NCBI GenBank assembly: GCA_023663365.1
Contig: JAMPHP010000003.1
Location: 1 to 64,000 of the forward strand
Origin: Muribaculaceae bacterium
GTDB lineage: Bacteria; Bacteroidota; Bacteroidia; Bacteroidales; Muribaculaceae
Reading direction: 5' to 3'
Length of the DNA: 64,000 nucleotides
Every line of letters begins with the position of its first letter. The first letter of the stretch is position 1. Position numbers and translations under genes: made by a program. Positions 1 through 64,000 of the stretch are shown one piece after another. The notes beneath the pieces are model-generated. The model saw only the letters and a list, made by a program, of their open reading frames with translations, searched no databases and was not told the origin of the DNA.

Positions 1-712
1 TGGCGGAGTTGCAGTCGCGCTGGATGTTGCCGATAACTTCGGAGTAAACCTTTGTGGCGGTGTCGAAGCCGAAAGAAGTCTCGATGAGGTCGTTCTTGAG
101 GTCGCCGTCGATGGTCTTGGGGCAGCCGATTACCTGGATGCCTGTGTTCTTGGCTTTGTAGTATTCGGCCAGGATTGCGGCGTTGGTGTTGGAGTCATCG
201 CCACCGATAATCACGAGTGCTGTGATGCCGAGCTCGCGGAGAATCTCGAGGCCTTTGTCGAACTGCTCAACTTTCTCGAGCTTGGTGCGGCCCGAGCCGA
301 TGATGTCGAAGCCGCCGGTGTTGCGGTATTCGTCGATAATGGGAGCGGTGAGCTCAATGTATTTGTGGTCGACAAGACCGCCGGGGCCCATGAGGAAGCC
401 GAAGAGGCGGCTGTCGCGGTGTATCTTCTTGATGCCGTCGAAGAGACCGCTGATCACGTTGTGACCGCCGGGAGCCTGACCGCCGGAGAGTATCACGCCT
501 ACATTGACGGGCTTGCCGGGGGCGGGAGCGGTGTTCTTTTCAAATCGGATTTCGGGCAGACCGTAGGTGTTGGGGAAGAGTTTGTTGATTGCTTCCTGGT
601 CGGCTACCGACTCTGTCGGGCGACCTTCAACCACTTTTACGGAGCCCTGGAGGGCTATCGGCAGCTTGGGTTGATAAGCTGCGCGGGCTTTTTGTAAAGC
701 GCTTTTTTTCAT
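1..712 (-). CDS. pfp: PPi-dependent 6-phosphofructokinase, N-terminal part (cut by window edge)
   Basis: Cytosolic glycolytic enzyme that phosphorylates fructose 6-phosphate with pyrophosphate instead of ATP, reversibly. Reading down from the ATG at 712 gives a protein starting [18 protein letters not shown], with the long-PFP features [31 protein letters not shown] and [16 protein letters not shown] with PKTIDGD is the usual signature of PPi-dependent rather than ATP-dependent enzymes. About 237 codons are present of a family length near 550; the rest lies outside the window. It stands alone, with an imperfect -7 box (TTACTTTG, 759-752 on the minus strand) upstream. Identity is confident; exact regulation is not. 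Confidence 0.93.
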
Positions 713-751
713 TGTATCTGGATGTCAGTTAATGTTTCTGTTTTCAGACTG

Positions 752-759
752 CAAAGTAA
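752..759 (-). promoter_or_regulatory. Weak -7 box of pfp
   Basis: Minus strand reads TTACTTTGCAGTC about 40 bases before the pfp ATG. It differs from TAnnTTTG at the second base, but has the GCAGTC continuation also seen at ftsY. No TTTG lies at the expected 19-21 bp upstream, so support is modest. Confidence 0.4.
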
Positions 760-803
760 GCAAAAAATATCGAAAAATCCGAGTCTTAAATGTGAATAAG
801 TGT

Positions 804-2078
804 TTAGAGGGCTATTGCCGTACGCAGAAATTCGGGGCGCAGATATGTGGATGCGATTTGAGCTATGCGCTCCGGTGTGAGAGCGCGGGCCGCTTCTTGC
901 TGAGCCTCGAAGTAGCGCGGGGGAGTGCCTACGTAAAGTTCGGTGGCGTAGTAGCCCATAATCGACGTGGGTGTGTCGAGTTGCTGCGCCAGTGAGGTGA
1001 GCACGTGGCGGCGCAGACGGTCGAGCTCGGCACCTTCGGGCGGGGCCGTGGCCAGCAGCCGGAGCTCCGACGCTATCTCGGTGAGCACACGCTCGGTGTA
1101 GCTCTTGTCGCAGCGGGCTGAAATCTTTATCAACGAGCCTTCCTGAGAGCCTAATAAGCTCGCCCCGATGCCGTAGGTGAGGCCTTTTTCTTCGCGGATA
1201 TTGCTCATCAAGCGGCTTCCGAAGTAGCCCCCGAGGGCTATCACGGCAAGGCGCAGGTCGTTGTAGTCGGGGTGTGTCCGCTCAATAGCCGGCATGGAGC
1301 ACACGATGGCACTCTGGAGCGACTCGTTGTGCCGGACTTCTACGCGCGTACCCGCAGGAGCTGAGGTGAATGGTACGACGGCCTTCTCAACGCCGCTTCC
1401 GAGGGAGGGGAGTCCGGGGAGGAAATCGCGCACCGTGGTAAGCGACTGTCCGTCGATAAGTCCTGAAAGGAACACGTTCATGCGTGCGGGGCACATCATG
1501 CGGCTGTGCAGGGTGGCAATATCGAGCCGTGTGATGGAGTCGATATAAGCATCATCGGGCACAAATGCCAGCGGATGGTTCGAGCCCATCATCATGCGCT
1601 GCGAGGCTTCGTCGGCAAGCACGGCGATGTCGCGCCTCGCGGTGGCTTGCTGGGCTTTTGCACTCAGGAGCATCGAGCTGAGGCGCTCCTGCGGGAACAC
1701 GGGCTCGGTGAGCATACTGCCGATGAGTGGCAGTACGGCGGGCAGGCGATGATTGAGGATGCCGAAGGTGAGCGAGCTGTAGTGCCCGTGGCACACGGCT
1801 CCCGTGCGCACACCGTTGAAGTCCATGAGGTCGGCCATTGTGGCGGTGTCGTAGCTCGCGGTGGCTTCGGTCGCTGCCATCAGCATCACCCTGCTCAGTA
1901 TGTCGCTACCAAGCTCGGAGGCACCACCTTCAAAGACGAAGGTCAGATTGCACACCTCCTGGTCGCCGCCGCTGAAGCGGTGGAAGCGCAGTCCTGACGG
2001 CAAAGTCTCGACGGTCTCGGGCGGCATGGGGCGCACGTCGAGCTCCCTCACTTCGGGCGCTTTGCTGCGGTCTGTCAT
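804..2078 (-). CDS. M16-family peptidase homologue lacking the zinc site
   Basis: 424-residue pitrilysin-fold protein. The second-half signature of M16 proteins is clear (FGSRLMSNIREEKGLTYGIG, around residue 290), which in active enzymes carries the Arg/Tyr pair. Where the HxxEH zinc motif should be, near residues 55-65, the chain reads LSRVMLMAATEAT with no histidine, so it should not bind zinc. There is no signal peptide (starts MTDRSKAPEV), which suggests a cytosolic protein. It is the last gene of the envelope operon, with an ATGA overlap with kdsB. In other families, zinc-less M16 chains act as partners of active ones; here the only active M16 in the window is the periplasmic one at 14475-17279, so a partnership is unproven. 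Confidence 0.85.
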   Translation of the reverse strand: MTDRSKAPEVRELDVRPMPPETVETLPSGLRFHRFSGGDQEVCNLTFVFEGGASELGSDILSRVMLMAATEATASYDTATMADLMDFNGVRTGAVCHGHYSSLTFGILNHRLPAVLPLIGSMLTEPVFPQERLSSMLLSAKAQQATARRDIAVLADEASQRMMMGSNHPLAFVPDDAYIDSITRLDIATLHSRMMCPARMNVFLSGLIDGQSLTTVRDFLPGLPSLGSGVEKAVVPFTSAPAGTRVEVRHNESLQSAIVCSMPAIERTHPDYNDLRLAVIALGGYFGSRLMSNIREEKGLTYGIGASLLGSQEGSLIKISARCDKSYTERVLTEIASELRLLATAPPEGAELDRLRRHVLTSLAQQLDTPTSIMGYYATELYVGTPPRYFEAQQEAARALTPERIAQIASTYLRPEFLRTAIAL

Positions 2079-2836
2079 TGCTCGAGTGATGCGAGGTACT
2101 CGTTGGCCGCCTCAAGGTCGGCGGGTGTGTCGATGCCGAAATTTGCGGCTTCGGTGAGCCCCATGCGTATCTTGTATCCTGCCTGAAGCCAGCGGAGTTG
2201 CTCAAGCGACTCCGCAATCTCAAGCGGGCTTTGCGGGATCCGGCATATCTGCTCGAGCACTTCGGCGCGGTAGCCGTAGAGCCCTACATGGGTGTAGTAC
2301 CGCGCATGTTCAAGCCATTTCTTCCAATCGTAGTTTCGCACATAAGGGATGATGGAGCGGGAAAAATAGAGCGCATTCATGCTGCTGTCCATCACCACCT
2401 TGGGTGTATTGGGGTCGAAGAGTGCGTCGAAGCCGCGCGAGGGGTCAAAGGGGCGTGCCAGCGAGGCAATATCGACTGTCTCGTCGGCGAAGCTCTCCAT
2501 GAGGGTGCTCAGCTGCGAACGGTCGATGAAAGGCTCGTCGCCCTGGATGTTGATTACGACATTTGCATCCGAGCCCGACTTATGGTAGGCCTCGAGGCAG
2601 CGGTCGGTGCCGCTGCGGTGTGTGTCGGAGGTCATGATACAGCGTCCTCCGAAGGCCTCCACGGCTTCCGCGATGCGGGTATCGTCGGTGGCTACGGCCA
2701 CTTCGGGCAGCACATCGGCCACACGTGTGTAGACTCGCTCTATCATCGGTTTTCCTCCGACGAGAGCCAGTGGTTTGCCCGGAAAGCGTGTGGATGCGTA
2801 GCGGGCGGGTATAATGCCTATGAATTTATTGCTCAT
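2075..2836 (-). CDS. kdsB: 3-deoxy-manno-octulosonate cytidylyltransferase
   Basis: Activates Kdo as CMP-Kdo for the inner core of lipopolysaccharide; cytosolic. The 253-residue length is typical. Visible motifs are the nucleotide-binding IIPARYASTRFPGKPLA (residues 8-24), HRSGTDR (73-79) and NIQGDEPFI (96-104), which together are diagnostic of KdsB. It starts 4 bases after the nfeD stop and overlaps the next gene by ATGA (2075-2078), so it is translated within the operon at 804-5805. Its presence beside nfeD and a membrane protein supports an envelope role for that operon. Confidence 0.96.
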   Translation of the reverse strand: MSNKFIGIIPARYASTRFPGKPLALVGGKPMIERVYTRVADVLPEVAVATDDTRIAEAVEAFGGRCIMTSDTHRSGTDRCLEAYHKSGSDANVVINIQGDEPFIDRSQLSTLMESFADETVDIASLARPFDPSRGFDALFDPNTPKVVMDSSMNALYFSRSIIPYVRNYDWKKWLEHARYYTHVGLYGYRAEVLEQICRIPQSPLEIAESLEQLRWLQAGYKIRMGLTEAANFGIDTPADLEAANEYLASLEQ

Positions 2837-2840
2837 TGCG

Positions 2841-4181
2841 TTATGATTTTTCTAATTCAGATACGTAAAGTTGCGCATTTTCGTATTTCACCACCTTTAC
2901 CTGATGCCCGGCAGCGATGAAAGGTCCGGTCGATACGGCATCGAACACCTCCGAACCAATCTCGATCTTGCCTGCAGGGCGGAGCACAGTCACGGCGCGG
3001 GCATGTTGGCCCACAAAGCGCATCGGCGACATATCGACACCCACAAAACCGTCGGCCACAGATAGCTCCGTCATCAGTTCGGAGTGACGGCGGAAACATT
3101 CCGGCCCGTGGGAGGACGTCAGATACCATATCGCACCCACTGCAAGCACTGTGCCTATTCCAACCACGGCGAGAGAGTGGCCGAGTGCTCCGAGATCGAA
3201 GCCGGTCACGGCATCATTGCTTGTAAGGGCGCCTACGAGAGCTGCGGCGATGGCGAGTATACCGCTTATGCCGCACACGCCGAAGCCGGGCACCACAAAT
3301 ACCTCAAGAGCTATCAGTACCACTCCCGCGATAAGTGCCACCAGCACCCATGCGGGCACGCTGCCGCCCACAAGCATAGGCAGGAAGTAGAGCGCCGTGG
3401 CCACGGTAGCGACAGCTGCCGCAAAGCCGAGGCCGGGGGTGTGCATCTCCATGTAGATGCCGCCAATGATGAGCATCACGAGCACGGCACGCACGGCGGC
3501 ATTGGAGAGGAAGCCGAGGATGTCGTCGGCAAGCGAGCTGCGGTAGTAAGCCACGGGGGCACCGGCACGGTCGAGGTCGCTGAGAATTTCATCAATCGAC
3601 GAAGCCACGCCATCGGCGTAGCCGCACTCAACGGCCTGTGCCGAAGTCAGCGATACCGATACTTCGGGGTTGACCATAGAGGCCGCTATCGAAGGGTCGC
3701 GTCGCCACACGAGGCTGTCGTCGCGGATGACTTTGCCGTGATGCTCTGCGGTGGCACGCATGATGGTGCTCATGTACGACTGATATTTCTCGGGCATAGG
3801 CTCGCCGGCACCGTTGACCACCGTGGCCGAGCCCATGCTTGCGCCCGGTGCCATAAACACGCTGTCGCAGGCAAGGGCTATGAGAGCTCCGGCCGAGGCG
3901 GCGTTGACATCGACAAAAGCCACCGTAGGCATCTCCACTCTCAGCAGCGAGGTACGGATGGAGTCGGCTGCATCGAGGGCGCCTCCGTAGGTGTTGAGGT
4001 GCAGCACAAGCATCGAGGCGCGTGCCTCGCGAGCCTGTCGCAGGCCTTGACGGAAGTGATGAAAAGCGGAATTGTCGATTTCGGTGTCGATTGGTATCAC
4101 GAACACCGTGCCACCTTCGGCCCGTGCAAAAATTGAGGCGAGCAGAAGAGTGAGGAATACAAACAAGCGGAACATTCTCAT
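2841..4181 (-). CDS. NfeD-family membrane-bound serine protease (ClpP class)
   Basis: 446-residue long-form NfeD protein. Order: signal peptide (about 1-21), ClpP-like protease domain (about 25-215), a cluster of membrane segments (about 220-370), and a C-terminal OB-fold NfeD domain (about 385-446). The Ser-Lys dyad of this family is visible as Ser96 in NAASAGAL and a likely Lys132 in MPEKYQSYM. Long NfeD proteases usually act on membrane proteins such as stomatins, but no stomatin/flotillin gene is adjacent. The start at 4181 was chosen because a good signal peptide follows and it overlaps the upstream stop as ATGA; a second ATG lies at 4175. The open frame continues upstream to 4694 but that part is the shadow of the upstream gene. 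Confidence 0.88.
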   Translation of the reverse strand: MRMFRLFVFLTLLLASIFARAEGGTVFVIPIDTEIDNSAFHHFRQGLRQAREARASMLVLHLNTYGGALDAADSIRTSLLRVEMPTVAFVDVNAASAGALIALACDSVFMAPGASMGSATVVNGAGEPMPEKYQSYMSTIMRATAEHHGKVIRDDSLVWRRDPSIAASMVNPEVSVSLTSAQAVECGYADGVASSIDEILSDLDRAGAPVAYYRSSLADDILGFLSNAAVRAVLVMLIIGGIYMEMHTPGLGFAAAVATVATALYFLPMLVGGSVPAWVLVALIAGVVLIALEVFVVPGFGVCGISGILAIAAALVGALTSNDAVTGFDLGALGHSLAVVGIGTVLAVGAIWYLTSSHGPECFRRHSELMTELSVADGFVGVDMSPMRFVGQHARAVTVLRPAGKIEIGSEVFDAVSTGPFIAAGHQVKVVKYENAQLYVSELEKS

Positions 4182-5230
4182 TGTTGCTGATGTTTTTTCT
4201 TGGCGCGCTCGCCGAAGTAAGCCGGAAGGAGCGAACACCCTACGATAAGGTAGATATAGTAGCTGAACATACGCCAGATAAGAGCCATGACGGCGGCTAT
4301 GCCGAGGTTGCCGATGAGGTCGCCATAGTAATTGGCGAAAAGCCATTCGCTGATGCCGCTTCCGCCGGGTGTGGGGCTTACCATGAGCACCACCCACACC
4401 ACACATTGGCGGGCAAACACAAGCAGGCCCGATGCTGCCGGCACAAAGGCCCAGAAAAGGGCGTTGACCACAAAGTAGCGTGAGAACCACGAAAGCACCG
4501 TCGAGCCGAAAACCTTGGCCCACCAGCGGCGCGAGCGTCCCTTCACCCACTGCGATGTGCTCACCATATTCTCGGCCATGCCCTCGATGCGAGGAGCAAA
4601 GCGCCGGAGCAGACGTGTGGAGGCAAGGCGGTAGAGCAGCTTGCGCACGGCATCGGGCCGAGCGATGATGGCGGCGAAAAGTATGGCGGTCCATATCACA
4701 ATGCCGGCATAAACGAGCCAGAACACTATCTTGATGCCGCCGAAGAGCATTTCACGGCTCTCTTCACTGCTGAAACTGCCGAAAAGCTCGTCGGCAGGCA
4801 CCAGCAGAACTATCAGCGGACAGAAAATCACGAAGAAAAGCTCGTCGAGAAAGAGTGTAGTGAGCGTGAGGGTGGTGGCGCGCCCCAGCGCTATGCCTTC
4901 GCGGTTGAGGTAGAAGATGGCGAGGGCGCTGCCGCCAACCACCGAGGGGGTGATGGCGGAGGTGAATGCGCACATGATGTCGGTGCGCACGGCGCGTTTC
5001 CAAGTGAGGTCGCCGTCGGCTATGGTGTGGAAGCGCCACGCCAGGCCGAAGTCGCGACCGATCACAAACAAGGCTGCAAGCAGCAGGCCGGCTATGGTGC
5101 GGCTGTCGAAGCTGATGGAGCGGAGGGTGTCGAGGTCTACATCCTTATTGAAAAGCCACACTCCCACGCCTATTCCGAGCGCGAGGGGCAGGGCAGTGCG
5201 CCAAAGTGTTTTCGACAGTTCGCCGGCCAC
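4178..5230 (-). CDS. Lysylphosphatidylglycerol synthase TM-region (UPF0104/AglD-type) membrane protein
   Basis: 350-residue polytopic inner-membrane protein with about eight hydrophobic segments and conserved family features such as VVGGSALAIFYLNREGI and the late VSPTPGGSGISEW. This is the MprF flippase-half family without the aminoacyl-transferase half, so it could flip a lipid or lipid-linked intermediate; the substrate is unknown. The start is GTG at 5230, sharing one base with the TAG of the gene before it (TAGTG); the end overlaps nfeD by ATGA. It sits between a ThiE-like protein and NfeD in an envelope operon. Confidence 0.85.
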   Translation of the reverse strand: MAGELSKTLWRTALPLALGIGVGVWLFNKDVDLDTLRSISFDSRTIAGLLLAALFVIGRDFGLAWRFHTIADGDLTWKRAVRTDIMCAFTSAITPSVVGGSALAIFYLNREGIALGRATTLTLTTLFLDELFFVIFCPLIVLLVPADELFGSFSSEESREMLFGGIKIVFWLVYAGIVIWTAILFAAIIARPDAVRKLLYRLASTRLLRRFAPRIEGMAENMVSTSQWVKGRSRRWWAKVFGSTVLSWFSRYFVVNALFWAFVPAASGLLVFARQCVVWVVLMVSPTPGGSGISEWLFANYYGDLIGNLGIAAVMALIWRMFSYYIYLIVGCSLLPAYFGERAKKKHQQQ

Positions 5231-5805
5231 TATCTGATAGCGTTGAGCAGTTGTTCGATTTCAGCCACAGGGTCGGCGCCGTCGAAGAAGCGCGTGCCTG
5301 CGCAGATGCCGCTGAATCCTTGCGCCATATATGCGGCTGCGGCATCGGCGTCGACTTTCATTGCGGGCACGTATGCCACCACGGGGATCTGACATTCGGC
5401 GGCACGTATGCCTGCAATCACTGCTGCGGCGTCGACCTCTTCGGGTCGTAGCGCCACATAGTCGATGTCGGCACGCTGCAGGGCGGGTGCACTGTCGGAG
5501 GAGCGTATTATCGTGCCTATGATGGCTTCGGCACCGAGCTCTTCGCGCAGTCTGACAGCCGAGGTCTCGGCACCGTCGACAAACACACCGTGCAGGCCGA
5601 GTTCCCGGGCCACTTCCACATTGTCGGCAGTGACAATCACACCGCCGTCGCGGCATAGAGTCACGATTTGCTCGAGCTCATCGCGGAGCCCTTCGGTGCC
5701 TTCGGGCAGGGCAAGCACAAGCCACTCGGCTCCGGCTTCACAAGCCATCTGAGCCATTTCAGAGAGAGAGTATTTGGAATTTGGGCTAATAATAATCTGT
5801 ATCAT
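5230..5805 (-). CDS. ThiE-like TIM-barrel protein (atypical thiamine phosphate synthase homologue)
   Basis: 191 residues with the beta/alpha pattern of the ThiE/TenI barrel: a first strand MIQIIISP, then LVLALPEG, GLHGVFVDG, AIIGTIIRS, DYVALRP, PVVAYVPAM and a phosphate-loop-like GFSGICAGTRFF. The GPxxxTxTK diphosphate motif of true ThiE is not present; the equivalent stretch reads DYVALRPEEVDAAAV. Thiamine synthesis is therefore doubtful and no other thi gene is nearby. The ATG at 5805 must be the start because the first barrel strand begins there. The -7 box ends only five bases upstream, so the mRNA is nearly leaderless. First gene of the operon 804-5805. Confidence 0.75.
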   Translation of the reverse strand: MIQIIISPNSKYSLSEMAQMACEAGAEWLVLALPEGTEGLRDELEQIVTLCRDGGVIVTADNVEVARELGLHGVFVDGAETSAVRLREELGAEAIIGTIIRSSDSAPALQRADIDYVALRPEEVDAAAVIAGIRAAECQIPVVAYVPAMKVDADAAAAYMAQGFSGICAGTRFFDGADPVAEIEQLLNAIR

Positions 5806-5810
5806 GAGGG

Positions 5811-5818
5811 CAAAGGTA
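5811..5818 (-). promoter_or_regulatory. -7 box TACCTTTG for the ThiE-like/nfeD/kdsB operon
   Basis: Minus strand reads TACCTTTG then CCCTC and the ATG. In Bacteroidota the centre of this box lies near -7, so transcription would start within about 3 bases of the start codon. No TTTG -33 element is evident. It faces an identical box for ftsY. Confidence 0.7.
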
Positions 5819-5839
5819 CAAAATTTTGAAAAAAATTGT

Positions 5840-5847
5840 TACCTTTG
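5840..5847 (+). promoter_or_regulatory. -7 box TACCTTTG for ftsY
   Basis: TACCTTTGCAGTC, 26 bases before the ftsY ATG. It matches TAnnTTTG exactly. It is the mirror image of the box at 5811-5818 with 21 bp between them. Confidence 0.75.
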
Positions 5848-5873
5848 CAGTCTAAAAAATCAATCACAACGAA

Positions 5874-6839
5874 ATGGGATTTTTCGATTTCTTCAGCAAA
5901 GACAAGAAGCAAAACCTTGACCGTGGCCTCGAAAAGACCAAAGAAGGCGTGCTCGGAAAGCTCCGGCGCGTGTTTACAGGGCGCAGAACCATCGACGACG
6001 ATTTTCTCGACGAGCTCGAGGAAGTGTTTATCACCAGCGATGTGGGGGCGGAGACCACACTCAAAATCATAGACCGCATACAGGCTCGTGTGGCACGCGA
6101 CAAATACGTGGACATGGACGAGCTCAACGAGCTGCTTTGCCAGGAGATCAGCGAGCTTCTGGCCGAGAGCGACAATGGCGAGGGTGAGGCTTCGTTCACA
6201 CCTCCCGCGGGCAAAAAGCCCTATGTAATAATGGTGGTGGGTGTCAACGGTGTGGGCAAGACCACAACCATAGGCAAGCTCGCGCACCACTACAAGAGCG
6301 CCGGCAATAAAGTGATGCTCGGCGCCGCCGACACTTTCCGCGCGGCCGCTGTGGAGCAGCTCGACGAGTGGGCCCGCCGCGCCGACGTGCCCGTGGTGAA
6401 GCAGCAGCTGGGCTCCGATGCCGCTGCTGTGGCTTTCGACACCCTTTCGTCGGCTGTGGCAAACGACATCGACGTGGTGATAATCGACACCGCAGGCCGC
6501 CTGCACAACAAAAAGGGCCTTATGGACGAGCTTTCCAAAATCAAGCGTGTGATGGACAAGGTGGTGCCCGGAGCTCCACACGAGGTGCTGCTCGTGCTCG
6601 ACGGCTCTACCGGCCAAAATGCTTTCGAGCAGGCGCGCCAGTTCTCTGCCGCAACCCAGGTCACACACCTTGCCGTGACCAAGCTCGACGGCACTGCCCG
6701 TGGTGGCGTGGTGATAGGCATCAGCGACCAGTTCAAAATCCCCGTTAAATATATAGGTATAGGCGAGGGCATCGACGACCTGCAGCTCTTCAACAAGCGT
6801 GCATTCGTGGAATCGCTCTTCGGACGCAAGGAGGCGTGA
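5874..6839 (+). CDS. ftsY: Signal recognition particle receptor FtsY
   Basis: GTPase that docks SRP-ribosome complexes at the inner membrane. Of 321 residues, the first ~110 form the helical N domain with a short basic start but no long acidic A domain, as usual in Bacteroidota. G-domain motifs are GVNGVGKTT (123-131), DTFRAAA (153-159), DTAGR (205-209) and TKLDG (269-273). It is the first gene of a run to 11751 with gaps of a few bases or overlaps (rimO, menF, two SGNH hydrolases). Identity is certain. Confidence 0.98.
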   Translation: MGFFDFFSKDKKQNLDRGLEKTKEGVLGKLRRVFTGRRTIDDDFLDELEEVFITSDVGAETTLKIIDRIQARVARDKYVDMDELNELLCQEISELLAESDNGEGEASFTPPAGKKPYVIMVVGVNGVGKTTTIGKLAHHYKSAGNKVMLGAADTFRAAAVEQLDEWARRADVPVVKQQLGSDAAAVAFDTLSSAVANDIDVVIIDTAGRLHNKKGLMDELSKIKRVMDKVVPGAPHEVLLVLDGSTGQNAFEQARQFSAATQVTHLAVTKLDGTARGGVVIGISDQFKIPVKYIGIGEGIDDLQLFNKRAFVESLFGRKEA

Positions 6840-6841
6840 CG

Positions 6842-8149
6842 ATGGCCGAAGCAGTATCTATTCTCAGTCTTGGATGTTCCAAGAACCTTGTCGACAGCGA
6901 GAGGCTTGCGCGCCGATTTGCCGAAGCCGGTTTCGATGTCCGCTTCACCGACGGCCTTGAGCCCGATGGCTCCGTCTATGTGATAAACACATGCGGCTTT
7001 ATCGGCGATGCGAAAGAGGAGTCGGTCAACATCCTTCTCGAGGCCCTGCAGCTTAAGGAGCAGGGCGACATCGCCGCTGTATATGCCATGGGCTGCCTCA
7101 CCGAGCGCTACCGTGCCGAGCTTGCCGAAGAGATGGCCGAGCTCGACGGCATCTATGGCAAATTCGACTGGGGCGCGCTCGTCGATGAGCTTGCCGCCCG
7201 CAAGTCGGCCGTGAAACCGTGGCAGCGCACCTTGTCGACGGCTCCGCACAATACCTACCTTAAGATTTCGGAAGGCTGCAACCGCTTCTGCGCTTTCTGC
7301 GCCATTCCGTTGATTACGGGTCGTCATCACTCGCGGCCCGTAGCCGAGATTGTCGAGGAGGTGAAAGAGCTTGCGGGCAAGGGCGTGAAGGAGTTCAACG
7401 TCATAGCCCAGGATTTGTCGTCCTACGGACGCGATCTCGACGGCAGCGACGGTAAATCGCAGCTTGCGGTGCTCATCGACAGCATGGCATCTGTCGAAGG
7501 CGTGGAGATGATACGCCTTCACTATGCCTATCCCTCCGATTTTCCCTACGACATTCTGCCGGTGATGGCACGCCATGCCAATGTGTGCAAGTATCTCGAC
7601 ATCGCTCTTCAGCATATCGATGATACCGTGTTGGCAAATATGCGGCGCCACATCGACTCTGCTGCCACATGCGAGCTGCTTGCCCGCATCCGCCGCGAGG
7701 TGCCCGGCATACACATCCGCACTACAATGATGGTAGGCTTCCCCGGTGAGACCGATGAGGCTTTCGGGCGGCTTGTCGACTTTGTGGCCGAGCAGCGCTT
7801 CGAGCGCCTTGGTGCCTTCGCCTACTGCGAGGAGGAGGGTACTTTTGCAGCCAACAATCTGCCCGACACCATAGCTCCCGAAGTGAAGCAGGCACGCCTC
7901 GACCGCCTCATGGAGATACAGCAGGACATAGCTTTCGAACATGCAGCATCGAAGATAGGCTCTACGATGCGCGTGATAATCGACGAGTTCGACGGCAGCC
8001 GCTATGTGGGTCGCACTGAGTTTGATTCGCCCGAGGTAGACTGCTGCGTCTTTGTCGATGACGAGGAGGGCATAGAGCCGGGGCAGATCCGCAATGTGGA
8101 CATTTACGATTGTGAAGGTTTTGACCTCTTAGGCCGACTCGCACATTGA
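6842..8149 (+). CDS. rimO: Ribosomal protein S12 methylthiotransferase RimO
   Basis: Radical-SAM enzyme that methylthiolates an aspartate of ribosomal protein S12. Motifs: N-terminal MTTase domain cysteines C12 (LGCSKNLVDSE), C51 and C85 that hold one [4Fe-4S] cluster, the radical-SAM CNRFCAFC (C146, C150, C153) and a C-terminal TRAM-like region. LGCSKN favours RimO over the tRNA enzyme MiaB. I chose ATG 6842 because AAGGAGG ends seven bases before it; a GTG at 6836 inside the ftsY stop is in frame and possible. It follows ftsY by two bases and touches menF. Confidence 0.96.
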   Translation: MAEAVSILSLGCSKNLVDSERLARRFAEAGFDVRFTDGLEPDGSVYVINTCGFIGDAKEESVNILLEALQLKEQGDIAAVYAMGCLTERYRAELAEEMAELDGIYGKFDWGALVDELAARKSAVKPWQRTLSTAPHNTYLKISEGCNRFCAFCAIPLITGRHHSRPVAEIVEEVKELAGKGVKEFNVIAQDLSSYGRDLDGSDGKSQLAVLIDSMASVEGVEMIRLHYAYPSDFPYDILPVMARHANVCKYLDIALQHIDDTVLANMRRHIDSAATCELLARIRREVPGIHIRTTMMVGFPGETDEAFGRLVDFVAEQRFERLGAFAYCEEEGTFAANNLPDTIAPEVKQARLDRLMEIQQDIAFEHAASKIGSTMRVIIDEFDGSRYVGRTEFDSPEVDCCVFVDDEEGIEPGQIRNVDIYDCEGFDLLGRLAH

Positions 8150-9090
8150 TGGAAGAAGCATTTCTTTTGTGCCGCCTTCCGGGCGAGGACCTTGTGCGCC
8201 GCTATGCCTTCACGGGCATTGACGGTGGCCGCTTGTCGTTTGGCGAAGCGGAGCTTAGCCCGTGGCCGGGCGAGTGTGTCGCCGGCCCGATGGACGTGCC
8301 GGAGGAGTCGACTCCGCGTGAGAGCTATATTCAGGCTGTAGACGGCCTTGTAGCTTTACTTCAGAAACGAGGCGGCAAGACGGTGATAAGCAGGCAGATT
8401 TGCGGCAGCTTTTCGACATTCAACCCCGAGGGCATGGCGCGGGAGTACTTCGCGCTGTTTCCCGATATGTTCTGTTTTCTCTTCCATCACCCGTCGTGCG
8501 GTTGGTGGATGGGAGCATCTCCCGAACTGCTACTTGAAGCGCAGAGTGACAGCACTGCGTATACCAGGGCTTTAGCGGGCACGCGCCGCATGGGGTCGAA
8601 AGAGGCGTGGAGCCAAAAGAATATCGACGAGCACTCATTGGTGGTTAATGACATCTGCGGTCGCCTCGAACACGTCCGTAAGGATATAAGAGCCTGTGCC
8701 GAGCCGTGCTACGATTTTCGCTACGGCAGCATAGAGCATCTGTGCACGCCCATCCGCATCGAAAGTTCTTCCGCTCCACTTCCCGTGGATCAGATTATAT
8801 CAGCCATACACCCCACACCGGCAGTCTGCGGCTATCCCCGAGAGGAGGCGCTTGCCGAGATTGCTGCTACTGAGGCCGGTCCGCGCCACTACTATGGCGG
8901 CGTAATCAACGTAAAGCACGACGGGCGGAGTACGGCCTACGTGGTGCTTCGATGTGTACACTTCGACACCGCGCACTGGGCCATATACACCGGCAGCGGC
9001 ATCACGGCAGCCTCCGATGCCGTCGACGAGTGGTGCGAGACCGACGACAAGGCAGCGCCGCTTCTCTCAGTTCTCTCCAAATATTCCTGA
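8149..9090 (+). CDS. menF: Isochorismate synthase (chorismate-binding enzyme), menaquinone pathway
   Basis: Converts chorismate to isochorismate, the first committed step to menaquinone. The 313-residue chain has the chorismate-binding core: GASPELLLE, TRALAGTRRMG, DEHSLVVNDI, IEHLCTPI, HPTPAVCGYPREEA, YYGG and the final YTGSGITAASDAVDEW. HPTPAVCG is the form seen in MenF-type enzymes. The ATG overlaps the rimO stop by one base (TGATG). The N-terminal part is shorter than in E. coli MenF, usual for Bacteroidota. In relatives menF often lies next to menD; here SGNH hydrolases follow instead. Confidence 0.9.
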   Translation: MEEAFLLCRLPGEDLVRRYAFTGIDGGRLSFGEAELSPWPGECVAGPMDVPEESTPRESYIQAVDGLVALLQKRGGKTVISRQICGSFSTFNPEGMAREYFALFPDMFCFLFHHPSCGWWMGASPELLLEAQSDSTAYTRALAGTRRMGSKEAWSQKNIDEHSLVVNDICGRLEHVRKDIRACAEPCYDFRYGSIEHLCTPIRIESSSAPLPVDQIISAIHPTPAVCGYPREEALAEIAATEAGPRHYYGGVINVKHDGRSTAYVVLRCVHFDTAHWAIYTGSGITAASDAVDEWCETDDKAAPLLSVLSKYS

Positions 9091-9092
9091 CA

Positions 9093-10520
9093 ATGAACGA
9101 CAACACCTCTTCTTCTCAAAAGTTGCTCACTGTGGTAGGCTTGGCGTTGGGTTTGCTGCTGTGCCTGTCGGCATTGCCGCTGAGCGAACTCACCGGCAAT
9201 GTGCTGAAAGACTTCGACCTCTTCGAGGATTTGTTCCCCGCCGAGCACAAGGTAGTGCCCGTGAGCGAGAGTATGATAGACCCTCAGCTCGAAGAGTTCC
9301 TGGCCACGGCGGCATCGCAGCCCGAAGGCGCATCGCAGCCCACTCCGGAGCAAGCACCGGCGGCAACTGCCGACAGCACTTCGGCCGATACCACGGCCTC
9401 ACCGATACAGCCAAGCCCGCGCATAGTGGAAGGAAAGGCTCTCATCGAAAGCTATCTGCCGTCGGGTGAGATGTTGCCTCGCTTCAAAGCAGCCCTGGTC
9501 GAAGCCGCCGACAGGGTGGTGAGGGTAGGCGTGATTGGCGATTCGTTTATTGAGGGCGACATCATCACACAGGATCTTCGCGAACTGCTTCAGGCGAAGT
9601 ATGGCGGCAGCGGCGTTGGCTTCATGGCCTTGCACAGCGACATCCCCGGCTTCCGCAAGTCGGTGCGGCAGACCGACCAAGGGTGGACTATGCACGACAT
9701 CAGAGCACTGAAAAAGAGCGATACCCTGCGTACTCTCTCCGGCGACTATGCTGTGGCCTCGGCAGGCGCACGGAGCACATTCAAAGGCGTGGCCCACAAG
9801 GCTCATGCCGCCGACTGGAGCGCGTCGTCCCTGCTCCTTATAGCTCCCGCAGGTGGAGAAGTCACTCTTGCAATCGACGGCGTAGAGCGCACCGTTGCCC
9901 TCGACACGACTTCCGCCCCGCAGTGTGTGCGTCTCGACGGCCCTACGGCCAAGTTCGAGCTTAGAGGGCTGCCGGCAGGAGCAAAAGCTCTCGGTGCCTA
10001 TCTCGACGGAGCCACAGGCGTGCAGGTCGACTGTATGCCTATCCGCGGAAACTCCGGCGTAGGTCATGCTCGGCTCAATAAATCTTTGGCTCAGAAAATG
10101 CGCCGGTGGATCGACTACGACCTTATAATTGTGGAGTATGGCATCAATGCGCTGTCTGCCGACCAACGCGACTACAGCCCCTATGGCAAAGCTTTGGCTG
10201 CGGTGGCTTCGCATCTGCGCAGCGCATATCCGCGAGCCGACATTCTCATTCTCGGCATCAGCGACCGTGGCAGCAAGAACGGTACCACCATAAGCTCACT
10301 ACCCACGTGCGATGCCATGGTGAAGGCGCAGCGCTGTGCCGCGGCGAGTGTCGGCGTGCACTTCTGGGATACGCGCGCAGCTATGGGCGGAGCAGGCAGC
10401 TGCGCCGACTGGCGCAAACGCAAACTTATGAATGCCGACTATGTGCATCTGAACCACGACGGTGGTGCCGAGCTGGCATCGCTGCTTTTCGACGCACTCA
10501 CAACCGCAGCCAATGAATAG
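9093..10520 (+). CDS. Membrane-anchored SGNH/GDSL hydrolase-like protein
   Basis: 475 residues with an N-terminal membrane anchor (about 11-30), a low-complexity Ala/Pro/Ser/Thr linker (about 72-110) and an SGNH fold. Block I is VGVIGDSFIEGD with the nucleophile in GDS at 149-151; block III may be VEYGINAL; the C-terminal Asp/His pair is in NADYVHLNHDG (D449, H452). Members of this type in Bacteroidota often neighbour an MBOAT acyltransferase and may acetylate or deacetylate envelope glycans, but no MBOAT gene is in this window. The start follows the menF stop by two bases; the frame is open further upstream but overlaps menF. It overlaps its paralogue by 8 bases. Confidence 0.82.
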   Translation: MNDNTSSSQKLLTVVGLALGLLLCLSALPLSELTGNVLKDFDLFEDLFPAEHKVVPVSESMIDPQLEEFLATAASQPEGASQPTPEQAPAATADSTSADTTASPIQPSPRIVEGKALIESYLPSGEMLPRFKAALVEAADRVVRVGVIGDSFIEGDIITQDLRELLQAKYGGSGVGFMALHSDIPGFRKSVRQTDQGWTMHDIRALKKSDTLRTLSGDYAVASAGARSTFKGVAHKAHAADWSASSLLLIAPAGGEVTLAIDGVERTVALDTTSAPQCVRLDGPTAKFELRGLPAGAKALGAYLDGATGVQVDCMPIRGNSGVGHARLNKSLAQKMRRWIDYDLIIVEYGINALSADQRDYSPYGKALAAVASHLRSAYPRADILILGISDRGSKNGTTISSLPTCDAMVKAQRCAAASVGVHFWDTRAAMGGAGSCADWRKRKLMNADYVHLNHDGGAELASLLFDALTTAANE

Positions 10521-11751
10521 GTCCGTACTGACAGCGCTGCTGATGCTCGGGGCTTCGATGCTTCCGGCAAGAGCCGAGGATGAGGCTCAGACGGAGCTGC
10601 GGCTTAATCCCGACATAGAATGTGGAGCGCAGCACGGGCGTGTCGATGTGAGCGCATATCCTTTTATCAAAAGCGACAGGAACAAAATCGAGCTCAATGG
10701 CTCTGACTGGAGCGTCCTGGCTGCCAAATTCGAGGCTGCAGCGCGCGGCGACAGCCTTTTCACAGTGGTTTACCTCGGCGACTCACATGTGCAGGCCGAC
10801 TTCGGCGGTGCCGTCCTGCGCAGCAAGCTGTGCAGTGCGAGCCGCAGTGCCGGGCGCGGGCTTATAGTGCCCTTCAAGCTCGCGGGCACCAACGAGCCAC
10901 GCGACTACACGTTCCGCACCACCGAGCCCTATCAGTCGTCGAAGCTGCTCAAGATGCCATGGGCCACCGATATGCTTTTTACAGGCATTTCCATAGAGCC
11001 CGCCGCCCCGGAAGCCGACTTCTCCATCACTTGCACCGAGCCCTTCACGCAGCTGCGCACCATCACTTCCGCAGGAGGCTGTAGCGTGGCCCTCGACAGT
11101 GCCGTGTGCTCGTACACGCTTCACCTCGACGATGCCCGCAGGCACACACTCGGCGGAGTGGTGCTCTCCCGCGACAGTGTGGGCACGTTCGTACACTCTA
11201 TCGGCAACAACGGTGCCACATATTCTTCCTACAGCCTTGTTGAAGGTTTTGGCGACGGCCTGTCGACTCTCAGCCCCGACCTGATAGTGATTGCCCTGGG
11301 CACCAACGAAGCCTTCGGTCGCAGCTCCTCCGAGTCGATAGAGGCCGACATCAGCAGCCTCACATCAACGATTCGTCGCCACTGTCCGCAGGCAAAACTT
11401 CTGCTGGTGACTCCGGCCGAGTGTTACCGCAGCTCTTACCGCCGCGTGCGCACCAAGAGCGGGAGGCGGCGCCGTGTGCGAAGCACCGTGGTAAACGGCA
11501 AGGTCGCCTCGGTGGCATCGACGGTGAAAGCCTTTGCTGCCGCGCATGGGATAGCGCTCTACGACCACTACGGCGTGGCCGGAGGTACAGGGGCTGCTGC
11601 CGCGATGAAAAAAGCCGGAGTGCTAGGAAAGGACGGCGTGCACTATACGGTAGCCGGCTATGAACTGTGGGGAGCTCTGCTGGCGGAGGCTATTCTTGAG
11701 GAAATCGGGGCAGGGGTTGAAAAAAATATTGCAAAAAGTTTGCATAAATAG
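10513..11751 (+). CDS. Secreted SGNH/GDSL hydrolase-like protein
   Basis: 412 residues with a signal peptide (about 1-21, ending PARA) and an SGNH domain. Block I is TVVYLGDSHVQADF (GDS at 89-91), block III is VIALGTNEAFG, and the C-terminal Asp/His is in KDGVHYTVAGY. It is a probable partner of the preceding anchored SGNH protein, with which it overlaps by eight bases (ATGAATAG). Both probably act in the periplasm on an acyl group of an envelope polymer; this is inferred from fold and pairing. Last gene of the ftsY run; a new promoter follows at 11739-11771. Confidence 0.8.
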   Translation: MNRSVLTALLMLGASMLPARAEDEAQTELRLNPDIECGAQHGRVDVSAYPFIKSDRNKIELNGSDWSVLAAKFEAAARGDSLFTVVYLGDSHVQADFGGAVLRSKLCSASRSAGRGLIVPFKLAGTNEPRDYTFRTTEPYQSSKLLKMPWATDMLFTGISIEPAAPEADFSITCTEPFTQLRTITSAGGCSVALDSAVCSYTLHLDDARRHTLGGVVLSRDSVGTFVHSIGNNGATYSSYSLVEGFGDGLSTLSPDLIVIALGTNEAFGRSSSESIEADISSLTSTIRRHCPQAKLLLVTPAECYRSSYRRVRTKSGRRRRVRSTVVNGKVASVASTVKAFAAAHGIALYDHYGVAGGTGAAAAMKKAGVLGKDGVHYTVAGYELWGALLAEAILEEIGAGVEKNIAKSLHK

Positions 11752-11771
11752 TTTGATTGTTGCTAACTTCG
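11739..11771 (+). promoter_or_regulatory. Promoter TTTG-N21-TAACTTCG
   Basis: TTTG at 11739-11742 and TAACTTCG at 11764-11771 with 21 bp between. The spacing is the Bacteroidota consensus; the -7 box carries TTCG in place of TTTG, as also at 42999 and 59029. The -33 part overlaps the end of the previous gene. The next ATG is 34 bases downstream. Confidence 0.65.
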
Positions 11772-11805
11772 CAATATCAAACCCCGAGAACCCGAATTAT
11801 ATAGT

Positions 11806-12357
11806 ATGATATTCAATTTTCGTATTGTCTCCGACGAAGTAGACAACTTCAAGCGTGAAATCCGAATCGATGCCACCGCTACATTCCTCGACCTCAAGAA
11901 GGCCATCTGCAGCTGCGTGGGCTATGATGCCACACAGATGAGCTCCTTCTTCCTCTGCGACCGCAACTGGGAGAAAGAGAAAGAGATAACTTTCGAGGAT
12001 ATGGGTGTCGATGACGACCAGGATGTGTGGCTGATGGATGAATCTGTCCTCGCCGATTTCATCGAGGACGAAGGTCAGAAACTGCTGTATGTGTTTGACT
12101 ACATCACCGAGCGTATGTTCTTCATCGAGATGACTGAGCTCATCACGGGCCGCACCCTTAAAGACCCACTGTGCACTCTCTCCCTCGGCACGCCCCCGCC
12201 TGAGACCATCGACATCGATGAGTTTGATGCCAAAGTCGAAGCCAAGCACGCAGCGAGCGCTGTGAGCGACCTCGACGAAGACTTCTACGGAGCCGACAGC
12301 TTCAATGACGACGAATTTGATGCTCAGGGCTTCGACGAAATGACATTCGATGAATAG
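11806..12357 (+). CDS. Plasmid pRiA4b ORF-3-like family protein
   Basis: 183-residue cytosolic protein of the pRiA4b ORF-3-like family (sometimes named IS1096 passenger TnpR family). The N-terminal half has the family's ubiquitin-like pattern FNFRIVSDEVDNFKREIRI followed by FLDLKKAICSCVGYD and SFFLCDRNW. The C-terminal third is very acidic, with many Asp and Glu. The function is unknown, and nothing transposon-like surrounds it, so the mobile-element name should not be taken literally. It has its own promoter at 11739-11771 and is followed by cls after 21 bases. Confidence 0.8.
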   Translation: MIFNFRIVSDEVDNFKREIRIDATATFLDLKKAICSCVGYDATQMSSFFLCDRNWEKEKEITFEDMGVDDDQDVWLMDESVLADFIEDEGQKLLYVFDYITERMFFIEMTELITGRTLKDPLCTLSLGTPPPETIDIDEFDAKVEAKHAASAVSDLDEDFYGADSFNDDEFDAQGFDEMTFDE

Positions 12358-12378
12358 CCCCGGCCCCCGCTACAGGCG

Positions 12379-13842
12379 ATGTATGAGGCCATAGCAAATA
12401 TACTTACCGCCAACTGGATATATTCTATCCTGGCACTCATTGCCGTCGGGTCGACGGTGGTGATAATCTTTGTGATACTTTCGGAGAACCGTAACCCCGT
12501 CAAATCATTGGGCTGGGTCACGATTCTCCTTTTGCTTCCCGTGGTGGGCCTGGTGCTGTATATCTTTTTCGGACGCAGCATCAAGAACACCCGCATGGTG
12601 AGCCGCCGCACACGCCGCAAGCTCAAGAAGGGGGAGAAAAGGGTCAATGCCGACCCGCGCAACAGCGGCCTCGACATCGAGGCTGTGCAGCTCGTCAACC
12701 TCGGCCGCTCCCTCACTGGCGCACAGTTCTATCCGGCCAATACCGTGGAGGTATTTACCGACGGCGCCTCAAAGTTTGCGGCTCTCGAGTCGGATCTGCT
12801 GGCGGCAAAGCACTCTATCAATATCCAGTACTACATCTTCGAGGACGACAATCTCGGCCGACACATTGCCGACATCCTCATCTCCAAGGCGAGGCAGGGT
12901 GTGCGCGTGCGCCTGATGTACGACCACGTGGGCTCTTTCAGCGTCCGCTCCCGCTTCTTCAAGCATCTGCGCGATGCCGGGGTGGAAGCCTACCCCTTTT
13001 TCCGCGTGACCTTCCCTCAGCTTGCCACCCGCATCAACTGGCGCAACCACCGCAAGATATGTATCATCGACCAAAGTGTGGGCTACCTCGGCGGCATGAA
13101 TGTGGCTGACAGGTATATCGACGGTGGGGCGCGCTTCGACAGCTGGCGCGACACTCACGTGCGCCTCACTGGCCCGGCGGTGGCGGCACTGCAGTACTCC
13201 TTTGCGGTCGACTGGAACTTTATGTGCGGCGAGCTTATCGACGATGCCGCACCGGCTCATGCGGCTCCGCCCACGGGTACGGCGGCGGTGAGTGCCGTCG
13301 GTGCGCAGCTGCTCACCTCGGGGCCTACATCGCAGTGGGCAAATATCGCGCTGGCCTTCCACAAAGCCATCTCCAATGCGCGCAGGCGGGTATTTATCCA
13401 GACGCCGTACTTCCTGCCTACCGAGGCGCTGCTGAAGGCACTTCAGTCGGCGGCCCTCGCGCATGTGGATGTGCGCCTGATGATACCCGAGCGCAGCGAC
13501 TCGCGTATGCTCACCCTCGCCACCGCATCCTACATCACCGAGTGTCTGCGTGCAGGCATCAAGATATATTTCTATCGCGGAGGTATGCTCCACTCAAAGA
13601 TGATGATAGTCGACGATGAGATTGTGACCATCGGTTCGACCAACTTCGACTTCCGCAGCTTCGAGTGCAACTTCGAGTCCAATCTTTTCTTCTACAGCAA
13701 AGAGCTCACAGCCCGCATGATAGAGGTCTACAAAGCCGACCTTGGCAAGTGTGAGCGCGTACATGCCGCGCAGTGGCGCCGGCGTCCTACAGCAAAGAAG
13801 CTCTCAGAGTCGGTTCTCCGCCTCCTCAGCCCCGTCTTATAA
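12379..13842 (+). CDS. cls: Cardiolipin synthase
   Basis: Inner-membrane phospholipase-D-type enzyme joining phosphatidylglycerol units into cardiolipin. Of 487 residues, two membrane segments lie at about 15-35 and 45-65. Both HKD motifs are intact: H224-x-K226-x4-D231 (NHRKICIID) and H405-x-K407-x4-D412 (HSKMMIVDD). The length fits the ClsA type. It lies between the pRiA4b-like gene and an HD protein with short gaps, so the three likely share one transcript. Confidence 0.95.
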   Translation: MYEAIANILTANWIYSILALIAVGSTVVIIFVILSENRNPVKSLGWVTILLLLPVVGLVLYIFFGRSIKNTRMVSRRTRRKLKKGEKRVNADPRNSGLDIEAVQLVNLGRSLTGAQFYPANTVEVFTDGASKFAALESDLLAAKHSINIQYYIFEDDNLGRHIADILISKARQGVRVRLMYDHVGSFSVRSRFFKHLRDAGVEAYPFFRVTFPQLATRINWRNHRKICIIDQSVGYLGGMNVADRYIDGGARFDSWRDTHVRLTGPAVAALQYSFAVDWNFMCGELIDDAAPAHAAPPTGTAAVSAVGAQLLTSGPTSQWANIALAFHKAISNARRRVFIQTPYFLPTEALLKALQSAALAHVDVRLMIPERSDSRMLTLATASYITECLRAGIKIYFYRGGMLHSKMMIVDDEIVTIGSTNFDFRSFECNFESNLFFYSKELTARMIEVYKADLGKCERVHAAQWRRRPTAKKLSESVLRLLSPVL

Positions 13843-13855
13843 AATTTAAAAGTAA

Positions 13856-14482
13856 ATGTCAGATAAATCAAAACCTGCCGATAGCAAAGCCCACGACCGC
13901 TTTGTAGAAATCTTGCGCTCCACCGGGCGTGAGAATATAGAGTATATAATCGAAGACCTCGAAAGCTGGGGCTTCTTCACCGCCCCGGCTTCGGCACAAG
14001 GCCACTATGCCTATCCCGGCGGCCTTGCCGACCACTCGCTCAATGTCTACGATGCCGCCATGAACACCCGCGAGTGGGTGATACGTGAGCGCCCCGACCT
14101 GGAGGCACAGCTCACCCCCGAGAGCATAGCAATATCGGCCTTGCTCCACGATGTGTGCAAGGCCGATTTCTACCGATTGGTGCGCAAGAAAAAGCGCAAT
14201 GAGATTGGTACCTACGAAGAGGTGGAAGCCTACGAAATCCACGATGAGAATTTTCCCGTGGGCCATGGCGAGAAGTCGGTAATTCTTCTTCTGCAATCGG
14301 GGCTCGACCTCACCGACGATGAAATCTACGCCATCCGATGGCATATGGGACCCTGGAATCTCTCGCGCGATGATGAGCGATTCTATCGCCAGGCATCGCG
14401 ACGCACACCTCTGCAGGCGCTCATTCATAGCGCCGACACTTTGGCATCGGCTATCCTCGAGCGTCAGGGAAATCTTAGTTAG
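13856..14482 (+). CDS. HD-domain phosphohydrolase-like protein
   Basis: 208 residues. Metal-binding HD-superfamily residues are visible: H60 (GGLADHSLNVYDAA), H98-D99 (ALLHDVCKADFY), and later HGEKSVILL, RWHMGP and a final HSADTLAS. This arrangement is seen in hydrolases annotated as HD proteins or 3'-to-5' exonuclease-like, but the substrate cannot be read from sequence. It follows cls by 13 bases. Its last eight bases overlap, tail to tail, the end of the M16 protease gene on the other strand. Confidence 0.85.
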   Translation: MSDKSKPADSKAHDRFVEILRSTGRENIEYIIEDLESWGFFTAPASAQGHYAYPGGLADHSLNVYDAAMNTREWVIRERPDLEAQLTPESIAISALLHDVCKADFYRLVRKKKRNEIGTYEEVEAYEIHDENFPVGHGEKSVILLLQSGLDLTDDEIYAIRWHMGPWNLSRDDERFYRQASRRTPLQALIHSADTLASAILERQGNLS

Positions 14483-17279
14483 CACTCATCACAAGTGCTG
14501 CTTTATGTGCCGGGAGTATGTAGCGGCGGGCAAAGTCGGCTACTGCTTCCGGCGTGATTTGCTCCACCGCCTTGGTGTATCCTCCGTCGAGGTCTACTCC
14601 GTCGCGCAGATATGTCTTGATTACTTTCAACCAATAGGCATTGTCGGCGGTGGCTTCATCATGGTTTTTAAGCAGATAGTTGCGGATGCCTGATAGCTCA
14701 TCGGCGCTTATGTCATTCTCCGAAGCGAGAGCCGTCACGGCCTCAAGCACTGCATTGAGCGACTCCTCCTCGCGCCCGGATGTCACCTTTATATATGTCG
14801 GCATCATCATCTGCGGCCCCGCCCCGGCGCTTACACCCGGATTGATGGCGCAGTGCGTCTTGATAGAGTAGGTCCAGCCTTTATCCTCGCGCAGATCGGC
14901 AAGCAGACGGCTGCGGAGCAGTTGCCCGAAAGCTGTGGCACAAAGCATATTGTGCAGAGTATAGGGGCAATCGCCACTGAAGAAGCTGTAGACTATCGCC
15001 TGCGGATTTTCCATGGCCTGTGAAAAGCGGCTGTCGAAGCTGTACGGTGTGTATATGTAGCCGAAATCGCGTGGCGTGTCCTTACGGCCCTTGGTCGGAA
15101 GGGAGGCTACGTAGCGCTTGAGCATGAGCTCAAGGCTGTCGGTGTCGAAATCGCCTGTTACCATAAAAGTGAAATCGCCCATGTCGGCAAATCGGTCGGC
15201 ATATATGGCTATAGCCTTAGCCATCGACACGGCCTCCACATCTGCCGGGCTCTGGCGTGCCGCCAGCGGGTGCCGGTTATAGATGCAGTAGTGTATGGAG
15301 TCGCCCATTATCTGCACGGGATTGAGCCTGCGGCCTGTGACCGAGGCACGCTGCGCATCCATGAAGTTGGAAAAGGCTGCCGTATCTGGCTCGAATGCGG
15401 TAGCTCTGAGATACAGCGCTTGAAAAGCCGTCTCGAGCCCTTGGCGGTTGGTGGCACTCTCAAGTCCTTCCTCCGTATTGCTCACGGAGGTCGACACCTT
15501 CACATTGTTGCGCGCCAGCACGCGCTGCATGTCGGCGGCACTGAGGCCGCCATGCTTCATGGCAGCCATCAACTCATTGATTACGCGCAGGGTGGGCACG
15601 TCGGCCTCATCATAGACCATGGATATTCCGCCCGGGCTATATCCGCGTACAAAAATCTGGTCGGGCTTGGCGCTGCTTCTGCGGGTCACTACGCGGATGC
15701 CGTTGGAGAGAGTGTAGACTTTCGCCCCGAAGCGGCCGAGCGAGTCGCTTGCGGTGATTTCGCCGGGTGCGGGCAGGGCGGTCATGAGGGCATCGGTATA
15801 GTCGCGCTGCACAAAGGGCGCGAATGAGCCCGAGGCTGTACTCCTGAAAGTGGCGCAGAGCTGAGCCTGCATGTCGTTGTCGCTGACATCGCCCTTGGGG
15901 CGGGTAAGGTATATCACAGCGCCTTTTGGGGCATCGCCCGCGGCGGAGCGTATGTAGCGCTCCACATCGGCAGGGCTTACGCTTGCAGCTACTTTTGCCA
16001 TGGCTCCGATATATTCTTCCTCACTTATCCTATGGCCGCCGTCGAGGAAGTGGCGCACCGCCTTGCGAGCCAAAGCAGTGTTGTCGGCTATTGTGTGCCG
16101 ACGCTTGCGCTCGGCCAGCGAGGCCTCGAGCTCTGCCCGCGCTTTATCTACTTCCGCCTGCGAGATACCGTGCTGCAGCACCCGCATCAGTTCGCCGTAC
16201 CATGTGGCGAGAGCATCGTTCTCGCGCCCGGCTTTCACCGTTCCCCGCATGGTGAGAGCCTGCTCGCCGCGGCTCATAAGGTACTTCACCTCGCCTACGC
16301 CCAGTGAGGTGTGCGGACACTCTGCGCTCGCCTCTATGTCGGCGAAGCGCTCGGCAAGAATACCCGAGGTCATGTCGGAGAGCACTTTGCGCTCAATCTC
16401 CGCATCGAGTCCGGCGGGAATACCGGGCATACGGAAGTAGAGCTGCAGCATACGCACTCCCTGCTCGGGGTCGCTTTCCACCACGCAGGTAAGAGTGTCG
16501 GCAACAGCCACTTCGGGGAGCTCAGCCAAGCGTCCGCCACGGGTCGCGACGGGCTCAAAGAGGCGCTTTATGCTCTTTTCCACGGCATCTGCATCGATGT
16601 CGCCGACCACTATCACTGCTTGATTGGCAGGAATATACCACTTGGAATAAAAGTCGCGAAGTGTGGCCGGATCGAAATTCTCAACCACGCTCATAAGCCC
16701 GATAGGAAGGCGGTTCCCGTAGGCCGAGCCTCCGTAAAGGCGAGGAAAAGCCCGCTCGAGCATACGGTTGGAGGCCGAGTTGCGTTGCCGCCATTCGTTC
16801 ACTATCACTCCGCGCTCGGCATCGATGTCGGCGTCGGCGAGCGTGAGGGCACAACTCCAGTCGCGCAGTATGAGCAGGCATGAGTCGACAGTTGATGCAC
16901 GCCTTGTGGGTGCTTTGCATATATTGTAGACCGTCTCGTCGGTCGACGTGTAGGCATTGAGGTGCGCGCCGAACTTCACGCCTATGCTCTCGAGATAGGC
17001 GATGAGGCTGTTGCCGGGAAAGTGTTCGGTGCCGTTGAAGCACATGTGCTCGAGGAAGTGTGCGAGGCCACGCTGGTTCTCATCCTCGTGGACCGAGCCC
17101 ACGCGCTGCGCGAAGAAATAGTCGGCCGTGCCTTCTGCGCTGTCGTTGTTCAGGATGTAGTAGGTGAGCCCGCCGGGGAGGGTGCCGGTGCGCATGTCCG
17201 GCGGGATATTCGCCGCGGTTGCCGAGGCCGCTCCAAGCACGGAAGCGACCGCAAGGATAGCTAATTTTCTGAATTTCAT
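14475..17279 (-). CDS. Large secreted M16 zinc protease (PqqL/FusC size class)
   Basis: 934 residues with a signal peptide (about 1-22), so periplasmic. The zinc site is intact: HFLEH at 74-78 in RGLAHFLEHMCFNGTEHFPG, with a downstream glutamate in ERGVIVNEW. The protein has the four-domain M16 layout, with a second half starting near residue 510 and a YSFFSGDCPY / DLREDKGWTYSIKTH region. Length and motifs resemble E. coli PqqL and Pectobacterium FusC, M16 proteases that work with a TonB-dependent receptor. It is the last gene of the receptor operon, 18 bases after the DUF6850 gene. Substrate unknown; the link to protein import is inferred from family and context. Confidence 0.92.
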   Translation of the reverse strand: MKFRKLAILAVASVLGAASATAANIPPDMRTGTLPGGLTYYILNNDSAEGTADYFFAQRVGSVHEDENQRGLAHFLEHMCFNGTEHFPGNSLIAYLESIGVKFGAHLNAYTSTDETVYNICKAPTRRASTVDSCLLILRDWSCALTLADADIDAERGVIVNEWRQRNSASNRMLERAFPRLYGGSAYGNRLPIGLMSVVENFDPATLRDFYSKWYIPANQAVIVVGDIDADAVEKSIKRLFEPVATRGGRLAELPEVAVADTLTCVVESDPEQGVRMLQLYFRMPGIPAGLDAEIERKVLSDMTSGILAERFADIEASAECPHTSLGVGEVKYLMSRGEQALTMRGTVKAGRENDALATWYGELMRVLQHGISQAEVDKARAELEASLAERKRRHTIADNTALARKAVRHFLDGGHRISEEEYIGAMAKVAASVSPADVERYIRSAAGDAPKGAVIYLTRPKGDVSDNDMQAQLCATFRSTASGSFAPFVQRDYTDALMTALPAPGEITASDSLGRFGAKVYTLSNGIRVVTRRSSAKPDQIFVRGYSPGGISMVYDEADVPTLRVINELMAAMKHGGLSAADMQRVLARNNVKVSTSVSNTEEGLESATNRQGLETAFQALYLRATAFEPDTAAFSNFMDAQRASVTGRRLNPVQIMGDSIHYCIYNRHPLAARQSPADVEAVSMAKAIAIYADRFADMGDFTFMVTGDFDTDSLELMLKRYVASLPTKGRKDTPRDFGYIYTPYSFDSRFSQAMENPQAIVYSFFSGDCPYTLHNMLCATAFGQLLRSRLLADLREDKGWTYSIKTHCAINPGVSAGAGPQMMMPTYIKVTSGREEESLNAVLEAVTALASENDISADELSGIRNYLLKNHDEATADNAYWLKVIKTYLRDGVDLDGGYTKAVEQITPEAVADFARRYILPAHKAALVMSAN

Positions 17280-17297
17280 ATTGATTTTATGTTGTTT

Positions 17298-18719
17298 TCA
17301 AAATTTGAATACTATGGCAGTTTTGATTCGGTAGCCGCAACTGCCGCCGGAAGCGTTGAGCGCCTGTGCTTCGGCTGCGATGCCGAGCGCACGCTTGCCA
17401 AAGATATAGTCGGCTCCCGCACCGCCTCCGGCCGCCAGAAGCCCGACGGCGTCCTTCGATACCCCTGCGTGTGCAGAGATGAGCCAGCGGCGTGACAGTA
17501 GGCGCACATATTCGCACTTTACGGCCGCCGTGATGCGTGAGGCCGTGCTGCGGAGTCGTGGCGACACTCCCGCATAGACTTCCGATGAATGAAAATATCC
17601 TGCCGATAAGCAGGCCTCAAAGCGCTGTTTGCCGGGAAGGACGTGTCGGTAGCAGGCTGAGGCACCGACGGAAAGTGTGCTGTAGCTGTATGCGGCCAAA
17701 GTGAACAGCTCCGGGTAGACATTGCCCGACGCATCGCCGAAGATACTCTCGCCTCCAAGGCGCTTACGGTAGCAGAAGTCTAAGCCCGTGCTCAGCACTG
17801 CGGAGCGCCAACCTATTTCCGCCTCTGCTTTGTGCTCTCTGATATGTTTCAAAGGAAGATTGTTGAGATCCTTGAGCGATTTGGTGAGAGTGAAGAAGGT
17901 ATATTGCGCAGTAGCGAAGTATCCGTCCTTTCCGGTCGGGAAGAGCGAGAGGCTATAGCTCTGGCGGTTGCCGGTGTAGAGCGATGCTTTTCCCTGCCCG
18001 GCAAAGCGGGCGTAGTGACTGCCCATGCCGGTGAGGTGGTACACGGGTACTTCACCTGTTTCGCTCACGAATATCACATCGGAGCTCTGCCTGTACTTGG
18101 CCACGTCTGCTCCCAGAGCCAGAATATAGCCGCCGAGCCTGCGCCCGAGGCCCGCTTTGAGGGAGAGGTCGCCGACGGTGTTCTTGGGGCGGGGATCCGC
18201 CTTGCGGTATTCCTGAAGCGCGCGGTAGGCCAAGCCTGCACCGTAGAGCCATGTGCCGCTCTTGAAGTCGGAAGAATAAGTGCCCTCAAAGATATAGCTT
18301 TCGCTGCTGTAGTTGCCCCCGAGCTCATCGGCGGTGAAGTAGGGAAAGACAACTGCGGGGTCCGACACATCGCAGTACTGCACACCGAAGCGCTTGCCAT
18401 TGCTGTATGAAGCCTTTCCGGTGATGGTTGAGCGCCCGTACTTCATATATGAGGCGGCCTCGAAAAATCCTGCTCCCGCACCTGTGCCGATGCCGAACAC
18501 GAGCTCGCTGCCTGTGTTCCGGCGGTCGAAGCCTGCCATGGCATGCGACAGCGACACATCGTGCTGCATGGGTATCAAGGCCGCATTGGCAAGGGCGAGG
18601 CGCGACGGTGCGTTGAAGAGCGTGTCATAGGCCATGATGCGATGCTCTATATCGGCAGCGAGACTATATGCCGCCGAGCTTATGCCAAGGCTGAATATCA
18701 GAAATCGGAGTGCGTTCAC
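17298..18719 (-). CDS. DUF6850-type outer-membrane beta-barrel protein
   Basis: 473 residues with a signal peptide (about 1-22) and many alternating strands ending in Phe (AIVFKF), the usual outer-membrane barrel insertion signal. Composition is rich in Tyr, Gly and Ser. It starts with GTG at 18719, overlapping the DUF4876 stop by four bases (GTGA), which argues for translational coupling. Genes of this type accompany DUF4876 lipoproteins and TonB-dependent receptors in Bacteroidales. Its role is unknown; a second channel or a surface partner of the receptor is plausible. Confidence 0.75.
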   Translation of the reverse strand: MNALRFLIFSLGISSAAYSLAADIEHRIMAYDTLFNAPSRLALANAALIPMQHDVSLSHAMAGFDRRNTGSELVFGIGTGAGAGFFEAASYMKYGRSTITGKASYSNGKRFGVQYCDVSDPAVVFPYFTADELGGNYSSESYIFEGTYSSDFKSGTWLYGAGLAYRALQEYRKADPRPKNTVGDLSLKAGLGRRLGGYILALGADVAKYRQSSDVIFVSETGEVPVYHLTGMGSHYARFAGQGKASLYTGNRQSYSLSLFPTGKDGYFATAQYTFFTLTKSLKDLNNLPLKHIREHKAEAEIGWRSAVLSTGLDFCYRKRLGGESIFGDASGNVYPELFTLAAYSYSTLSVGASACYRHVLPGKQRFEACLSAGYFHSSEVYAGVSPRLRSTASRITAAVKCEYVRLLSRRWLISAHAGVSKDAVGLLAAGGGAGADYIFGKRALGIAAEAQALNASGGSCGYRIKTAIVFKF

Positions 18720-19939
18720 AGTGCTTTCTCTATTTCAGATGGTGTGGCATCGGCGATGAAGTCGCGCCCCGAGTCGTTGGTCTTGCACAGTATCACGCGG
18801 CCGTCGGGAGTGGTGGCGGCCACGCGGCGCCGCACGGCATGGAAGTAGCGGTTCTTGTCGCCGTCGATAGTTCCGCAGGAGGTCCAGCCCATGTCGAGCG
18901 ACGGGGCCGTCACATTCCATTGATATGACGAGGCCACGGAGCAGGTCACCACATCGCAGATCCATTCGTTGGGTATTTTATAGCAGGTGCCCGACATCGG
19001 GAAGCTGCCGGCAGCTGTCACCTGATTGAACTCGTAGGAGTAGCGGTAATTCTCGAGATAGGTCTGCTTGTCAACGGGTATGCGTGCGAGAGCGTAGGCC
19101 TTGAATCCACGGTTATGCAGCAGCCACACGGTGTTGGTGTAGCAGTACCATTTGTCGAGATTTGGCACGGCCGGATTGTCGATGTCGCTGTACTTGGGGT
19201 TTGTGCTTTCATCGTACCACTCGAAGTCGGCGTGTGAGAGGTCGAAAGAGTTGGGGTTGAGCTCGCGGTGGTCGATGGCAATGTCGGCGATGAGTAGCGA
19301 GCCTCCGGGCTCAACCGGGTGCTCACGCCCGCTGCCGGGGATGAGGTAGACGGCATCGATGCTCATGGCTTGTGCCATGATGTCGGGCGTGTAGTCGAAC
19401 TTCTGTGTGGTGAGAAACTTCGACTCCACGATGGCGAGCCCGTCGGCGTAGATGGTGTGGTCGGTGTTGTTGTAGAGCTTGAAGTATTGGTCGCCGTTGT
19501 ATTGATTGCCGGAGGTCTGCAGAGTGCCGGTGTAGAACATTTCGGCGATTATGAGGTCGTCGGTAGGCACTATGGCAAAAGCCTCAAGGTTCACCGCAGG
19601 GCTCGTTGGGCCTAACTCACGGCAGGCTGCTATGGCCCGGACTTCGGCCACGACTCCGTCGGCAAGACTTGCCGTGGCCGTGTACGAAATATCGTAGAGC
19701 CCCGGCAGCACACTCACCCCGGCTTCCGGCTCTGAGCCGGTGTTGATGGCTACAGTCACTCCCGTGCTGATATTGTAGAGCGAAAAGCTGCCTTGGCCGA
19801 GTGTCGGCAGATTTACATCAGCAGGAATATTCACGCTGAGCCTCACCTGCACATCGGTGGGTGAGGTGAAGCCGTCGGTGCAGGCTGTGGCGAGCACGAC
19901 AGCGGCACCCAGTATTGTTTGTAAAATTTTGTTCATCAT
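18716..19939 (-). CDS. DUF4876 lipoprotein, receptor partner
   Basis: 407-residue lipoprotein: signal peptide with lipobox LATAC and lipidated Cys20. The rest looks beta-rich and contains LIIAEMFYTGT, YNGDQYFKLYNN and PGGSLLIADIAIDHR, a lamin-tail-like pattern typical of DUF4876. It is probably on the cell surface, where lipoproteins next to a TonB-dependent receptor act as ligand-binding lids. The start at 19939 overlaps the receptor stop by ATGA; a second ATG lies at 19936. The same frame is open upstream to 20482, but that is a shadow of the receptor gene. Confidence 0.8.
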   Translation of the reverse strand: MMNKILQTILGAAVVLATACTDGFTSPTDVQVRLSVNIPADVNLPTLGQGSFSLYNISTGVTVAINTGSEPEAGVSVLPGLYDISYTATASLADGVVAEVRAIAACRELGPTSPAVNLEAFAIVPTDDLIIAEMFYTGTLQTSGNQYNGDQYFKLYNNTDHTIYADGLAIVESKFLTTQKFDYTPDIMAQAMSIDAVYLIPGSGREHPVEPGGSLLIADIAIDHRELNPNSFDLSHADFEWYDESTNPKYSDIDNPAVPNLDKWYCYTNTVWLLHNRGFKAYALARIPVDKQTYLENYRYSYEFNQVTAAGSFPMSGTCYKIPNEWICDVVTCSVASSYQWNVTAPSLDMGWTSCGTIDGDKNRYFHAVRRRVAATTPDGRVILCKTNDSGRDFIADATPSEIEKAL

Positions 19940-22713
19940 AGTGTGAAGTTCAGTTCCATCCCGAAGTAGGCATCCGAGGAGCGGCGCACGGTCAGCCCCT
20001 TGTTGCTGTATGCCGGCAGATAGTCGAGGATGCGGTTCACGAAAAGAGCCACGCGCAGCCACTTGCCTATGGTTTTTGTGGCTTTGAGGTTGACGTAGAG
20101 TGCCGGAGGCACGGTGTAGGTGTCGTAGAGCTGTGGGTTGTAGTGGCGGATAAGATAGCGGAGCACCTCGTCGGTCTCGGCCTGTGAGGCATCGAAATGG
20201 TGGAGGAGACCGTCGGCAGCACTGATATATGAGTCGGGGGTGCCGTTCTGTGGCAGGCGGCGTGTCTTCACAAACCACATGCACTGCACGGTGGTGGAGA
20301 AAACGAGGCCAAGTTTCGGCAGCTGCGTGTCGAACATGAAGTTGGTGTTGAACTGATCGCTCACGCGCCCGTCGTCGCTCTTGTATAGACCCACGAAAAG
20401 GTCGCTTACAGCGGTGCCGCCCACAACGTCGGATACGGGGTCGAAGAGCATCTGCGAGTTGCTGTAGCGGGAGCGAAACCACGCGCCGGTCACGATGAGC
20501 GATGTGGCCAGTGGCTTCCAGCGTGCCGTGTTGAGCTGAAACTCAATGCCTCGCTTGTCGATGCGCGAACCGTTCTCGGCACGTCGATAGCCGCGGAGCA
20601 CACGCTCGTCGGTGGAGGGTAGGGTGCTGATGTCGGGCGGTGCCGTGAGTTCGCCGGGCTTGATGCCCGAAGCATCGTAGCGGGTATAGCCGTAGGCATC
20701 GTAGACGTTGGAGTATCGGAAACCTGAGTTGAGGTGCTCTTCAAAGTATGTCATCGACAGTCTGTTGGCACCGAGGCTCACACCGGCACGCACTTCCCAT
20801 TTGTGGTTGCGCGCAGGCTTGAGGCTGTAGTTCGTGGCATCGTTGATATATGTGCGTATGTTTACCCGGCTCAGTTCGGCGGGGCGCTCGGTGCTGTAGT
20901 AGCCGAGCTGAAGTATGTCGAGATAGGCCGGTTGAGGATAGAGGTAGTCGGCGGTCGGCATTCGGGTGCTCACGCCGTAGCCGCCCGCGAGCATCAGCTC
21001 AAGCCGTCTGCCCGCCACGGTCAGCGCCGGAAGGGTGAGTGTGGCATTGACGCGCGGGTCGAAGTACATCTTTCCGGCCATGGCATAGCGTCGGTCTAGC
21101 CCTGCGAGTGCTATGCCGTGCACGCCTGCCTGAATGTCGAAGCGACCTATGGGCGATGGTGTGCTGAAGGCATCTTCGGCATAGACCGATACGACGTTTA
21201 CTGCCGGTATACTGGAGTACGCGCGCGGGCGTGATGTCCACGACGCTGACAGCGGACGCATGGGGTCGTACACTTGGCCGCGCCCGTAGTTCTTGCTCAA
21301 TGTCCACTCTGAGCCGAGTTTGTAGCCATGGCTTGCGCCCGCCCACGCCGGCAGGTCGCCCTTAAGACCGAGTTTGGTAAAAATGCTCAGCGGCTTGCCT
21401 TCGCTGAGATAGTCGGCGATATACTCTTCGAGGTTATACACGCCGTCGTGTACTCCGGCCGAATTGCTCACCGGGGCCACTACCGGGCGCGATGGTGCCA
21501 CTTGCTTGCGGCGGGTGAGGCGGTCGAGGCTATATGAGGCCGAGAGCTTGAGGTCGATGCGGCGTAGCAAGGGCGTTGAACGAAGTGATAATGAAAGGTC
21601 GCTTGCAATAGCCCCGCGGTGGTTGTCGGCCTTGTATTCGTCGATTTTCACGAGCGATAGATCGGGGTCACTCTTGGCGCGGTCGACGGTGCCGGTGTAG
21701 TCGGCGGCAAAGGCCCACTCTGTGAGCATCGACGAATTTTCATGGGTGAGAGAGGCGCGCAGCGATGCCGTGATACGGCGAAAATTCTCCAGCGAGTTGC
21801 GCGGATCGGTCTTGCTGTCGAGCCACCCGAGGTCGGCGTTGAGAGTGTTGCGGCTGTCGCGGCCGAGTGTGAGTCCTTTGCCTATGTAGAGCAGTTTGCT
21901 GTAGCCGTCGGCTTTGAAGCGTGCGGTCAGTGGTGTGGCTTTGCGGCTGCGGCGTATATTCACCACGCCCGAGGTGAGGTTGCCGTACTCGGCCGATGGT
22001 ATACCGCGCACCACTTCCACGCTCTCGATATTGTCGGTGGCGAGTGTGCGCATATCCACACCGCGGTTCATGCTGTTGCGCCCGGTGGCCTCCTCGATGC
22101 CCACACTCTGGTGGTTGGCATCGTTCACTATCGGTGCGCCGTCGACGTTGAAGGCTGTGCCGAGTGCACTCATTGCATAGTCGGCATTGTCGCTCACCGT
22201 GCCGGTGGCTCCCACTGTGCCGGTCTCGCGCAGTCTGATCGAGTTTACCTTACCCATGTCGGGATTTTGCGAGATATTGCCCGGCAGGAGCTCAAGCAGA
22301 TCTGTGAAACTCGATGGCTGAAGGTGTGCCATTGCCGCACGGTCAATTCGCGAGGATGAGGTAAGGCCGCCCGACTCCTTTGCAGTGATGGTGACTTCGC
22401 GCAACTGCTCGCCTGCGGGCTTCATGCTGATTACAATAGAGGTGTCGCGGCGCCCTATGCTGATGATGCGGGAATATGGCTCGAAGCCGAGGTAGGAGGC
22501 TTTGACTGTGTAGGTGCCGGAGGGCAGATTGACGCTGAAGCGACCGTCGATGTCAGTCTGCACTGCTATGTGCCAGGGCTCGAAGGCCACTGCACACGAC
22601 ACCAGAGGGCTTCCGTCGGTGCTGTCGGTGGCAAAGCCCTCAACCACGGCCGCTTCGGCCATGGTTGAGGATACCAAAATACATGCTATGAATAGTATTG
22701 CTTCTTTTATCAC
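19936..22713 (-). CDS. TonB-dependent outer-membrane receptor
   Basis: 925 residues: signal peptide (about 1-21), a CarboxypepD-regulatory-like domain (about 22-97, VVEGFATDSTDGSPLVSC), a plug domain (about 105-255, containing VEVVRGIPSAEYGNLTSGVV) and a 22-strand barrel ending FGMELNFTL. There is no SusD partner; instead DUF4876 and DUF6850 genes follow with overlaps. The receptor therefore belongs to the non-Sus uptake class, candidates being metal complexes, heme or a protein ligand. It starts one base after the stop of the secreted protein upstream. A periplasmic M16 protease closes the operon. Confidence 0.93.
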   Translation of the reverse strand: MIKEAILFIACILVSSTMAEAAVVEGFATDSTDGSPLVSCAVAFEPWHIAVQTDIDGRFSVNLPSGTYTVKASYLGFEPYSRIISIGRRDTSIVISMKPAGEQLREVTITAKESGGLTSSSRIDRAAMAHLQPSSFTDLLELLPGNISQNPDMGKVNSIRLRETGTVGATGTVSDNADYAMSALGTAFNVDGAPIVNDANHQSVGIEEATGRNSMNRGVDMRTLATDNIESVEVVRGIPSAEYGNLTSGVVNIRRSRKATPLTARFKADGYSKLLYIGKGLTLGRDSRNTLNADLGWLDSKTDPRNSLENFRRITASLRASLTHENSSMLTEWAFAADYTGTVDRAKSDPDLSLVKIDEYKADNHRGAIASDLSLSLRSTPLLRRIDLKLSASYSLDRLTRRKQVAPSRPVVAPVSNSAGVHDGVYNLEEYIADYLSEGKPLSIFTKLGLKGDLPAWAGASHGYKLGSEWTLSKNYGRGQVYDPMRPLSASWTSRPRAYSSIPAVNVVSVYAEDAFSTPSPIGRFDIQAGVHGIALAGLDRRYAMAGKMYFDPRVNATLTLPALTVAGRRLELMLAGGYGVSTRMPTADYLYPQPAYLDILQLGYYSTERPAELSRVNIRTYINDATNYSLKPARNHKWEVRAGVSLGANRLSMTYFEEHLNSGFRYSNVYDAYGYTRYDASGIKPGELTAPPDISTLPSTDERVLRGYRRAENGSRIDKRGIEFQLNTARWKPLATSLIVTGAWFRSRYSNSQMLFDPVSDVVGGTAVSDLFVGLYKSDDGRVSDQFNTNFMFDTQLPKLGLVFSTTVQCMWFVKTRRLPQNGTPDSYISAADGLLHHFDASQAETDEVLRYLIRHYNPQLYDTYTVPPALYVNLKATKTIGKWLRVALFVNRILDYLPAYSNKGLTVRRSSDAYFGMELNFTL

Positions 22714-22714
22714 C

Positions 22715-24502
22715 TTATCGCACTATTACTTTGCGGCCGGAAACGATGTAGAAGCCTGCGGGCAGAGCCACCGTGGTGCTTTCACCGGCCGATAAGGCGA
22801 TGCTTGCCACCACACGGCCCGAAAGGTCGACGATTGTGGCCGCGAAATCCTTGTCGCAGCTCATGGTGAGGCTGCCGATACCGGTACGTACGGTGAATGT
22901 ATTGCTGTCGGGTGTCGTTGTAGCCACATTCTCTATGCCTGAGAGGAAGTTGCCGGGGAGTTGGACTCCTGCGGCGAATACGGCCCACTTCTCGGGTGTG
23001 GCCGATACTGCGCCGCCGATGCCGGTGAAAGCGGCGTTGCCGCGGGCGCTGATGTAAGCGCAGCCTTCGCTGGGGAGGTAGGAGAAGCCCGACGCCGCCG
23101 GTACTCCGCCGCCTACGAGCACGGGCCAGTCCTGCGAGGTGATGGGGGCGAGTGTCGCACTGCTGTAGCCTCGGATAAAGACGTTTTTCTGCGTCATGTT
23201 GTAGCCGTATACATAGATGGCATCGTCATCTGCCGGGCTTTTGACAGCGTGGAAATAGCCGATGAGATCCTTCGAGGGGTCGGCGTTGGCGCTGCCGAAA
23301 TCAGCCTTGCCGGCAGTTGCTCCGAGCCATCGGCCTGTGGTTGCATCGAATTTGAAGAGAAGGCCGTCGCGCAGAGTGCCTCCGCATGTGATTGTGTTCG
23401 CTACATCGCTGGGGTCGGTAAATCGCCCCGAGGCTTGTGCCGCAACCCAGAGGGTGCCGCCGTCGACAGTGAGGTGCGAATTTTGCCATCCGATTTGCCC
23501 CGACTTCTCGCTGAGGAGGCTTACGAGCCAATTGGCATTACCGGTAGTGAGGTCGAGGGCGCCGATGAAGGGCGTAATCAATTCGCCGGCCTTGATTTCG
23601 GCCTCGCCGAAGCTGCCTGTGTTACCATCCTCGGCTGTTGCCGTGCCCTCGAAGTAGAGCACGTTGCCGGAAACGGTGATGTCGAGCAGCGACGCGCTCT
23701 TAAGCGTGCCCGTGGAGCAGGCGCTGTCGAGATAGTAGCCGTCGGCATCGAGTCGGGCTATATAGAAAGAGGCTCCTGCAGCCGGTGCTATTTCGGCCAT
23801 GCTGCCGTCGGCTTTGGCAAAACCGAGCTCTGTGGAGAAACTGCCTGCTACATAGATGTTGCCGGTGGCATCGGTAGCTATAGCGGAGGTGCTGAGGCCG
23901 TCGGCTATAAAGGATTCTTCCGACCCTGTTGCGGCATTGATGGTGCGGAGCCATTCGAGAGTGCCCTCGGATGAAACTTTGCCTACAATGCCCATGTAGT
24001 AGCGCTTGTCTACAGCTGTCGAGAAGTCAGTGGACGTGCCTTCTGCATCGACAAGAGTAAGGGCGCGGTCGATGTATCCGTCGGTATGGCGTACTTTGGC
24101 GAAGAAAACCACGCCGCCGTCAGCAGTGCTGGCGAGGCCGCCCTGGTTAGCCATATAGTCGCCCGAGTTGGAGTAGACGGTCCAGAGAGCATTGCCTTGG
24201 CCGTCGGTCTTGGTGAGGCAGAAGTTATTTGCCACACTTGTGCCTGTATACGGCGATCCGGTGAAAATCTTCTCGCCGGCATAGAAAAGATCGGGAGCGG
24301 CATCGGTGGAGCCCAGGGTGTTGAGCCAGTAGATATTGTCGGCAGAAGTGGCAAGTACGGCGGTGCTGTTGTCGCCCGAAGAGGTGTTTCCGTCGAAGAG
24401 CTTGATCCACTCAACCTGAGGCTCTGTGAGAGCGGCCGATGCTGTGGCACAGAAGAGCAGGCAAGTACCTGCGAAGATGTGCTTTGATGTAGAAATGTGC
24501 AT
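22715..24502 (-). CDS. Secreted repeat-strand protein with type IX-like C-terminal tail
   Basis: 595 residues, signal peptide about 1-23. The body is a chain of short beta units reminiscent of a propeller (ADNIYWLN, ADGGVVFFAK, ATGNIYVAG, DDAIYVYGYN). The last ~80 residues are a type IX secretion/Por-like sorting domain, with DLSGRVV followed by LPAGFYIVSG and a basic end. It is the first gene of the receptor operon, read from the box at 24539-24532. It may be a surface or secreted binding protein for the ligand; no catalytic motif was recognised. Whether the organism has a type IX system cannot be seen here. Confidence 0.78.
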   Translation of the reverse strand: MHISTSKHIFAGTCLLFCATASAALTEPQVEWIKLFDGNTSSGDNSTAVLATSADNIYWLNTLGSTDAAPDLFYAGEKIFTGSPYTGTSVANNFCLTKTDGQGNALWTVYSNSGDYMANQGGLASTADGGVVFFAKVRHTDGYIDRALTLVDAEGTSTDFSTAVDKRYYMGIVGKVSSEGTLEWLRTINAATGSEESFIADGLSTSAIATDATGNIYVAGSFSTELGFAKADGSMAEIAPAAGASFYIARLDADGYYLDSACSTGTLKSASLLDITVSGNVLYFEGTATAEDGNTGSFGEAEIKAGELITPFIGALDLTTGNANWLVSLLSEKSGQIGWQNSHLTVDGGTLWVAAQASGRFTDPSDVANTITCGGTLRDGLLFKFDATTGRWLGATAGKADFGSANADPSKDLIGYFHAVKSPADDDAIYVYGYNMTQKNVFIRGYSSATLAPITSQDWPVLVGGGVPAASGFSYLPSEGCAYISARGNAAFTGIGGAVSATPEKWAVFAAGVQLPGNFLSGIENVATTTPDSNTFTVRTGIGSLTMSCDKDFAATIVDLSGRVVASIALSAGESTTVALPAGFYIVSGRKVIVR

Positions 24503-24554
24503 GATAGTCGATAGTTTTGTAATTTCGAGTGCAAAATTACGACTACCGACTATC
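24503..24554. repeat. 12-bp inverted repeat bracketing the receptor-operon promoter
   Basis: Left arm GATAGTCGATAG (24503-24514) lies directly before the start codon; right arm CTACCGACTATC (24543-24554) lies upstream of the -7 box. Arms match at 11 of 12 positions and are 28 bp apart. A further CGACTAC at 24540-24546 makes three CGACTAY copies. This looks like a regulator site or a leader/promoter hairpin. Confidence 0.6.
24532..24539 (-). promoter_or_regulatory. -7 box TAATTTTG of the receptor operon
   Basis: Minus strand TAATTTTGCACTCG, 30 bases before the ATG at 24502. It matches TAnnTTTG with the GCACTC extension found at the tRNA and GH89 promoters. It lies inside the inverted repeat 24503-24554. 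Confidence 0.7.
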
Positions 24555-24666
24555 GTGCGAAATACTCAAAAGTGAGTAATTTCAAGCGCGCGGCCCTGAT
24601 AAAAAAATTCTCATATATGCTTAAAAATACTTATGCCGTGAGCGCCGTTTATCCAATAATAATGTT

Positions 24667-24674
24667 TAACTTTG
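24667..24674 (+). promoter_or_regulatory. -7 box TAACTTTG of dinD
   Basis: TAACTTTGC ends 28 bases before the dinD ATG. It matches TAnnTTTG. No clear -33 TTTG is at the usual distance; the surrounding sequence is AT-rich. Confidence 0.65.
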
Positions 24675-24702
24675 CTAATCATTGGAATATCGCTTAACGC
24701 TT

Positions 24703-25536
24703 ATGAAAGCCGAAGAAATACGGAGTCTATTTGACAGTTTTGAATCAATAGCCATCGAGTATGAGGGTGTTGAATGTTGGAGTGCTCGCGAGCTTGCCCC
24801 TGTTATGGGTTACGTCCAGTGGCGGAACTTTCAGTCGATTATAGAAAAAGCCAAAGAATCGGCTGAAAACGCCGGGGAGTTGATATCAGACCATTTTGCC
24901 GGCGTCAGCAAAATGGTTGCGCTTGGTTCCGGCGCTGAACGTCAGATAGATGATGTAATGCTTACTCGCTATGCCTGCTATCTTGTAGCGCAAAATGGCG
25001 ACCCTCGTAAGCCCGAGATTGCTTTTGCTCAAAACTATTTTGCGGTGCAGACTCGCCGTGCCGAACTTGTGCATCAGCGACTTCTCGACTACGAGCGAGT
25101 GCAAGCGCGAGCCAAACTTGCTGAGACGGAGCATGTTCTTTCCGGCGTGTTATATGAACGCGGGGTTGATTCCAAAGGTTTTGCAATAATACGTACGAAA
25201 GGCGATCAGGCTCTGTTTGGACTTAACACAGCGATGATGAAGCGACGTGTGGGTGCACCCGACAAGCGTCCGCTTGCCGATTTCCTTTCAACTCTCGCAA
25301 TTAAAGCCAAGGACTTTGCCGCCGAAATGACATCTGTCAATGTTCAGCAGAAAGACCTCAGGGGTCAAGTAAGGATAGAGCGTGAGCACATTGATAATAA
25401 TTTCGCTGTCCGTGAGATGCTTCTCGACCGTGGAATCCGACCTGAAGTACTTCCACCGGCCGAAGACATAAAGAAAGTGGAACGTCGCCTTAAAGCCGAT
25501 GAGAAGAAAATTCTCCCTAAGAATAAAAAGATCTAA
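24703..25536 (+). CDS. dinD: DNA-damage-inducible protein D homologue
   Basis: 277 residues resembling E. coli DinD: an N-terminal Bro-N-like part (WSARELAPVMGYVQWRNFQSIIEKAKES) and a middle region LTRYACYLVAQNGDPRKPEIAFAQNYFAVQTR that is strongly conserved in the family. E. coli DinD is an SOS-induced protein that inhibits RecA filament activity; the role here is inferred. ATG 24703 was chosen; a TTG at 24682 is too near the promoter. Base composition is clearly more AT-rich than neighbours, with different codon choice, suggesting acquisition. No SOS box was recognised, as the Bacteroidota consensus is not known to me. Confidence 0.85.
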   Translation: MKAEEIRSLFDSFESIAIEYEGVECWSARELAPVMGYVQWRNFQSIIEKAKESAENAGELISDHFAGVSKMVALGSGAERQIDDVMLTRYACYLVAQNGDPRKPEIAFAQNYFAVQTRRAELVHQRLLDYERVQARAKLAETEHVLSGVLYERGVDSKGFAIIRTKGDQALFGLNTAMMKRRVGAPDKRPLADFLSTLAIKAKDFAAEMTSVNVQQKDLRGQVRIEREHIDNNFAVREMLLDRGIRPEVLPPAEDIKKVERRLKADEKKILPKNKKI

Positions 25537-25601
25537 AGGCGTAGAAATGTGATAATCTTCTCATTCAGCTACATCCTTTCGCAAACCAAGCTAAAATAAC
25601 T

Positions 25602-25793
25602 ATGAGTTTCTGGAGTTTTCTGCGTGACATGATTTTGTTGGACTTGATATTCGGAGATCATCGCAAAGATGATGCTTTATCCAATCAATCAAGCAATTAC
25701 CCTCCATGCGACAGCTGCGCGAGTGATGATTACTATCACGATGCATACGAGGACTATACACATGACTTCGACGATTTCGATGATGATTTCTAA
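25602..25793 (+). CDS. Tiny acidic protein of unknown function
   Basis: 63 residues: a hydrophobic, possibly membrane-associated start (MSFWSFLRDMILLDLIFGD), a CDSCASDD segment with two cysteines, then a tail of Tyr, His and Asp that ends in six acidic residues of the last eight. It lies 65 bases after dinD and before a strong hairpin terminator at 25824-25868. An open frame of similar size exists on the other strand but is less protein-like. Same AT-rich character as dinD, so probably part of the same acquired segment. Function not recognised. Confidence 0.6.
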   Translation: MSFWSFLRDMILLDLIFGDHRKDDALSNQSSNYPPCDSCASDDYYHDAYEDYTHDFDDFDDDF

Positions 25794-25823
25794 GCATTGT
25801 GTCTAATCGATATAAGAAAAATC

Positions 25824-25868
25824 AAGCGGTTGCCGTGTAGCTTCAAAGCTGTCACAGCAACCGTTTTT
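25824..25868. terminator. Bidirectional rho-independent terminator
   Basis: Arms GCGGTTGCCGTG (25826-25837) and CACAGCAACCGT (25853-25864) pair almost fully, with an inner AGCT/AGCT stem, followed by TTTTT on the plus strand. On the minus strand an AT-rich T tract follows too. It separates the small acidic gene from the convergent DcaP-like gene. Confidence 0.8.
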
Positions 25869-25886
25869 GTTGGCCCTATCGCCGGT

Positions 25887-27209
25887 TTAGAATGAGAACT
25901 GGCACATGGCGCCGGCGCGGCGTGCCCAGCGGTGCTCGCCGGAGAAGTTCTGCCGCTTGCCGAGGTCTATTTCGGCAGCTACCTGTATGCGCGGTGTGAT
26001 GTTCCAGAATACATTCAGGCAGGTGAAAATGCCGTATTTATACTCGTCGGGGCTCACGCCGTAGCGCGGAAGATAGCGGTTCTGCGATGCCGATGCGCTC
26101 ACGAAGAGGTCGGGGCGGATATTGTACTGCACGCCCACACACCAGCCGAATGAAGCGGGTGCATAGAGGCTGCCGGGAGCGTCAGGGCGCCCCACAAGGT
26201 CGTAGTTGCCAATCTGCATATCGCCTGCAAGACCGGCATAGCCATGCCCGTAGCTTGCCGTGAGGTAGGTGGTGAGTTGTGGCAGCGGGTGAGCTACCGA
26301 GCTGAGCTGCAGGCCCCAGCCGGCGGTGTTGTGGTTCTTCTCGGCGAGCATGTTGCGGTAGGATAGTGTGCGCACTATGCCTGCCAGGCGCACGTGCTGA
26401 CCTTGCGCCCACTGGTACTGCACGAAAGCGGCCCAGTCGGGCATCCAAGTGCTCACTTTCTCTGTGTTGGTGTTGTCGACGGCAAGTGAGGGCGATGGAG
26501 TCTCGGCGGAGACTGCAAATACCCATCGGTCTTTTACCACCGGCATCCATCGCAGCAGCACTGCCGTGGGGGTGAGCTTGTTGTTGGGTCCTTGCGCATC
26601 CACTGTGGGCGGAACGGCGGCGGGGTCGGAGAAAGTCGATGCAGCGTAGCCGATGGTGAAGTCGTTGATGATTGCGTATGCCTTCTTCAGGTGAAAATCT
26701 CGCGACTGATAGCCGTTGAAGTTGGCCTCGATATAGAGCTGATATTCGCCCAGGGCTTTGTTGCGGCCTATCACGCGGAAGAAGAGGCATGTGCCGGCGG
26801 GGGTAGTGTCGAAGTGGCGCCTGTCGGTGGGAGAGGGGTGCATCGGTATGAGATAGGGCGCGAAGCCGCTGGCCGGGATTGCGCCGCCCCAGTCGTAGTA
26901 GCCGCGCATACGCACGGCGCCGCCTATGCCCATGGCGAGCTTGGCATCCTTGCTCATGAAGAGAAAGTAAGGCGCGCCGGGATCCTGGAAGTGGCGGAAC
27001 TGGTCGTAGTAGAATGTCGATATTACACGTCGCACAGAGTCCACATAGTGCTGTGTGACCTCAGGTGCGGGTTTGCCGTCGATAAATACTACTTTGTTGG
27101 AGAGCAGGGTAGTGTCAATCTGCCGGTCGGCCAATGAGCGGTCGGCGGCGTGTGAGCACAGGGCGATTGCAGCAGCGGCAATGCAAGTAAAAAACTTCGG
27201 AACTTTCAT
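25887..27209 (-). CDS. DcaP-like outer-membrane porin
   Basis: 440 residues with a signal peptide (about 1-22), a predicted coiled N-terminal segment (about 25-75) and a barrel ending in CQFSF. The pattern KLAMGIGGAVRMRGYYDWGG, then LYIEANFNGY and AYAIINDFTIGYAASTF, matches DcaP-like trimeric porins of Bacteroidota; in Acinetobacter DcaP takes up dicarboxylates and short anionic compounds. Substrate here is unknown. It follows the AlkD-like gene by 44 bases with no clear promoter between, so cotranscription is possible. Confidence 0.7.
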   Translation of the reverse strand: MKVPKFFTCIAAAAIALCSHAADRSLADRQIDTTLLSNKVVFIDGKPAPEVTQHYVDSVRRVISTFYYDQFRHFQDPGAPYFLFMSKDAKLAMGIGGAVRMRGYYDWGGAIPASGFAPYLIPMHPSPTDRRHFDTTPAGTCLFFRVIGRNKALGEYQLYIEANFNGYQSRDFHLKKAYAIINDFTIGYAASTFSDPAAVPPTVDAQGPNNKLTPTAVLLRWMPVVKDRWVFAVSAETPSPSLAVDNTNTEKVSTWMPDWAAFVQYQWAQGQHVRLAGIVRTLSYRNMLAEKNHNTAGWGLQLSSVAHPLPQLTTYLTASYGHGYAGLAGDMQIGNYDLVGRPDAPGSLYAPASFGWCVGVQYNIRPDLFVSASASQNRYLPRYGVSPDEYKYGIFTCLNVFWNITPRIQVAAEIDLGKRQNFSGEHRWARRAGAMCQFSF

Positions 27210-27253
27210 AAGGCCGGGTGTGATGAATTTAACTCATAACACCCTCGCAGCCT

Positions 27254-27787
27254 TTATTGTTCGCCCGTCAGGAATTTCGCCTCCTCGGCAAGTGCTGCGG
27301 CAAGGGGGGCGTCGGGGTATCTCTGAGTGAGCTCGAGCGCGTGGGCAGGGTCGGTCGACACCAGGTTGAAGGCAAGTCTCATGCCCGTGTATTGATTCAT
27401 GTGCTTTTCGCTGTCGGCGGCAAGCTCCTCGGCAAGCTCCCAGGCATAGGGCATCGAGCGGAGCAGACGTTGGCACAGGATGTCGGCAACCTCAGCCGTG
27501 GGAATGGTGTCAATCCATCGGAGCGCATCGGCCTTGGTGAAAGACTCACGCTCGGCTATCATCGGTGCCATGAGCATACTCTCGCGTGTGCCGGAGTTTG
27601 CCCATAGGGCTTCGGCGAGCTCCTGCGAAGGGCCGGTGAGGCGCGCAATCTCAACAATCTGCGGCAGGTTGAGGCCGAAAATTACACGGAAGGGCGACCC
27701 GGCTTTGCGCAGTGTGTCGGCTATCACGCCGTTGCGCATGGCGAAAAAATGACGTTTTACCGTCTGCATCGGTGAGTATGTAGGCAT
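27254..27787 (-). CDS. AlkD-like HEAT-repeat protein (DNA alkylation repair family)
   Basis: 177 helical residues resembling short AlkD-like proteins: MRNGVIADTLRKAGSPFRVIFGLNLPQIVEIAR, ELAEALWANSGTRESMLMAPMI and ALRWIDTIPTAEVADILC. The WxxxxxRExxxLA pattern is typical of the AlkD family, whose members excise alkylated bases; whether this short form is catalytic is unknown. The start at 27787 lies well downstream of the promoter box at 27845-27838; the frame open to 27940 precedes the promoter and overlaps clpP. A second possible start is at 27769. Confidence 0.75.
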   Translation of the reverse strand: MPTYSPMQTVKRHFFAMRNGVIADTLRKAGSPFRVIFGLNLPQIVEIARLTGPSQELAEALWANSGTRESMLMAPMIAERESFTKADALRWIDTIPTAEVADILCQRLLRSMPYAWELAEELAADSEKHMNQYTGMRLAFNLVSTDPAHALELTQRYPDAPLAAALAEEAKFLTGEQ

Positions 27788-27837
27788 CGTGTGGATATTC
27801 TGATTGGATATTGTATATAATAATGTGATTGCTGCTG

Positions 27838-27845
27838 CAAAGTTA
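27838..27845 (-). promoter_or_regulatory. -7 box TAACTTTG of the AlkD-like gene
   Basis: Minus strand TAACTTTGCAGC, 50 bases before the ATG at 27787. Exact match to TAnnTTTG; no -33 element seen. Confidence 0.65.
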
Positions 27846-27885
27846 CTATTTCCTGAAAATTTTTTTGGCCATGCGGCATGAAATA

Positions 27886-27917
27886 TTTGTGTAGCCGCAA
27901 AAAAATGCTTAATTTTG
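27886..27917 (+). promoter_or_regulatory. Promoter TTTG-N20-TAATTTTG of clpP
   Basis: TTTG at 27886-27889, TAATTTTG at 27910-27917, 20 bp between: full Bacteroidota consensus. It lies 50 bases before the clpP ATG and should drive clpP, clpX, recQ and perhaps the two genes after. Confidence 0.8.
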
Positions 27918-27966
27918 AAGTAGAAAACGGAGTGTGACACATAGATACTCCCAACAAAAACTGTTT

Positions 27967-28662
27967 ATGACAAATAACGATTTCAGAAACTTCGCCGTGC
28001 ATCATCTCAATATGAACGGCAATGCTCTCGACCAGTATGCGGCTTTCACCTCGAAAGCTGCGGGTGTGGTCGATTCCTACATAAGCCCTACCATCATTGA
28101 GGAGCGTCAGCTCAACGTGGCACAGATGGATGTGTTCTCGCGCCTGATGATGGACCGCATCATTTTCCTTGGCACTGAGGTCAACGACTACACCGCCAAC
28201 GTGATTCAGGCACAGCTTCTTTACCTCGACTCCGCCGACCCCGGCAAGGATGTATCCATCTACATCAACTCGCCCGGCGGCTCGGTATATGCCGGCCTTG
28301 GCATATACGACACCATGCAGTATATCTCATCTGATGTCACCACCATCTGCACAGGTATTGCAGCCTCGATGGCTGCCGTCCTTCTGGTGGCGGGCCGGAC
28401 CGGCAAGCGCTTTGCACTGCGTCACTCCCGTGTGATGATTCACCAGCCCATGGGTGGCGCTCAGGGTCAAGCTACCGACATGGAAATCACCGTGCGCGAA
28501 ATCAAGAAACTCAAGCAAGAACTTTACCATATAATCTCCGAACACTCCGGCCAGCCTTTCGAAAAGGTAGAGCGCGACTCCGACCGCGACTATTGGATGA
28601 CGGCAGAAGAAGCCCTCGAGTACGGCATGATAGACCGCGTGCTCGTAAAGGCAAACAAGTAA
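27967..28662 (+). CDS. clpP: ATP-dependent Clp protease proteolytic subunit
   Basis: Serine protease chamber of the Clp machine. 231 residues; catalytic Ser134 ([11 protein letters not shown]) and His159 ([16 protein letters not shown]) are present, and [16 protein letters not shown] is standard. ATG 27967 was chosen because it follows the promoter; the frame is open upstream to 27934 with a weaker start. The usual upstream partner tig is not present here. clpX follows after 16 bases. Confidence 0.97.
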
Positions 28663-28678
28663 CAGTTCGACAACAAGA

Positions 28679-29980
28679 ATGGCAAAGAAACAGCACCAGC
28701 ACTACGCACACTGCAGCTTCTGCGGGCGGACCGAGGCCGATGGAGCCACCATCCTTCCCTCGCCCGCCGAAGATGCCGGCATATGTATGGACTGCCTCGA
28801 GACGGCAGCCACGATGCTCGGCATGATCGACGAGGATGCAGCGCACAACACCGCCTCGCGCGCACGCGCCACACATCACCAGGCAAGAGGCACCAAGGCC
28901 GGTGAGCAGAAACACGAGCAAAAGCCCGTGCCCAAGCCTCACGAAATCAAGAAATTCCTCGATCAGTATATCATCGGTCAGGATCAGGCTAAGAAATACC
29001 TCTCGGTAGCCGTCTACAACCACTACAAGCGCCTCGACCAGCCGGTCGACGACAGCGGCGTCGAAATCGAGAAGAGCAACATCATCATGGTGGGCCCCAC
29101 CGGCACGGGTAAGACCCTAATTGCCCGCACCATCGCGAAAATCCTCGATGTGCCCTTCACTATAGTCGATGCCACGGTGCTCACCCAGGCCGGCTATGTG
29201 GGCGAGGACATCGAGAGCCTTCTCACCCGCCTGCTGCAGGTGGCCGACTACGATGTGGCCCGTGCCCAGCGCGGTATAGTATTCATCGACGAAATCGACA
29301 AGATAGCACGCAAGGGCGACAATCCTTCCATCACACGCGACGTAGGTGGTGAAGGTGTGCAGCAAGGCCTCCTCAAGCTGCTCGAGGGCTCGGTAGTCAA
29401 CGTGCCACCGCAAGGCGGACGCAAGCATCCCGAGCAACCTATGATTGCCGTCGACACCAAAGACATCCTCTTCATCTGCGGCGGCGCTTTTGAAGGTATA
29501 GAGCAGGCAATCGCCCATCGCCTCAACTCGAGCTTCGTGGGCTTCTCCACCGATGCCGCCAAGCGCCGCGTAGAGAAGGACCGCTTCATGAGCCATGTAG
29601 CCCCGCAGGATTTGCGCACATTCGGCCTCATCCCCGAGATTATAGGCCGTCTGCCTATCCTCACACACCTGCTGCCTCTCGACCGCGATGCTCTCCGCCG
29701 CATCCTCACCGAGCCCAAGAATGCCATCACAAGGCAGTACGAAAAGCTCTTCGCCATGGATGGCGTGAAGCTCACCTTCGAGCCCGAAGCCCTCGACTTT
29801 ATCGTCGACAAGGCTATTGAGTTCAAGCTCGGTGCACGAGGTCTGCGCTCGATAGTCGAGACTATTATGATGAACCCAATGTACGATATTCCATCGACCA
29901 AAGAAAAAACTTTTACTGTCACTCCTCAATATTGCGCCGAGCAACTCGAAGCAGCACACTTCGATGCCGCCGCAGTCTGA
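28679..29980 (+). CDS. clpX: ATP-dependent Clp protease ATP-binding subunit ClpX
   Basis: AAA+ unfoldase that feeds ClpP. Of 433 residues, the N-terminal zinc-binding domain is HCSFCGRTEADG...GICMDCLE (Cys pairs near residues 13-16 and 38-41). AAA+ motifs include GPTGTGKT, IVFIDEIDKIA and GARGLRSIVE, and the ClpP-docking loop region follows IIGRLP. Identity is certain; same operon as clpP. Confidence 0.98.
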   Translation: MAKKQHQHYAHCSFCGRTEADGATILPSPAEDAGICMDCLETAATMLGMIDEDAAHNTASRARATHHQARGTKAGEQKHEQKPVPKPHEIKKFLDQYIIGQDQAKKYLSVAVYNHYKRLDQPVDDSGVEIEKSNIIMVGPTGTGKTLIARTIAKILDVPFTIVDATVLTQAGYVGEDIESLLTRLLQVADYDVARAQRGIVFIDEIDKIARKGDNPSITRDVGGEGVQQGLLKLLEGSVVNVPPQGGRKHPEQPMIAVDTKDILFICGGAFEGIEQAIAHRLNSSFVGFSTDAAKRRVEKDRFMSHVAPQDLRTFGLIPEIIGRLPILTHLLPLDRDALRRILTEPKNAITRQYEKLFAMDGVKLTFEPEALDFIVDKAIEFKLGARGLRSIVETIMMNPMYDIPSTKEKTFTVTPQYCAEQLEAAHFDAAAV

Positions 29981-30001
29981 TTCTCCCCACATAAGCTCAC
30001 A

Positions 30002-32191
30002 ATGGTTTCAGCACAACAACTTGCCGACGCTCTAAAGCTTCACTTCGGTTTCGACACCTTCAAAGGCAACCAGGAAGCTATCATGCTCTCTCTCCTCGAA
30101 GGGCGCGACACATTCGTAATAATGCCCACCGGCGGCGGTAAGTCGCTGTGCTACCAATTGCCTGCGCTCCTGAGCGAGGGCACGGCCATCATCATATCGC
30201 CCTTGATTGCACTGATGAAAAATCAGGTGGATGCAATCCGCAATTTCAGCGCGTGCGACAGCGTGGCCCACTTCCTCAACTCCTCGCTCACACGTGCAGC
30301 CGTCGATGCCGTCAAGGCCGACGTGCTGGCAGGGCGCACCAAGATGCTCTATGTGGCGCCGGAATCGCTCACAAAAGACGAAAATATTGAATTTCTTAAG
30401 ACAGTTCCCATCTCGTTCTATGCCGTCGACGAAGCCCACTGCATCTCGGAGTGGGGGCATGATTTCCGCCCCGAGTACAGGCGCATACGCCCTATCATCA
30501 CTGAGATAGGCACACGCCCCGTGATAGCGCTCACGGCCACAGCTACGCCAAAGGTGCAGCACGACATCCGCAAGAACCTGGCTATGGCCGATGATGCCGC
30601 AGTGTTCAAGTCGTCGTTCAACCGCGAAAATCTCTACTACGAGATACGGCCGAAGACAAACAATGTCGACCGCGACATCATCCGCTTCATAAAGCAGCGA
30701 AGCGGTAAGTCGGGCATCATCTACTGCCTCTCGCGCCGCAAGGTAGAGGAGCTTGCCGAGCTTCTGCGTGTCAACGCCATCCGCGCTCTCCCATACCATG
30801 CCGGCATGGATCCGGTGACACGCACCGAAAACCAGGATGCCTTCCTGCTCGAGAAAGTGGATGTGATAGTGGCAACAATAGCTTTCGGCATGGGCATCGA
30901 CAAGCCCGACGTGCGCTTTGTGATTCACTACGACATCCCCAAGTCGCTCGAAGGCTACTATCAGGAGACCGGCCGTGCCGGCCGCGACGGCGGTGAAGGC
31001 ATCTGCCTCACATTCTACGCCCGCAAGGACCTCCAGAAAATGGAGAAATTCATCCAGGGCAAACCCGTGGCTGAGCAAGAAATCGGCCGTCAGCTGCTGG
31101 CCGAGACTGCTTCGTATGCCGAGTCGTCGGTGTGCAGGCGTCGCTCACTGCTTCACTATTTCGGCGAAATCTACGGACACGAGAACTGCGGGAACTGCGA
31201 CAACTGTCTCAATCCTAAAAAGAAAGTGGAAGCAAAAGACGATTTATGCGCGGCTCTCGAAACTATTGCCGCTCTGAAAGAAAAATTCAAGACTGAATAT
31301 ATTGTGGACGTGATGATGGGCCGCGCCTCGGCCGACGTCCGCTCTTACCGGCACGACGAATCGGAGGTTTTCGGATGCTGCGAAGGTGCAAGCCCGAAAT
31401 TCCTCGGTTCTGTCATCCAACAGGCAATCATAGAGGGATATATAGAGCGCGGTATCGAAAACTACGGTATACTGCGCATCACTCCCAAAGGAAAGAAATT
31501 CCTGAAAGACCCCAAGTCTTTCAAAATTGTGGAGGACAACGACTTCTCCGAGGATAACATCGACGAAGAACCCGCCATCAAGAGCGGCGCAATCTGTGCC
31601 GCCGACCCAGAGCTCTTCGCCATCCTCAACGCTCTGCGACGCAAAATCGCGCAGCACCACAACTTGCCTCCCTACGTAATCTTCCAGGACCCGTCGCTTG
31701 AGGCCATGGCCACAACCTACCCCGTGACCATCGAGGAACTTGCCAATATACCCGGCGTCGGCAGCGGCAAAGCCGGTCGCTATGGCCAGGATTTCGTAAA
31801 AGTAATCAAGACATACGTCGACGAAAATGAAATCGAGCGCCCCGAGGATATGCGCATCCGCACCGTGGCAAACAAAAGCAAGCTCAAGATTTCCATCATC
31901 CAGGCCATCGACCGTAAGATAGACCTCAACGAAATCGCCGACATCAACGGCATCGACTTCGAGCGCCTACTCGACGAAATCGAGGGTATCGTAGGTGCCG
32001 GCACCCGCCTCAACCTCTCCTACTTCATCGATGAGTTCATCGATCCCGAGGATCAGGCCGAGGTTTTCGACTACTTCCGTCAAAGCAGCTCCGACAGCCT
32101 CTCTGATGCCTACAAGGAGCTGTGCCCCGACTACAATGAGGACGAAATCCGACTCGTGCGAATAAAGTTCCTCTCCGACCTGGGCAATTAA
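30002..32191 (+). CDS. recQ: ATP-dependent DNA helicase RecQ
   Basis: 3'-to-5' helicase for recombination and fork repair. 729 residues: Walker A MPTGGGKS and DEAH box VDEAHCISEWGHDFRPEY, helicase C part ending QETGRAGRDG, a zinc-binding RQC domain (C of VCRRR, then CGNCDNC), and an HRDC domain (LRRKIAQHHNLPPYVIFQD). The C-terminal ~120 residues beyond HRDC resemble a helix-turn-helix extension common in Bacteroidota RecQ. It follows clpX by 21 bases. Confidence 0.97.
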   Translation: MVSAQQLADALKLHFGFDTFKGNQEAIMLSLLEGRDTFVIMPTGGGKSLCYQLPALLSEGTAIIISPLIALMKNQVDAIRNFSACDSVAHFLNSSLTRAAVDAVKADVLAGRTKMLYVAPESLTKDENIEFLKTVPISFYAVDEAHCISEWGHDFRPEYRRIRPIITEIGTRPVIALTATATPKVQHDIRKNLAMADDAAVFKSSFNRENLYYEIRPKTNNVDRDIIRFIKQRSGKSGIIYCLSRRKVEELAELLRVNAIRALPYHAGMDPVTRTENQDAFLLEKVDVIVATIAFGMGIDKPDVRFVIHYDIPKSLEGYYQETGRAGRDGGEGICLTFYARKDLQKMEKFIQGKPVAEQEIGRQLLAETASYAESSVCRRRSLLHYFGEIYGHENCGNCDNCLNPKKKVEAKDDLCAALETIAALKEKFKTEYIVDVMMGRASADVRSYRHDESEVFGCCEGASPKFLGSVIQQAIIEGYIERGIENYGILRITPKGKKFLKDPKSFKIVEDNDFSEDNIDEEPAIKSGAICAADPELFAILNALRRKIAQHHNLPPYVIFQDPSLEAMATTYPVTIEELANIPGVGSGKAGRYGQDFVKVIKTYVDENEIERPEDMRIRTVANKSKLKISIIQAIDRKIDLNEIADINGIDFERLLDEIEGIVGAGTRLNLSYFIDEFIDPEDQAEVFDYFRQSSSDSLSDAYKELCPDYNEDEIRLVRIKFLSDLGN

Positions 32192-32223
32192 TTACTTTTT
32201 ACCCCCACTCTGCAAAACATATA

Positions 32224-33666
32224 ATGGACGTAACTACCATATCACGCCTCTACGCCGACCTCAAAGGCTTCGCCCCCGCCCGTGTGGTGGAGCTTCCTTC
32301 GTCGGGCTCCAACCGTCGCTACTTCAGGCTATCCGACCTCGACGGAAATAACTCTATGATAGGTGTGCTCGGCACCTCGGTGGAGGAGAACAATGCCTTC
32401 ATCTACATGGCCCGCCACTTCGCCGGCCGCGGAATACCTGTGCCCGAGGTGCTGGCTGTGAGCGACGATGGCATGGCTTATGTGCAGACCGACCTCGGCG
32501 ACACCCTGCTATTCAACGAGATAGAAAAGGGACGTGCCACACGCTCATTCTCGGCTCACGAGAAAGAGCTCCTTGCAAAGACCATCAGCCGACTGCCCGA
32601 CATCCAGTTCGGCGGAGCCGAAGGCATGGATTTCTCGGTTTGCTATCCTACGGTAGAGTTCGACAAGCGCTCCATCATGTGGGATCTCAACTACTTCAAG
32701 TACTGCTTCCTCAAGGCCACGGGCATTGAGTTCCAGGAAGATTTGCTTGAAGACGACTTCAACGCCCTTGCCGATGTGCTCATGGACACAGCCGGCCGCT
32801 ACAACACCTTCATGTACCGCGACTTCCAGAGCCGCAACGTGATGGTGCGCGATGGCGAGCCCTGGTTCATCGACTTCCAGGGCGGCCGCCGCGGTCCGTT
32901 CTACTACGATGTGGCCTCTTTCCTCTGGCAGGCAAAGGCCAACCTGCCCGACGGACTCAGGCGCGAGCTCCTCGACGTATACCTGCAGTCGCTCAATAAG
33001 TATGCCCCGGTAAGCCGCGAGGAATTCATGGCGCGTCTGCGTCACTTCGTGCTCTTCCGCACCATGCAGGTCCTCGGTGCCTACGGCTTCCGCGGCTACT
33101 TCGAGAAGAAACCTCACTTCATGCAGAGTGTGCCTTTCGCCATCGCGAATCTCAGAGAGCTGCTTCACGAGCCATACACTGAGTATCCCTATCTCAACGA
33201 ACTTCTGCATCGCCTGGTCAACCTCAAGCAGTTCACCGGCGAGCTCGAGGGCAAGCGTCTGACAGTGCGCGTGCTCAGTTTTGCCTACAAGAAAGGAATT
33301 CCCGGCGACCCCACCGGCAACGGCGGCGGTTTCGTATTCGACTGTCGTGCCATCAACAACCCCGGCAAGTACGAGCGCTACAAGCCTTTCACAGGCCTTG
33401 ACGCCAGGGTGATAAAATTCCTTGAAGACGATGGTGAAGTGCTTACATTCCTCGACCATTGCTACGCGCTGACCGATGCTTCGGTGCAGCGCTACATCGA
33501 GCGTGGCTTCACCAACCTGATGATAGCCTACGGCTGCACCGGTGGTCAACACCGCTCGGTGTACTGCGCCCAGCACACCGCCGAGCATATAGCCCGCAAG
33601 TTCAATATCAAGGTCGAGCTTGTGCACCGCGAGCAGAATATTGAGCAGACATTCGAGCCTAAATGA
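32224..33666 (+). CDS. Aminoglycoside-phosphotransferase-like sugar kinase fused to RapZ C-terminal domain
   Basis: 480-residue fusion. Residues 1-335 form a kinase of the AmgK/APH type: MYRDFQSRNVMV gives catalytic Asp200 and Asn205, IDFQGGRRGPFYYDVASFL gives the metal ligand Asp217. AmgK phosphorylates N-acetylmuramate or N-acetylglucosamine at the anomeric position in cell-wall recycling. Residues 345-475 match the RapZ C-terminal domain, with GCTGGQHRSVY at 437-447; in E. coli that domain senses glucosamine-6-phosphate. RapZ's own P-loop kinase half is absent. The gene overlaps a MurU-like nucleotidyltransferase by ATGA. Salvage of wall amino sugars with sensing by the RapZ part is inferred. 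Databases may label it RapZ. Confidence 0.85.
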   Translation: MDVTTISRLYADLKGFAPARVVELPSSGSNRRYFRLSDLDGNNSMIGVLGTSVEENNAFIYMARHFAGRGIPVPEVLAVSDDGMAYVQTDLGDTLLFNEIEKGRATRSFSAHEKELLAKTISRLPDIQFGGAEGMDFSVCYPTVEFDKRSIMWDLNYFKYCFLKATGIEFQEDLLEDDFNALADVLMDTAGRYNTFMYRDFQSRNVMVRDGEPWFIDFQGGRRGPFYYDVASFLWQAKANLPDGLRRELLDVYLQSLNKYAPVSREEFMARLRHFVLFRTMQVLGAYGFRGYFEKKPHFMQSVPFAIANLRELLHEPYTEYPYLNELLHRLVNLKQFTGELEGKRLTVRVLSFAYKKGIPGDPTGNGGGFVFDCRAINNPGKYERYKPFTGLDARVIKFLEDDGEVLTFLDHCYALTDASVQRYIERGFTNLMIAYGCTGGQHRSVYCAQHTAEHIARKFNIKVELVHREQNIEQTFEPK

Positions 33667-34400
33667 ATGCTGTGATTTTCGCGGCAGGCATAGGTTCACG
33701 CCTGCGCCCGTTCACCGATGAGCACCCCAAGGCGGTAGCGCCAGTGCATGGCGAGCCTGCGGTTGTAGGGGTGGCGCGCAAGCTGGCCACAGCCGGTGCT
33801 TCACGCATTATTGTGAATATCCATCATTTTCCCGAGCAGGTGGTCGATGCCATCGAGGGTGCACACATCGGAGTACCTGTTGATTTCAGCGATGAGAGCG
33901 CGCTGCTCCTTGACACCGGCGGTGCCCTTGTCAAGATAGCACGCGAGCACCCCGAGCTATGCACCGGCTCTGAGCCGATAGTGGTGCACAATGCCGATGT
34001 CTACACGGATTTCCCTATCGCCGAGATGCTGACCCGACATGCCGCGGCCGCAGCCGACGTAACACTGCTTGTCGACAGCCACCGCAGCAGTTCGCGCAGC
34101 TTTCTCTTCGATGGCGAAGGACGCCTGCGCGCGTGGCTCAACAGCACCACCGGCGCCGTGCTTCCCGAGGCTTGCGATATCAACGGCTTGACGGCAGCCC
34201 CTTTCGGAGGAGTGCATGTGCTCTCGCCGGCCTTTCTCACCGAGCTTGGCGAGGAGAAGCCCGATGTGCCCTTTAGCATCACGCCGCGCTACATTGACCT
34301 TTGCTGCACGCACCGCATCATGGCCTACACCCCCTCGGAGCCCTACCGCTGGCACGATATAGGCACTCCCGAGAAACTAGCGGCAGCCAATGCCGATTAG
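33663..34400 (+). CDS. MurU-like nucleotidyltransferase
   Basis: 245 residues of the sugar-1-phosphate nucleotidyltransferase family: FAAGIGSRLRPFTDEHPKAVAPV near the start (usual GxGxRxxPxTxxxPK), VNIHHFPEQV, VHNADVYTDF and FSITPRYIDL. Together with the preceding AmgK-like kinase this resembles the AmgK-MurU pair, which makes UDP-N-acetylmuramate from recycled sugar; alternatively it acts on another sugar-1-phosphate. Its ATG overlaps the kinase stop (ATGA). It ends tail to tail with the GH25 gene, sharing four bases. Confidence 0.85.
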   Translation: MNAVIFAAGIGSRLRPFTDEHPKAVAPVHGEPAVVGVARKLATAGASRIIVNIHHFPEQVVDAIEGAHIGVPVDFSDESALLLDTGGALVKIAREHPELCTGSEPIVVHNADVYTDFPIAEMLTRHAAAAADVTLLVDSHRSSSRSFLFDGEGRLRAWLNSTTGAVLPEACDINGLTAAPFGGVHVLSPAFLTELGEEKPDVPFSITPRYIDLCCTHRIMAYTPSEPYRWHDIGTPEKLAAANAD

Positions 34401-35404
34401 AGCCTGGCACTCGCCGGCTTGCGGCTGCGAGTGTAGTTGCGGTGTATGCCTTTCTGCTTCACGTATTGCTGCAGGTCGCGGTAGTCGCCTCTGAAATAGT
34501 CAATATCGACGGCTGCATCCTTGATTCCCGAAGCCTTGCCTGTCTCGGTAAATTGCCAGATTTCCCAGTGGCGAGCCGAGGGCTCGGCGCCGTAGCGTGC
34601 AATCCAGTAGTCGTAGCCGTCGAGGCCATGGCCACGAAGATAGTCGATGTAGTAGTTGTTGTAAGTGTAGATGATGGGCTTCACACCGTAGTGTCGCTCG
34701 ATGAGGGTGAGCCATTTGCGGGCCATGGTCACCACCTTGGCATGTTGCTTGGCCATCACATCTTTTGAAATCTCAAGGTCGAGCACGGGCGGGAGGTCAC
34801 CTGCCTCAAGTGGGGTGTTGGCGATGAAAAACTTCACCTGATCCTCCACGGGCGACGACACCGACAGAAAGTGATATGCTCCGCGTATTATGCCGCAGCG
34901 CTTGGCTTCGCTGAAGTTGCGCTCGAAAGTCGGGTCCTTGATGGTAGTACCCTGTGTGCTCTTCATCAGTGCGAATAGCACCGGTTGCTTGTAGGGAGCC
35001 TTACCTTTGGGCACCACGCGCCCCGAAGCGTTGGCGTTCAGCGCCAGAGTTTCCCAGTCGACGGTCTTTTGATAGCGCGACACGTCTATGCCGTAGCACA
35101 GGCGCCCGGGAATGAATTTCTGTCCTTTCTGATGGCGATAAGTGCCATTTTGCCATGTACCGAACTCAAAGGTGCCGTCGGTGAAAAGCATACGGCCTAT
35201 GCCGTCGCGCCTGCCTTTGTTCCAAAGCCCGTAGTACACCGTGCCGTTGGAGTAGTGCGCCACACCATAGCCTTGCGGCACGCCATCGGGGCTGAGGCCG
35301 CCCACGTAGGTGTATTCGGGAGTGACGATGCGCCCGGCATGAGCCGTGGTCGCGAGAGATGCTGCCATAAGGATGAGCAGACTGTATATGATAAGGCGCT
35401 TCAT
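34397..35404 (-). CDS. Secreted GH25 lysozyme with MORN repeats
   Basis: 335 residues: signal peptide (about 1-23), MORN-type repeats (about 31-95: YVGGLSPDGVPQGYGVAHYSNG, YYGLWNKGRRDGIGRMLFTDG), then a GH25 muramidase domain (about 103-320). Catalytic acids are likely Asp107 in GIDVSRYQ and Asp209/Glu211 in PPVLDLEISK. It cleaves peptidoglycan between MurNAc and GlcNAc. The pairing of MORN repeats with GH25 is seen in Bacteroidales. It faces the MurNAc-salvage-like genes; a functional link would make sense but strands differ. Upstream lie direct repeats and a hairpin, but no clear TAnnTTTG box. Confidence 0.9.
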   Translation of the reverse strand: MKRLIIYSLLILMAASLATTAHAGRIVTPEYTYVGGLSPDGVPQGYGVAHYSNGTVYYGLWNKGRRDGIGRMLFTDGTFEFGTWQNGTYRHQKGQKFIPGRLCYGIDVSRYQKTVDWETLALNANASGRVVPKGKAPYKQPVLFALMKSTQGTTIKDPTFERNFSEAKRCGIIRGAYHFLSVSSPVEDQVKFFIANTPLEAGDLPPVLDLEISKDVMAKQHAKVVTMARKWLTLIERHYGVKPIIYTYNNYYIDYLRGHGLDGYDYWIARYGAEPSARHWEIWQFTETGKASGIKDAAVDIDYFRGDYRDLQQYVKQKGIHRNYTRSRKPASARL

Positions 35405-35407
35405 GGT

Positions 35408-35435
35408 GTCGTTCTTATTAAGAGAGTCGTTCTTA
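35408..35435. repeat. 10-bp direct repeat upstream of the GH25 gene
   Basis: GTCGTTCTTA occurs at 35408-35417 and 35426-35435, 18 bp start to start, immediately before the GH25 start codon. The reverse reading TAAGAACGAC is on the mRNA sense. Function unknown; a regulator site is possible. Confidence 0.55.
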
Positions 35436-35461
35436 GAGTGTGTTTACTTTTAACACACTCT
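35435..35461. repeat. Inverted repeat (10-bp arms) between GH25 and LysE genes
   Basis: AGAGTGTGTT (35435-35444) and AACACACTCT (35452-35461) are perfect arms around a 7-base loop. There is no long T tract in the GH25 direction, so an operator or leader hairpin is likelier than a terminator. Confidence 0.55.
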
Positions 35462-35503
35462 TAGTACTAAAACGTTTTTTTCACCCGTAAAGGTTGTGTC
35501 GGC

Positions 35504-35534
35504 TTGCTCGGTTGCAATACTTTTTGTATTTTTG
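35504..35534 (+). promoter_or_regulatory. Promoter TTG-N20-TATTTTTG of the LysE/Wzi/NeuB operon
   Basis: TTG at 35504-35506 and TATTTTTG at 35527-35534 with 20 bp between. The -7 box ends 15 bases before the ATG at 35550. It is the only clear promoter before nine closely spaced genes. Confidence 0.7.
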
Positions 35535-35549
35535 CTTGATTTTTCAGAA

Positions 35550-36191
35550 ATGGAGCAGATACTCTACATATTGCCTCGCGGCCTTGCCATAGGCCTGCTT
35601 ATCTCAGCACCGATGGGACCCATCGGTATGCTGGTGATACAGCGCACATTGGGCAAAGGCCGCTGGCCCGGTTTTTTTACGGGTGTTGGCGCGGGATTGA
35701 GCGATCTTGTGTACTGCCTTCTCACCGGCTTCTGCCTCAGCTTCATGACGAGCTTTCTCGACACGCATCAACTCATCATTCAGCTCGTAGGCAGTATCGT
35801 GCTTGCCATATTCGGCCTCTATCTTTTCAGAAAGAACCCCACCAGGTCGCTGCGAGCTGCCGATGTCAAGGCCTCCAACTACTGGAGTGATTTTGTCACC
35901 GGCTTCTTGCTCACGTTCTCCAACCCCCTCATACTCTTCTTTATAATAGGACTTTTCGCCCGCTTCAACTTCATAATGCCGGAGTTCGGTATTCACCATC
36001 ATATCATAGCCTACTTCACTATTTTTGCCGGAGCCTTGATATGGTGGTATGCTGTGTCGACGCTGGTAAGCCGCCTCGGCAAGCGCATCAATGTGCGCTC
36101 CCTGAGGCTGATCAACCGCATCATCGGTATGCTGCTGATTATCATGTCGGTGATAGGCTTTGTGATGGCGGTCTACGACCTCATATTCTGA
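35550..36191 (+). CDS. LysE-family membrane exporter
   Basis: 213 residues with about six membrane segments and the LysE/RhtB opening pattern (AIGLLISAPMGPIGMLVIQRTL, GVGAGLSDLVYC). The family exports amino acids or related small compounds; the substrate cannot be told. ATG 35550 was chosen because it directly follows the promoter; an upstream in-frame start at 35496 would lie before it. First gene of the operon to 42935, 18 bases before the next. Confidence 0.82.
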   Translation: MEQILYILPRGLAIGLLISAPMGPIGMLVIQRTLGKGRWPGFFTGVGAGLSDLVYCLLTGFCLSFMTSFLDTHQLIIQLVGSIVLAIFGLYLFRKNPTRSLRAADVKASNYWSDFVTGFLLTFSNPLILFFIIGLFARFNFIMPEFGIHHHIIAYFTIFAGALIWWYAVSTLVSRLGKRINVRSLRLINRIIGMLLIIMSVIGFVMAVYDLIF

Positions 36192-36209
36192 CACGATATA
36201 CTGTAATAT

Positions 36210-36866
36210 ATGGATACAGCTAGCCTCACCATACCACGCATCCCGGAGCTCGACTCCATGGCAGGCCCCGACGAGATTATCCCTCTGCTCGACCATAAAG
36301 GCGTGCGGCGCTCCATCAGTTGCAACAATTGGGCGCCTCAATACCCCTATCACCCTTTGTGCACTTTCGCTGCCGCTCACACCGGCACACATCTCTACAT
36401 TGACTTTCTCGTGCGATGCAACTATCTCCGTGCCATGAACAGCGCCGACCAAAGCCCTGTCAGCGAAGATTCTTGTGTGGAGTTTTTCATAGAGCCGGTG
36501 GCAGGAGGTGAATACTGGAACCTTGAGTTCAACTGTATAGGCGCCGTCAACGCCTCGCACCGCAAACTCAGGCCTCAAGCCACGCGCCTGAGTTCCGACG
36601 AGATTGCCATGATCCGTCGCTATCCTTCGTGCGGCACACGTCCGTTCTGCGAAGTGGAAGGCCTTTTCACCTGGAACCTGCTTGTGGTGATACCGTTTTC
36701 GCTGCTTGGCATCGACAGGGTAGAGCCCGGCACGGCGATGAGAGGCAATTTCTATAAGTGCGCGTCGGCAAGCGCGAGCCCGCATTTCCTCAGCTGGAGC
36801 CCTATCGACACTCCGGCTCCCGATTTTCACCGTCCCGAGTTTTTCGGCAATCTAATCTTTGAATAA
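36210..36866 (+). CDS. CBM9-like carbohydrate-binding family protein
   Basis: 218 residues without a signal peptide, matching the family 9-like carbohydrate-binding proteins of Bacteroidales: FAAAHTGTHLYIDFLVRCNYLRA, SPVSEDSCVEFFIEP, GEYWNLEFNCIGAVNASHR and HFLSWSPIDTPAPDFHRPEFFGNLIFE. The ligand is unknown and the lack of a signal peptide is typical of this group, leaving its place in the cell unclear. It ends one base before the Wzi start. Confidence 0.8.
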   Translation: MDTASLTIPRIPELDSMAGPDEIIPLLDHKGVRRSISCNNWAPQYPYHPLCTFAAAHTGTHLYIDFLVRCNYLRAMNSADQSPVSEDSCVEFFIEPVAGGEYWNLEFNCIGAVNASHRKLRPQATRLSSDEIAMIRRYPSCGTRPFCEVEGLFTWNLLVVIPFSLLGIDRVEPGTAMRGNFYKCASASASPHFLSWSPIDTPAPDFHRPEFFGNLIFE

Positions 36867-36867
36867 T

Positions 36868-38397
36868 ATGAAGGCATTGATGGCAGCTTTGGCGCTGCTC
36901 CCCGCCATCCAAACAGCCGTAGCATATGAGCCGGTCAAAATCGACTACAGGGCATCGGTCACCGCCAATGCCTCGACCGGCGATTTCGCGCCATATATGC
37001 TCGCATCATGGGATTATGGGCGCATCACGGGCGCAAACGGCATTTGGCACGATGGCATGATTCGGAAAGAGATGACTCTTGACCGCCGCTTCAACTGGGG
37101 CGCAGGGGTAGAGTATATCGCCGGCTATGGATCTGCCGCAGAATACGACCGCTATCAGCACGATGGCACCTACACCTTCTCGGCACGCCGTCAGGCACCC
37201 GTGCGCCTGCATCAGCTCTACGCCGAGCTTAAATTCCGCGGTGTATATCTCACCGCAGGCATGAAAGAGCGGGGGCCGGGCGCTATCGTCGACGGCATCC
37301 TTTCGTCGGGCGACCTTACCCGAAGCAACAATGCTCGGCCGCTGCCCGGTGTGGCTGTCGGATTTGTGGATTTCCAGAACATACCATTTACAAATGGATG
37401 GGTGCAGATCGACGGCGAGATTATGTACGGCCGATTCATGGACAAGAGTTTTCGCGAGAATACTTTCAACTACTACAGCGGTCTGCTGAGTCTCGACAAC
37501 TGGTATATCTACCGCCGCTGCTACTTCCGCACCAAGCCTTCGCAACCGTTCTCGGTGATTGTGGGTATGCAGGCCGCCGGTGAGTTTGCAGGCTATGCCA
37601 AGCGCTACTCCGAGGGGCGCGTTATCGCGGAGTATCCCCGCGGATTTAAATTCAAGGACATCTTCGAGATGTTCTTCCCACGGGAGGGCTCCGGCGAGGG
37701 CTTCTATAAGGGAAATTCGCTCGGCTCGTGGGACTTCAAGGCACGCTATCTTTTCAAAAACGGTTCGCGCCTCTCGGCCTACTTTGAGTGGCCTTGGGAA
37801 GATGGATCGGGCATAGGCAAGATGACCGGCTGGGATGGCCTTTGGGGTTTGCAGTACGACTTTAAGGAGGGCTCTCCAATCAACAGAATAGTAGTGGAAT
37901 ACTTCGACTTCACAAATCAGTCGGGCCCAATGCACTGGGCTCCGGCCGACCATCCCGGCACCGACCTCACAAGTCAGGCTACGGGCGGCGACAACTACTA
38001 CAACAATGACTTCTATGGCCCGTACTCAAACTACGGCATGAGCATAGGTTCTCCATTCCCCGTGGCACCGCTCTATAACCTCGACGGCTATCCCGAGTAT
38101 GCACACAACCGTGCCCGCGGTTTCCATCTCGGCGCCCTCGGCTCCATCGGCGCCGAGTGGCAGTGTGTGGCTAAGGTGAGCTATCAGCAGGCAGGCGGCA
38201 CAGGCCGCATCCCGGCACCGCACCGCCTCCACGACACCTCAGCCATGCTCGGTGCGCAGTGGACTCCCGGCGCGCGCCTCAGCGGTCTTTCGGTGAAGGC
38301 TCAGATGGCTTTCGATGCCGGCAATCTGCGCGGCAACAATTTCGGAGCCATGGTAAGTGTGGCATATTCCGGCTCATTCAATATAGGAAAGAAATGA
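36868..38397 (+). CDS. Capsule assembly Wzi family outer-membrane protein
   Basis: 509 residues with a signal peptide (about 1-20) and a long barrel rich in aromatic residues. The Caps_assemb_Wzi pattern is clear: LYAELKFRGVYLTAGMKERGP, GWVQIDGEIMYGRFMD, WDFKARYLFKNGSRLSAYFEW. E. coli Wzi is an outer-membrane lectin that attaches capsule polysaccharide; Bacteroidota members are probably similar. ATG 36868 was chosen over an in-frame TTG at 36859. The end overlaps the lipoprotein gene by ATGA. No capsule polymerase or transferase genes are nearby. Confidence 0.85.
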   Translation: MKALMAALALLPAIQTAVAYEPVKIDYRASVTANASTGDFAPYMLASWDYGRITGANGIWHDGMIRKEMTLDRRFNWGAGVEYIAGYGSAAEYDRYQHDGTYTFSARRQAPVRLHQLYAELKFRGVYLTAGMKERGPGAIVDGILSSGDLTRSNNARPLPGVAVGFVDFQNIPFTNGWVQIDGEIMYGRFMDKSFRENTFNYYSGLLSLDNWYIYRRCYFRTKPSQPFSVIVGMQAAGEFAGYAKRYSEGRVIAEYPRGFKFKDIFEMFFPREGSGEGFYKGNSLGSWDFKARYLFKNGSRLSAYFEWPWEDGSGIGKMTGWDGLWGLQYDFKEGSPINRIVVEYFDFTNQSGPMHWAPADHPGTDLTSQATGGDNYYNNDFYGPYSNYGMSIGSPFPVAPLYNLDGYPEYAHNRARGFHLGALGSIGAEWQCVAKVSYQQAGGTGRIPAPHRLHDTSAMLGAQWTPGARLSGLSVKAQMAFDAGNLRGNNFGAMVSVAYSGSFNIGKK

Positions 38398-38843
38398 AAG
38401 CAAGGACTCTATCGACATTAGCCGCCTGCGCTCTTTTGCTGCTTTTGCAAGCGTGCACGCAGAACAATGGCCACATCGGCCACCTCTTCGGCTCGTGGGT
38501 GCTCGACGGGCGTACTGCCGACGGCACCGAGATTCCCCTGCCCGAAGGCATGGAAGCGTATATGAGTTTTCAGAGCGACATAGTGCGTATGCTCACCGTG
38601 AAAGACACCTACACGGTCGAAGACGAGAGCTACGCGTCCTGGACCGAGGAGGGCGACAATCTTATCGTTGATTGCACACACACCTCCGACAACGACTCAT
38701 GGCAGCACCGTGTGCCTTCGTGGCTGTATCCTGCCGAAGATTTCATCACTTTCAGAATATCGCGCCTCGACGGCTCCCGACTGATTCTCGTCAGGGATGT
38801 CGATGGGGTAGACTACGTTTATACATTCAGCAAGACATGGTAG
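38394..38843 (+). CDS. Lipocalin-like lipoprotein
   Basis: 149 residues with a lipoprotein signal peptide; lipidated Cys21 after LLLLQA. The mature part begins GHLFGSWVLDGRTADGTEIPL, the opening seen in small lipocalin-like or META-type lipoproteins of Bacteroidota, and runs in short beta strands to FRISRLDGSRLILV. Function unknown. It overlaps wzi by four bases and the dehydratase gene by seven, so it is made with them. The same frame is open upstream inside wzi, which I disregard. Confidence 0.75.
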   Translation: MKARTLSTLAACALLLLLQACTQNNGHIGHLFGSWVLDGRTADGTEIPLPEGMEAYMSFQSDIVRMLTVKDTYTVEDESYASWTEEGDNLIVDCTHTSDNDSWQHRVPSWLYPAEDFITFRISRLDGSRLILVRDVDGVDYVYTFSKTW

Positions 38844-39829
38844 AAAACAATCGTTTGGCTCTCGTGACCGGTGCCGACGGCTTCATAGGCTCGCACCTCA
38901 CCGAGGCTCTTTTGGCCAAAGGCTACCGCGTGCGGGCTTTGGCGCAGTATAATTCGTTCAACAACTGGGGATGGCTTGAGGATGTCGCAGCCAACGGCCG
39001 CCTCGAGATTGTATGCGGCGATGTCCGTGACCCCGATTTCTGCCGCTCCATCTGCCGCGGCATCGACACCGTATATCATCTTGCAGCCCTCATTGCAATC
39101 CCATACAGCTATGTGGCTCCCGACAGCTATGTCGACACCAATATCAAGGGTACTCTCAATATGTGCCAGGCGGCCCGCGATGCAGGTGTGCGCCGTATTG
39201 TGGTCACATCTACCAGCGAGGTCTACGGCACGGCTCAGTATGTGCCAATCGACGAGCGCCATCCACGCCAGCCGCAGTCGCCGTACTCGGCCACGAAGAT
39301 TGGTGCCGATGCCATAGCCATGAGTTTCTACAATGCTTTCGACCTTCCGCTGGTAATCGCACGTCCGTTCAACACTTACGGGCCGCGACAGAGCGCCCGC
39401 GCCATCATCCCCACCATCATCACTCAGATAGCCTCGGGATGCACAAGCATACGCCTTGGCGACCTCAGCCCCACACGCGACTTCAACTTCGTGGAAGATA
39501 CAGCCGCCGGCTTCATCGCTCTCGGCGAGGCTGCCGGCATAGAAGGGCGAGATATCAATATTGCCACCGGCACCGAAATATCTATGGCCGATACTTTTGC
39601 ACTCATAGCACGCATCATGGGCAAGGAGGTGAGCGAAGTAACAGACCCCGAGCGCCTGCGCCCCGCAAAGAGTGAGGTCAACAGGCTCTGTGGCGACAAC
39701 ACTCTCATCACCTCGCTCACCGACTGGCGCCCGCGCCACACTCTCGAGGATGGTCTGCGCAAGACAATCGAGTGGTTCTGCCGCCCTGAGAACCTGAGTA
39801 AATACAAACCCGACATTTATAATCGATAG
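38837..39829 (+). CDS. NAD-dependent 4,6-dehydratase, LegB-like SDR epimerase/dehydratase
   Basis: 330-residue extended SDR enzyme: NAD-binding VTGADGFIGSHL near residue 10, YHLAALIAIPYSY, catalytic TSTSEVYG and SPYSATKIGAD (Tyr-x3-Lys), and RPFNTYGPRQSARAIIP. The early YNSFNNWGWLEDV is characteristic of LegB-type UDP-GlcNAc 4,6-dehydratases from legionaminate pathways. It overlaps the lipoprotein gene (ATGGTAG) and precedes an ATP-grasp gene by two bases, with a NeuB-like gene next. The aminotransferase (LegC) and hydrolysing epimerase (LegG) expected for a full legionaminate route are not in the window. It could instead serve another amino-sugar route. Confidence 0.8.
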   Translation: MVENNRLALVTGADGFIGSHLTEALLAKGYRVRALAQYNSFNNWGWLEDVAANGRLEIVCGDVRDPDFCRSICRGIDTVYHLAALIAIPYSYVAPDSYVDTNIKGTLNMCQAARDAGVRRIVVTSTSEVYGTAQYVPIDERHPRQPQSPYSATKIGADAIAMSFYNAFDLPLVIARPFNTYGPRQSARAIIPTIITQIASGCTSIRLGDLSPTRDFNFVEDTAAGFIALGEAAGIEGRDINIATGTEISMADTFALIARIMGKEVSEVTDPERLRPAKSEVNRLCGDNTLITSLTDWRPRHTLEDGLRKTIEWFCRPENLSKYKPDIYNR

Positions 39830-39831
39830 AC

Positions 39832-40803
39832 ATGCCCAAACGCAACGACAGCATAGGTTTTCTTTTTCTTGGCGGGGCCAAGCGCGTGAGCATGGCGCGT
39901 ATGATTAAGGCAGCCTGCCGTGAGCGCGGCTTCGAAGCCAGAATAGTAGGCTACGAACTCGACGCAAACTCCGCCATAGCCTGCGAAGGTGCTGTGGTGG
40001 AAGGTCTTGGCTGGGGTAATGCCGATGTCTATGCCGACCTCGATGGCGTATGCCGCGAGCACGACATCGACATCGTGCTTCCTTTCGTCGACGGTGCCGT
40101 AGGTGTTGCCGCCGACTTTGTACGCCGCCACTCGTCGACCGAGGTCTTCGCACCGGTGAGCGATAGAGCGTTGGCCGACCGTATGTTCGACAAATGCGCC
40201 GCCGCCGAGCTCTTCGAGAGCCGTGGTATAGCAGTGCCGGCCACATATCGTGCCGGGGCTCCTTGCGGTAAGCTCATAGCCAAGCCGCGATTCGGGTCGG
40301 CATCAAAAGGCATCATCGAGATCAACAGCCTGCAAAAGCTCTATGAACTCGGGCCGAAGGCTTCGTCCTATCTTATCCAGGAGCGCATCGACCATCGTGA
40401 GGAAATCACTGTCGACTGCTATGTGGCATGTGGCACGGGCGAAATTCTTGCTCTGAGCCCCCGTCTGCGTGGCGAAGTGAGCGGTGGAGAGGTGGTGCGC
40501 ACAGAGACCATCGCCGATGCCGATGCCGACCGCCTGGTGCGCGACGTCCTCGAAGCAACCGGTCTGCGGGGCGCTGTCACCGTTCAGCTTATACGCGATC
40601 TCGACTCCGACCGCCTTATGGTGATGGAGGTAAATCCACGCCTTGGCGGTGGAGCGGTGGCATCGGTTCATGCCGGAGCCGACATCCCCGGCCTTATCAT
40701 AGACGATGCCCTCGGGCGTCCATTGATTCAGACCAAGGCGCAGCCCGGAGTGGAGACTGTGCGCTATCTGGCCGATGTCGTCTTTTATCCCGATAGAAAA
40801 TGA
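39832..40803 (+). CDS. ATP-grasp ligase of unknown substrate
   Basis: 323 residues of the ATP-grasp superfamily (carbamoyl-phosphate-synthase-like): pre-grasp domain with GFLFLGGAKRVSMARMIK, then KLIAKPRFGSASKGI (lysine and glycine-rich loop), YLIQERIDHREEITVDCY, and the metal-binding VMEVNPRLGGGAVASVHAG. Such ligases join a carboxylate to an amine or thiol and often occur in surface-glycan clusters, where they may decorate sugars with amino acids. Its place between LegB-like and NeuB-like genes supports a nonulosonate link. It overlaps neuB by ATGA. Confidence 0.82.
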   Translation: MPKRNDSIGFLFLGGAKRVSMARMIKAACRERGFEARIVGYELDANSAIACEGAVVEGLGWGNADVYADLDGVCREHDIDIVLPFVDGAVGVAADFVRRHSSTEVFAPVSDRALADRMFDKCAAAELFESRGIAVPATYRAGAPCGKLIAKPRFGSASKGIIEINSLQKLYELGPKASSYLIQERIDHREEITVDCYVACGTGEILALSPRLRGEVSGGEVVRTETIADADADRLVRDVLEATGLRGAVTVQLIRDLDSDRLMVMEVNPRLGGGAVASVHAGADIPGLIIDDALGRPLIQTKAQPGVETVRYLADVVFYPDRK

Positions 40804-41807
40804 AAAATCATGTGATTATCATAGCTGAGGCCGGCGTGAACCACAACGGCGACCTCGACATGGCGCGCCGCATGGTGCGTGAGGCCCGCAAGGCCGGTGC
40901 CGACTATGTGAAGTTTCAGACGGCAGTGCCCGAGCTGGTGATATCTCAGTTTGCGCCAAAGGCTGAGTATCAGAAAGAGACCACAGGTGCCACTCAGAGT
41001 CAGCTCGACATGTGCCGGGCCATACACTTGCCTTTGGGCGACTATGCCGGCCTTAAAGCTCTGTGCGATGCCGAGGGGATAGGATTCATGAGCACTCCTT
41101 TCGACCTTGAGTCGATTGATTGCCTCGCACCCCTCGACATGGACTACTGGAAGATTCCGTCGGGCGAGATTACGAATCTGCCATATCTTGAAAAGATCGG
41201 AGCTCTTGGCTCGAAAGTCATCATGAGCACTGGCATGGCAACACTCGAGGAGGTGGAAGCGGCGCTGCGAGTGCTCGAGAACGCCGGCACGCCCCGCAGC
41301 TCCGTGACGTTGCTGCACTGCACCACTCAGTACCCGGCTCCCTTTGAGTCGGTAAACCTCCGCGCCATGGATGCGCTGGCATCGCTGGGCTGTGCGGCAG
41401 TGGGGTATAGCGACCACACACGTGGCATAGAGGTGCCGGTGGCGGCTGTGGCTCGTGGCGCCATGGTGGTCGAGAAGCATTTCACCCTCGACCGCACCCT
41501 GCCCGGCCCCGACCATAAGGCCTCTCTTGAGCCCGCCGAACTGGCGTCTCTTGTCGATGCAGTCCGCAATGTAGAGGGCGCCTTGGGCTCAGGCGAAAAA
41601 CTCGTGGCTGAGGCCGAGCGTCCGAATATCGAGGTGGCGAGGAAGAGTATAGTGGCAGCGCGCGATATTGCGCGTGGCGAGACTTTCACCCCCGACAATA
41701 TCACCGTCAAACGACCCGGCAACGGAATCTCGCCTATGCGATGGCACGAAGTGCTCGGAAGCAAGGCTACGCGTGATTTTTCTTACGACGAGCTGATCGA
41801 GCTGTAA
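40800..41807 (+). CDS. neuB: N-acetylneuraminate/legionaminate synthase family protein
   Basis: Condenses an N-acetyl hexosamine with phosphoenolpyruvate into a nine-carbon acid. 335 residues: a TIM barrel (about 1-270) starting IIAEAGVNHNGDLDMARRM, with metal/PEP residues in LLHCTTQYPAP, VGYSDHTRG and VVEKHFTLD, then a C-terminal antifreeze-like SAF domain (about 275-335, RKSIVAARDIARGETF). This is the NeuB/LegI/SpsE family; motifs alone do not distinguish the sugar. With a LegB-like gene nearby, a legionaminate-type product is favoured. The CMP-transferase gene is missing here. Confidence 0.88.
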   Translation: MKNHVIIIAEAGVNHNGDLDMARRMVREARKAGADYVKFQTAVPELVISQFAPKAEYQKETTGATQSQLDMCRAIHLPLGDYAGLKALCDAEGIGFMSTPFDLESIDCLAPLDMDYWKIPSGEITNLPYLEKIGALGSKVIMSTGMATLEEVEAALRVLENAGTPRSSVTLLHCTTQYPAPFESVNLRAMDALASLGCAAVGYSDHTRGIEVPVAAVARGAMVVEKHFTLDRTLPGPDHKASLEPAELASLVDAVRNVEGALGSGEKLVAEAERPNIEVARKSIVAARDIARGETFTPDNITVKRPGNGISPMRWHEVLGSKATRDFSYDELIEL

Positions 41808-41832
41808 CTTTCAGGCGCGAGCTGCGTCTAAT

Positions 41833-42354
41833 GTGTCAGTGAAGAAGCAGAGCACCGATAAAGAAGCACAGTTTGTAGCTGTCACCGCCCAATATAAGGA
41901 GGTGATAGCCAAGGTCTGCTATATGTATGCGTCGGCGGCGGCACCTTTCGACGACCTTTATCAGGAAGTACTCATAAATCTTTGGCAAGGGCTCGACAGT
42001 TTCCGCGGAGAAGCCAAGATCTCCACATGGATTTATCGCACGGCAATCAACACTTGCATCACCTGGCACCGACGCAACGACCGCCACTCCGGCAGCTCCA
42101 CTCTCAGGCTCGACGAACTCCTCACTGAGCCCGCCGACACGGCATCGGGGCGCGTGATGCTCGAAGAGTACAGAGAACTGTATCGACTGATCGGCATGCT
42201 CGGACCACTCGACAAAGCCCTGATAACTCTCTGGCTCGATGAGAAGAGCTACGAGGAGATTGCACTCATCATGGGCTTAAGCAAAGGTAATGTGGCGGTG
42301 AAAATGCACCGCGTGAAAGAAAAACTCTCCAGACTGGCCGATGCTGAGGCCTGA
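41833..42354 (+). CDS. ECF-type RNA polymerase sigma factor
   Basis: 173 residues with region 2 (FDDLYQEVLINLWQGLDSFRGEAKISTWIYRTAINTC) and region 4 (LGPLDKALITLWLDEKSYEEIALIMGLSKGNVAVKMHRVKEKL). A short linker joins them, as in extracytoplasmic-function sigma factors. The start is GTG at 41833, 25 bases after neuB; a second GTG at 41839 is possible. The next gene, a membrane protein starting 11 bases on, is the likely anti-sigma partner. Co-location with surface-glycan genes suggests envelope-linked control. Confidence 0.93.
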   Translation: MSVKKQSTDKEAQFVAVTAQYKEVIAKVCYMYASAAAPFDDLYQEVLINLWQGLDSFRGEAKISTWIYRTAINTCITWHRRNDRHSGSSTLRLDELLTEPADTASGRVMLEEYRELYRLIGMLGPLDKALITLWLDEKSYEEIALIMGLSKGNVAVKMHRVKEKLSRLADAEA

Positions 42355-42365
42355 AAATATATACT

Positions 42366-42935
42366 ATGGATCTCGACAATTTAAAAAATAAATGGCAACA
42401 GATGAGCATCGACACCGCTCGCCTCGACCGCGACAGCGGGCGTGTGATGTCGCAGCTCAAGGCCGGAAAGATCAAGTCGGCGCAGAGCAGGCTTGCCGCC
42501 TACTTCACCCGCAACGGCATCTTCGGCATGTGCCTGCCGGCGCTTGCTCCCTTGATTTTTGTAGTGCTTGAATTCCCGCTTTGGGTGGCTTGTATATATG
42601 CAGCGTTCGGATTGGTGATAGGTTGCCTTAATTTTGAACTCGGATGTCGTGTACGTCGTGTCAACTATATGTCGCTTCCTGTTGTCACGGCTCTTGCAAA
42701 GGTGGTGGATATACACCGCCGCATGGTGCGCGTCCGCGTGGCCGGTATATGCACCGGGCTCGTGTTGATCGCCACATTGATGGCATATTCCCTCGACTCC
42801 GACAATAGATACATGTTCATCGGCTTTTTGGTCGGCCTTGCCATCGGTGTGCCTGTGGCGTGGTTTAAATACCGCATGGGTGAGAGGCTTGTGAGAGTGC
42901 TCAGCGAGGAGCTGCACTCAATGTTGGATGAATGA
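42366..42935 (+). CDS. Membrane protein, candidate anti-sigma factor
   Basis: 189 residues: a cytosolic N-terminal part of about 50 residues (MDLDNLKNKWQQMSIDTARLD, similar to the start of Bacteroidota anti-sigma-like proteins), then four hydrophobic segments (about 53-70, 74-92, 125-142, 149-165), and a short cytosolic end. No named domain was recognised. The evidence for an anti-sigma role is only its place right after the ECF gene and its topology. It ends the operon begun at 35550. Confidence 0.72.
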   Translation: MDLDNLKNKWQQMSIDTARLDRDSGRVMSQLKAGKIKSAQSRLAAYFTRNGIFGMCLPALAPLIFVVLEFPLWVACIYAAFGLVIGCLNFELGCRVRRVNYMSLPVVTALAKVVDIHRRMVRVRVAGICTGLVLIATLMAYSLDSDNRYMFIGFLVGLAIGVPVAWFKYRMGERLVRVLSEELHSMLDE

Positions 42936-42974
42936 GGCTTTTTGCGCCGCAAGCCACTGTGCGCTGTAGTTTTT

Positions 42975-43006
42975 TTTGCTGTTTCGGCTGAAAATTCGTA
43001 ACTTCG
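42975..43006 (+). promoter_or_regulatory. Promoter TTTG-N20-TAACTTCG of the udk-EFR1 operon
   Basis: TTTG at 42975-42978, TAACTTCG at 42999-43006, 20 bp between. Same TTCG variant as at 11764 and 59029. It lies 44 bases before udk. Confidence 0.7.
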
Positions 43007-43049
43007 TGCCTCAGAAAAGATAATGCGCATTTTATTCATCTGATATTAT

Positions 43050-43691
43050 ATGTTGATAATCGGCATAGCCGGTGGCACCGGTTCCGGCAAGACCACCGTA
43101 GTAAATAAAATCATCAACAGCCTCCCCGCAGGCGAAGTGGCTGTGATGCCCCAGGACTCATACTATAAGGATTCGAGCCACATCCCGCCCGAGGAGCGCT
43201 CGAAAATCAATTTCGATGAGCCCGCCGCAATCGAATGGTCGCTCCTTGTGGAGCATCTTCGTATGCTCAAGGAAGGCAAGACCATAGAGATGCCCACCTA
43301 TTCATACCTCACGTGCACTCGCCAGGAGGAGACTGTGCCGGTGAAGCCCGCCGATGTGGTGATAGTCGAAGGTATCCTCGTGCTTACCGATCCGAGCATC
43401 CGAAATCTGCTGGATATTAAGGTATTTGTCGATGCCGACCCCGACGATCGCCTCATCCGTGTGATAGCACGCGACTGCATAGAGCGTGGCCGCACTCCCG
43501 AGATTGTGATAAACCGCTATCAGGACATACTCAAGCCCATGCACATGCAGTATATCGAGCCCAGCAAGCGCTACGCCGACCTCATCGTGCCTCAGGGGGG
43601 CAGCAACACCGTAGCCATCAATCTTCTCACCGATTATATAGAAAGCCGCCTGCACCGTGGTGCTGTCCGCGGCATGGCAGCTCAAGTCTGA
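43050..43691 (+). CDS. udk: Uridine kinase
   Basis: Phosphorylates uridine and cytidine in pyrimidine salvage; cytosolic. 213 residues with P-loop [12 protein letters not shown] (5-16), [26 protein letters not shown] and [13 protein letters not shown]. Length and motifs are standard for Udk. First of seven closely packed genes; its stop shares a base with the lptB start (TGATG). Confidence 0.96.
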
Positions 43692-44593
43692 TGGGTCTAC
43701 AATGGCAAAAGAAAGAGGGCGCGGAAAACTCTGAGATTATCCCCGATCCCTTTGCGGCCGATGCCGCAAATGTCGATGTCGTGGCTTCGGAAAGCCTCGG
43801 CGAAGATGGCTCTGTCGTCGTGGAAGAGGAACCGGCCAAAGCCGTGCTCCGTACCGACAACCTCGTGAAGGTATATGGCAAGCGAACCGTCGTCAACCAC
43901 GTGTCGATTGATGTGACACAGGGCGAGATTGTAGGTCTGCTCGGCCCCAACGGTGCCGGTAAGACCACCACCTTCTATATGACGGTGGGCCTCATCGAAC
44001 CAAACGAAGGCAGCATATATCTCAACGACCTCAACATCACCAAGTACCCGGTCTACAAGCGTGCGCAGAACGGTATCGGCTACCTCGCGCAGGAGGCTTC
44101 CGTATTCCGGAAGCTGAGCGTGGAAGATAATATCCGCGCCGTGCTCCAGATGACTCCCATGAGCAAAGAGGAGCAGCGCGACAAGCTCGAGAGCCTCCTC
44201 ACTGAGTTCAGGCTCCACAAGGTGCGCAAGAACCTTGGCGACCAACTCTCCGGCGGTGAGCGCCGTCGCACCGAGATTGCCCGCTGTCTGGCTATCAATC
44301 CGCGCTTTATCATGCTCGACGAGCCTTTCGCAGGTGTCGACCCCATTGCCGTGGAAGACATCCAGTCGATCGTATATAAGTTGAAAGACAAAAATATAGG
44401 CATCCTCATCACCGACCACAACGCTCAGGAGACACTGCGCATTACCGACCGCGCCTACCTCCTCTTTGAGGGGCGCATCCTCTTCCAGGGTACTTCCGAA
44501 GAACTGGCGTCCAATCAAGTAGTGCGCGAGAAATATCTCGGCCGCGACTTTGTGTTCTACCGCAAGCGTCTGGGTGAGGAGAATAATCAGTAA
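43691..44593 (+). CDS. lptB: Lipopolysaccharide export ABC transporter ATPase
   Basis: Drives LPS extraction from the inner membrane with LptFG. 300 residues: an unusual acidic extension (1-52, many Glu, Asp and Ala) before the usual LptB start [13 protein letters not shown]; Walker [10 protein letters not shown] (85-93), [15 protein letters not shown] (Q-loop), signature LSGGERRR (186-193) and [10 protein letters not shown] (209-218). [12 protein letters not shown] is diagnostic of LptB. The extension may be disordered; an internal start before the ABC domain cannot be excluded, but no Met occurs there. glnS follows after 22 bases. Confidence 0.95.
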
Positions 44594-44615
44594 ATAATAA
44601 AAAATATCATATAAA

Positions 44616-46325
44616 ATGGCAGAAGAAAAAGAAGTAATCGAAGGAGCAGAGACACGTGGTCTCAACTTCGTGGAAGAAGAGGTGCTTGCCGACCTCAAAG
44701 CCGGCAAGAATGGCGGACGACTCAGCACACGTTTCCCGCCCGAGCCAAACGGATACCTCCACATCGGACATGCAAAGGCCATCTGCATGGACTTCGGCGT
44801 GGCCGAAAAGTTCGGCGGCACCTGCAACCTCCGCTTCGATGATACAAACCCCGTCAAGGAGGATGTGGAGTATGTTGACTCTATCCGCGAGGACATTCAT
44901 TGGCTCGGCTTTGACTGGGGCGACCGTGAGTACTACGCATCCGACTACTTCCCTCAGCTCTTCGACCTCGCCATCCGCCTCATCAAGGAAGGTAAGGCTT
45001 ACGTCGATGACCAGAGCAGCGAGGAAATCGCACGCCAGAAAGGCACTCCCACCACACCCGGTCAGGAAAGTCCGTTCCGCAACCGCTCGGTGGAGGAGAA
45101 CCTCGACCTCTTCATGCGCATGAACGAAGGCGAGTTCGACGAAGGCAGCCGTGTGCTCCGTGCCAAAATAGATATGGCGTCGCCAAACATGCACTTCCGC
45201 GACCCCATCATGTACCGCATCATCAAGACACCCCACCACCGCACCGGCACCAAGTGGAAAGTCTACCCCATGTACGACTTCGCACACGGCCAGAGCGACT
45301 ACTTCGAGGGTGTCACACACTCTATATGCACGCTCGAGTTCGTGCCTCACCGTCCGCTCTACGAGCACTTCGTCAAAGAGCTCGCCGATGAGAGCTACTG
45401 CCCCCGCCAGATTGAGTTCAACCGACTCAACCTCACCTACACCGTGATGAGCAAGCGCAAGCTGCTGACACTCGTCAAGGAAGGTCTCGTGGCGGGTTGG
45501 GACGACCCCCGTATGCCGACTGTGTCGGGTATGCGCCGCCGAGGCTACACACCGCAGTCGGTCCGCAACTTCATCGACACTATCGGCTACACCAAGTATG
45601 AGGCGCTCAACAGCGTGAGTCTCCTCGAGCACGCCGTGCGCGACGACCTCAACCGCATCGCCACTCGCGTGATGGCCGTGATAAACCCGCTTAAGGTGGT
45701 CCTCACAAACTATCCCGAAGGCAAAGTCGAGACCGTGACTATGGAGAACAATCCCGAAGACCCCGAGAGCGGAGTGCACGAGATGCCTTTCTCGCGCGAG
45801 CTCTATATCGAGCGCGACGACTTCATGGAAAATCCTCCCAAGAAATTCTTCCGTCTTGCTCCCGGCTCCGAGGTGCGCCTCAAAGGTGCCTACATCATCA
45901 AGTGCGATGAAGTGGTGAAAGACGATGCCGGAAATATCATCGAGCTCCGCTGCTCCTACGACCCCGACACTCTCAGCGGTATGCCCGGAGCATCGCGCAA
46001 GGTCAAAGGCACACTTCACTGGGTGTCGGCAGCTCATGCTGTGGATGCCGAGGTGCGTCTCTACGACCGCTTGTTCGATGTCGAAAATCCTGCGGCAGAG
46101 CCCGAGCGCGACTTCCGCGAGATGCTCAACCCCGACTCACTCAAGGTGGTTCAGGGTGCAAAAATCGAGCCGTTCGCTATCGCAAATGCCTCGCAGGGCG
46201 CTAAATTCCAGTTCCAGCGTGTCGGATATTTCACTCCCGACTACGATTACACAGCCGAGCACCCGGTATTCAACCGCACAATAGCCCTTAAAGACACCTG
46301 GGAAAAGGTGCAGAAGAAAGCCTGA
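44616..46325 (+). CDS. glnS: Glutaminyl-tRNA synthetase
   Basis: Charges tRNA-Gln. 569 residues; class I motifs HIGH (49-52, in PPEPNGYLHIGHAK) and VMSKRK (277-282, KMSKS loop), with TGTKWKVYPMYDFAHG and VTHSICTLEFVPHR between them. Those residues favour GlnRS over GluRS. The C-terminal beta domains are complete. The following gene's start overlaps the stop (TGATG). Confidence 0.97.
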   Translation: MAEEKEVIEGAETRGLNFVEEEVLADLKAGKNGGRLSTRFPPEPNGYLHIGHAKAICMDFGVAEKFGGTCNLRFDDTNPVKEDVEYVDSIREDIHWLGFDWGDREYYASDYFPQLFDLAIRLIKEGKAYVDDQSSEEIARQKGTPTTPGQESPFRNRSVEENLDLFMRMNEGEFDEGSRVLRAKIDMASPNMHFRDPIMYRIIKTPHHRTGTKWKVYPMYDFAHGQSDYFEGVTHSICTLEFVPHRPLYEHFVKELADESYCPRQIEFNRLNLTYTVMSKRKLLTLVKEGLVAGWDDPRMPTVSGMRRRGYTPQSVRNFIDTIGYTKYEALNSVSLLEHAVRDDLNRIATRVMAVINPLKVVLTNYPEGKVETVTMENNPEDPESGVHEMPFSRELYIERDDFMENPPKKFFRLAPGSEVRLKGAYIIKCDEVVKDDAGNIIELRCSYDPDTLSGMPGASRKVKGTLHWVSAAHAVDAEVRLYDRLFDVENPAAEPERDFREMLNPDSLKVVQGAKIEPFAIANASQGAKFQFQRVGYFTPDYDYTAEHPVFNRTIALKDTWEKVQKKA

Positions 46326-47821
46326 TGAGCAACGATAAGAACCCGCGCGAAGAACTATACCAACGTTTCCGCAAAGCACTCTCCATGCCCGTCGCCGACC
46401 GCTATTTCGACGAAGACGAGCTCGTGGAGATTTACGACTATGCCGGTGATCTGTCCGACGACTATGTGCAGATGGAGGTGTTGTTCTGCGGCGCCAGGCT
46501 CTATCCCGAGAGTACGGCGCTGTCGGAGCGCCGTGCCCTCCTGTATCTCGACACCTCTATCGACGACAGCGACAAGCCCTCGCCGGCAGCCGGTGAATAT
46601 CTCGACGACAATGCCGACACCGTATCGCCGATTTTCGACATCGCGCGCCTCGAGATTCATCGGCCAGACGATCCCGAAGCCGCACTCGAGTTCCTGCTTA
46701 ACCAGTACGAGTCGTTCGGCGACGAGGAGATTATCCGCTTTCTCGACCTCGCCTTCGACCTTGACTGCTACAAGTGGGTGGTAGCCAATCTCGACCGCCT
46801 CCGAAGCAAAGTCCGCTACCAGCCGGTGCTGGTCTACGAGCTCATGCAGGAAGCCGACGAGATGCTCGACAATGAGCTCATGGCACAGCTTGCCGAGGAG
46901 CTCATCGAGAGCGAGCCCTTTGCCGTGAACTATTGGGTGACTTTGTTCCGTGCCCAGGCCCGCGGCGAGAGAGAAGAGGAGGCCAAATCGACCTTCGACT
47001 ATGCCCGTGCTCTCGGTGCCGACGACACTGATGCGCTGCTCGTTCTGGTCGAGGCCGTCTGCAACTTCGCTCCTTATCTCTACAACGAGGCTTATGAAAT
47101 CCTCGAGGGACTCAAGGAAGAGAAGCCCGACGAGTTTCTGTATGTCGACTGGCAGTGTGTGCTGCTTGTCCGTGCCGGCTCTACCGACCGTGCCGTCAAG
47201 CTCCTTAAGGCTTATCTCGCCGCCCATCCCGAAAATCAGCAGGCCATGAGGCAGCTCCTGGTGTGCAACATACCCGAGGCTTTGGAGTATGTAAAGCGCT
47301 TCTATGAAGCTACGGGTGGCAAAGGATTCGACTCAGAGGTTTTGGCCGAGCTGCTCAACACACTGTCGATGAATGCCATGGCCTACAGCATAATAGCGCT
47401 GATGCAGTATGTGTCGGCCAAAGATGAGGAAATAGATCCGCGCGACCTGTGCGCTTGGGTTGAATCGCTTTTTGAGCTCGAGAAATATACCGAGGTAGTG
47501 GCTCTTGTAGAGGCATACCGCAGTCGCGAGGGTGGCGAGCAGTTGTTCCACATGCTGCTTCACATTCCGCTCAAGGGTGAGGCTCTGTCGTTTGCCTATA
47601 TGGTATCGCTTATCAAGGTCGGCCGTTTCGCCGATGCCGAGATGCACTTCAGCATGATACGTCCTTATCTTGAAGAGCTCATTGCCGAAAGCCTCATGCC
47701 CGTGCGCATGGCTGTGCGCACCCTATTCACCCTCGCCGACAAGATGAGGCAACATCCGGCTTCCGACACTCTCTACTGGGATTACTTCGACATGCTCAAC
47801 TACGGAAAACAAGACAAATGA
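46325..47821 (+). CDS. Helical-repeat (TPR-like) protein of unknown function
   Basis: 498 residues, acidic, no signal peptide. Helical pairs recur with TPR-like spacing (AALEFLLNQYESFGDEEIIRFLDLAFDLD, AQARGEREEEAKSTFDYARALGADD, AVKLLKAYLAAHPENQQAMRQLL). It follows glnS and overlaps cdsA by four bases in many Bacteroidales, suggesting a conserved but unassigned role; scaffold or chaperone are only guesses. Coding is supported by tight fit and codon usage. Confidence 0.8.
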   Translation: MSNDKNPREELYQRFRKALSMPVADRYFDEDELVEIYDYAGDLSDDYVQMEVLFCGARLYPESTALSERRALLYLDTSIDDSDKPSPAAGEYLDDNADTVSPIFDIARLEIHRPDDPEAALEFLLNQYESFGDEEIIRFLDLAFDLDCYKWVVANLDRLRSKVRYQPVLVYELMQEADEMLDNELMAQLAEELIESEPFAVNYWVTLFRAQARGEREEEAKSTFDYARALGADDTDALLVLVEAVCNFAPYLYNEAYEILEGLKEEKPDEFLYVDWQCVLLVRAGSTDRAVKLLKAYLAAHPENQQAMRQLLVCNIPEALEYVKRFYEATGGKGFDSEVLAELLNTLSMNAMAYSIIALMQYVSAKDEEIDPRDLCAWVESLFELEKYTEVVALVEAYRSREGGEQLFHMLLHIPLKGEALSFAYMVSLIKVGRFADAEMHFSMIRPYLEELIAESLMPVRMAVRTLFTLADKMRQHPASDTLYWDYFDMLNYGKQDK

Positions 47822-48651
47822 ATAAAGTGATAGTGCGCACCATCAGCGGTGTGATTTACATTGCCCTGATAGTGGGCGCGATTTTCGGCGGTGGAGTATG
47901 CTTCGCCGCTCTGATGAGTGTTTTTGCCGTGCTGGGCACTCTCGAGTTCGGGAAAGTACTCGGCGGGGGTGCGCAAATGGATGTCTTTGCGCGTGCCGCA
48001 ACGGTAGTCGACTTACTCGCAGCCGCCGCGATTGTATGGGCCGGTGTACTCACCGAAATCCCTACGGCATTGATATACACCCTCATTGGCGTGGTGCTTC
48101 TCTATCTGCCCGTGCGATTTACTCTCGCTCTCTACGATAAGAGCTCCGATGCTTTCGCCCGCGTGTCGCACTCGGTGCTGAGCCTCGTGTATATAGCGCT
48201 GCCTCTGCTCATGCTCACATTGGTGTTCACCGACAAAAGTGCCAACCTTTGGCTTGTACTCGCAGCCTTTATCATGATATGGCTCAACGATACGGGTGCA
48301 TTCTGCGTAGGCTCACTCATAGGCCGCCGCCGTCTTTTCGAACGACTGTCGCCCAAGAAGTCGTGGGAAGGATTTTTCGGCGGCCTGGTATGCTGTCTGC
48401 TCGCAGGTGTGCTTTTCTACTTCGAGCTGCCTCAGCTCGGATATTCGCTGCCTGTATGGTTGGCTCTCGGAGCCATCGTGTGCCTGCTCTCAACTTGGGG
48501 CGACCTTTTTGAATCGCTCTTCAAACGCAGCTCTCACGTCAAGGATTCCGGGCACCTCATCCCCGGGCACGGCGGCATCCTCGACCGTATCGACTCGCTC
48601 CTCTTCGTGAGCATGGGTCTCTTTGTATTCAATCTCTTTACTGCTTATTAG
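47818..48651 (+). CDS. cdsA: Phosphatidate cytidylyltransferase
   Basis: Makes CDP-diacylglycerol from phosphatidate and CTP, the branch point for phospholipids. 277 residues with about eight membrane segments and the C-terminal CdsA signature (STWGDLFESLFKRSSHVKDSG followed by IPGHGGILDRIDSLL). The start overlaps the preceding stop by ATGA. A phospholipid link exists to cls elsewhere in the window. Confidence 0.95.
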   Translation: MNKVIVRTISGVIYIALIVGAIFGGGVCFAALMSVFAVLGTLEFGKVLGGGAQMDVFARAATVVDLLAAAAIVWAGVLTEIPTALIYTLIGVVLLYLPVRFTLALYDKSSDAFARVSHSVLSLVYIALPLLMLTLVFTDKSANLWLVLAAFIMIWLNDTGAFCVGSLIGRRRLFERLSPKKSWEGFFGGLVCCLLAGVLFYFELPQLGYSLPVWLALGAIVCLLSTWGDLFESLFKRSSHVKDSGHLIPGHGGILDRIDSLLFVSMGLFVFNLFTAY

Positions 48652-48652
48652 T

Positions 48653-49744
48653 ATGGCTGTTAAAGTTGGCGACACGGTTCGCTTTCTCAATGATATTGGT
48701 GGTGGTCGTGTGGTGCGCATAGCCGATGGCATGGCTTATGTTGCCGATGACGACGGCTTCGAGACCCCCGTCCTGCTCCGCGAATGTGTGGCGGTCGGCG
48801 CGGCTATGAACGATGCACCCGCCCCTGTGCAGGCAGCTAAGGCCGTCGCAGTCAATGCTGCGCCTGCGCCCACGCAGCTGCCGGTGGTGGAGACAGCAAC
48901 CGGCAACTCTCTGAATTTAGTTCTCGGCTTCGAAGCCTGCGACATCAAAGCCTTGTCGCGCTCCAACTTCGAGACTTTCTTTGTCAACGACTCGAACTAC
49001 TACGTGTATATAAGCGTGAGCAGCCGCTCCAATCTCGACAGTGACTGGACTCTGCGCTTCGATGGCCTTATCGAGCCCAACATACAGGAATTTCTCTTCG
49101 AGCTGCCATCCGAGGAGCTTGCGCACTTCGACCGCCTTTCTGTGCAGTATATGGCCTTCAAGCGTGGCAAGGAATTTGAGATGAAGGCGCCGGGGCATGT
49201 CGACCTTAAAGTCGATGCCACGAAATTTGCCCGTCTGCATTGTTTCCGTCCCAACCCTTACTTCGACAATCCTGTGATTGCTTTCGACGTCGCTGTCGCC
49301 GATCACGCTCCTGCTCCGATGGCCATGCCCGATGCCGAGGCACTTGCCGCAGGCATGAAGCAGAAAAAGCGCGATGTGGCACGTGAGAAGACGGCTCACC
49401 ATCATATTCCTGCTGCGCAAGATGCCGATGTCACTGTGGTCGATCTCCATGCTTCCGAACTCCTCGACACCACCGCCGGTCTTTCTCCTGCCAACATCCT
49501 CAATCTGCAGATTGATAAATTCAGCAGTGTGATGGATGCCATGCGCAACCGAATAGGCCACCGCATAGTCTTTATCCACGGCAAAGGTGAGGGCGTGCTC
49601 CGCCAGGCTCTGATGAAAGAGCTCAACCATCGCTACAAGGGCCACGATGTGCAGGATGCCTCTTTCCGTGAATATGGATATGGTGCCACACAGGTCACCA
49701 TCCGCTGTATTTCTACCGACCGTCAGCACGGTAAGCGCCGATGA
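48653..49744 (+). CDS. DUF2027 and Smr-domain protein
   Basis: 363 residues. N-terminal part (1-60, VGDTVRFLNDIGGGRVVRIADGMAYVADDDGFE) resembles a small SH3-like module; the middle is beta-rich DUF2027; the last ~80 residues are an Smr domain with VVDLHASELLD and FIHGKGEGVLRQALMKEL (DLH and HGxG motifs). Smr domains nick or bind branched DNA or cleave RNA; the combined protein is typical of Bacteroidota with no known role. It follows cdsA by one base and overlaps the EFR1 gene by ATGA. Confidence 0.87.
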   Translation: MAVKVGDTVRFLNDIGGGRVVRIADGMAYVADDDGFETPVLLRECVAVGAAMNDAPAPVQAAKAVAVNAAPAPTQLPVVETATGNSLNLVLGFEACDIKALSRSNFETFFVNDSNYYVYISVSSRSNLDSDWTLRFDGLIEPNIQEFLFELPSEELAHFDRLSVQYMAFKRGKEFEMKAPGHVDLKVDATKFARLHCFRPNPYFDNPVIAFDVAVADHAPAPMAMPDAEALAAGMKQKKRDVAREKTAHHHIPAAQDADVTVVDLHASELLDTTAGLSPANILNLQIDKFSSVMDAMRNRIGHRIVFIHGKGEGVLRQALMKELNHRYKGHDVQDASFREYGYGATQVTIRCISTDRQHGKRR

Positions 49745-50511
49745 TTTTATACTTCAGCGGTACGGGGAACACACGGCATGTGGCACAGCTGCTTTCGACG
49801 CGTCTTGTCGACAGCAACTTATGCCGGATTTCCGCCGATATGCTCCGCGACCCCGCGGCGGCATTGATCGACGCTCCGGCCGGCGACAAACGAGTCATTT
49901 GGGCCTTTCCCACCTACTCATGGGGAGTACCGCCCGTAGTGCTTGAGCTTATCCGGCTTTGTCGCTTCGGCTCAGCGGCCAAGGCTGCCACACACTTCAT
50001 GCTCACTACTTGCGGCGACGATATGGGCCGGGCCGACCGGCAATGGCGTAAAGCCATCGCTGCTCGCGGTCTGACCGCCGGCGGAGCCTACGCGGTGCAG
50101 ATGCCGAATACATACGTGTGCATGAAAGGTTTCGACGTGGATAGCCCCGACCTTGCCGCAGCGAAAATCAGCCGAGCCGCGGAGGCTGTCGACACAATTG
50201 CCCGCTCTATTGAGAGCGGTGGCCCCGACATCCTCATTCCGGGCAAATTTGCCGGCATCAAGACTGCTGTCGTATATCCGTGGTTCTGCCGCTTTGAAAT
50301 GTCGCCCAAGCCTTTCTCGGTTCACGAAGGCTGCATCAGTTGCGGCCGATGTGCTGCGGGATGCCCTATGCAGAATATCACCATGCTGTCTGGCCGACCG
50401 GCATGGGGCGATAAGTGCGCTCTATGCTTGCGCTGCTACCATGTGTGCCCACGCCATGCCGTAGCCTACGGAAAGACCACCGAGGGCAAAGGGCAGCAGT
50501 TGTTGAGCTGA
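49741..50511 (+). CDS. EFR1-family flavodoxin-ferredoxin protein
   Basis: 256 residues: a flavodoxin-like FMN domain starting FSGTGNTRHVAQ (FMN phosphate loop) with FPTYSWGVPP, then two [4Fe-4S] motifs near the C-terminus, CISCGRCAAGCP and CALCLRCYHVCP. EFR1 proteins are presumed electron carriers of unknown partner. Last gene of the udk run. Its stop and the stop of the convergent znuC-like gene touch with no base between. Confidence 0.88.
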   Translation: MILYFSGTGNTRHVAQLLSTRLVDSNLCRISADMLRDPAAALIDAPAGDKRVIWAFPTYSWGVPPVVLELIRLCRFGSAAKAATHFMLTTCGDDMGRADRQWRKAIAARGLTAGGAYAVQMPNTYVCMKGFDVDSPDLAAAKISRAAEAVDTIARSIESGGPDILIPGKFAGIKTAVVYPWFCRFEMSPKPFSVHEGCISCGRCAAGCPMQNITMLSGRPAWGDKCALCLRCYHVCPRHAVAYGKTTEGKGQQLLS

Positions 50512-51261
50512 TTATTCACATTCACTTGTATTGATATAGTGATGCGCCGCCGTGCACTCGTGAAGTGTGCGGTCCACTATTATATGCCGGTTTGCCATTG
50601 CAGCTATTGCACTCATCTCGTGGCTCACAAGGAGTATGGTGCACCGCTGCGAAATCTCACGCAGGATGCTGTAGAGCTTCTGCTCGAAGTGCTTGTCGAT
50701 ATAGCTCAACGGTTCGTCGAGCACCAGCACGGGGCTCTCGCTCACGATAGCCCTGCCGAAGAGCGCCCTCTGCAGCTGGCCTCCCGAAAGGCGCCCAATC
50801 GGGCGGTCGGCGAGCGTATCCATCTCCACAGTGCGTAGTGCCGCATCGACACGCTCTGCTACAACTCGCTTGTCGAGTGGCTGTGAGAGCAATCCCGATT
50901 CAACCACTTCGCGAACGGTGATGGGGAAGTGCGAATCCACCGAGTTTTTCTGAGGGAGATAGCCGAAGCGCGGCGGTTGCGTGGTGGTGCGCCCATCGTC
51001 GTCGTAGTACAGGATACGCCCGGCAGTGGGCTTCAACAAGCGCAGTATCATGCGCAGCAGCGTGGTCTTTCCGCCGCCATTGGGGCCGGTGATGGCGATG
51101 AAGTCTCCGTGGTCTACGGTCAGTTCGATGTCGGAGAGTATCACGCGGTCCTCGCGCCTGAATTGCACATCGCAAAGCGACAGCAGCGGCTTGCGCGCAT
51201 GTGTATGCGTACATGCCGAGCAGAGGCAGGGCGTACTATGGCCGTGAGAGTTCATCTGCAA
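50512..51261 (-). CDS. Zinc/manganese ABC transporter ATPase, ZnuC-like
   Basis: 249 residues. The first ~22 are rich in His and Cys (HGHS, PCLCSACTHTHA), a probable metal-binding stretch not usual in ZnuC. Then a standard ABC domain: GPNGGGKTT (59-67), YLPQKNSVDSHFPITVREVV (Q-loop typical of the metal-transport group), LSGGQLQRALFGRAI and VLDEPLSYID. It overlaps the substrate-binding protein gene by 26 bases; an alternative ATG is at 51255. No permease gene is present on either side. Confidence 0.87.
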   Translation of the reverse strand: MQMNSHGHSTPCLCSACTHTHARKPLLSLCDVQFRREDRVILSDIELTVDHGDFIAITGPNGGGKTTLLRMILRLLKPTAGRILYYDDDGRTTTQPPRFGYLPQKNSVDSHFPITVREVVESGLLSQPLDKRVVAERVDAALRTVEMDTLADRPIGRLSGGQLQRALFGRAIVSESPVLVLDEPLSYIDKHFEQKLYSILREISQRCTILLVSHEMSAIAAMANRHIIVDRTLHECTAAHHYINTSECE

Positions 51262-52078
51262 TTTTGTTTAGTTCATCCTCCCATCGGTAGGCGAGCGGAT
51301 CAACGACGACAAGGCGCGAGCCTATACCCTCGTTTATGGCTTCGGCCTGGCGGGTGTCGTACTCACGCTGGATGAAAAACACGCGCACGCTGTCGGCTTT
51401 TGCTTCGTCGATGGCTTGGCGTATGCGCAGCGGCGACATCTCTTTGCCCTCCTGGCCGAGTGTAATCTGCCTTAAACCGTAGTCGCGGGCGAAGTACGAC
51501 AGTGAAGGGTGCCACACGGCGAAAGTGCGCTGCCCGGTCGCTCTAAGTCGATCGCTGATAGCGCAGTCTATGCTGTCGAGGTGTGCTTCAAGGGTAGCGA
51601 GCCGCTTAGTGACTGCCGCTTCAGTCTCCGGCTTCATCGCGATGAGCGCGGCAGCCATATTGCGCGCGGTGAGCCGGAGCCCGCCGACAGATGTCCAGTA
51701 GTGCGGGTCGGGGATTTCATCGGAGTGGCTGTGCCCCGCATGAGAGTGTGTGCCGTAGATAGGCGACAGGCCTTCCGACATGTCGAAAAAACGGCTGTCG
51801 GTGCTTTCCTTTAATTTCTGCTCAAATGGGAGCACCCCAGTGCCGAAGTATGCCTCGACGCGGTCGGCTTCGGCGCGGCGGCTCATTGAGGGCTCGAACG
51901 TCTCGGGGTCGGCACCTCGCTCGAGCATGGTGACAACGGTGGTGCCGCTGTCGACCAGTGCTTCGAGTATATGGCGCTGAGGCTCGATGCTCACCATATA
52001 GGCAGGCGTCGCACTCTCATCTTTGGTGCATGCGCTCAAGGCGAGCGCCGAAAGCATTGCCGCAGCGAGTCTACGCAT
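51236..52078 (-). CDS. Metal ABC transporter substrate-binding lipoprotein, ZnuA-like
   Basis: 280 residues; signal peptide with lipobox LSAC (Cys17). The fold is that of cluster A-I metal binders. Zn-ligand candidates are the His-rich loop near residue 115-125 (GTHSHAGHSHSDE), HYWTSVGG, and WHPSLSYFARDYGL. The start at 52078 was chosen for its good lipoprotein signal and 8-base overlap with the NfnB-like stop; an open frame to 52123 would spoil the signal peptide. Confidence 0.88.
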   Translation of the reverse strand: MRRLAAAMLSALALSACTKDESATPAYMVSIEPQRHILEALVDSGTTVVTMLERGADPETFEPSMSRRAEADRVEAYFGTGVLPFEQKLKESTDSRFFDMSEGLSPIYGTHSHAGHSHSDEIPDPHYWTSVGGLRLTARNMAAALIAMKPETEAAVTKRLATLEAHLDSIDCAISDRLRATGQRTFAVWHPSLSYFARDYGLRQITLGQEGKEMSPLRIRQAIDEAKADSVRVFFIQREYDTRQAEAINEGIGSRLVVVDPLAYRWEDELNKIADELSRP

Positions 52079-53537
52079 CGGCAAGGAGCTTTTCGGCCAT
52101 CGACGCGGCTGCTTTTCGGCCATCGCCCATGGCGAGAATCACGGTGGCACCACCACGCACGATGTCGCCACCGGCAAAGATGGTGGGGATGGAGGTACAC
52201 AGCCCTTCATCCACGGCAAGTGTGCCGCGGTCGGTCACATTAAGGCCGTCGATACTTGCAGGCACAAGCGGGTTGGGCGATACACCCACGCTCACTATCA
52301 CCTGATCGACTTCGATAGTGTCGATGGCTCCCTCAACGGCCACCGGCCGACGGCGTCCCGACGCGTCGGGCTCGCCAAGAGCCATCCGCTGCACTCGCAT
52401 GGCACACACGCGTCCGCGCTCGTCGCCGATATATTCTATAGGATTGCACAGTGTGAGGAACTCCACGCCTTCTTCCTTGGCATGGTGCACTTCCTCGATG
52501 CGGGCGGGCATTTCGCTCTCGCTGCGGCGATACACTATCATTGCGTGCTCGGCACCCATGCGGCGTGCGGTGCGCACCGAGTCCATGGCGGTGTTGCCGC
52601 CACCTACCACAGCCACTCTCAGGCCTTTGAGCACGGGAGTGTCGGAGCCTGCGCGTCCGGCTCCCATCAGATTGATGCGGGTGAGGTATTCGTTGCTCGA
52701 CATCACACCGGAGAGGTCTTCGCCGGGTATGCCCATGAAGCGTGGCAGGCCTGCTCCCGATCCCACGAAGATTCCTTTGAAGCCCATGTTGAGCATGTCG
52801 TCGTAGCTGAGTGTCTTGCCAATCACTGTATCGGTGTGGAAGCGCACGCCCATGGATCGCAGGCTGTCGAGCTCGGCCTCTACCACACTGTTGGGCAGGC
52901 GGAACTCAGGGATGCCGTAGATGAGTACGCCGCCCACTTCGTGAAGAGCCTCGAACACATCCACCTCGAAGCCGCGGCGAGCCATGTCGCCGGCGAACGA
53001 CAAGCCGGATGGGCCCGAACCGACGACGGCCACTTTGATGCCGTTGGAGGTGCGGTCGGCGGCAGTCTCGGTGAGGCCTTCGCTGCGTGCCGTATCGGCG
53101 GCATAGCGCTCGAGATAGCCGATGGCTACCGGCTCTTTCTTCATCTTATGGTAGATACAGCGGCTCTCGCACTGCTTTTCCTGCGGGCAGACACGACCGC
53201 AGACGGCGGGAAGAGCGCTGGTGGTGCGGAGCACACGCGAGGCCTCGGCGATGTCGCCGCGCTGGATGTTCTTTATGAAATCGGGGATTGCGATGCTCAC
53301 CGGGCAGCCCTCCATGCAGGTGGGGGTAGGGCAGTCGAGGCAGCGTGTAGCCTCGAGGGTAGCCTGCTCGGCCGAGAGGCCGCTGTTCACTTCTTCATTG
53401 TTGGTGATGCGGTAGTCGGCAGGGAGCTGAGGCATCACTACACGGGGGATGGCGGTGCGCTCTTTGGCGGGCATGGCATCGCGCAGAGCCACGCGCCATG
53501 CGGCGTCGCGGCCTTTATCTGTTTTCACTTCACTCAT
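52071..53537 (-). CDS. NADPH-dependent glutamate-synthase small-subunit-like oxidoreductase (NfnB/GltA family)
   Basis: 488 residues: N-terminal ferredoxin-like region with CLDCPTPTCMEGCPVSIAIPDFI and CGRVCPQEKQCESRC (cysteines for two [4Fe-4S] clusters), FAD-binding VVGSGPSGLSFAGDMARRG and NADPH-binding VVGGGNTAMDSVRTARRMG. Together with the gene before it (FAD/NAD reductase) this gives the NfnAB pair, which couples NADH and ferredoxin to NADPH by electron bifurcation. Glutamate synthase function would need a large subunit, which is not here. ATG 53537 overlaps the partner stop. Confidence 0.88.
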   Translation of the reverse strand: MSEVKTDKGRDAAWRVALRDAMPAKERTAIPRVVMPQLPADYRITNNEEVNSGLSAEQATLEATRCLDCPTPTCMEGCPVSIAIPDFIKNIQRGDIAEASRVLRTTSALPAVCGRVCPQEKQCESRCIYHKMKKEPVAIGYLERYAADTARSEGLTETAADRTSNGIKVAVVGSGPSGLSFAGDMARRGFEVDVFEALHEVGGVLIYGIPEFRLPNSVVEAELDSLRSMGVRFHTDTVIGKTLSYDDMLNMGFKGIFVGSGAGLPRFMGIPGEDLSGVMSSNEYLTRINLMGAGRAGSDTPVLKGLRVAVVGGGNTAMDSVRTARRMGAEHAMIVYRRSESEMPARIEEVHHAKEEGVEFLTLCNPIEYIGDERGRVCAMRVQRMALGEPDASGRRRPVAVEGAIDTIEVDQVIVSVGVSPNPLVPASIDGLNVTDRGTLAVDEGLCTSIPTIFAGGDIVRGGATVILAMGDGRKAAASMAEKLLADA

Positions 53538-54325
53538 TTGGCGTCGTAAGCTTTCATTCGCATAATCATACTGTCGAAATCCACCTGATGTGCGTCGAAC
53601 TCGGGGCCGTCGACACACACAAAGCGCATCTTGCCGCCCACTGTCACGCGGCAGGCTCCGCACATGCCCGTGCCATCTACCATGATAGTGTTGAGCGAGC
53701 ATACGGTGGGAATTTCATATTTCTTGGTGAGCAGTGCCACAAACTTCATCATCACCGCAGGACCTATCGCAACCACTTCGGCCACGTTGCCGCGCTGAAT
53801 CACTTCCTCAACACCGGCTGTCACAAGGCCTTTGCGCCCGGCCGAGCCGTCGTCGGTCATGATCACCACTTCGTCGCTGTAGCGGCGTACTTCGTCTTCA
53901 AGGATAATCAGGTCCTTGTTGCGGGCGGCAAGCACACTCACCACATGGTTGCCGGCTTCTTTCATGGCCTTGATGATAGGCAGCAGCGGTGCGATACCCA
54001 CACCACCTCCGCAGCACACCACGGTGCCGTTGCGGAGGCCTATGTCGGTAGCGCGTCCGAGAGGACCAACGAGGTCGGTAAGGCTGTCGCCGGGTTCAAG
54101 TGCACATATCTTGCGGGTCGATACACCCACAGCCTGAACTACGAGGGTGATTGTTCCTGCTTTCACATCGGCGTCGGCTATCGTGAGCGGGATGCGTTCG
54201 CCTCCCTCGCCGCAGCGCACTATCACGAAGTGACCGGCACGGCGGGCCTTGGCTACCTCGGGAGCCTTAACGACCAAGCGTACAACATTTTCAGAGAAAT
54301 AAGACTTCTCGACTATAAGGTTCAT
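53534..54325 (-). CDS. Sulfide/dihydroorotate-dehydrogenase-like FAD/NAD-binding protein (NfnA family)
   Basis: 263 residues of the ferredoxin-NADP-reductase family: FAD domain (GHFVIVRCGEGGERIPLTIAD), NAD-binding VVCCGGGVGIAPLLPIIKAM, and a C-terminal [2Fe-2S] site with Cys in VDGTGMCGACRVTVGG and FVCVDGP. It overlaps the NfnB-like gene by ATGA; the two likely form one flavoprotein. A box TAATTTTG (54357-54350) precedes it. The paralogue PyrK at 57991-58755 shares this fold. Confidence 0.87.
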   Translation of the reverse strand: MNLIVEKSYFSENVVRLVVKAPEVAKARRAGHFVIVRCGEGGERIPLTIADADVKAGTITLVVQAVGVSTRKICALEPGDSLTDLVGPLGRATDIGLRNGTVVCCGGGVGIAPLLPIIKAMKEAGNHVVSVLAARNKDLIILEDEVRRYSDEVVIMTDDGSAGRKGLVTAGVEEVIQRGNVAEVVAIGPAVMMKFVALLTKKYEIPTVCSLNTIMVDGTGMCGACRVTVGGKMRFVCVDGPEFDAHQVDFDSMIMRMKAYDAK

Positions 54326-54349
54326 ATACTATAATTCGGTTTTGTTGTG

Positions 54350-54357
54350 CAAAATTA
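54350..54357 (-). promoter_or_regulatory. -7 box TAATTTTG of the nfn/znu operon
   Basis: Minus strand TAATTTTGCAC, 25 bases before the ATG at 54325. It lies back to back with the GH89 box; the GTGCAAA and TTTGCAC parts (54347-54353 and 54374-54380) form an inverted repeat. Confidence 0.65.
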
Positions 54358-54369
54358 GTGAAAAATTTA

Positions 54370-54377
54370 TATATTTG
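54370..54377 (+). promoter_or_regulatory. -7 box TATATTTG of the GH89 gene
   Basis: TATATTTGCACTC, 23 bases before the ATG at 54401. Exact TAnnTTTG. A possible TTG lies 22 bp upstream at 54345-54347, slightly too far. Mirrors the divergent box at 54350-54357. Confidence 0.68.
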
Positions 54378-54400
54378 CACTCTCAATTATCTATTAATAT

Positions 54401-56572
54401 ATGAAACGTAGTTTATTACTAATGCTCGCATTAGGCTTCCTTGCCCTTGCCGGCGCGTCGAAGAGTCTCGACGACATGAGCCGACGCCTTTTCGGCGACA
54501 GGGCCGACTCTTTCCGATTCATCAACATTACCGACAGCGTGGAGCGCTACCGTGTGAGCGCCGCCGACGGCAAAATCACGATCGAAGGCAGCACACCTTC
54601 AGCTATGGCCGTCGGGCTCAACCGCTATCTGCGCGAACTGTGCGGCACCGATGTGTCGTGGTATCTCTCTGAGCCGGTTGTGCTTCCGGCCAATCTGCCG
54701 CTTCCGACCGAGGCCCTCGAGGGTGAAGCCCGCTCCGACATGCGTTTCTTCCTCAACTATTGCACCTACGGCTATACGATGCCTTTCTGGTCGTGGGCCG
54801 ACTGGGAGCGTCTGATCGACTGGATGGCTCTTCAAGGCGTGAATATGCCGCTCGCCATTGCCGGCCAGGAAGCCGTGTGGCAACGTGTGTGGCGCTCTCT
54901 GGGTCTCGACGACGACACTATCCGCGCCTACTACACCGGCCCGGCGCATCTTCCCTGGCACCGTATGCTCAACGTCGACCGCTGGGACGGCCCGCTTCCC
55001 CAAAGCTATATCGATGCACAGGAGGCATTGCAGAAGAAGATTGTGGAGCGCGCACGCGAGCTCGGCATGAAGCCCATTCTGCCCGCTTTCGCCGGTCATG
55101 TGCCACCGGCTCTCGGCGAGGTTTTCCCTGAAGTTAAAATTCATCCTATGAGCAAGTGGGGCGGTCTCGACCCCGAGAAATACCGCTCATATTTCATCGA
55201 GCCCACCGAAGCGCTGTTCGACACTATTCAGAGCCGCTTTATCGCCGAGCAGACAAAGACTTTCGGCACCGACCATATTTACGGCCTCGATCCTTTCAAT
55301 GAGATTGAGGTGCCCTCGTGGGAGGAGGACTATCTGCGGTCGGCTTCCGAGCGTATCTACTCCACACTCGAGACGGCCGACCCCGAGGCGCGATGGCTGC
55401 AGATGGCGTGGATGTTCCACTACATGAGCCGCCTGTGGACGCCCGAGCGCGTAAAGGCTTTCCTATCGGGCGTCGATGCCGATAAGATGATTCTTCTCGA
55501 CTATTACTGCGACCTCAACCCGCTTTGGCGCTCCACCGACGCATTCCATGGCCGTCAGTTCATCTGGTGCTACCTCGGCAACTTCGGTGGCAACTCTTTC
55601 CTTGTGGGCGACATGGACGTAGTGAAGGAGCGCACCGACAGTGTATATGCCGCAAATCTTCCAAACATGGCAGGCGTGGGCGGCACGCTCGAAGGCCTCG
55701 ACCTCAACCGCCACATGCACTCTTACACCCTCGACCGCGCCTGGAAGCACAAGGGTGCTCCCGACTCTCCCGATGAATGGATTGAGATGTGGGCAGGCAG
55801 CAGAGGTGCCGATCAGGACAAAGCCATCGCCGAGGCTTGGCATGAACTTTACCGCGACATCTATCACGCCACCTCTACGAGCCAGGGCTCACTCGTAAAC
55901 TCCAAGCCCTGCTTCGAGGAGTTCTACAACTGGGCTGTCAACAACCGCATCAAGTACGACAACAAGCGCCTGGTCGAGATATGGAAAAAACTCATCGACG
56001 CCAATGCCACCGGGCATGCTCACGACTACGATGTGGTAAACGTAGGCCGGCAGGCTCTCGGCAATAATTTCAAAGTCCTTCGCGACCGCTTTAAAGCCGC
56101 TTACGATGCCCGCGATGTGGCAGCCATGCGCCGCGAGGCTGAGGCTATCGACGAGGCTATAGCCGACATTGACCTGCTGCTGGCTTGTGTGCCTGAGTTC
56201 AGCTTCAAAAAATGGATTGACGATGCCCGCTCCTACGGTACATCTGCCGAAGAGGCCGATTACTACGAGACCAATGCCCGCCGTCTCGTCACCACCTGGA
56301 CGCAGACTCCCGGCAGCCTCAACGACTATGCCAACCGCGACATGACAGGCCTCACCGGTAATTTCTACCGTGGACGTTGGCGCCTGTTTACCGACGAATT
56401 GATTGCTCGAGTGGAGCGTGGTGAGGAATTTAAAGGCAAAGGCGATCCGTTCTACGACACTCTCTCGGAGTGGGAATGGAACTGGGCCGAGAACCGCGAG
56501 CCCGCGCCCGAGTCACCGGCAACTCCCGCTGTAAGCACAGCCCGCCGTCTCTACGACAAATACTTCAAGTAA
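54401..56572 (+). CDS. Alpha-N-acetylglucosaminidase, GH89
   Basis: 723 residues, signal peptide about 1-19, so exported. The NAGLU layout is present: small N-terminal domain (about 20-110), TIM barrel (about 115-440) containing DMRFFLNYCTYGYTMPFWSWADWERLIDWMALQGVN, AIAGQEAVWQRVW, GLDPFNEIEVPSWEEDYL (candidate acid/base Glu) and QFIWCYLGNFGGN, and a helical C-terminal domain. GH89 enzymes release terminal alpha-1,4-linked GlcNAc from mucin or heparan-type glycans, in line with a gut bacterium. It is single and ends in a strong terminator. Confidence 0.94.
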   Translation: MKRSLLLMLALGFLALAGASKSLDDMSRRLFGDRADSFRFINITDSVERYRVSAADGKITIEGSTPSAMAVGLNRYLRELCGTDVSWYLSEPVVLPANLPLPTEALEGEARSDMRFFLNYCTYGYTMPFWSWADWERLIDWMALQGVNMPLAIAGQEAVWQRVWRSLGLDDDTIRAYYTGPAHLPWHRMLNVDRWDGPLPQSYIDAQEALQKKIVERARELGMKPILPAFAGHVPPALGEVFPEVKIHPMSKWGGLDPEKYRSYFIEPTEALFDTIQSRFIAEQTKTFGTDHIYGLDPFNEIEVPSWEEDYLRSASERIYSTLETADPEARWLQMAWMFHYMSRLWTPERVKAFLSGVDADKMILLDYYCDLNPLWRSTDAFHGRQFIWCYLGNFGGNSFLVGDMDVVKERTDSVYAANLPNMAGVGGTLEGLDLNRHMHSYTLDRAWKHKGAPDSPDEWIEMWAGSRGADQDKAIAEAWHELYRDIYHATSTSQGSLVNSKPCFEEFYNWAVNNRIKYDNKRLVEIWKKLIDANATGHAHDYDVVNVGRQALGNNFKVLRDRFKAAYDARDVAAMRREAEAIDEAIADIDLLLACVPEFSFKKWIDDARSYGTSAEEADYYETNARRLVTTWTQTPGSLNDYANRDMTGLTGNFYRGRWRLFTDELIARVERGEEFKGKGDPFYDTLSEWEWNWAENREPAPESPATPAVSTARRLYDKYFK

Positions 56573-56581
56573 GAGCTCAAA

Positions 56582-56631
56582 CGCAAAAAATCGGTGCACA
56601 GGTCGCAAGGTCTGTGCACCGATTTTTTGCG
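56582..56631. terminator. Bidirectional terminator, 20-bp perfect stem
   Basis: Arms 56582-56601 and 56612-56631 are perfect reverse complements (CGGTGCACAG core) around a 10-base loop, with A and T runs of six at the outer ends. It ends both the GH89 gene and the convergent small secreted-protein gene. Confidence 0.9.
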
Positions 56632-56643
56632 ATGTATATGAGC

Positions 56644-57081
56644 TTACTTAATAAAGCTCTTAAGGTCAAGCTCGGCCTTTTGCGGGTATATATCCAGGAA
56701 TTTGAGTTTGCCATCGGAAAGGATGGCTCGCACCGTGATGAAAGTGTAATCGCTTTCCGGAGCCCATTTATATCGAACCAGATATTCATCGTCGTTCTTT
56801 AGCGGATAGACACTGAGCGACTGTATGGCGTAGCCCGAAACATCTTGTGCATGAATGACTGCGTCGGCGTCGTATTGAGCGGTATAGCCGGCAAGTTTCG
56901 CTATCAACTCGGCCGACATATGCTTTTTCATCAACTCTACGTTTGCGCTTTCATCCTTCTCTGAGTTCTGCATATATGCCACGTAGAAATCTTTTATCTG
57001 CTCCTCGCACTGTCCGTAGGAAAATAGTGCACTCATTGAGAACACGGCGACGATTAGCGCCTTTAATATCTTATTCTCCAT
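56644..57081 (-). CDS. Small secreted DUF3828-like protein
   Basis: 145 residues, signal peptide about 1-22 (ending SYG), then CEEQIKDFYVAYMQN, MKKHMSAELIAKLA and ITVRAILSDGKLKFLDIYP, a pattern like the NTF2-like DUF3828 proteins of Bacteroidales. Role unknown. It lies ten bases after pyrD on the same strand and may be cotranscribed; it ends at the terminator 56582-56631. Confidence 0.7.
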   Translation of the reverse strand: MENKILKALIVAVFSMSALFSYGQCEEQIKDFYVAYMQNSEKDESANVELMKKHMSAELIAKLAGYTAQYDADAVIHAQDVSGYAIQSLSVYPLKNDDEYLVRYKWAPESDYTFITVRAILSDGKLKFLDIYPQKAELDLKSFIK

Positions 57082-57091
57082 ATTATAATTA

Positions 57092-57997
57092 TTATATTAT
57101 CCCGCGCAGATCCATCAGGCGGTCTATGTGGTGGCGCGAGCAGTAGTCGGTGAGGCCGTCGATGATTTTCATTGTCACCGAGGGGTCGACGAAGTTGTAT
57201 GTGCCTACCTGAATGGCTGAGGCTCCGGCCATGATGAACTCGAGGGCATCGTTGGCCGAGGTAATGCCTCCAAGGCCAACCACGGGGATATTCACGGCTT
57301 TGGCCACTTGCCACACCATGCGCACAGCCACGGGCTTCACTGCCGGGCCGGAGAGTCCGCCGGTGACGGTGGAGAGGAAGGGACGGCGGCGCTCCACATC
57401 GATAGCCATGCCAAGGAGCGTGTTGATGAGCGACACGCTGTCGGCTCCGGCAGCCTCAACAGCCTTCGCTATGTCGGCGATAGATGTCACGTTGGGCGAG
57501 AGCTTCACCATGAGGTGGCCCTTCCATGCTTTGCGCACGGCCTCTACCACAGATGCAGCGCCGGCAGCGGTAGTGCCGAAGGCCATACCGCCTTGCTTCA
57601 CATTGGGGCACGATATATTGAGCTCTATGGTGCGGATAGCCGTGCCTTCGGCCAGTCGCTCCGCAGTGGCTACATAATCAGCCACGCAGGCTCCCGATAC
57701 GTTGACGATGACTTCTGAGTCACAACCCGCCAACTGTGGGTATATATGCTCTACGAAATGGTCGACGCCTTTATTCTGAAGCCCTACGGCGTTGAGCATA
57801 CCCGATGGCGTCTCGGCCATGCGCGGATAGTCGTTGCCCTGGCGCGGCTCAAGTGTGGTACCTTTCACCACAAACCCTCCGAGCTTGTCGAGGTCAAGGA
57901 AGTCGGTGTATTCAAGGCCGTAGCCGAATGTTCCCGAGGCGGTGAGCACGGGATTTTTCAAGGCGATGTCGCCCAGCGAAGTCGATAAGTCTACCAT
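57092..57997 (-). CDS. pyrD: Dihydroorotate dehydrogenase, catalytic subunit (NAD-linked, type 1B)
   Basis: Oxidises dihydroorotate to orotate in pyrimidine synthesis. 301 residues: FMN barrel with [35 protein letters not shown] (catalytic Cys), [38 protein letters not shown]. Pairing with PyrK shows the NAD+-using 1B form. ATG 57997 overlaps the pyrK stop by seven bases; the frame open to 58036 is inside pyrK. Confidence 0.95.
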
Positions 57998-58755
57998 GGC
58001 AATTCGTCGATATTGAATACAGGGCCGTCGGTGCACACGCAGCGGTTACCCGTAGTTGTTTTCTCCACACAGCAAAGGCATGCCCCGAGGCCGCAGGCCA
58101 TCTTGTTCTCGAGCGAGAACTGCACCCGCATGTCGCCACGGCCTTGCGCAAGGCGATGCACGGCTTTCATCATCGGCATGGGGCCACACACCTGCATGAG
58201 CGCGTAGTCGGCGGCAAAGGCCGTGTGCTCGGTGACGAGGCCGTGAAATCCTTCACTGCCGTCGTCGGTGCAGAGGTGCAACTCGGCCACTTCTGCAAGG
58301 CGCTCGCACAGGGCAGCATCTGGTGCGGTGCGCTCACCATATATAATCACGGGAGTGGCTCCGGCTTCACGTAGTTTGCGGGCTTGATAGTAGAGTGGGG
58401 CAACACCGACACCACCACCCACGAGAAGGACGCGCTCGCCCGGTGATGCCTGCAAGAATCCTCGGCCAAGAGGAGCAAGCACATTGAGCGTGTCACCGAC
58501 CTGATAGCTGAAAAGAGCTTCGCTGGCCCGGCCCAGAGATTTTATCAGAAGTTCGAGCCTGGTCTCGTCGGCATTGAAGATGGAGAATGGGCGGCGAAGC
58601 AGCACATCGGCGCGGTCTACGGCCACTTCTACAAACTGTCCCGGCTGCATGGGAGGCATGGCGCTGCCGTCGGGTTGGCGCAGCTCCACATACAGCAAGT
58701 CGCCACGCAAGCGCCTGATGGCGGTCACACGGAGTGTCAACTGATACTTTTTCAT
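57991..58755 (-). CDS. pyrK: Dihydroorotate dehydrogenase electron-transfer subunit
   Basis: Passes electrons from PyrD to NAD+. 254 residues: FAD motif [13 protein letters not shown]-binding [19 protein letters not shown], and C-terminal [2Fe-2S] cysteines in [14 protein letters not shown] and [10 protein letters not shown]. It overlaps pyrD. No TAnnTTTG box lies between the tRNA gene and pyrK; the 77-base gap holds a strong terminator (58775-58809) 20 bases before the ATG, so the operon may be read by passing that terminator. Confidence 0.95.
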
Positions 58756-58774
58756 CGTAGGGGTGAAGGTGAGT

Positions 58775-58809
58775 GTAAAAAAGAAGGCCGGAGCTGTTTG
58801 CTTCGGCCT
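58775..58809 (-). terminator. Terminator after tRNA, just upstream of pyrK
   Basis: On the minus strand AGGCCGAAGC, a 5-base loop, GCTCCGGCCT (one mismatch), then TTCTTTTTTACA. It fits an intrinsic terminator of the tRNA transcript, and, lying in the pyrK leader, a possible attenuator. Confidence 0.8.
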
Positions 58810-58832
58810 ATTGCGATGATTGGTTTATTAAG

Positions 58833-58906
58833 TGGCGGGAACGAGAATTGAACTCGTGACCTCCGGGTTATGAATCCGACGCTCTAACCAACTGAGCTAT
58901 CCCGCC
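58833..58906 (-). tRNA. tRNA with CAU anticodon, probably tRNA-Met (elongator)
   Basis: 74-nt cloverleaf on the minus strand: acceptor GGCGGGA/TCCCGCC, D arm GCTC-AGTTGGTTA-GAGC, anticodon loop TTCATAA, T arm ACGAG-TTCAATT-CTCGT, discriminator A and no encoded CCA. CAU could be Met or, if lysidine-modified, Ile2; the acceptor and D loop fit elongator tRNA-Met of Bacteroidales better. The anticodon stem has one A-C mismatch next to the loop. Confidence 0.9.
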
Positions 58907-58917
58907 GTTTGCGAGTG

Positions 58918-58949
58918 CAAAGTTAGGCAGTATTTTTGAATTGACCAAA
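58918..58949 (-). promoter_or_regulatory. Promoter TTTG-N20-TAACTTTG of the tRNA
   Basis: Minus strand TTTG (58949-58946), 20 bp, TAACTTTGCACTC (box 58925-58918). Full consensus; start of transcription would be about six bases before the mature tRNA end. Confidence 0.85.
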
Positions 58950-59005
58950 TTTTTTTGAAACTTTTTTGTGAAAAATATTTTTCACGCCTCTAATCCGATT
59001 TTTAT

Positions 59006-59036
59006 TTTGCAAGGAAAGGAATTATTCTTAACTTCG
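59006..59036 (+). promoter_or_regulatory. Promoter TTTG-N19-TAACTTCG of the outer-membrane protein gene
   Basis: TTTG at 59006-59009 and TAACTTCG at 59029-59036, 19 bp between, 25 bases before the ATG. Third copy of the TTCG variant. Confidence 0.7.
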
Positions 59037-59061
59037 CCACGACATAATATACGTTTCAACT

Positions 59062-59622
59062 ATGAAAAAATTCTACCTTCTCGCCCTTCTGGCGATTATT
59101 TCGCTGGCCGCCAACGCTCAGCTCTATGTGGGCGGCTCTGTCGGCGCATGGCGCGGCTCCAACGACGACGGCAATCTCACCACCACCATCAACATCCTTC
59201 CTGAAGTGGGCTACAATCTCAACGAAAAGCTGGCTGTCGGTACTACCATCGGTTGGGAGTACTCTCACGTCACCGGCCTAGATGTCAATGTATTCCAGCT
59301 CTTTCCCTATGCCCGCTACACCTTCGTCAAGCTCGGCATCGTAAATCTCTTCTGCGATGGCACTGCCGGTTTCGGTGCAGGCAAAGCCAACTACGACGAT
59401 GAGTACTTCGACGACGACAACGATGCCGCCTGCATCTGGGCCATCGGCCTCAAGCCCGGCATCTCGGTAAACATCAACGATAAGTGCAGCATCGTGGCTC
59501 ACGTGGGCTTCTTCGGATATCAGGGTGCCAACAATGCCGCCAAGGATGTAGGTTACTCCGACCAATGGGGTCTCAGGCTTAGCGGAAACGATCTCAAGCT
59601 GAGCTTCTACTACACCTTCTGA
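59062..59622 (+). CDS. Small outer-membrane beta-barrel protein
   Basis: 186 residues, signal peptide about 1-19 (ending ANA). Mature part consists of eight or so amphipathic strands (LYVGGSVGAWRGS, TINILPEVGYNLNEKLAVGTTIGWEY, LFPYARYTFVKLG) and ends LKLSFYYTF, an insertion signal. Resembles OmpA/OmpW-sized barrels without a peptidoglycan domain. Function unknown. It has its own promoter and a strong terminator, so it is a single-gene unit. Confidence 0.85.
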   Translation: MKKFYLLALLAIISLAANAQLYVGGSVGAWRGSNDDGNLTTTINILPEVGYNLNEKLAVGTTIGWEYSHVTGLDVNVFQLFPYARYTFVKLGIVNLFCDGTAGFGAGKANYDDEYFDDDNDAACIWAIGLKPGISVNINDKCSIVAHVGFFGYQGANNAAKDVGYSDQWGLRLSGNDLKLSFYYTF

Positions 59623-59633
59623 CAATTCACATA

Positions 59634-59689
59634 GCATCATACAAAAAAACTTCGGCCCCGCTGCGGAGCCGAAGTTTTTTGTATGATGC
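59634..59689. terminator. Bidirectional terminator with long AT-flanked stem
   Basis: Arms around CTTCGGC / GCCGAAG extend through A7 and T6 runs into GCATCATAC / GTATGATGC, giving more than 20 paired bases. It ends both the barrel gene (plus) and the CBM26 protein gene (minus). Confidence 0.9.
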
Positions 59690-59700
59690 GATAAAGGGAT

Positions 59701-61320
59701 CTATCGGAGCATCATGCGGTAAGCGCACTCGCCGATGCGGAGGATGTAGACACCGGCAGCGGGAGCCACGAGTTCGCAGCCCTGAGCCACACACACGCCT
59801 TGGATAGAGTAGAGCGCGGCATTGCTTTCGCAGCGGATGGTGAGCCCCTCCACGCTATATGCTTCAGATGTGGCGATAGCCTCGACGCCCGAAACATTGG
59901 TGCCGGAGTAACCTGCGGCAGTATAGATACCATTGTTGACCAATGTGAGGTCTTTCGTTTTGCCTTGGTCGGACCCGTTGTTGAAGATGCACATCAGATT
60001 GGGTGCGGAGGCATCACAGTCGAAGGCATACACATAGTAGCCCGTAGCGGAATCGAGCTGCATGGCAGTGCCGGGCCATGTTCCGCCGGTGTAGTTTTTA
60101 TTTCCTTCGGCAGCATCCCAGATCCAGGTGTACACGGCACCCCAGGCAGAAGCGCTGTTGTCGAAGTACACCTTGTAGTTGCCGTCGACGGGCAGCGGGT
60201 CAGGGCCGGGGTTGGGTTCGGGATCCGGCTCGGGATTAGGCAGCGGTGTCACCGTGCCTGTGCGCATCTTACCCACGGAAGCGAGCTCGTAGGTGATGTC
60301 GTCGATGTCGTCTTTCTCGTGGGTCGTGGAGTTGTCCTTGCCGTACTCGCCGAAAGTGTTATCGACCATCGAGGGGTCGAAGGGGCAGCAGTCGATGGCG
60401 CTTTCGCCGCGTGTTGCCACCACACGCACACCGATGCCGTTGCTTTCGAGCCATTCTCTGTCAATGCCGAGAGCCGACAGCGGGATGCTCATCTCGTAGA
60501 ATGAGTCGTATTTGTAGTCGTGCTGCTTGAGCCCTTCGGGAAGGCCGGCCTTGAGATTGTCGTAGCACTCGGGGTCGTAGATATTATTGAGCACTTCGGG
60601 ATCGGAAATCAGCTCGGTAGGGGTTGCCCACTCGGCAGTCGTGCGCTGCCGCCACAGATGCGAGGGTGCAAAACCTTCGGCCATCTTATAGCTGATGCCG
60701 AGTTTGGCGAAAGTGCGGCATCCGGCACCGTAGTTGGTATCGCCCTTGTCATTTACAGCGGTAAACATGGCGGGCTCGCCCTGACCGGCCTTGCCGCTCA
60801 TAAAGAAAAGATGGTCGACATGTGAGGTGAACGTTACGCCGTTGGCCGGGTTTTCGCCCCAGATGAAGCGTCCGTCTTCGAGGCGGCCGTTCATACCCGT
60901 ACGCGAGGGATCCAGCGACAGTGCCACAATCAGGGGCACATCGCCGATACGGCCATAGTCGGTGAGAGGTCCGTCGCCTGGGCGCGCCCATGTGTCGCCG
61001 GTGTTGCACATCTGCCATGCGATGTAGAGCTTGGAGTCATCCCAAGCGGCATACACGGCGTAGAGGTCGAGCACACAGTTCTCATGCGAGCCTTTGAAGG
61101 CTGTGGCGATGTCGTTTGCCCCGCAAGTGGCCACGATCATGTCGTCGGTCCAGTCGGAGAAATCGCCGTCGATGGTGATGGAGGCCGCTTTGCCCACTGC
61201 ATCGCCGGCATTAGTCGAATAGTAGGCACGTTGCTCTATAAGGCGCTCAGCTTCTGCATCCTGAGCCGTCGCGGCAAAGGGAGCGAGCATGGCAAGTGCC
61301 GCAATCAAATTGATTTTCAT
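59701..61320 (-). CDS. Secreted protein with CBM9-like, CBM26 and type IX-like tail domains
   Basis: 539 residues: signal peptide (about 1-20); N-terminal CBM9/DOMON-like region (about 45-330, starting ITIDGDFSDWTDD); a proline-rich linker (about 355-378); a starch-binding module 26 (about 379-470, YKVYFDNSASAWGAVYTWIWDA and FNNGSDQGKTKDL); and a Por-type C-terminal sorting tail (about 478-539, LYSIQGVCVAQG, AAGVYILRIG). No glycoside-hydrolase domain was recognised, so it may be a binding or anchoring protein for starch or a related glucan. ATG 61320 chosen for its signal peptide. Confidence 0.78.
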   Translation of the reverse strand: MKINLIAALAMLAPFAATAQDAEAERLIEQRAYYSTNAGDAVGKAASITIDGDFSDWTDDMIVATCGANDIATAFKGSHENCVLDLYAVYAAWDDSKLYIAWQMCNTGDTWARPGDGPLTDYGRIGDVPLIVALSLDPSRTGMNGRLEDGRFIWGENPANGVTFTSHVDHLFFMSGKAGQGEPAMFTAVNDKGDTNYGAGCRTFAKLGISYKMAEGFAPSHLWRQRTTAEWATPTELISDPEVLNNIYDPECYDNLKAGLPEGLKQHDYKYDSFYEMSIPLSALGIDREWLESNGIGVRVVATRGESAIDCCPFDPSMVDNTFGEYGKDNSTTHEKDDIDDITYELASVGKMRTGTVTPLPNPEPDPEPNPGPDPLPVDGNYKVYFDNSASAWGAVYTWIWDAAEGNKNYTGGTWPGTAMQLDSATGYYVYAFDCDASAPNLMCIFNNGSDQGKTKDLTLVNNGIYTAAGYSGTNVSGVEAIATSEAYSVEGLTIRCESNAALYSIQGVCVAQGCELVAPAAGVYILRIGECAYRMMLR

Positions 61321-61368
61321 GGATAAAATGTGATAAATAAGTAAGTATGATGTATAATTTTTCCGTGG

Positions 61369-61400
61369 CAAAGATAAGAAAAATATCCGCACTCACCAAA
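61369..61400 (-). promoter_or_regulatory. Promoter TTTG-N20-TATCTTTG of the CBM26 protein gene
   Basis: Minus strand TTTG (61400-61397), 20 bp, TATCTTTG (61376-61369), 48 bases before the ATG. Full consensus. The -33 part lies just past the stop of the YgiQ gene region, which is on the same strand. Confidence 0.8.
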
Positions 61401-61408
61401 CCGTAGTT

Positions 61409-63283
61409 CTATTTGCGGTATTGCCTGTGCGGTGGCTTCGAGCCGAATAGCTTCGAGATAAGGTCGGGGCGGCCGATGCGGTGCAGCTCGGCAGTGATAT
61501 TACGGAGATATGCGGGGTCATACCAGAAGAAGAACATGCGCTGGCGCAGCTTCTCATCGGTGTCGGTGGCCGTGAACACTTCCTCGCCCGTATATGGGTG
61601 GACGCCGGAATAGTATATTTCCGTAGCCACCGTCATGGGGGTGGGCGTGAAATCCTGCACCTGCTCGAGGTGGAAGTCGAGCACCTTGGTGGCTACGGCG
61701 AGCTCGGCCATATCAACCTCACGACAGCCGGGGTGCGACGATATGAAGTAGGGTATTATCTGCTGCCGCAGACCGGCGCGGCGGTTTACGTCGTCGAAAA
61801 TCTTCTTGAATTCCTTGAAGAGGCCGAACGACGGTTTGCGCATCACGCCAAGCACCGTGTCCGAGGTATGTTCCGGAGCTACCTTAAGTCGCCCCGACAC
61901 ATGGTGCTCGATCAACTCTTCGTTGTATCGGCGGTTCACGGTGTCGATCTTGCGGTCGCCGGTGGGGTGCATCGAGAGGTCGTAGCGCACGCCCGAGCCG
62001 ATAAACGATTTCTTCACTCCCGGCAAGGCATCGACACTGCGGTAGATGTCGAGCAGCGGGCCGTGGTCGGTGTTGAGATTGCGGCAAGGCGCAGGATGCA
62101 GGCACGAGGGGCGCAGGCACTTGGCGCAGATTGCGCGGTCCTTGCCCCCCATGGCATACATATTGGCCGACGGGCCGCCGAGGTCGCTGATATAGCCCTT
62201 GAAGTCGGGCATCCGCGTCACCTGCTCGGCCTCGCGCATTATCGACGCTTTCGAGCGCGAAGCTATGAATTTGCCCTGATGTGCCGAGATTGTGCAGAAA
62301 GCGCAGCCTCCGAAGCAGCCGCGGTGCATGTTCACCGAGTGGCGTATCATCTCGTAGGCCGGGATTACCTTGCCACGGTAGCGCGGATGAGGAAGGCGTG
62401 TGTAGGGGAGGTCGAAGGACGCATCAATCTCTCCCTGACTCATGGCGGGCAGCATAGGGTTGGCCTTTACGGCCACCTTGCCGGTAAGTTGCCAGATGGC
62501 GACGCCGCCGTCGAGGCGGTTGCTCTGCTGCTCGATGTGCTTGAAATTGGCCGACTGCTTGCGCTTATCGGCAAGACACTCCTCAAAAGAGTTGAGCACT
62601 ATATCGTCGCTGCCAGGCTTCGGCAGCTCGGCTGCGGGCACGAGCACCACGCTCTGACGCAAATCCTTGATGTCGGCGATACTCTCACCGCTGTCGAGCC
62701 TGCGGGCAAGCTCGAGCACTGTGCGCTCACCCATGCCGTAGAGCAGCATGTCGGCAGCCGAATCCACGAGTATCGATGGGCGCAGCCTGTCCTGCCAGTA
62801 GTCGTAGTGCGAAAGTCGGCGGAGCGAGGCCTCGATGCCTCCTATCACGATGGGGGTGTCAGGGTAGAGCTCGCGCAGGATGCGCGAGTACACTATCGAC
62901 GGATAGTCGGGACGCGCTCCATGCCGGCCTCCGGGAGTATAGGCATCGTCGGAGCGCCTCCGTCGGTTAGCCGTGTAGTGGTTCACCATCGAGTCCATTG
63001 CTCCGGGGCTGATACCGAAGAATAGGCGCGGCGCGCCGAACTTGCGGAAGTCGCGGAGGTCATCCTGCCAGTTGGGCTGGGGCACGATAGCCACACGGTA
63101 GCCTGCCGCCTGAAGGGTGCGTCCGATTACGGCGGCTCCGAAAGCGGGATGATCAACATAGGCATCGCCCGAAAAAAGAACCACATCAACGCTATCCCAC
63201 CCGAGCGCTTTCATCTCCTTCACCGATGTTGGCAGCCAGTCGGTGGGGCGGAGTTTGCTATAGTCGATACTTTTCATAACCAT
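61409..63283 (-). CDS. YgiQ-family radical SAM protein
   Basis: 624 residues: N-terminal cobalamin-binding-like domain (about 30-200, VVLFSGDAYVDHPAFGAAVIGRTL, VIGGIEASLRRLSHYDYW) and a radical-SAM domain with CFGGCAFC (C323, C327, C330), plus further cysteines in CAKCLRPSCLHPAPC. Length and motifs match YgiQ, a family of unknown reaction. Start ATG 63283; another ATG is two codons on. It follows uvrB by three bases and is probably cotranscribed. Confidence 0.92.
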   Translation of the reverse strand: MVMKSIDYSKLRPTDWLPTSVKEMKALGWDSVDVVLFSGDAYVDHPAFGAAVIGRTLQAAGYRVAIVPQPNWQDDLRDFRKFGAPRLFFGISPGAMDSMVNHYTANRRRRSDDAYTPGGRHGARPDYPSIVYSRILRELYPDTPIVIGGIEASLRRLSHYDYWQDRLRPSILVDSAADMLLYGMGERTVLELARRLDSGESIADIKDLRQSVVLVPAAELPKPGSDDIVLNSFEECLADKRKQSANFKHIEQQSNRLDGGVAIWQLTGKVAVKANPMLPAMSQGEIDASFDLPYTRLPHPRYRGKVIPAYEMIRHSVNMHRGCFGGCAFCTISAHQGKFIASRSKASIMREAEQVTRMPDFKGYISDLGGPSANMYAMGGKDRAICAKCLRPSCLHPAPCRNLNTDHGPLLDIYRSVDALPGVKKSFIGSGVRYDLSMHPTGDRKIDTVNRRYNEELIEHHVSGRLKVAPEHTSDTVLGVMRKPSFGLFKEFKKIFDDVNRRAGLRQQIIPYFISSHPGCREVDMAELAVATKVLDFHLEQVQDFTPTPMTVATEIYYSGVHPYTGEEVFTATDTDEKLRQRMFFFWYDPAYLRNITAELHRIGRPDLISKLFGSKPPHRQYRK

Positions 63284-63286
63284 AAA

Positions 63287-64000
63287 TCAACGCATGGCCT
63301 CGAGGCGCAGCTCGAGCTTGATAATCTCGTCGCGCAGGCGAGCCGCTGTCATAAATTCCATCTCTTTTGCCGCCTTGAGCATCTCGGCGCGGCGGCGGTT
63401 GATGGTGCGCTGAAGCTCGTCGGCGTTCATATATGCCACTACGGGGTCGGCTGCTATGTCGACATCCGTAGAGTACTCCTGCGCATAGGGCACACTCTTG
63501 CGCGGGTTCTCGCGCTGCTGCCGCTTGTCGCGGGCGTTCTGCTGCTTCTCGGGGCGGCGTTTGCTGTGCGAGCTTGCTTCCAAGTCCACCTCCTCGCGCT
63601 CGAGCCCCACGATGGTGTTGCGGGCCTTGACGATAGCCTGCGGTGTGATGCCGTGCTCCTCGTTGTAGGCGAGCTGGATGGCGCGGCGGCGCTCAGTCTC
63701 GTCGATGGTGAGCTGCATGGAGTCGGTTATCTTGTCGGCATACATTATCACCTCGCCGTTGAGATTGCGCGCAGCACGGCCCACCGTCTGCGTGAGCGAG
63801 CGATGGCTGCGCAGGAAGCCTTCCTTGTCGGCATCGAGTATAGCCACAAGCGACACTTCGGGCAGGTCGAGACCCTCACGGAGGAGGTTCACACCGATGA
63901 GGACATCGAACTCGCCGCCACGGAGCCCGTCGAGGATTTTTATACGGTCGAGGGTGTCCACGTCGCTGTGTATGTAGGCGGTCTTGATGTTGAGCTTGAG
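63287..64000 (-). CDS. uvrB: Excinuclease ABC subunit B, C-terminal part (cut by window edge)
   Basis: About 237 C-terminal residues. Helicase motifs V and VI are visible ([34 protein letters not shown] and [19 protein letters not shown]), followed by an Arg/Lys/Gln-rich stretch and the C-terminal UVR motif ([25 protein letters not shown]) that contacts UvrC. UvrB is the damage-verifying helicase of nucleotide excision repair. The remainder lies beyond the right edge. Confidence 0.96.

Follow-up and report, generated by a model that had tools for sequence, protein, structure and literature searches.

A TonB-dependent receptor operon of a Muribaculaceae bacterium with a PqqL/FusC-type M16 protease gene

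A five-gene receptor operon

The sequence analysed here, called the window, is a 64,000-nucleotide stretch of a Muribaculaceae bacterium (assembly GCA_023663365.1, contig JAMPHP010000003.1, positions 1 to 64,000). It contains an operon of five genes, all on the minus strand, preceded by a candidate promoter element:

22715-24502, minus strand: secreted protein gene (595 aa), with weak signals for a beta-propeller and a type IX tail
19936-22713, minus strand: TonB-dependent receptor (TBDR) gene (925 aa, GTG start), with an N-terminal CarbopepD_reg extension
18716-19939, minus strand: DUF4876 surface-type lipoprotein gene (407 aa)
17298-18719, minus strand: gene for a DUF6850 putative outer-membrane barrel (473 aa, GTG start)
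14475-17279, minus strand: M16 protease gene, PqqL/FusC-type single chain (934 aa, HFLEH at residues 74-78)
24532-24539, minus strand: TAATTTTG, candidate -7 box of the Bacteroidota form, 29 bases before the ATG of the secreted protein gene

Re-reading the sequence, with open reading frames taken from stop to stop and start codons picked by rule, confirmed the gene order and the spacing of 1, -4, -4, and 18 bases given in the initial annotation. The receptor and lipoprotein genes overlap by ATGA and the lipoprotein and barrel genes by GTGA. No inner-membrane transporter gene lies within the operon, and an Rfam scan of the window returned one tRNA and nothing else.

TAATTTTG is a candidate -7 box, from the Bacteroidota consensus TAnnTTTG. 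A TAnnTTTG box 37-40 bases before the secreted protein gene also occurs at two other loci, L002 and L003, and TAATTTTG precedes the receptor gene in L139 and L154 (upstream regions read by eye). A sigma-70 scan predicted 4 promoters compared to a shuffle mean of 5.8, i.e., no excess. Since the box is present but the sigma-70 scan performed no better than shuffles, a single promoter for the five genes is plausible only. The 1-base join between the secreted protein and receptor genes is atypical: among the other fetched loci with a secreted protein gene upstream on the same strand, the spacer measures ~200 bases in L002 (the same contig as L143), ~175 in L003, and ~90 in L130. The L002 spacer contains TAATTTTG and the L003 spacer does not. 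Inspection of the upstream regions by eye, together with the TAnnTTTG check, established no regulator site.

The receptor matches the Pfam Plug domain (39.6 bits), and its N-terminal extension matches CarbopepD_reg_2 (41.7 bits). With phmmer, the receptor had no PDB match at 1e-3. A profile of 11 receptors had five: four were receptors of Bacteroidota type, or N-terminal domains of such receptors, and the fifth was a carboxypeptidase. None of the five, in this comparison of sequences, was FusA or YddB. We rejected SusC/SusD-type glycan uptake, as the receptor scored 49.8 bits against the SusC/RagA model TIGR04056 (cut-off 368) and the lipoprotein is DUF4876 alone in Pfam.

To place the other components, we used two samples. 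Within the family Muribaculaceae, 198 genomes yielded 98 DUF4876 loci from 90 genomes, of which 97 were counted; L223 was excluded because it scored below cut-off, contains stops, and has no readable gene. Outside the family, we used the best 20, by score, of ~100 listed places. The lipoprotein matches PF16215 (DUF4876) at 232.6 bits, and inspection by eye shows a lipobox (...VVLATAC). A profile built from 11 relatives hits 4q1z, a putative lipoprotein of solved structure (E 2.1e-22). The product of the fourth gene matches PF21012 (DUF6850) at 229.8 bits and is a putative outer-membrane barrel, based on the view taken in the initial annotation and a terminal aromatic residue. Of the 97 family loci, 93 have a DUF6850 gene next to DUF4876, as do 19 of the best 20 of ~100 listed places outside. 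With both Pfam matches above cut-off, the window operon fits a TBDR-DUF4876-DUF6850 receptor operon type. Our literature search found no paper on DUF6850.

The first gene product had been described as a secreted protein with a type IX tail. A tail match is present but weak, at 17.4 bits under the Por_Secre_tail (TIGR04183) cut-off of 23, and a beta-propeller (SBBP) match, E 0.042, is also under cut-off. The window genome encodes a T9SS sortase homologue (861 bits, cut-off 420).

The M16 protease and its linkage to the receptor

Pfam matches and a residue check bore out the DUF4876 and DUF6850 assignments and the 934-residue M16 protein with an intact HFLEH. This protein scores 84.6 bits for M16 and 103.9 bits for M16_C, and its active site comprises HFLEH at 74-78, candidate distal glutamates E155 and E162, and an R797/Y804 pair. 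Its two linked lobes, length of about 930 aa, and signal-like N-terminus (judged by eye) are those of M16B enzymes of the PqqL/FusC type, and signal-like starts suggest a periplasmic site. An M16 profile aligned over the full length with PqqL (1.4e-119) and with 6b03 (5.5e-64), taken as the FusC entry from its length and title; 6B05 is named FusC in the literature (PMC12731061). The nearest solved structure is 9ldy (481 bits), against which the second full-size M16 of this genome scores higher (657 bits). The 9ldy-like full-size Bacteroidales M16 proteins equal the window protein in length and active site. We found no paper on 9LDY or on an M16/Bacteroides structure. HxxEH is kept in all 43 operonic M16 rows of at least 800 aa (39 distinct) and in L261. 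The motif reads HFMEH in L131, and L152 and L153 are interrupted by contig ends.

M16 genes of the window type are tied to this receptor operon. Among the matches listed for the 198 family genomes, all 28 carrier genomes have the TBDR-DUF4876-DUF6850-M16 operon, and 26 of the 28 have a second M16 match at 1e-100, making the operonic gene an extra paralogue in those genomes. The operonic set leaves out matches below 250 bits (L193, L195, L201, and L262), matches on the other strand, and matches more than 9-10 kb distant. Relatives with at least 37% identity are part of the operon in 10 of 10 cases, while DUF4876 or DUF6850 occurs in none of 70 M16 loci at 36% identity or less, 37 of which have 5 kb on each side. 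These counts upheld the placement of the M16 gene within the operon, and the 28 of 28 genomes (among the matches listed), together with the second M16 clade described below, led us to reject chance adjacency.

The initial annotation had named absence of the M16 gene from the operon in most relatives as grounds for refuting its proposal. Across DUF4876 operons as a whole, such absence is what we found: of 97 family loci, 60 lack M16, and in 9 of these the contig runs on for less than 3.5 kb past the barrel or lipoprotein gene; M16 is also missing from 19 of the best 20 of ~100 places listed outside the family, 2 with less than 3.5 kb. Within the window's receptor clade, however, all 36 testable rows have a gene derived from M16, either complete or reduced to the C-lobe. 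The large trees were built with FastTree, and among the M16-less receptors there is a warning of long branches meeting.

The secreted protein is distributed differently inside and outside the family. Within the fetched loci of the family, relatives occur in 16 of 28 loci with M16 clade A, 3 of 3 C-lobe-only loci, 1 of 6 clade B loci, and 0 of 51 M16-less loci. Outside it, 12 of the 17 loci that lack M16 have one (from the best 20 of ~100 listed places). Because most of those outside M16-less loci have it and only one clade B locus does, the secreted protein tracks the receptor clade and not the protease.

Other downstream modules and C-lobe-only operons

A second M16 clade, clade B, is present in DUF4876 loci with gene orders other than that of the window. 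Its separate joining to the receptor operon is moderately supported (AU p 0.027, with groups named after the tree was seen). The clade B rows were drawn from DUF4876 loci.

Two further modules replace M16 at other family loci. In 15 of 97, the slot after the barrel gene is occupied by a C25-like/HEAT protein, and in 32 of 97 there is instead an ABC/DUF4857 set, which is a non-protease module. None of the three module kinds is found in 13 of 97. Counting same-strand genes up to 9 kb away, no locus has two kinds. The C25-like/HEAT protein is a putative cysteine peptidase. It has in common with the gingipain family C25 (clan CD) the HxHG and AC.NG motifs, present in 24 of 24 rows, and, for 2 of 14 members, a match to Pfam C25 (E 2.9e-6 at best). 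C25 scored below cut-off in the example protein and was absent from six other whole proteins scanned, leaving the C25 assignment weak. Unlike gingipains, the module is fused to HEAT repeats, and a profile of its C25-like domain had no match in the PDB.

Three clade A operons (L130, L135, and L136) retain only the non-catalytic C-lobe of M16, with no HxxEH and with a signal-like start. Mapped onto the receptor tree, this state requires two changes. Strong purifying selection acts on the C-lobe between L135 and L136, the single pair tested (pN 0.14, pS 0.75). Candidate small M16B proteins of about 410-430 aa are encoded elsewhere in the C-lobe genomes. These genes offer a natural experiment on non-cutting roles of M16 enzymes.

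Known systems and possible function

Protein uptake by TBDRs with periplasmic digestion has been described in Proteobacteria; our literature search of titles and abstract starts found no paper on a receptor-linked M16 in Bacteroidetes or Muribaculaceae, nor any on protease-linked uptake in Muribaculaceae. In the Fus system of Pectobacterium and in YddA/YddB/PqqL of E. coli, a TBDR gene is linked to an ~930-aa periplasmic M16, as in the window. The proposal that the window operon is a Bacteroidales counterpart of Fus held in one respect, a single-chain M16 gene encoded with the receptor, 18 bases from the barrel gene. It failed for the receptor, which showed no FusA or YddB similarity by phmmer or profile against the PDB, so that we rejected Fus membership. 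It also failed for FusB (TonB-like) and FusD/YddA (ABC), neither of which was found in nine genes scanned (the operon's five and those for DinD-like, DcaP-like [below cut-off], HD-domain, and cardiolipin synthase proteins). In place of FusB and FusD, the window has the DUF4876 lipoprotein and the DUF6850 protein. The best reading is that the cassette would work like Fus without being a member. The published Fus survey began with FusA homologues and covers Proteobacteria; it describes protease attachment to receptor clusters as likewise patchy, and it reports normal growth of E. coli yddB and pqqL deletion strains in iron-limited LB (PMC6793856).

The TBDR and DUF4876 core is also common to PG1019-1022 of P. 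gingivalis and to BT1933-39 and BT3625-33 of B. thetaiotaomicron, DUF4876/TBDR operons reported to be induced by iron depletion (PMC10434189). As annotated in that paper, BT1933-39 includes a HEAT-repeat protein resembling the C25-like/HEAT module, and BT3625-33 includes PepSY, ABC, and DUF4857 proteins resembling the ABC/DUF4857 module; unlike in the window, no M16 is among the genes listed for the three operons. Expression of a P. gingivalis DUF4876 gene is reported to be lower in excess haemin (PMC10470040). Work on P. gingivalis PG_0686 includes PG_1019 and PG_1020 among its tabulated expression data (PMC10101095).

The occurrence of M16 and other likely protease modules beside such receptors suggests import of protein or peptide as food, perhaps for iron, and the uptake cassette is probably iron-related. 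We give an even chance to the following reading. The TBDR, the DUF4876 surface lipoprotein, and the partner DUF6850 barrel would together capture a ligand and bring it in. This ligand is probably a small polypeptide or peptide carrier, most plausibly one bearing iron or haem, and a dedicated periplasmic M16 would then digest it. The receptor core would be older than the protease, with lineages differing in the downstream module (M16 clade A, M16 clade B, C25-like/HEAT, ABC/DUF4857, or none). Since there is one module kind per locus across lineages, the module probably follows ligand chemistry. Module swapping thus predicts that the downstream module of an operon indicates the kind of ligand its receptor takes. 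If the reading as a whole is true, Muribaculaceae, a major gut family, would import polypeptides of host, dietary, or microbial origin along a route that was assembled separately. A broader proposal, which we offer tentatively, is that DUF4876-DUF6850 receptors serve Bacteroidota as a general platform for importing polypeptides, and that digestive modules (two M16 clades and C25-like) became separately attached to it, one per operon, with the C-lobe alone serving as a periplasmic capture protein in some lineages.

We weighed this digestion of an imported ligand against other explanations. The ligand imported by the receptor could be a small one (iron, haem, or siderophore-like), as for pairs of the BtuB/BtuG or HmuR/HmuY type, with M16 a quality-control or processing protease for the operon's own outer-membrane, secreted, or lipoproteins. 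Bacteroidota commonly pair a receptor with a lipoprotein to take up small ligands, and most DUF4876 receptors (60 of 97; 19 of the best 20 of ~100 places listed outside) lack M16. Inside the family, the secreted protein accompanies clade A and C-lobe loci and is absent from M16-less ones, as expected if M16 were its protease. That expectation fails in the outside M16-less loci and in clade B; moreover, 26 of 28 genomes (among the matches listed) already have another M16, and two unrelated likely protease types on one receptor core better fit a common ligand chemistry. We regard this explanation as unlikely.

It seems improbable that M16 mainly binds, its clam-shell capturing or unfolding the ligand in the periplasm with cleavage secondary. 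Were binding primary, the non-catalytic lobe alone could therefore suffice in some lineages, and the C-lobe-only genes, with their two changes on the receptor tree and the strong purifying selection between L135 and L136, are consistent with this. Against it, HxxEH is kept in all 43 full-length operonic rows, and the C-lobe could partner one of the small M16B proteins encoded elsewhere.

A protective role, in which M16 destroys antimicrobial peptides or bacteriocins entering through the receptor, is very improbable. TonB-dependent receptors are reported to be frequent targets of antibacterial proteins (PMC6793856), and a peptide-cutting enzyme tied to one receptor type would suit defence as well. 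However, the receptor clade keeps an M16-derived gene in all 36 testable rows, steadier than would be expected of an arms-race gene, and the catalytically empty lobe that persists in three operons should not protect by cutting.

Finally, we doubt that M16 serves to mature the secreted protein, since the two occur together inside the family (16 of 28 loci versus 0 of 51) but the secreted protein occurs without M16 in 12 of the 17 loci outside it, among the best 20 of ~100 listed places.

Composition of the operon

The initial annotation had described a five-gene receptor operon ending in a protease with an intact zinc site, and ORF positions, Pfam matches and active-site residues confirm its gene order, gaps, domain families and active site.

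Features of the operon and its flanks
24502 to 14475, minus strand: five-gene operon encoding a secreted protein, a TonB-dependent receptor (TBDR), a DUF4876 lipoprotein, a DUF6850 putative barrel and a 934-residue M16 protease
29 bases upstream of the operon's first ATG, minus strand: candidate -7 box TAATTTTG
24547-24554 and 24503-24510, minus strand: inverted repeat GATAGTCG / CGACTATC, flanking the candidate -7 box (span 24503-24554)
13856-14482, convergent with the M16 gene: HD-domain gene, which the end of the M16 gene abuts
24682-25536, plus strand: DinD (DNA damage-inducible protein D) homologue (344.8 bits against a cut-off of 242), divergent and upstream of the operon

The genes are separated by 1, -4, -4 and 18 bases. 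Pfam matches over cut-offs include DUF4876 (232.6 bits), DUF6850 (229.8), M16 (84.6) and M16_C (103.9), and the receptor has a Plug domain with a CarbopepD_reg extension. The protease retains its HFLEH active site, the two candidate distal glutamates and, in the second lobe, the R/Y pair. The type IX tail assigned to the first protein scores 17.4 bits, under the cut-off of 23; the genome does encode a T9SS sortase homologue. TAATTTTG is a candidate -7 box by the Bacteroidota consensus. Neither arm of the inverted repeat is present in the upstream regions of the related loci L002 and L003.

An M16 protease on an older receptor core

The M16 protease belongs to the operon. Among its best 80 relatives in a tblastn-confirmed search of genome contigs, all 10 with at least 37% identity sit in TBDR-DUF4876-DUF6850-M16 operons. 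At the other 70 loci, with identities of 36% or less, we saw neither DUF4876 nor DUF6850 (5 kb on both sides was available in 37), and a TBDR lay several kb distant at two. In the window's family (Muribaculaceae), 28 of 198 genomes encode an M16 scoring 682 bits or more, with the next-best match at 545 bits, and all 28 of these genes lie in the operon. These genes start between a 4-base overlap with the end of the barrel gene and 121 bases downstream of it, distances that depend on start codons assigned by rule. Elsewhere in the genome, 26 of the 28 have a further M16 match at 1e-100 or better; in the window's genome this other copy scores 657 bits against the solved structure 9ldy, to which it is much nearer than the operonic M16 is (481 bits). 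Outside the family, no M16 match in the 393-genome sample of the order exceeded 565 bits. Full-size M16 genes cluster in twos or threes on one strand in three family stretches that lack a DUF4876 gene (L231, L233 and L239).

The receptor core is more widespread. Of the 198 family genomes, 90 have DUF4876 and 91 have DUF6850; in the order-wide sample, DUF4876 occurs in 71 of 393 genomes. The locus survey covered 98 DUF4876 loci from the family and 20 from outside; family counts use the 97 with a readable DUF4876 gene. An M16-derived gene occurs at 37 of these 97 (28 of the window's type, clade A; six of a second type, clade B; three with the non-catalytic lobe only) and at 1 of the 20 outside. 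As to the co-occurrence that the initial annotation proposed to survey, the window's type of M16 keeps to the operon, and most DUF4876 loci have no M16 (51 of 97 in the family, plus nine with less than 3.5 kb of contig remaining; 17 of 20 outside, plus two short of contig). In the receptor tree, all 36 testable clade-A operons form one starred clade whose neighbours are M16-less receptors. The core (TBDR-DUF4876-DUF6850) is older than the protease, and a single M16 gain at the base of the clade-A receptor clade is the simplest account.

Clade-B genes, present at six loci of the family and at L261 outside it, stand in gene orders unlike those of clade A: first in L166 and L167, directly after the lipoprotein gene in L153, L155, L156 and L261, and one gene past the barrel in L152. 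Starred branches separate the two clades in the M16 tree, with other full-size M16s in between. The best tree constraining them together was rejected (AU p = 0.027), a moderate result for groups named post hoc on seeing the tree.

Three operons (L130, L135 and L136) have, in place of the full M16, a gene of 450-479 residues with its own signal-like start and no HxxEH, aligning to residues ~474-505 through 932 of the window's M16. The L130 and L135 proteins match only the inactive M16_C domain. This state requires two changes on the receptor tree, and a contig break cannot account for the L130 gene, since that genome is a single contig. The L135 and L136 lobes are 78% identical, with pN 0.14 versus pS 0.75 (pS saturated), so the remnant evolves under purifying selection in this pair. 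Its persistence is the strongest hint that the role of the M16 exceeds cutting. Separately, a 369-residue C-lobe-like piece with the R/Y pair and without HxxEH lies downstream of a full-length operonic M16 (L007:13204-14313).

Alternative modules and the secreted protein

One to three proteins of ~720-770 residues take the slot behind the barrel gene at 15 of 97 loci of the family and 2 of the 20 others. They combine HEAT repeats with an N-terminal domain in which H-x-H-G and A-C-x-N-G are conserved in all 24 rows. Pfam C25 (the gingipain family) matched 2 of 14 of these domains (best E 2.9e-6); scans of whole proteins gave a single C25 match, below cut-off, and a PDB search with the domain gave none. 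In L171, L205 and L208, such C25-like/HEAT genes form tandem sets of two or three downstream of the DUF6850 gene, and in L215 the gene at 512-2056, which follows the C25-like/HEAT gene, weakly matches the papain family (C1; E 0.019, under the cut-off). An ABC/DUF4857 set occupies the slot or lies nearby at 32 of 97 family and 7 of 20 outside loci; PepSY was seen with it at one of those family loci and five of those outside. None of the module types was found at 13 family and 10 outside loci, some truncated at contig ends, and no locus among the 97 and 20 showed two kinds within 9 kb on one strand.

Relatives of the secreted protein occur at 16 of 28 clade-A, 3 of 3 C-lobe, 1 of 6 clade-B and 0 of 51 M16-less family loci, and at 12 of 17 M16-less loci outside. 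Thus, the distribution of the secreted protein tracks the clade-A receptors together with their neighbours outside the family, rather than the protease itself. Three relatives (L007:167-2005, L043:506-2407 and L008:2233-4125) carry a C-terminal dockerin type I domain (32-39 bits) in place of the type IX-like tail.

Relation to known systems and to iron

The lipoprotein and receptor would catch the ligand and bring it in, and the periplasmic protease would then digest it. Fus and YddB/PqqL (PMC6793856) are the nearest known systems in mode of working. The proposal that this operon is their Bacteroidales counterpart is partly supported: the protease has active-site residues and a full-length alignment of PqqL/FusC type; the receptor shows no FusA homology by sequence, and FusB and FusD are missing among the nine genes scanned. 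We therefore class the system as Fus-like in working and not as a Fus member; it is a DUF4876 receptor cassette into which a protease has been swapped, and searches of open-access papers, judged mostly by title or abstract opening, gave no published description of it. Two unrelated likely peptidase types and two M16 clades share one receptor family, which suggests a polypeptide ligand in the lineages with peptidase modules.

By analogy with DUF4876 operons of other species, a link to iron is suggested. Iron depletion raised PG1019-1022 20.8- to 214.5-fold, BT3625-33 36.7- to 128-fold and BT1933-39 3.5- to 7.4-fold (PMC10434189), and under excess haemin a P. gingivalis DUF4876 gene changed by -5.42 log2 (PMC10470040). 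No M16 is listed in these operons. By annotation, BT3625-33 encodes ABC, PepSY and DUF4857 proteins, resembling the ABC/DUF4857 module, and BT1933-39 a HEAT-repeat protein, resembling the C25-like/HEAT module.
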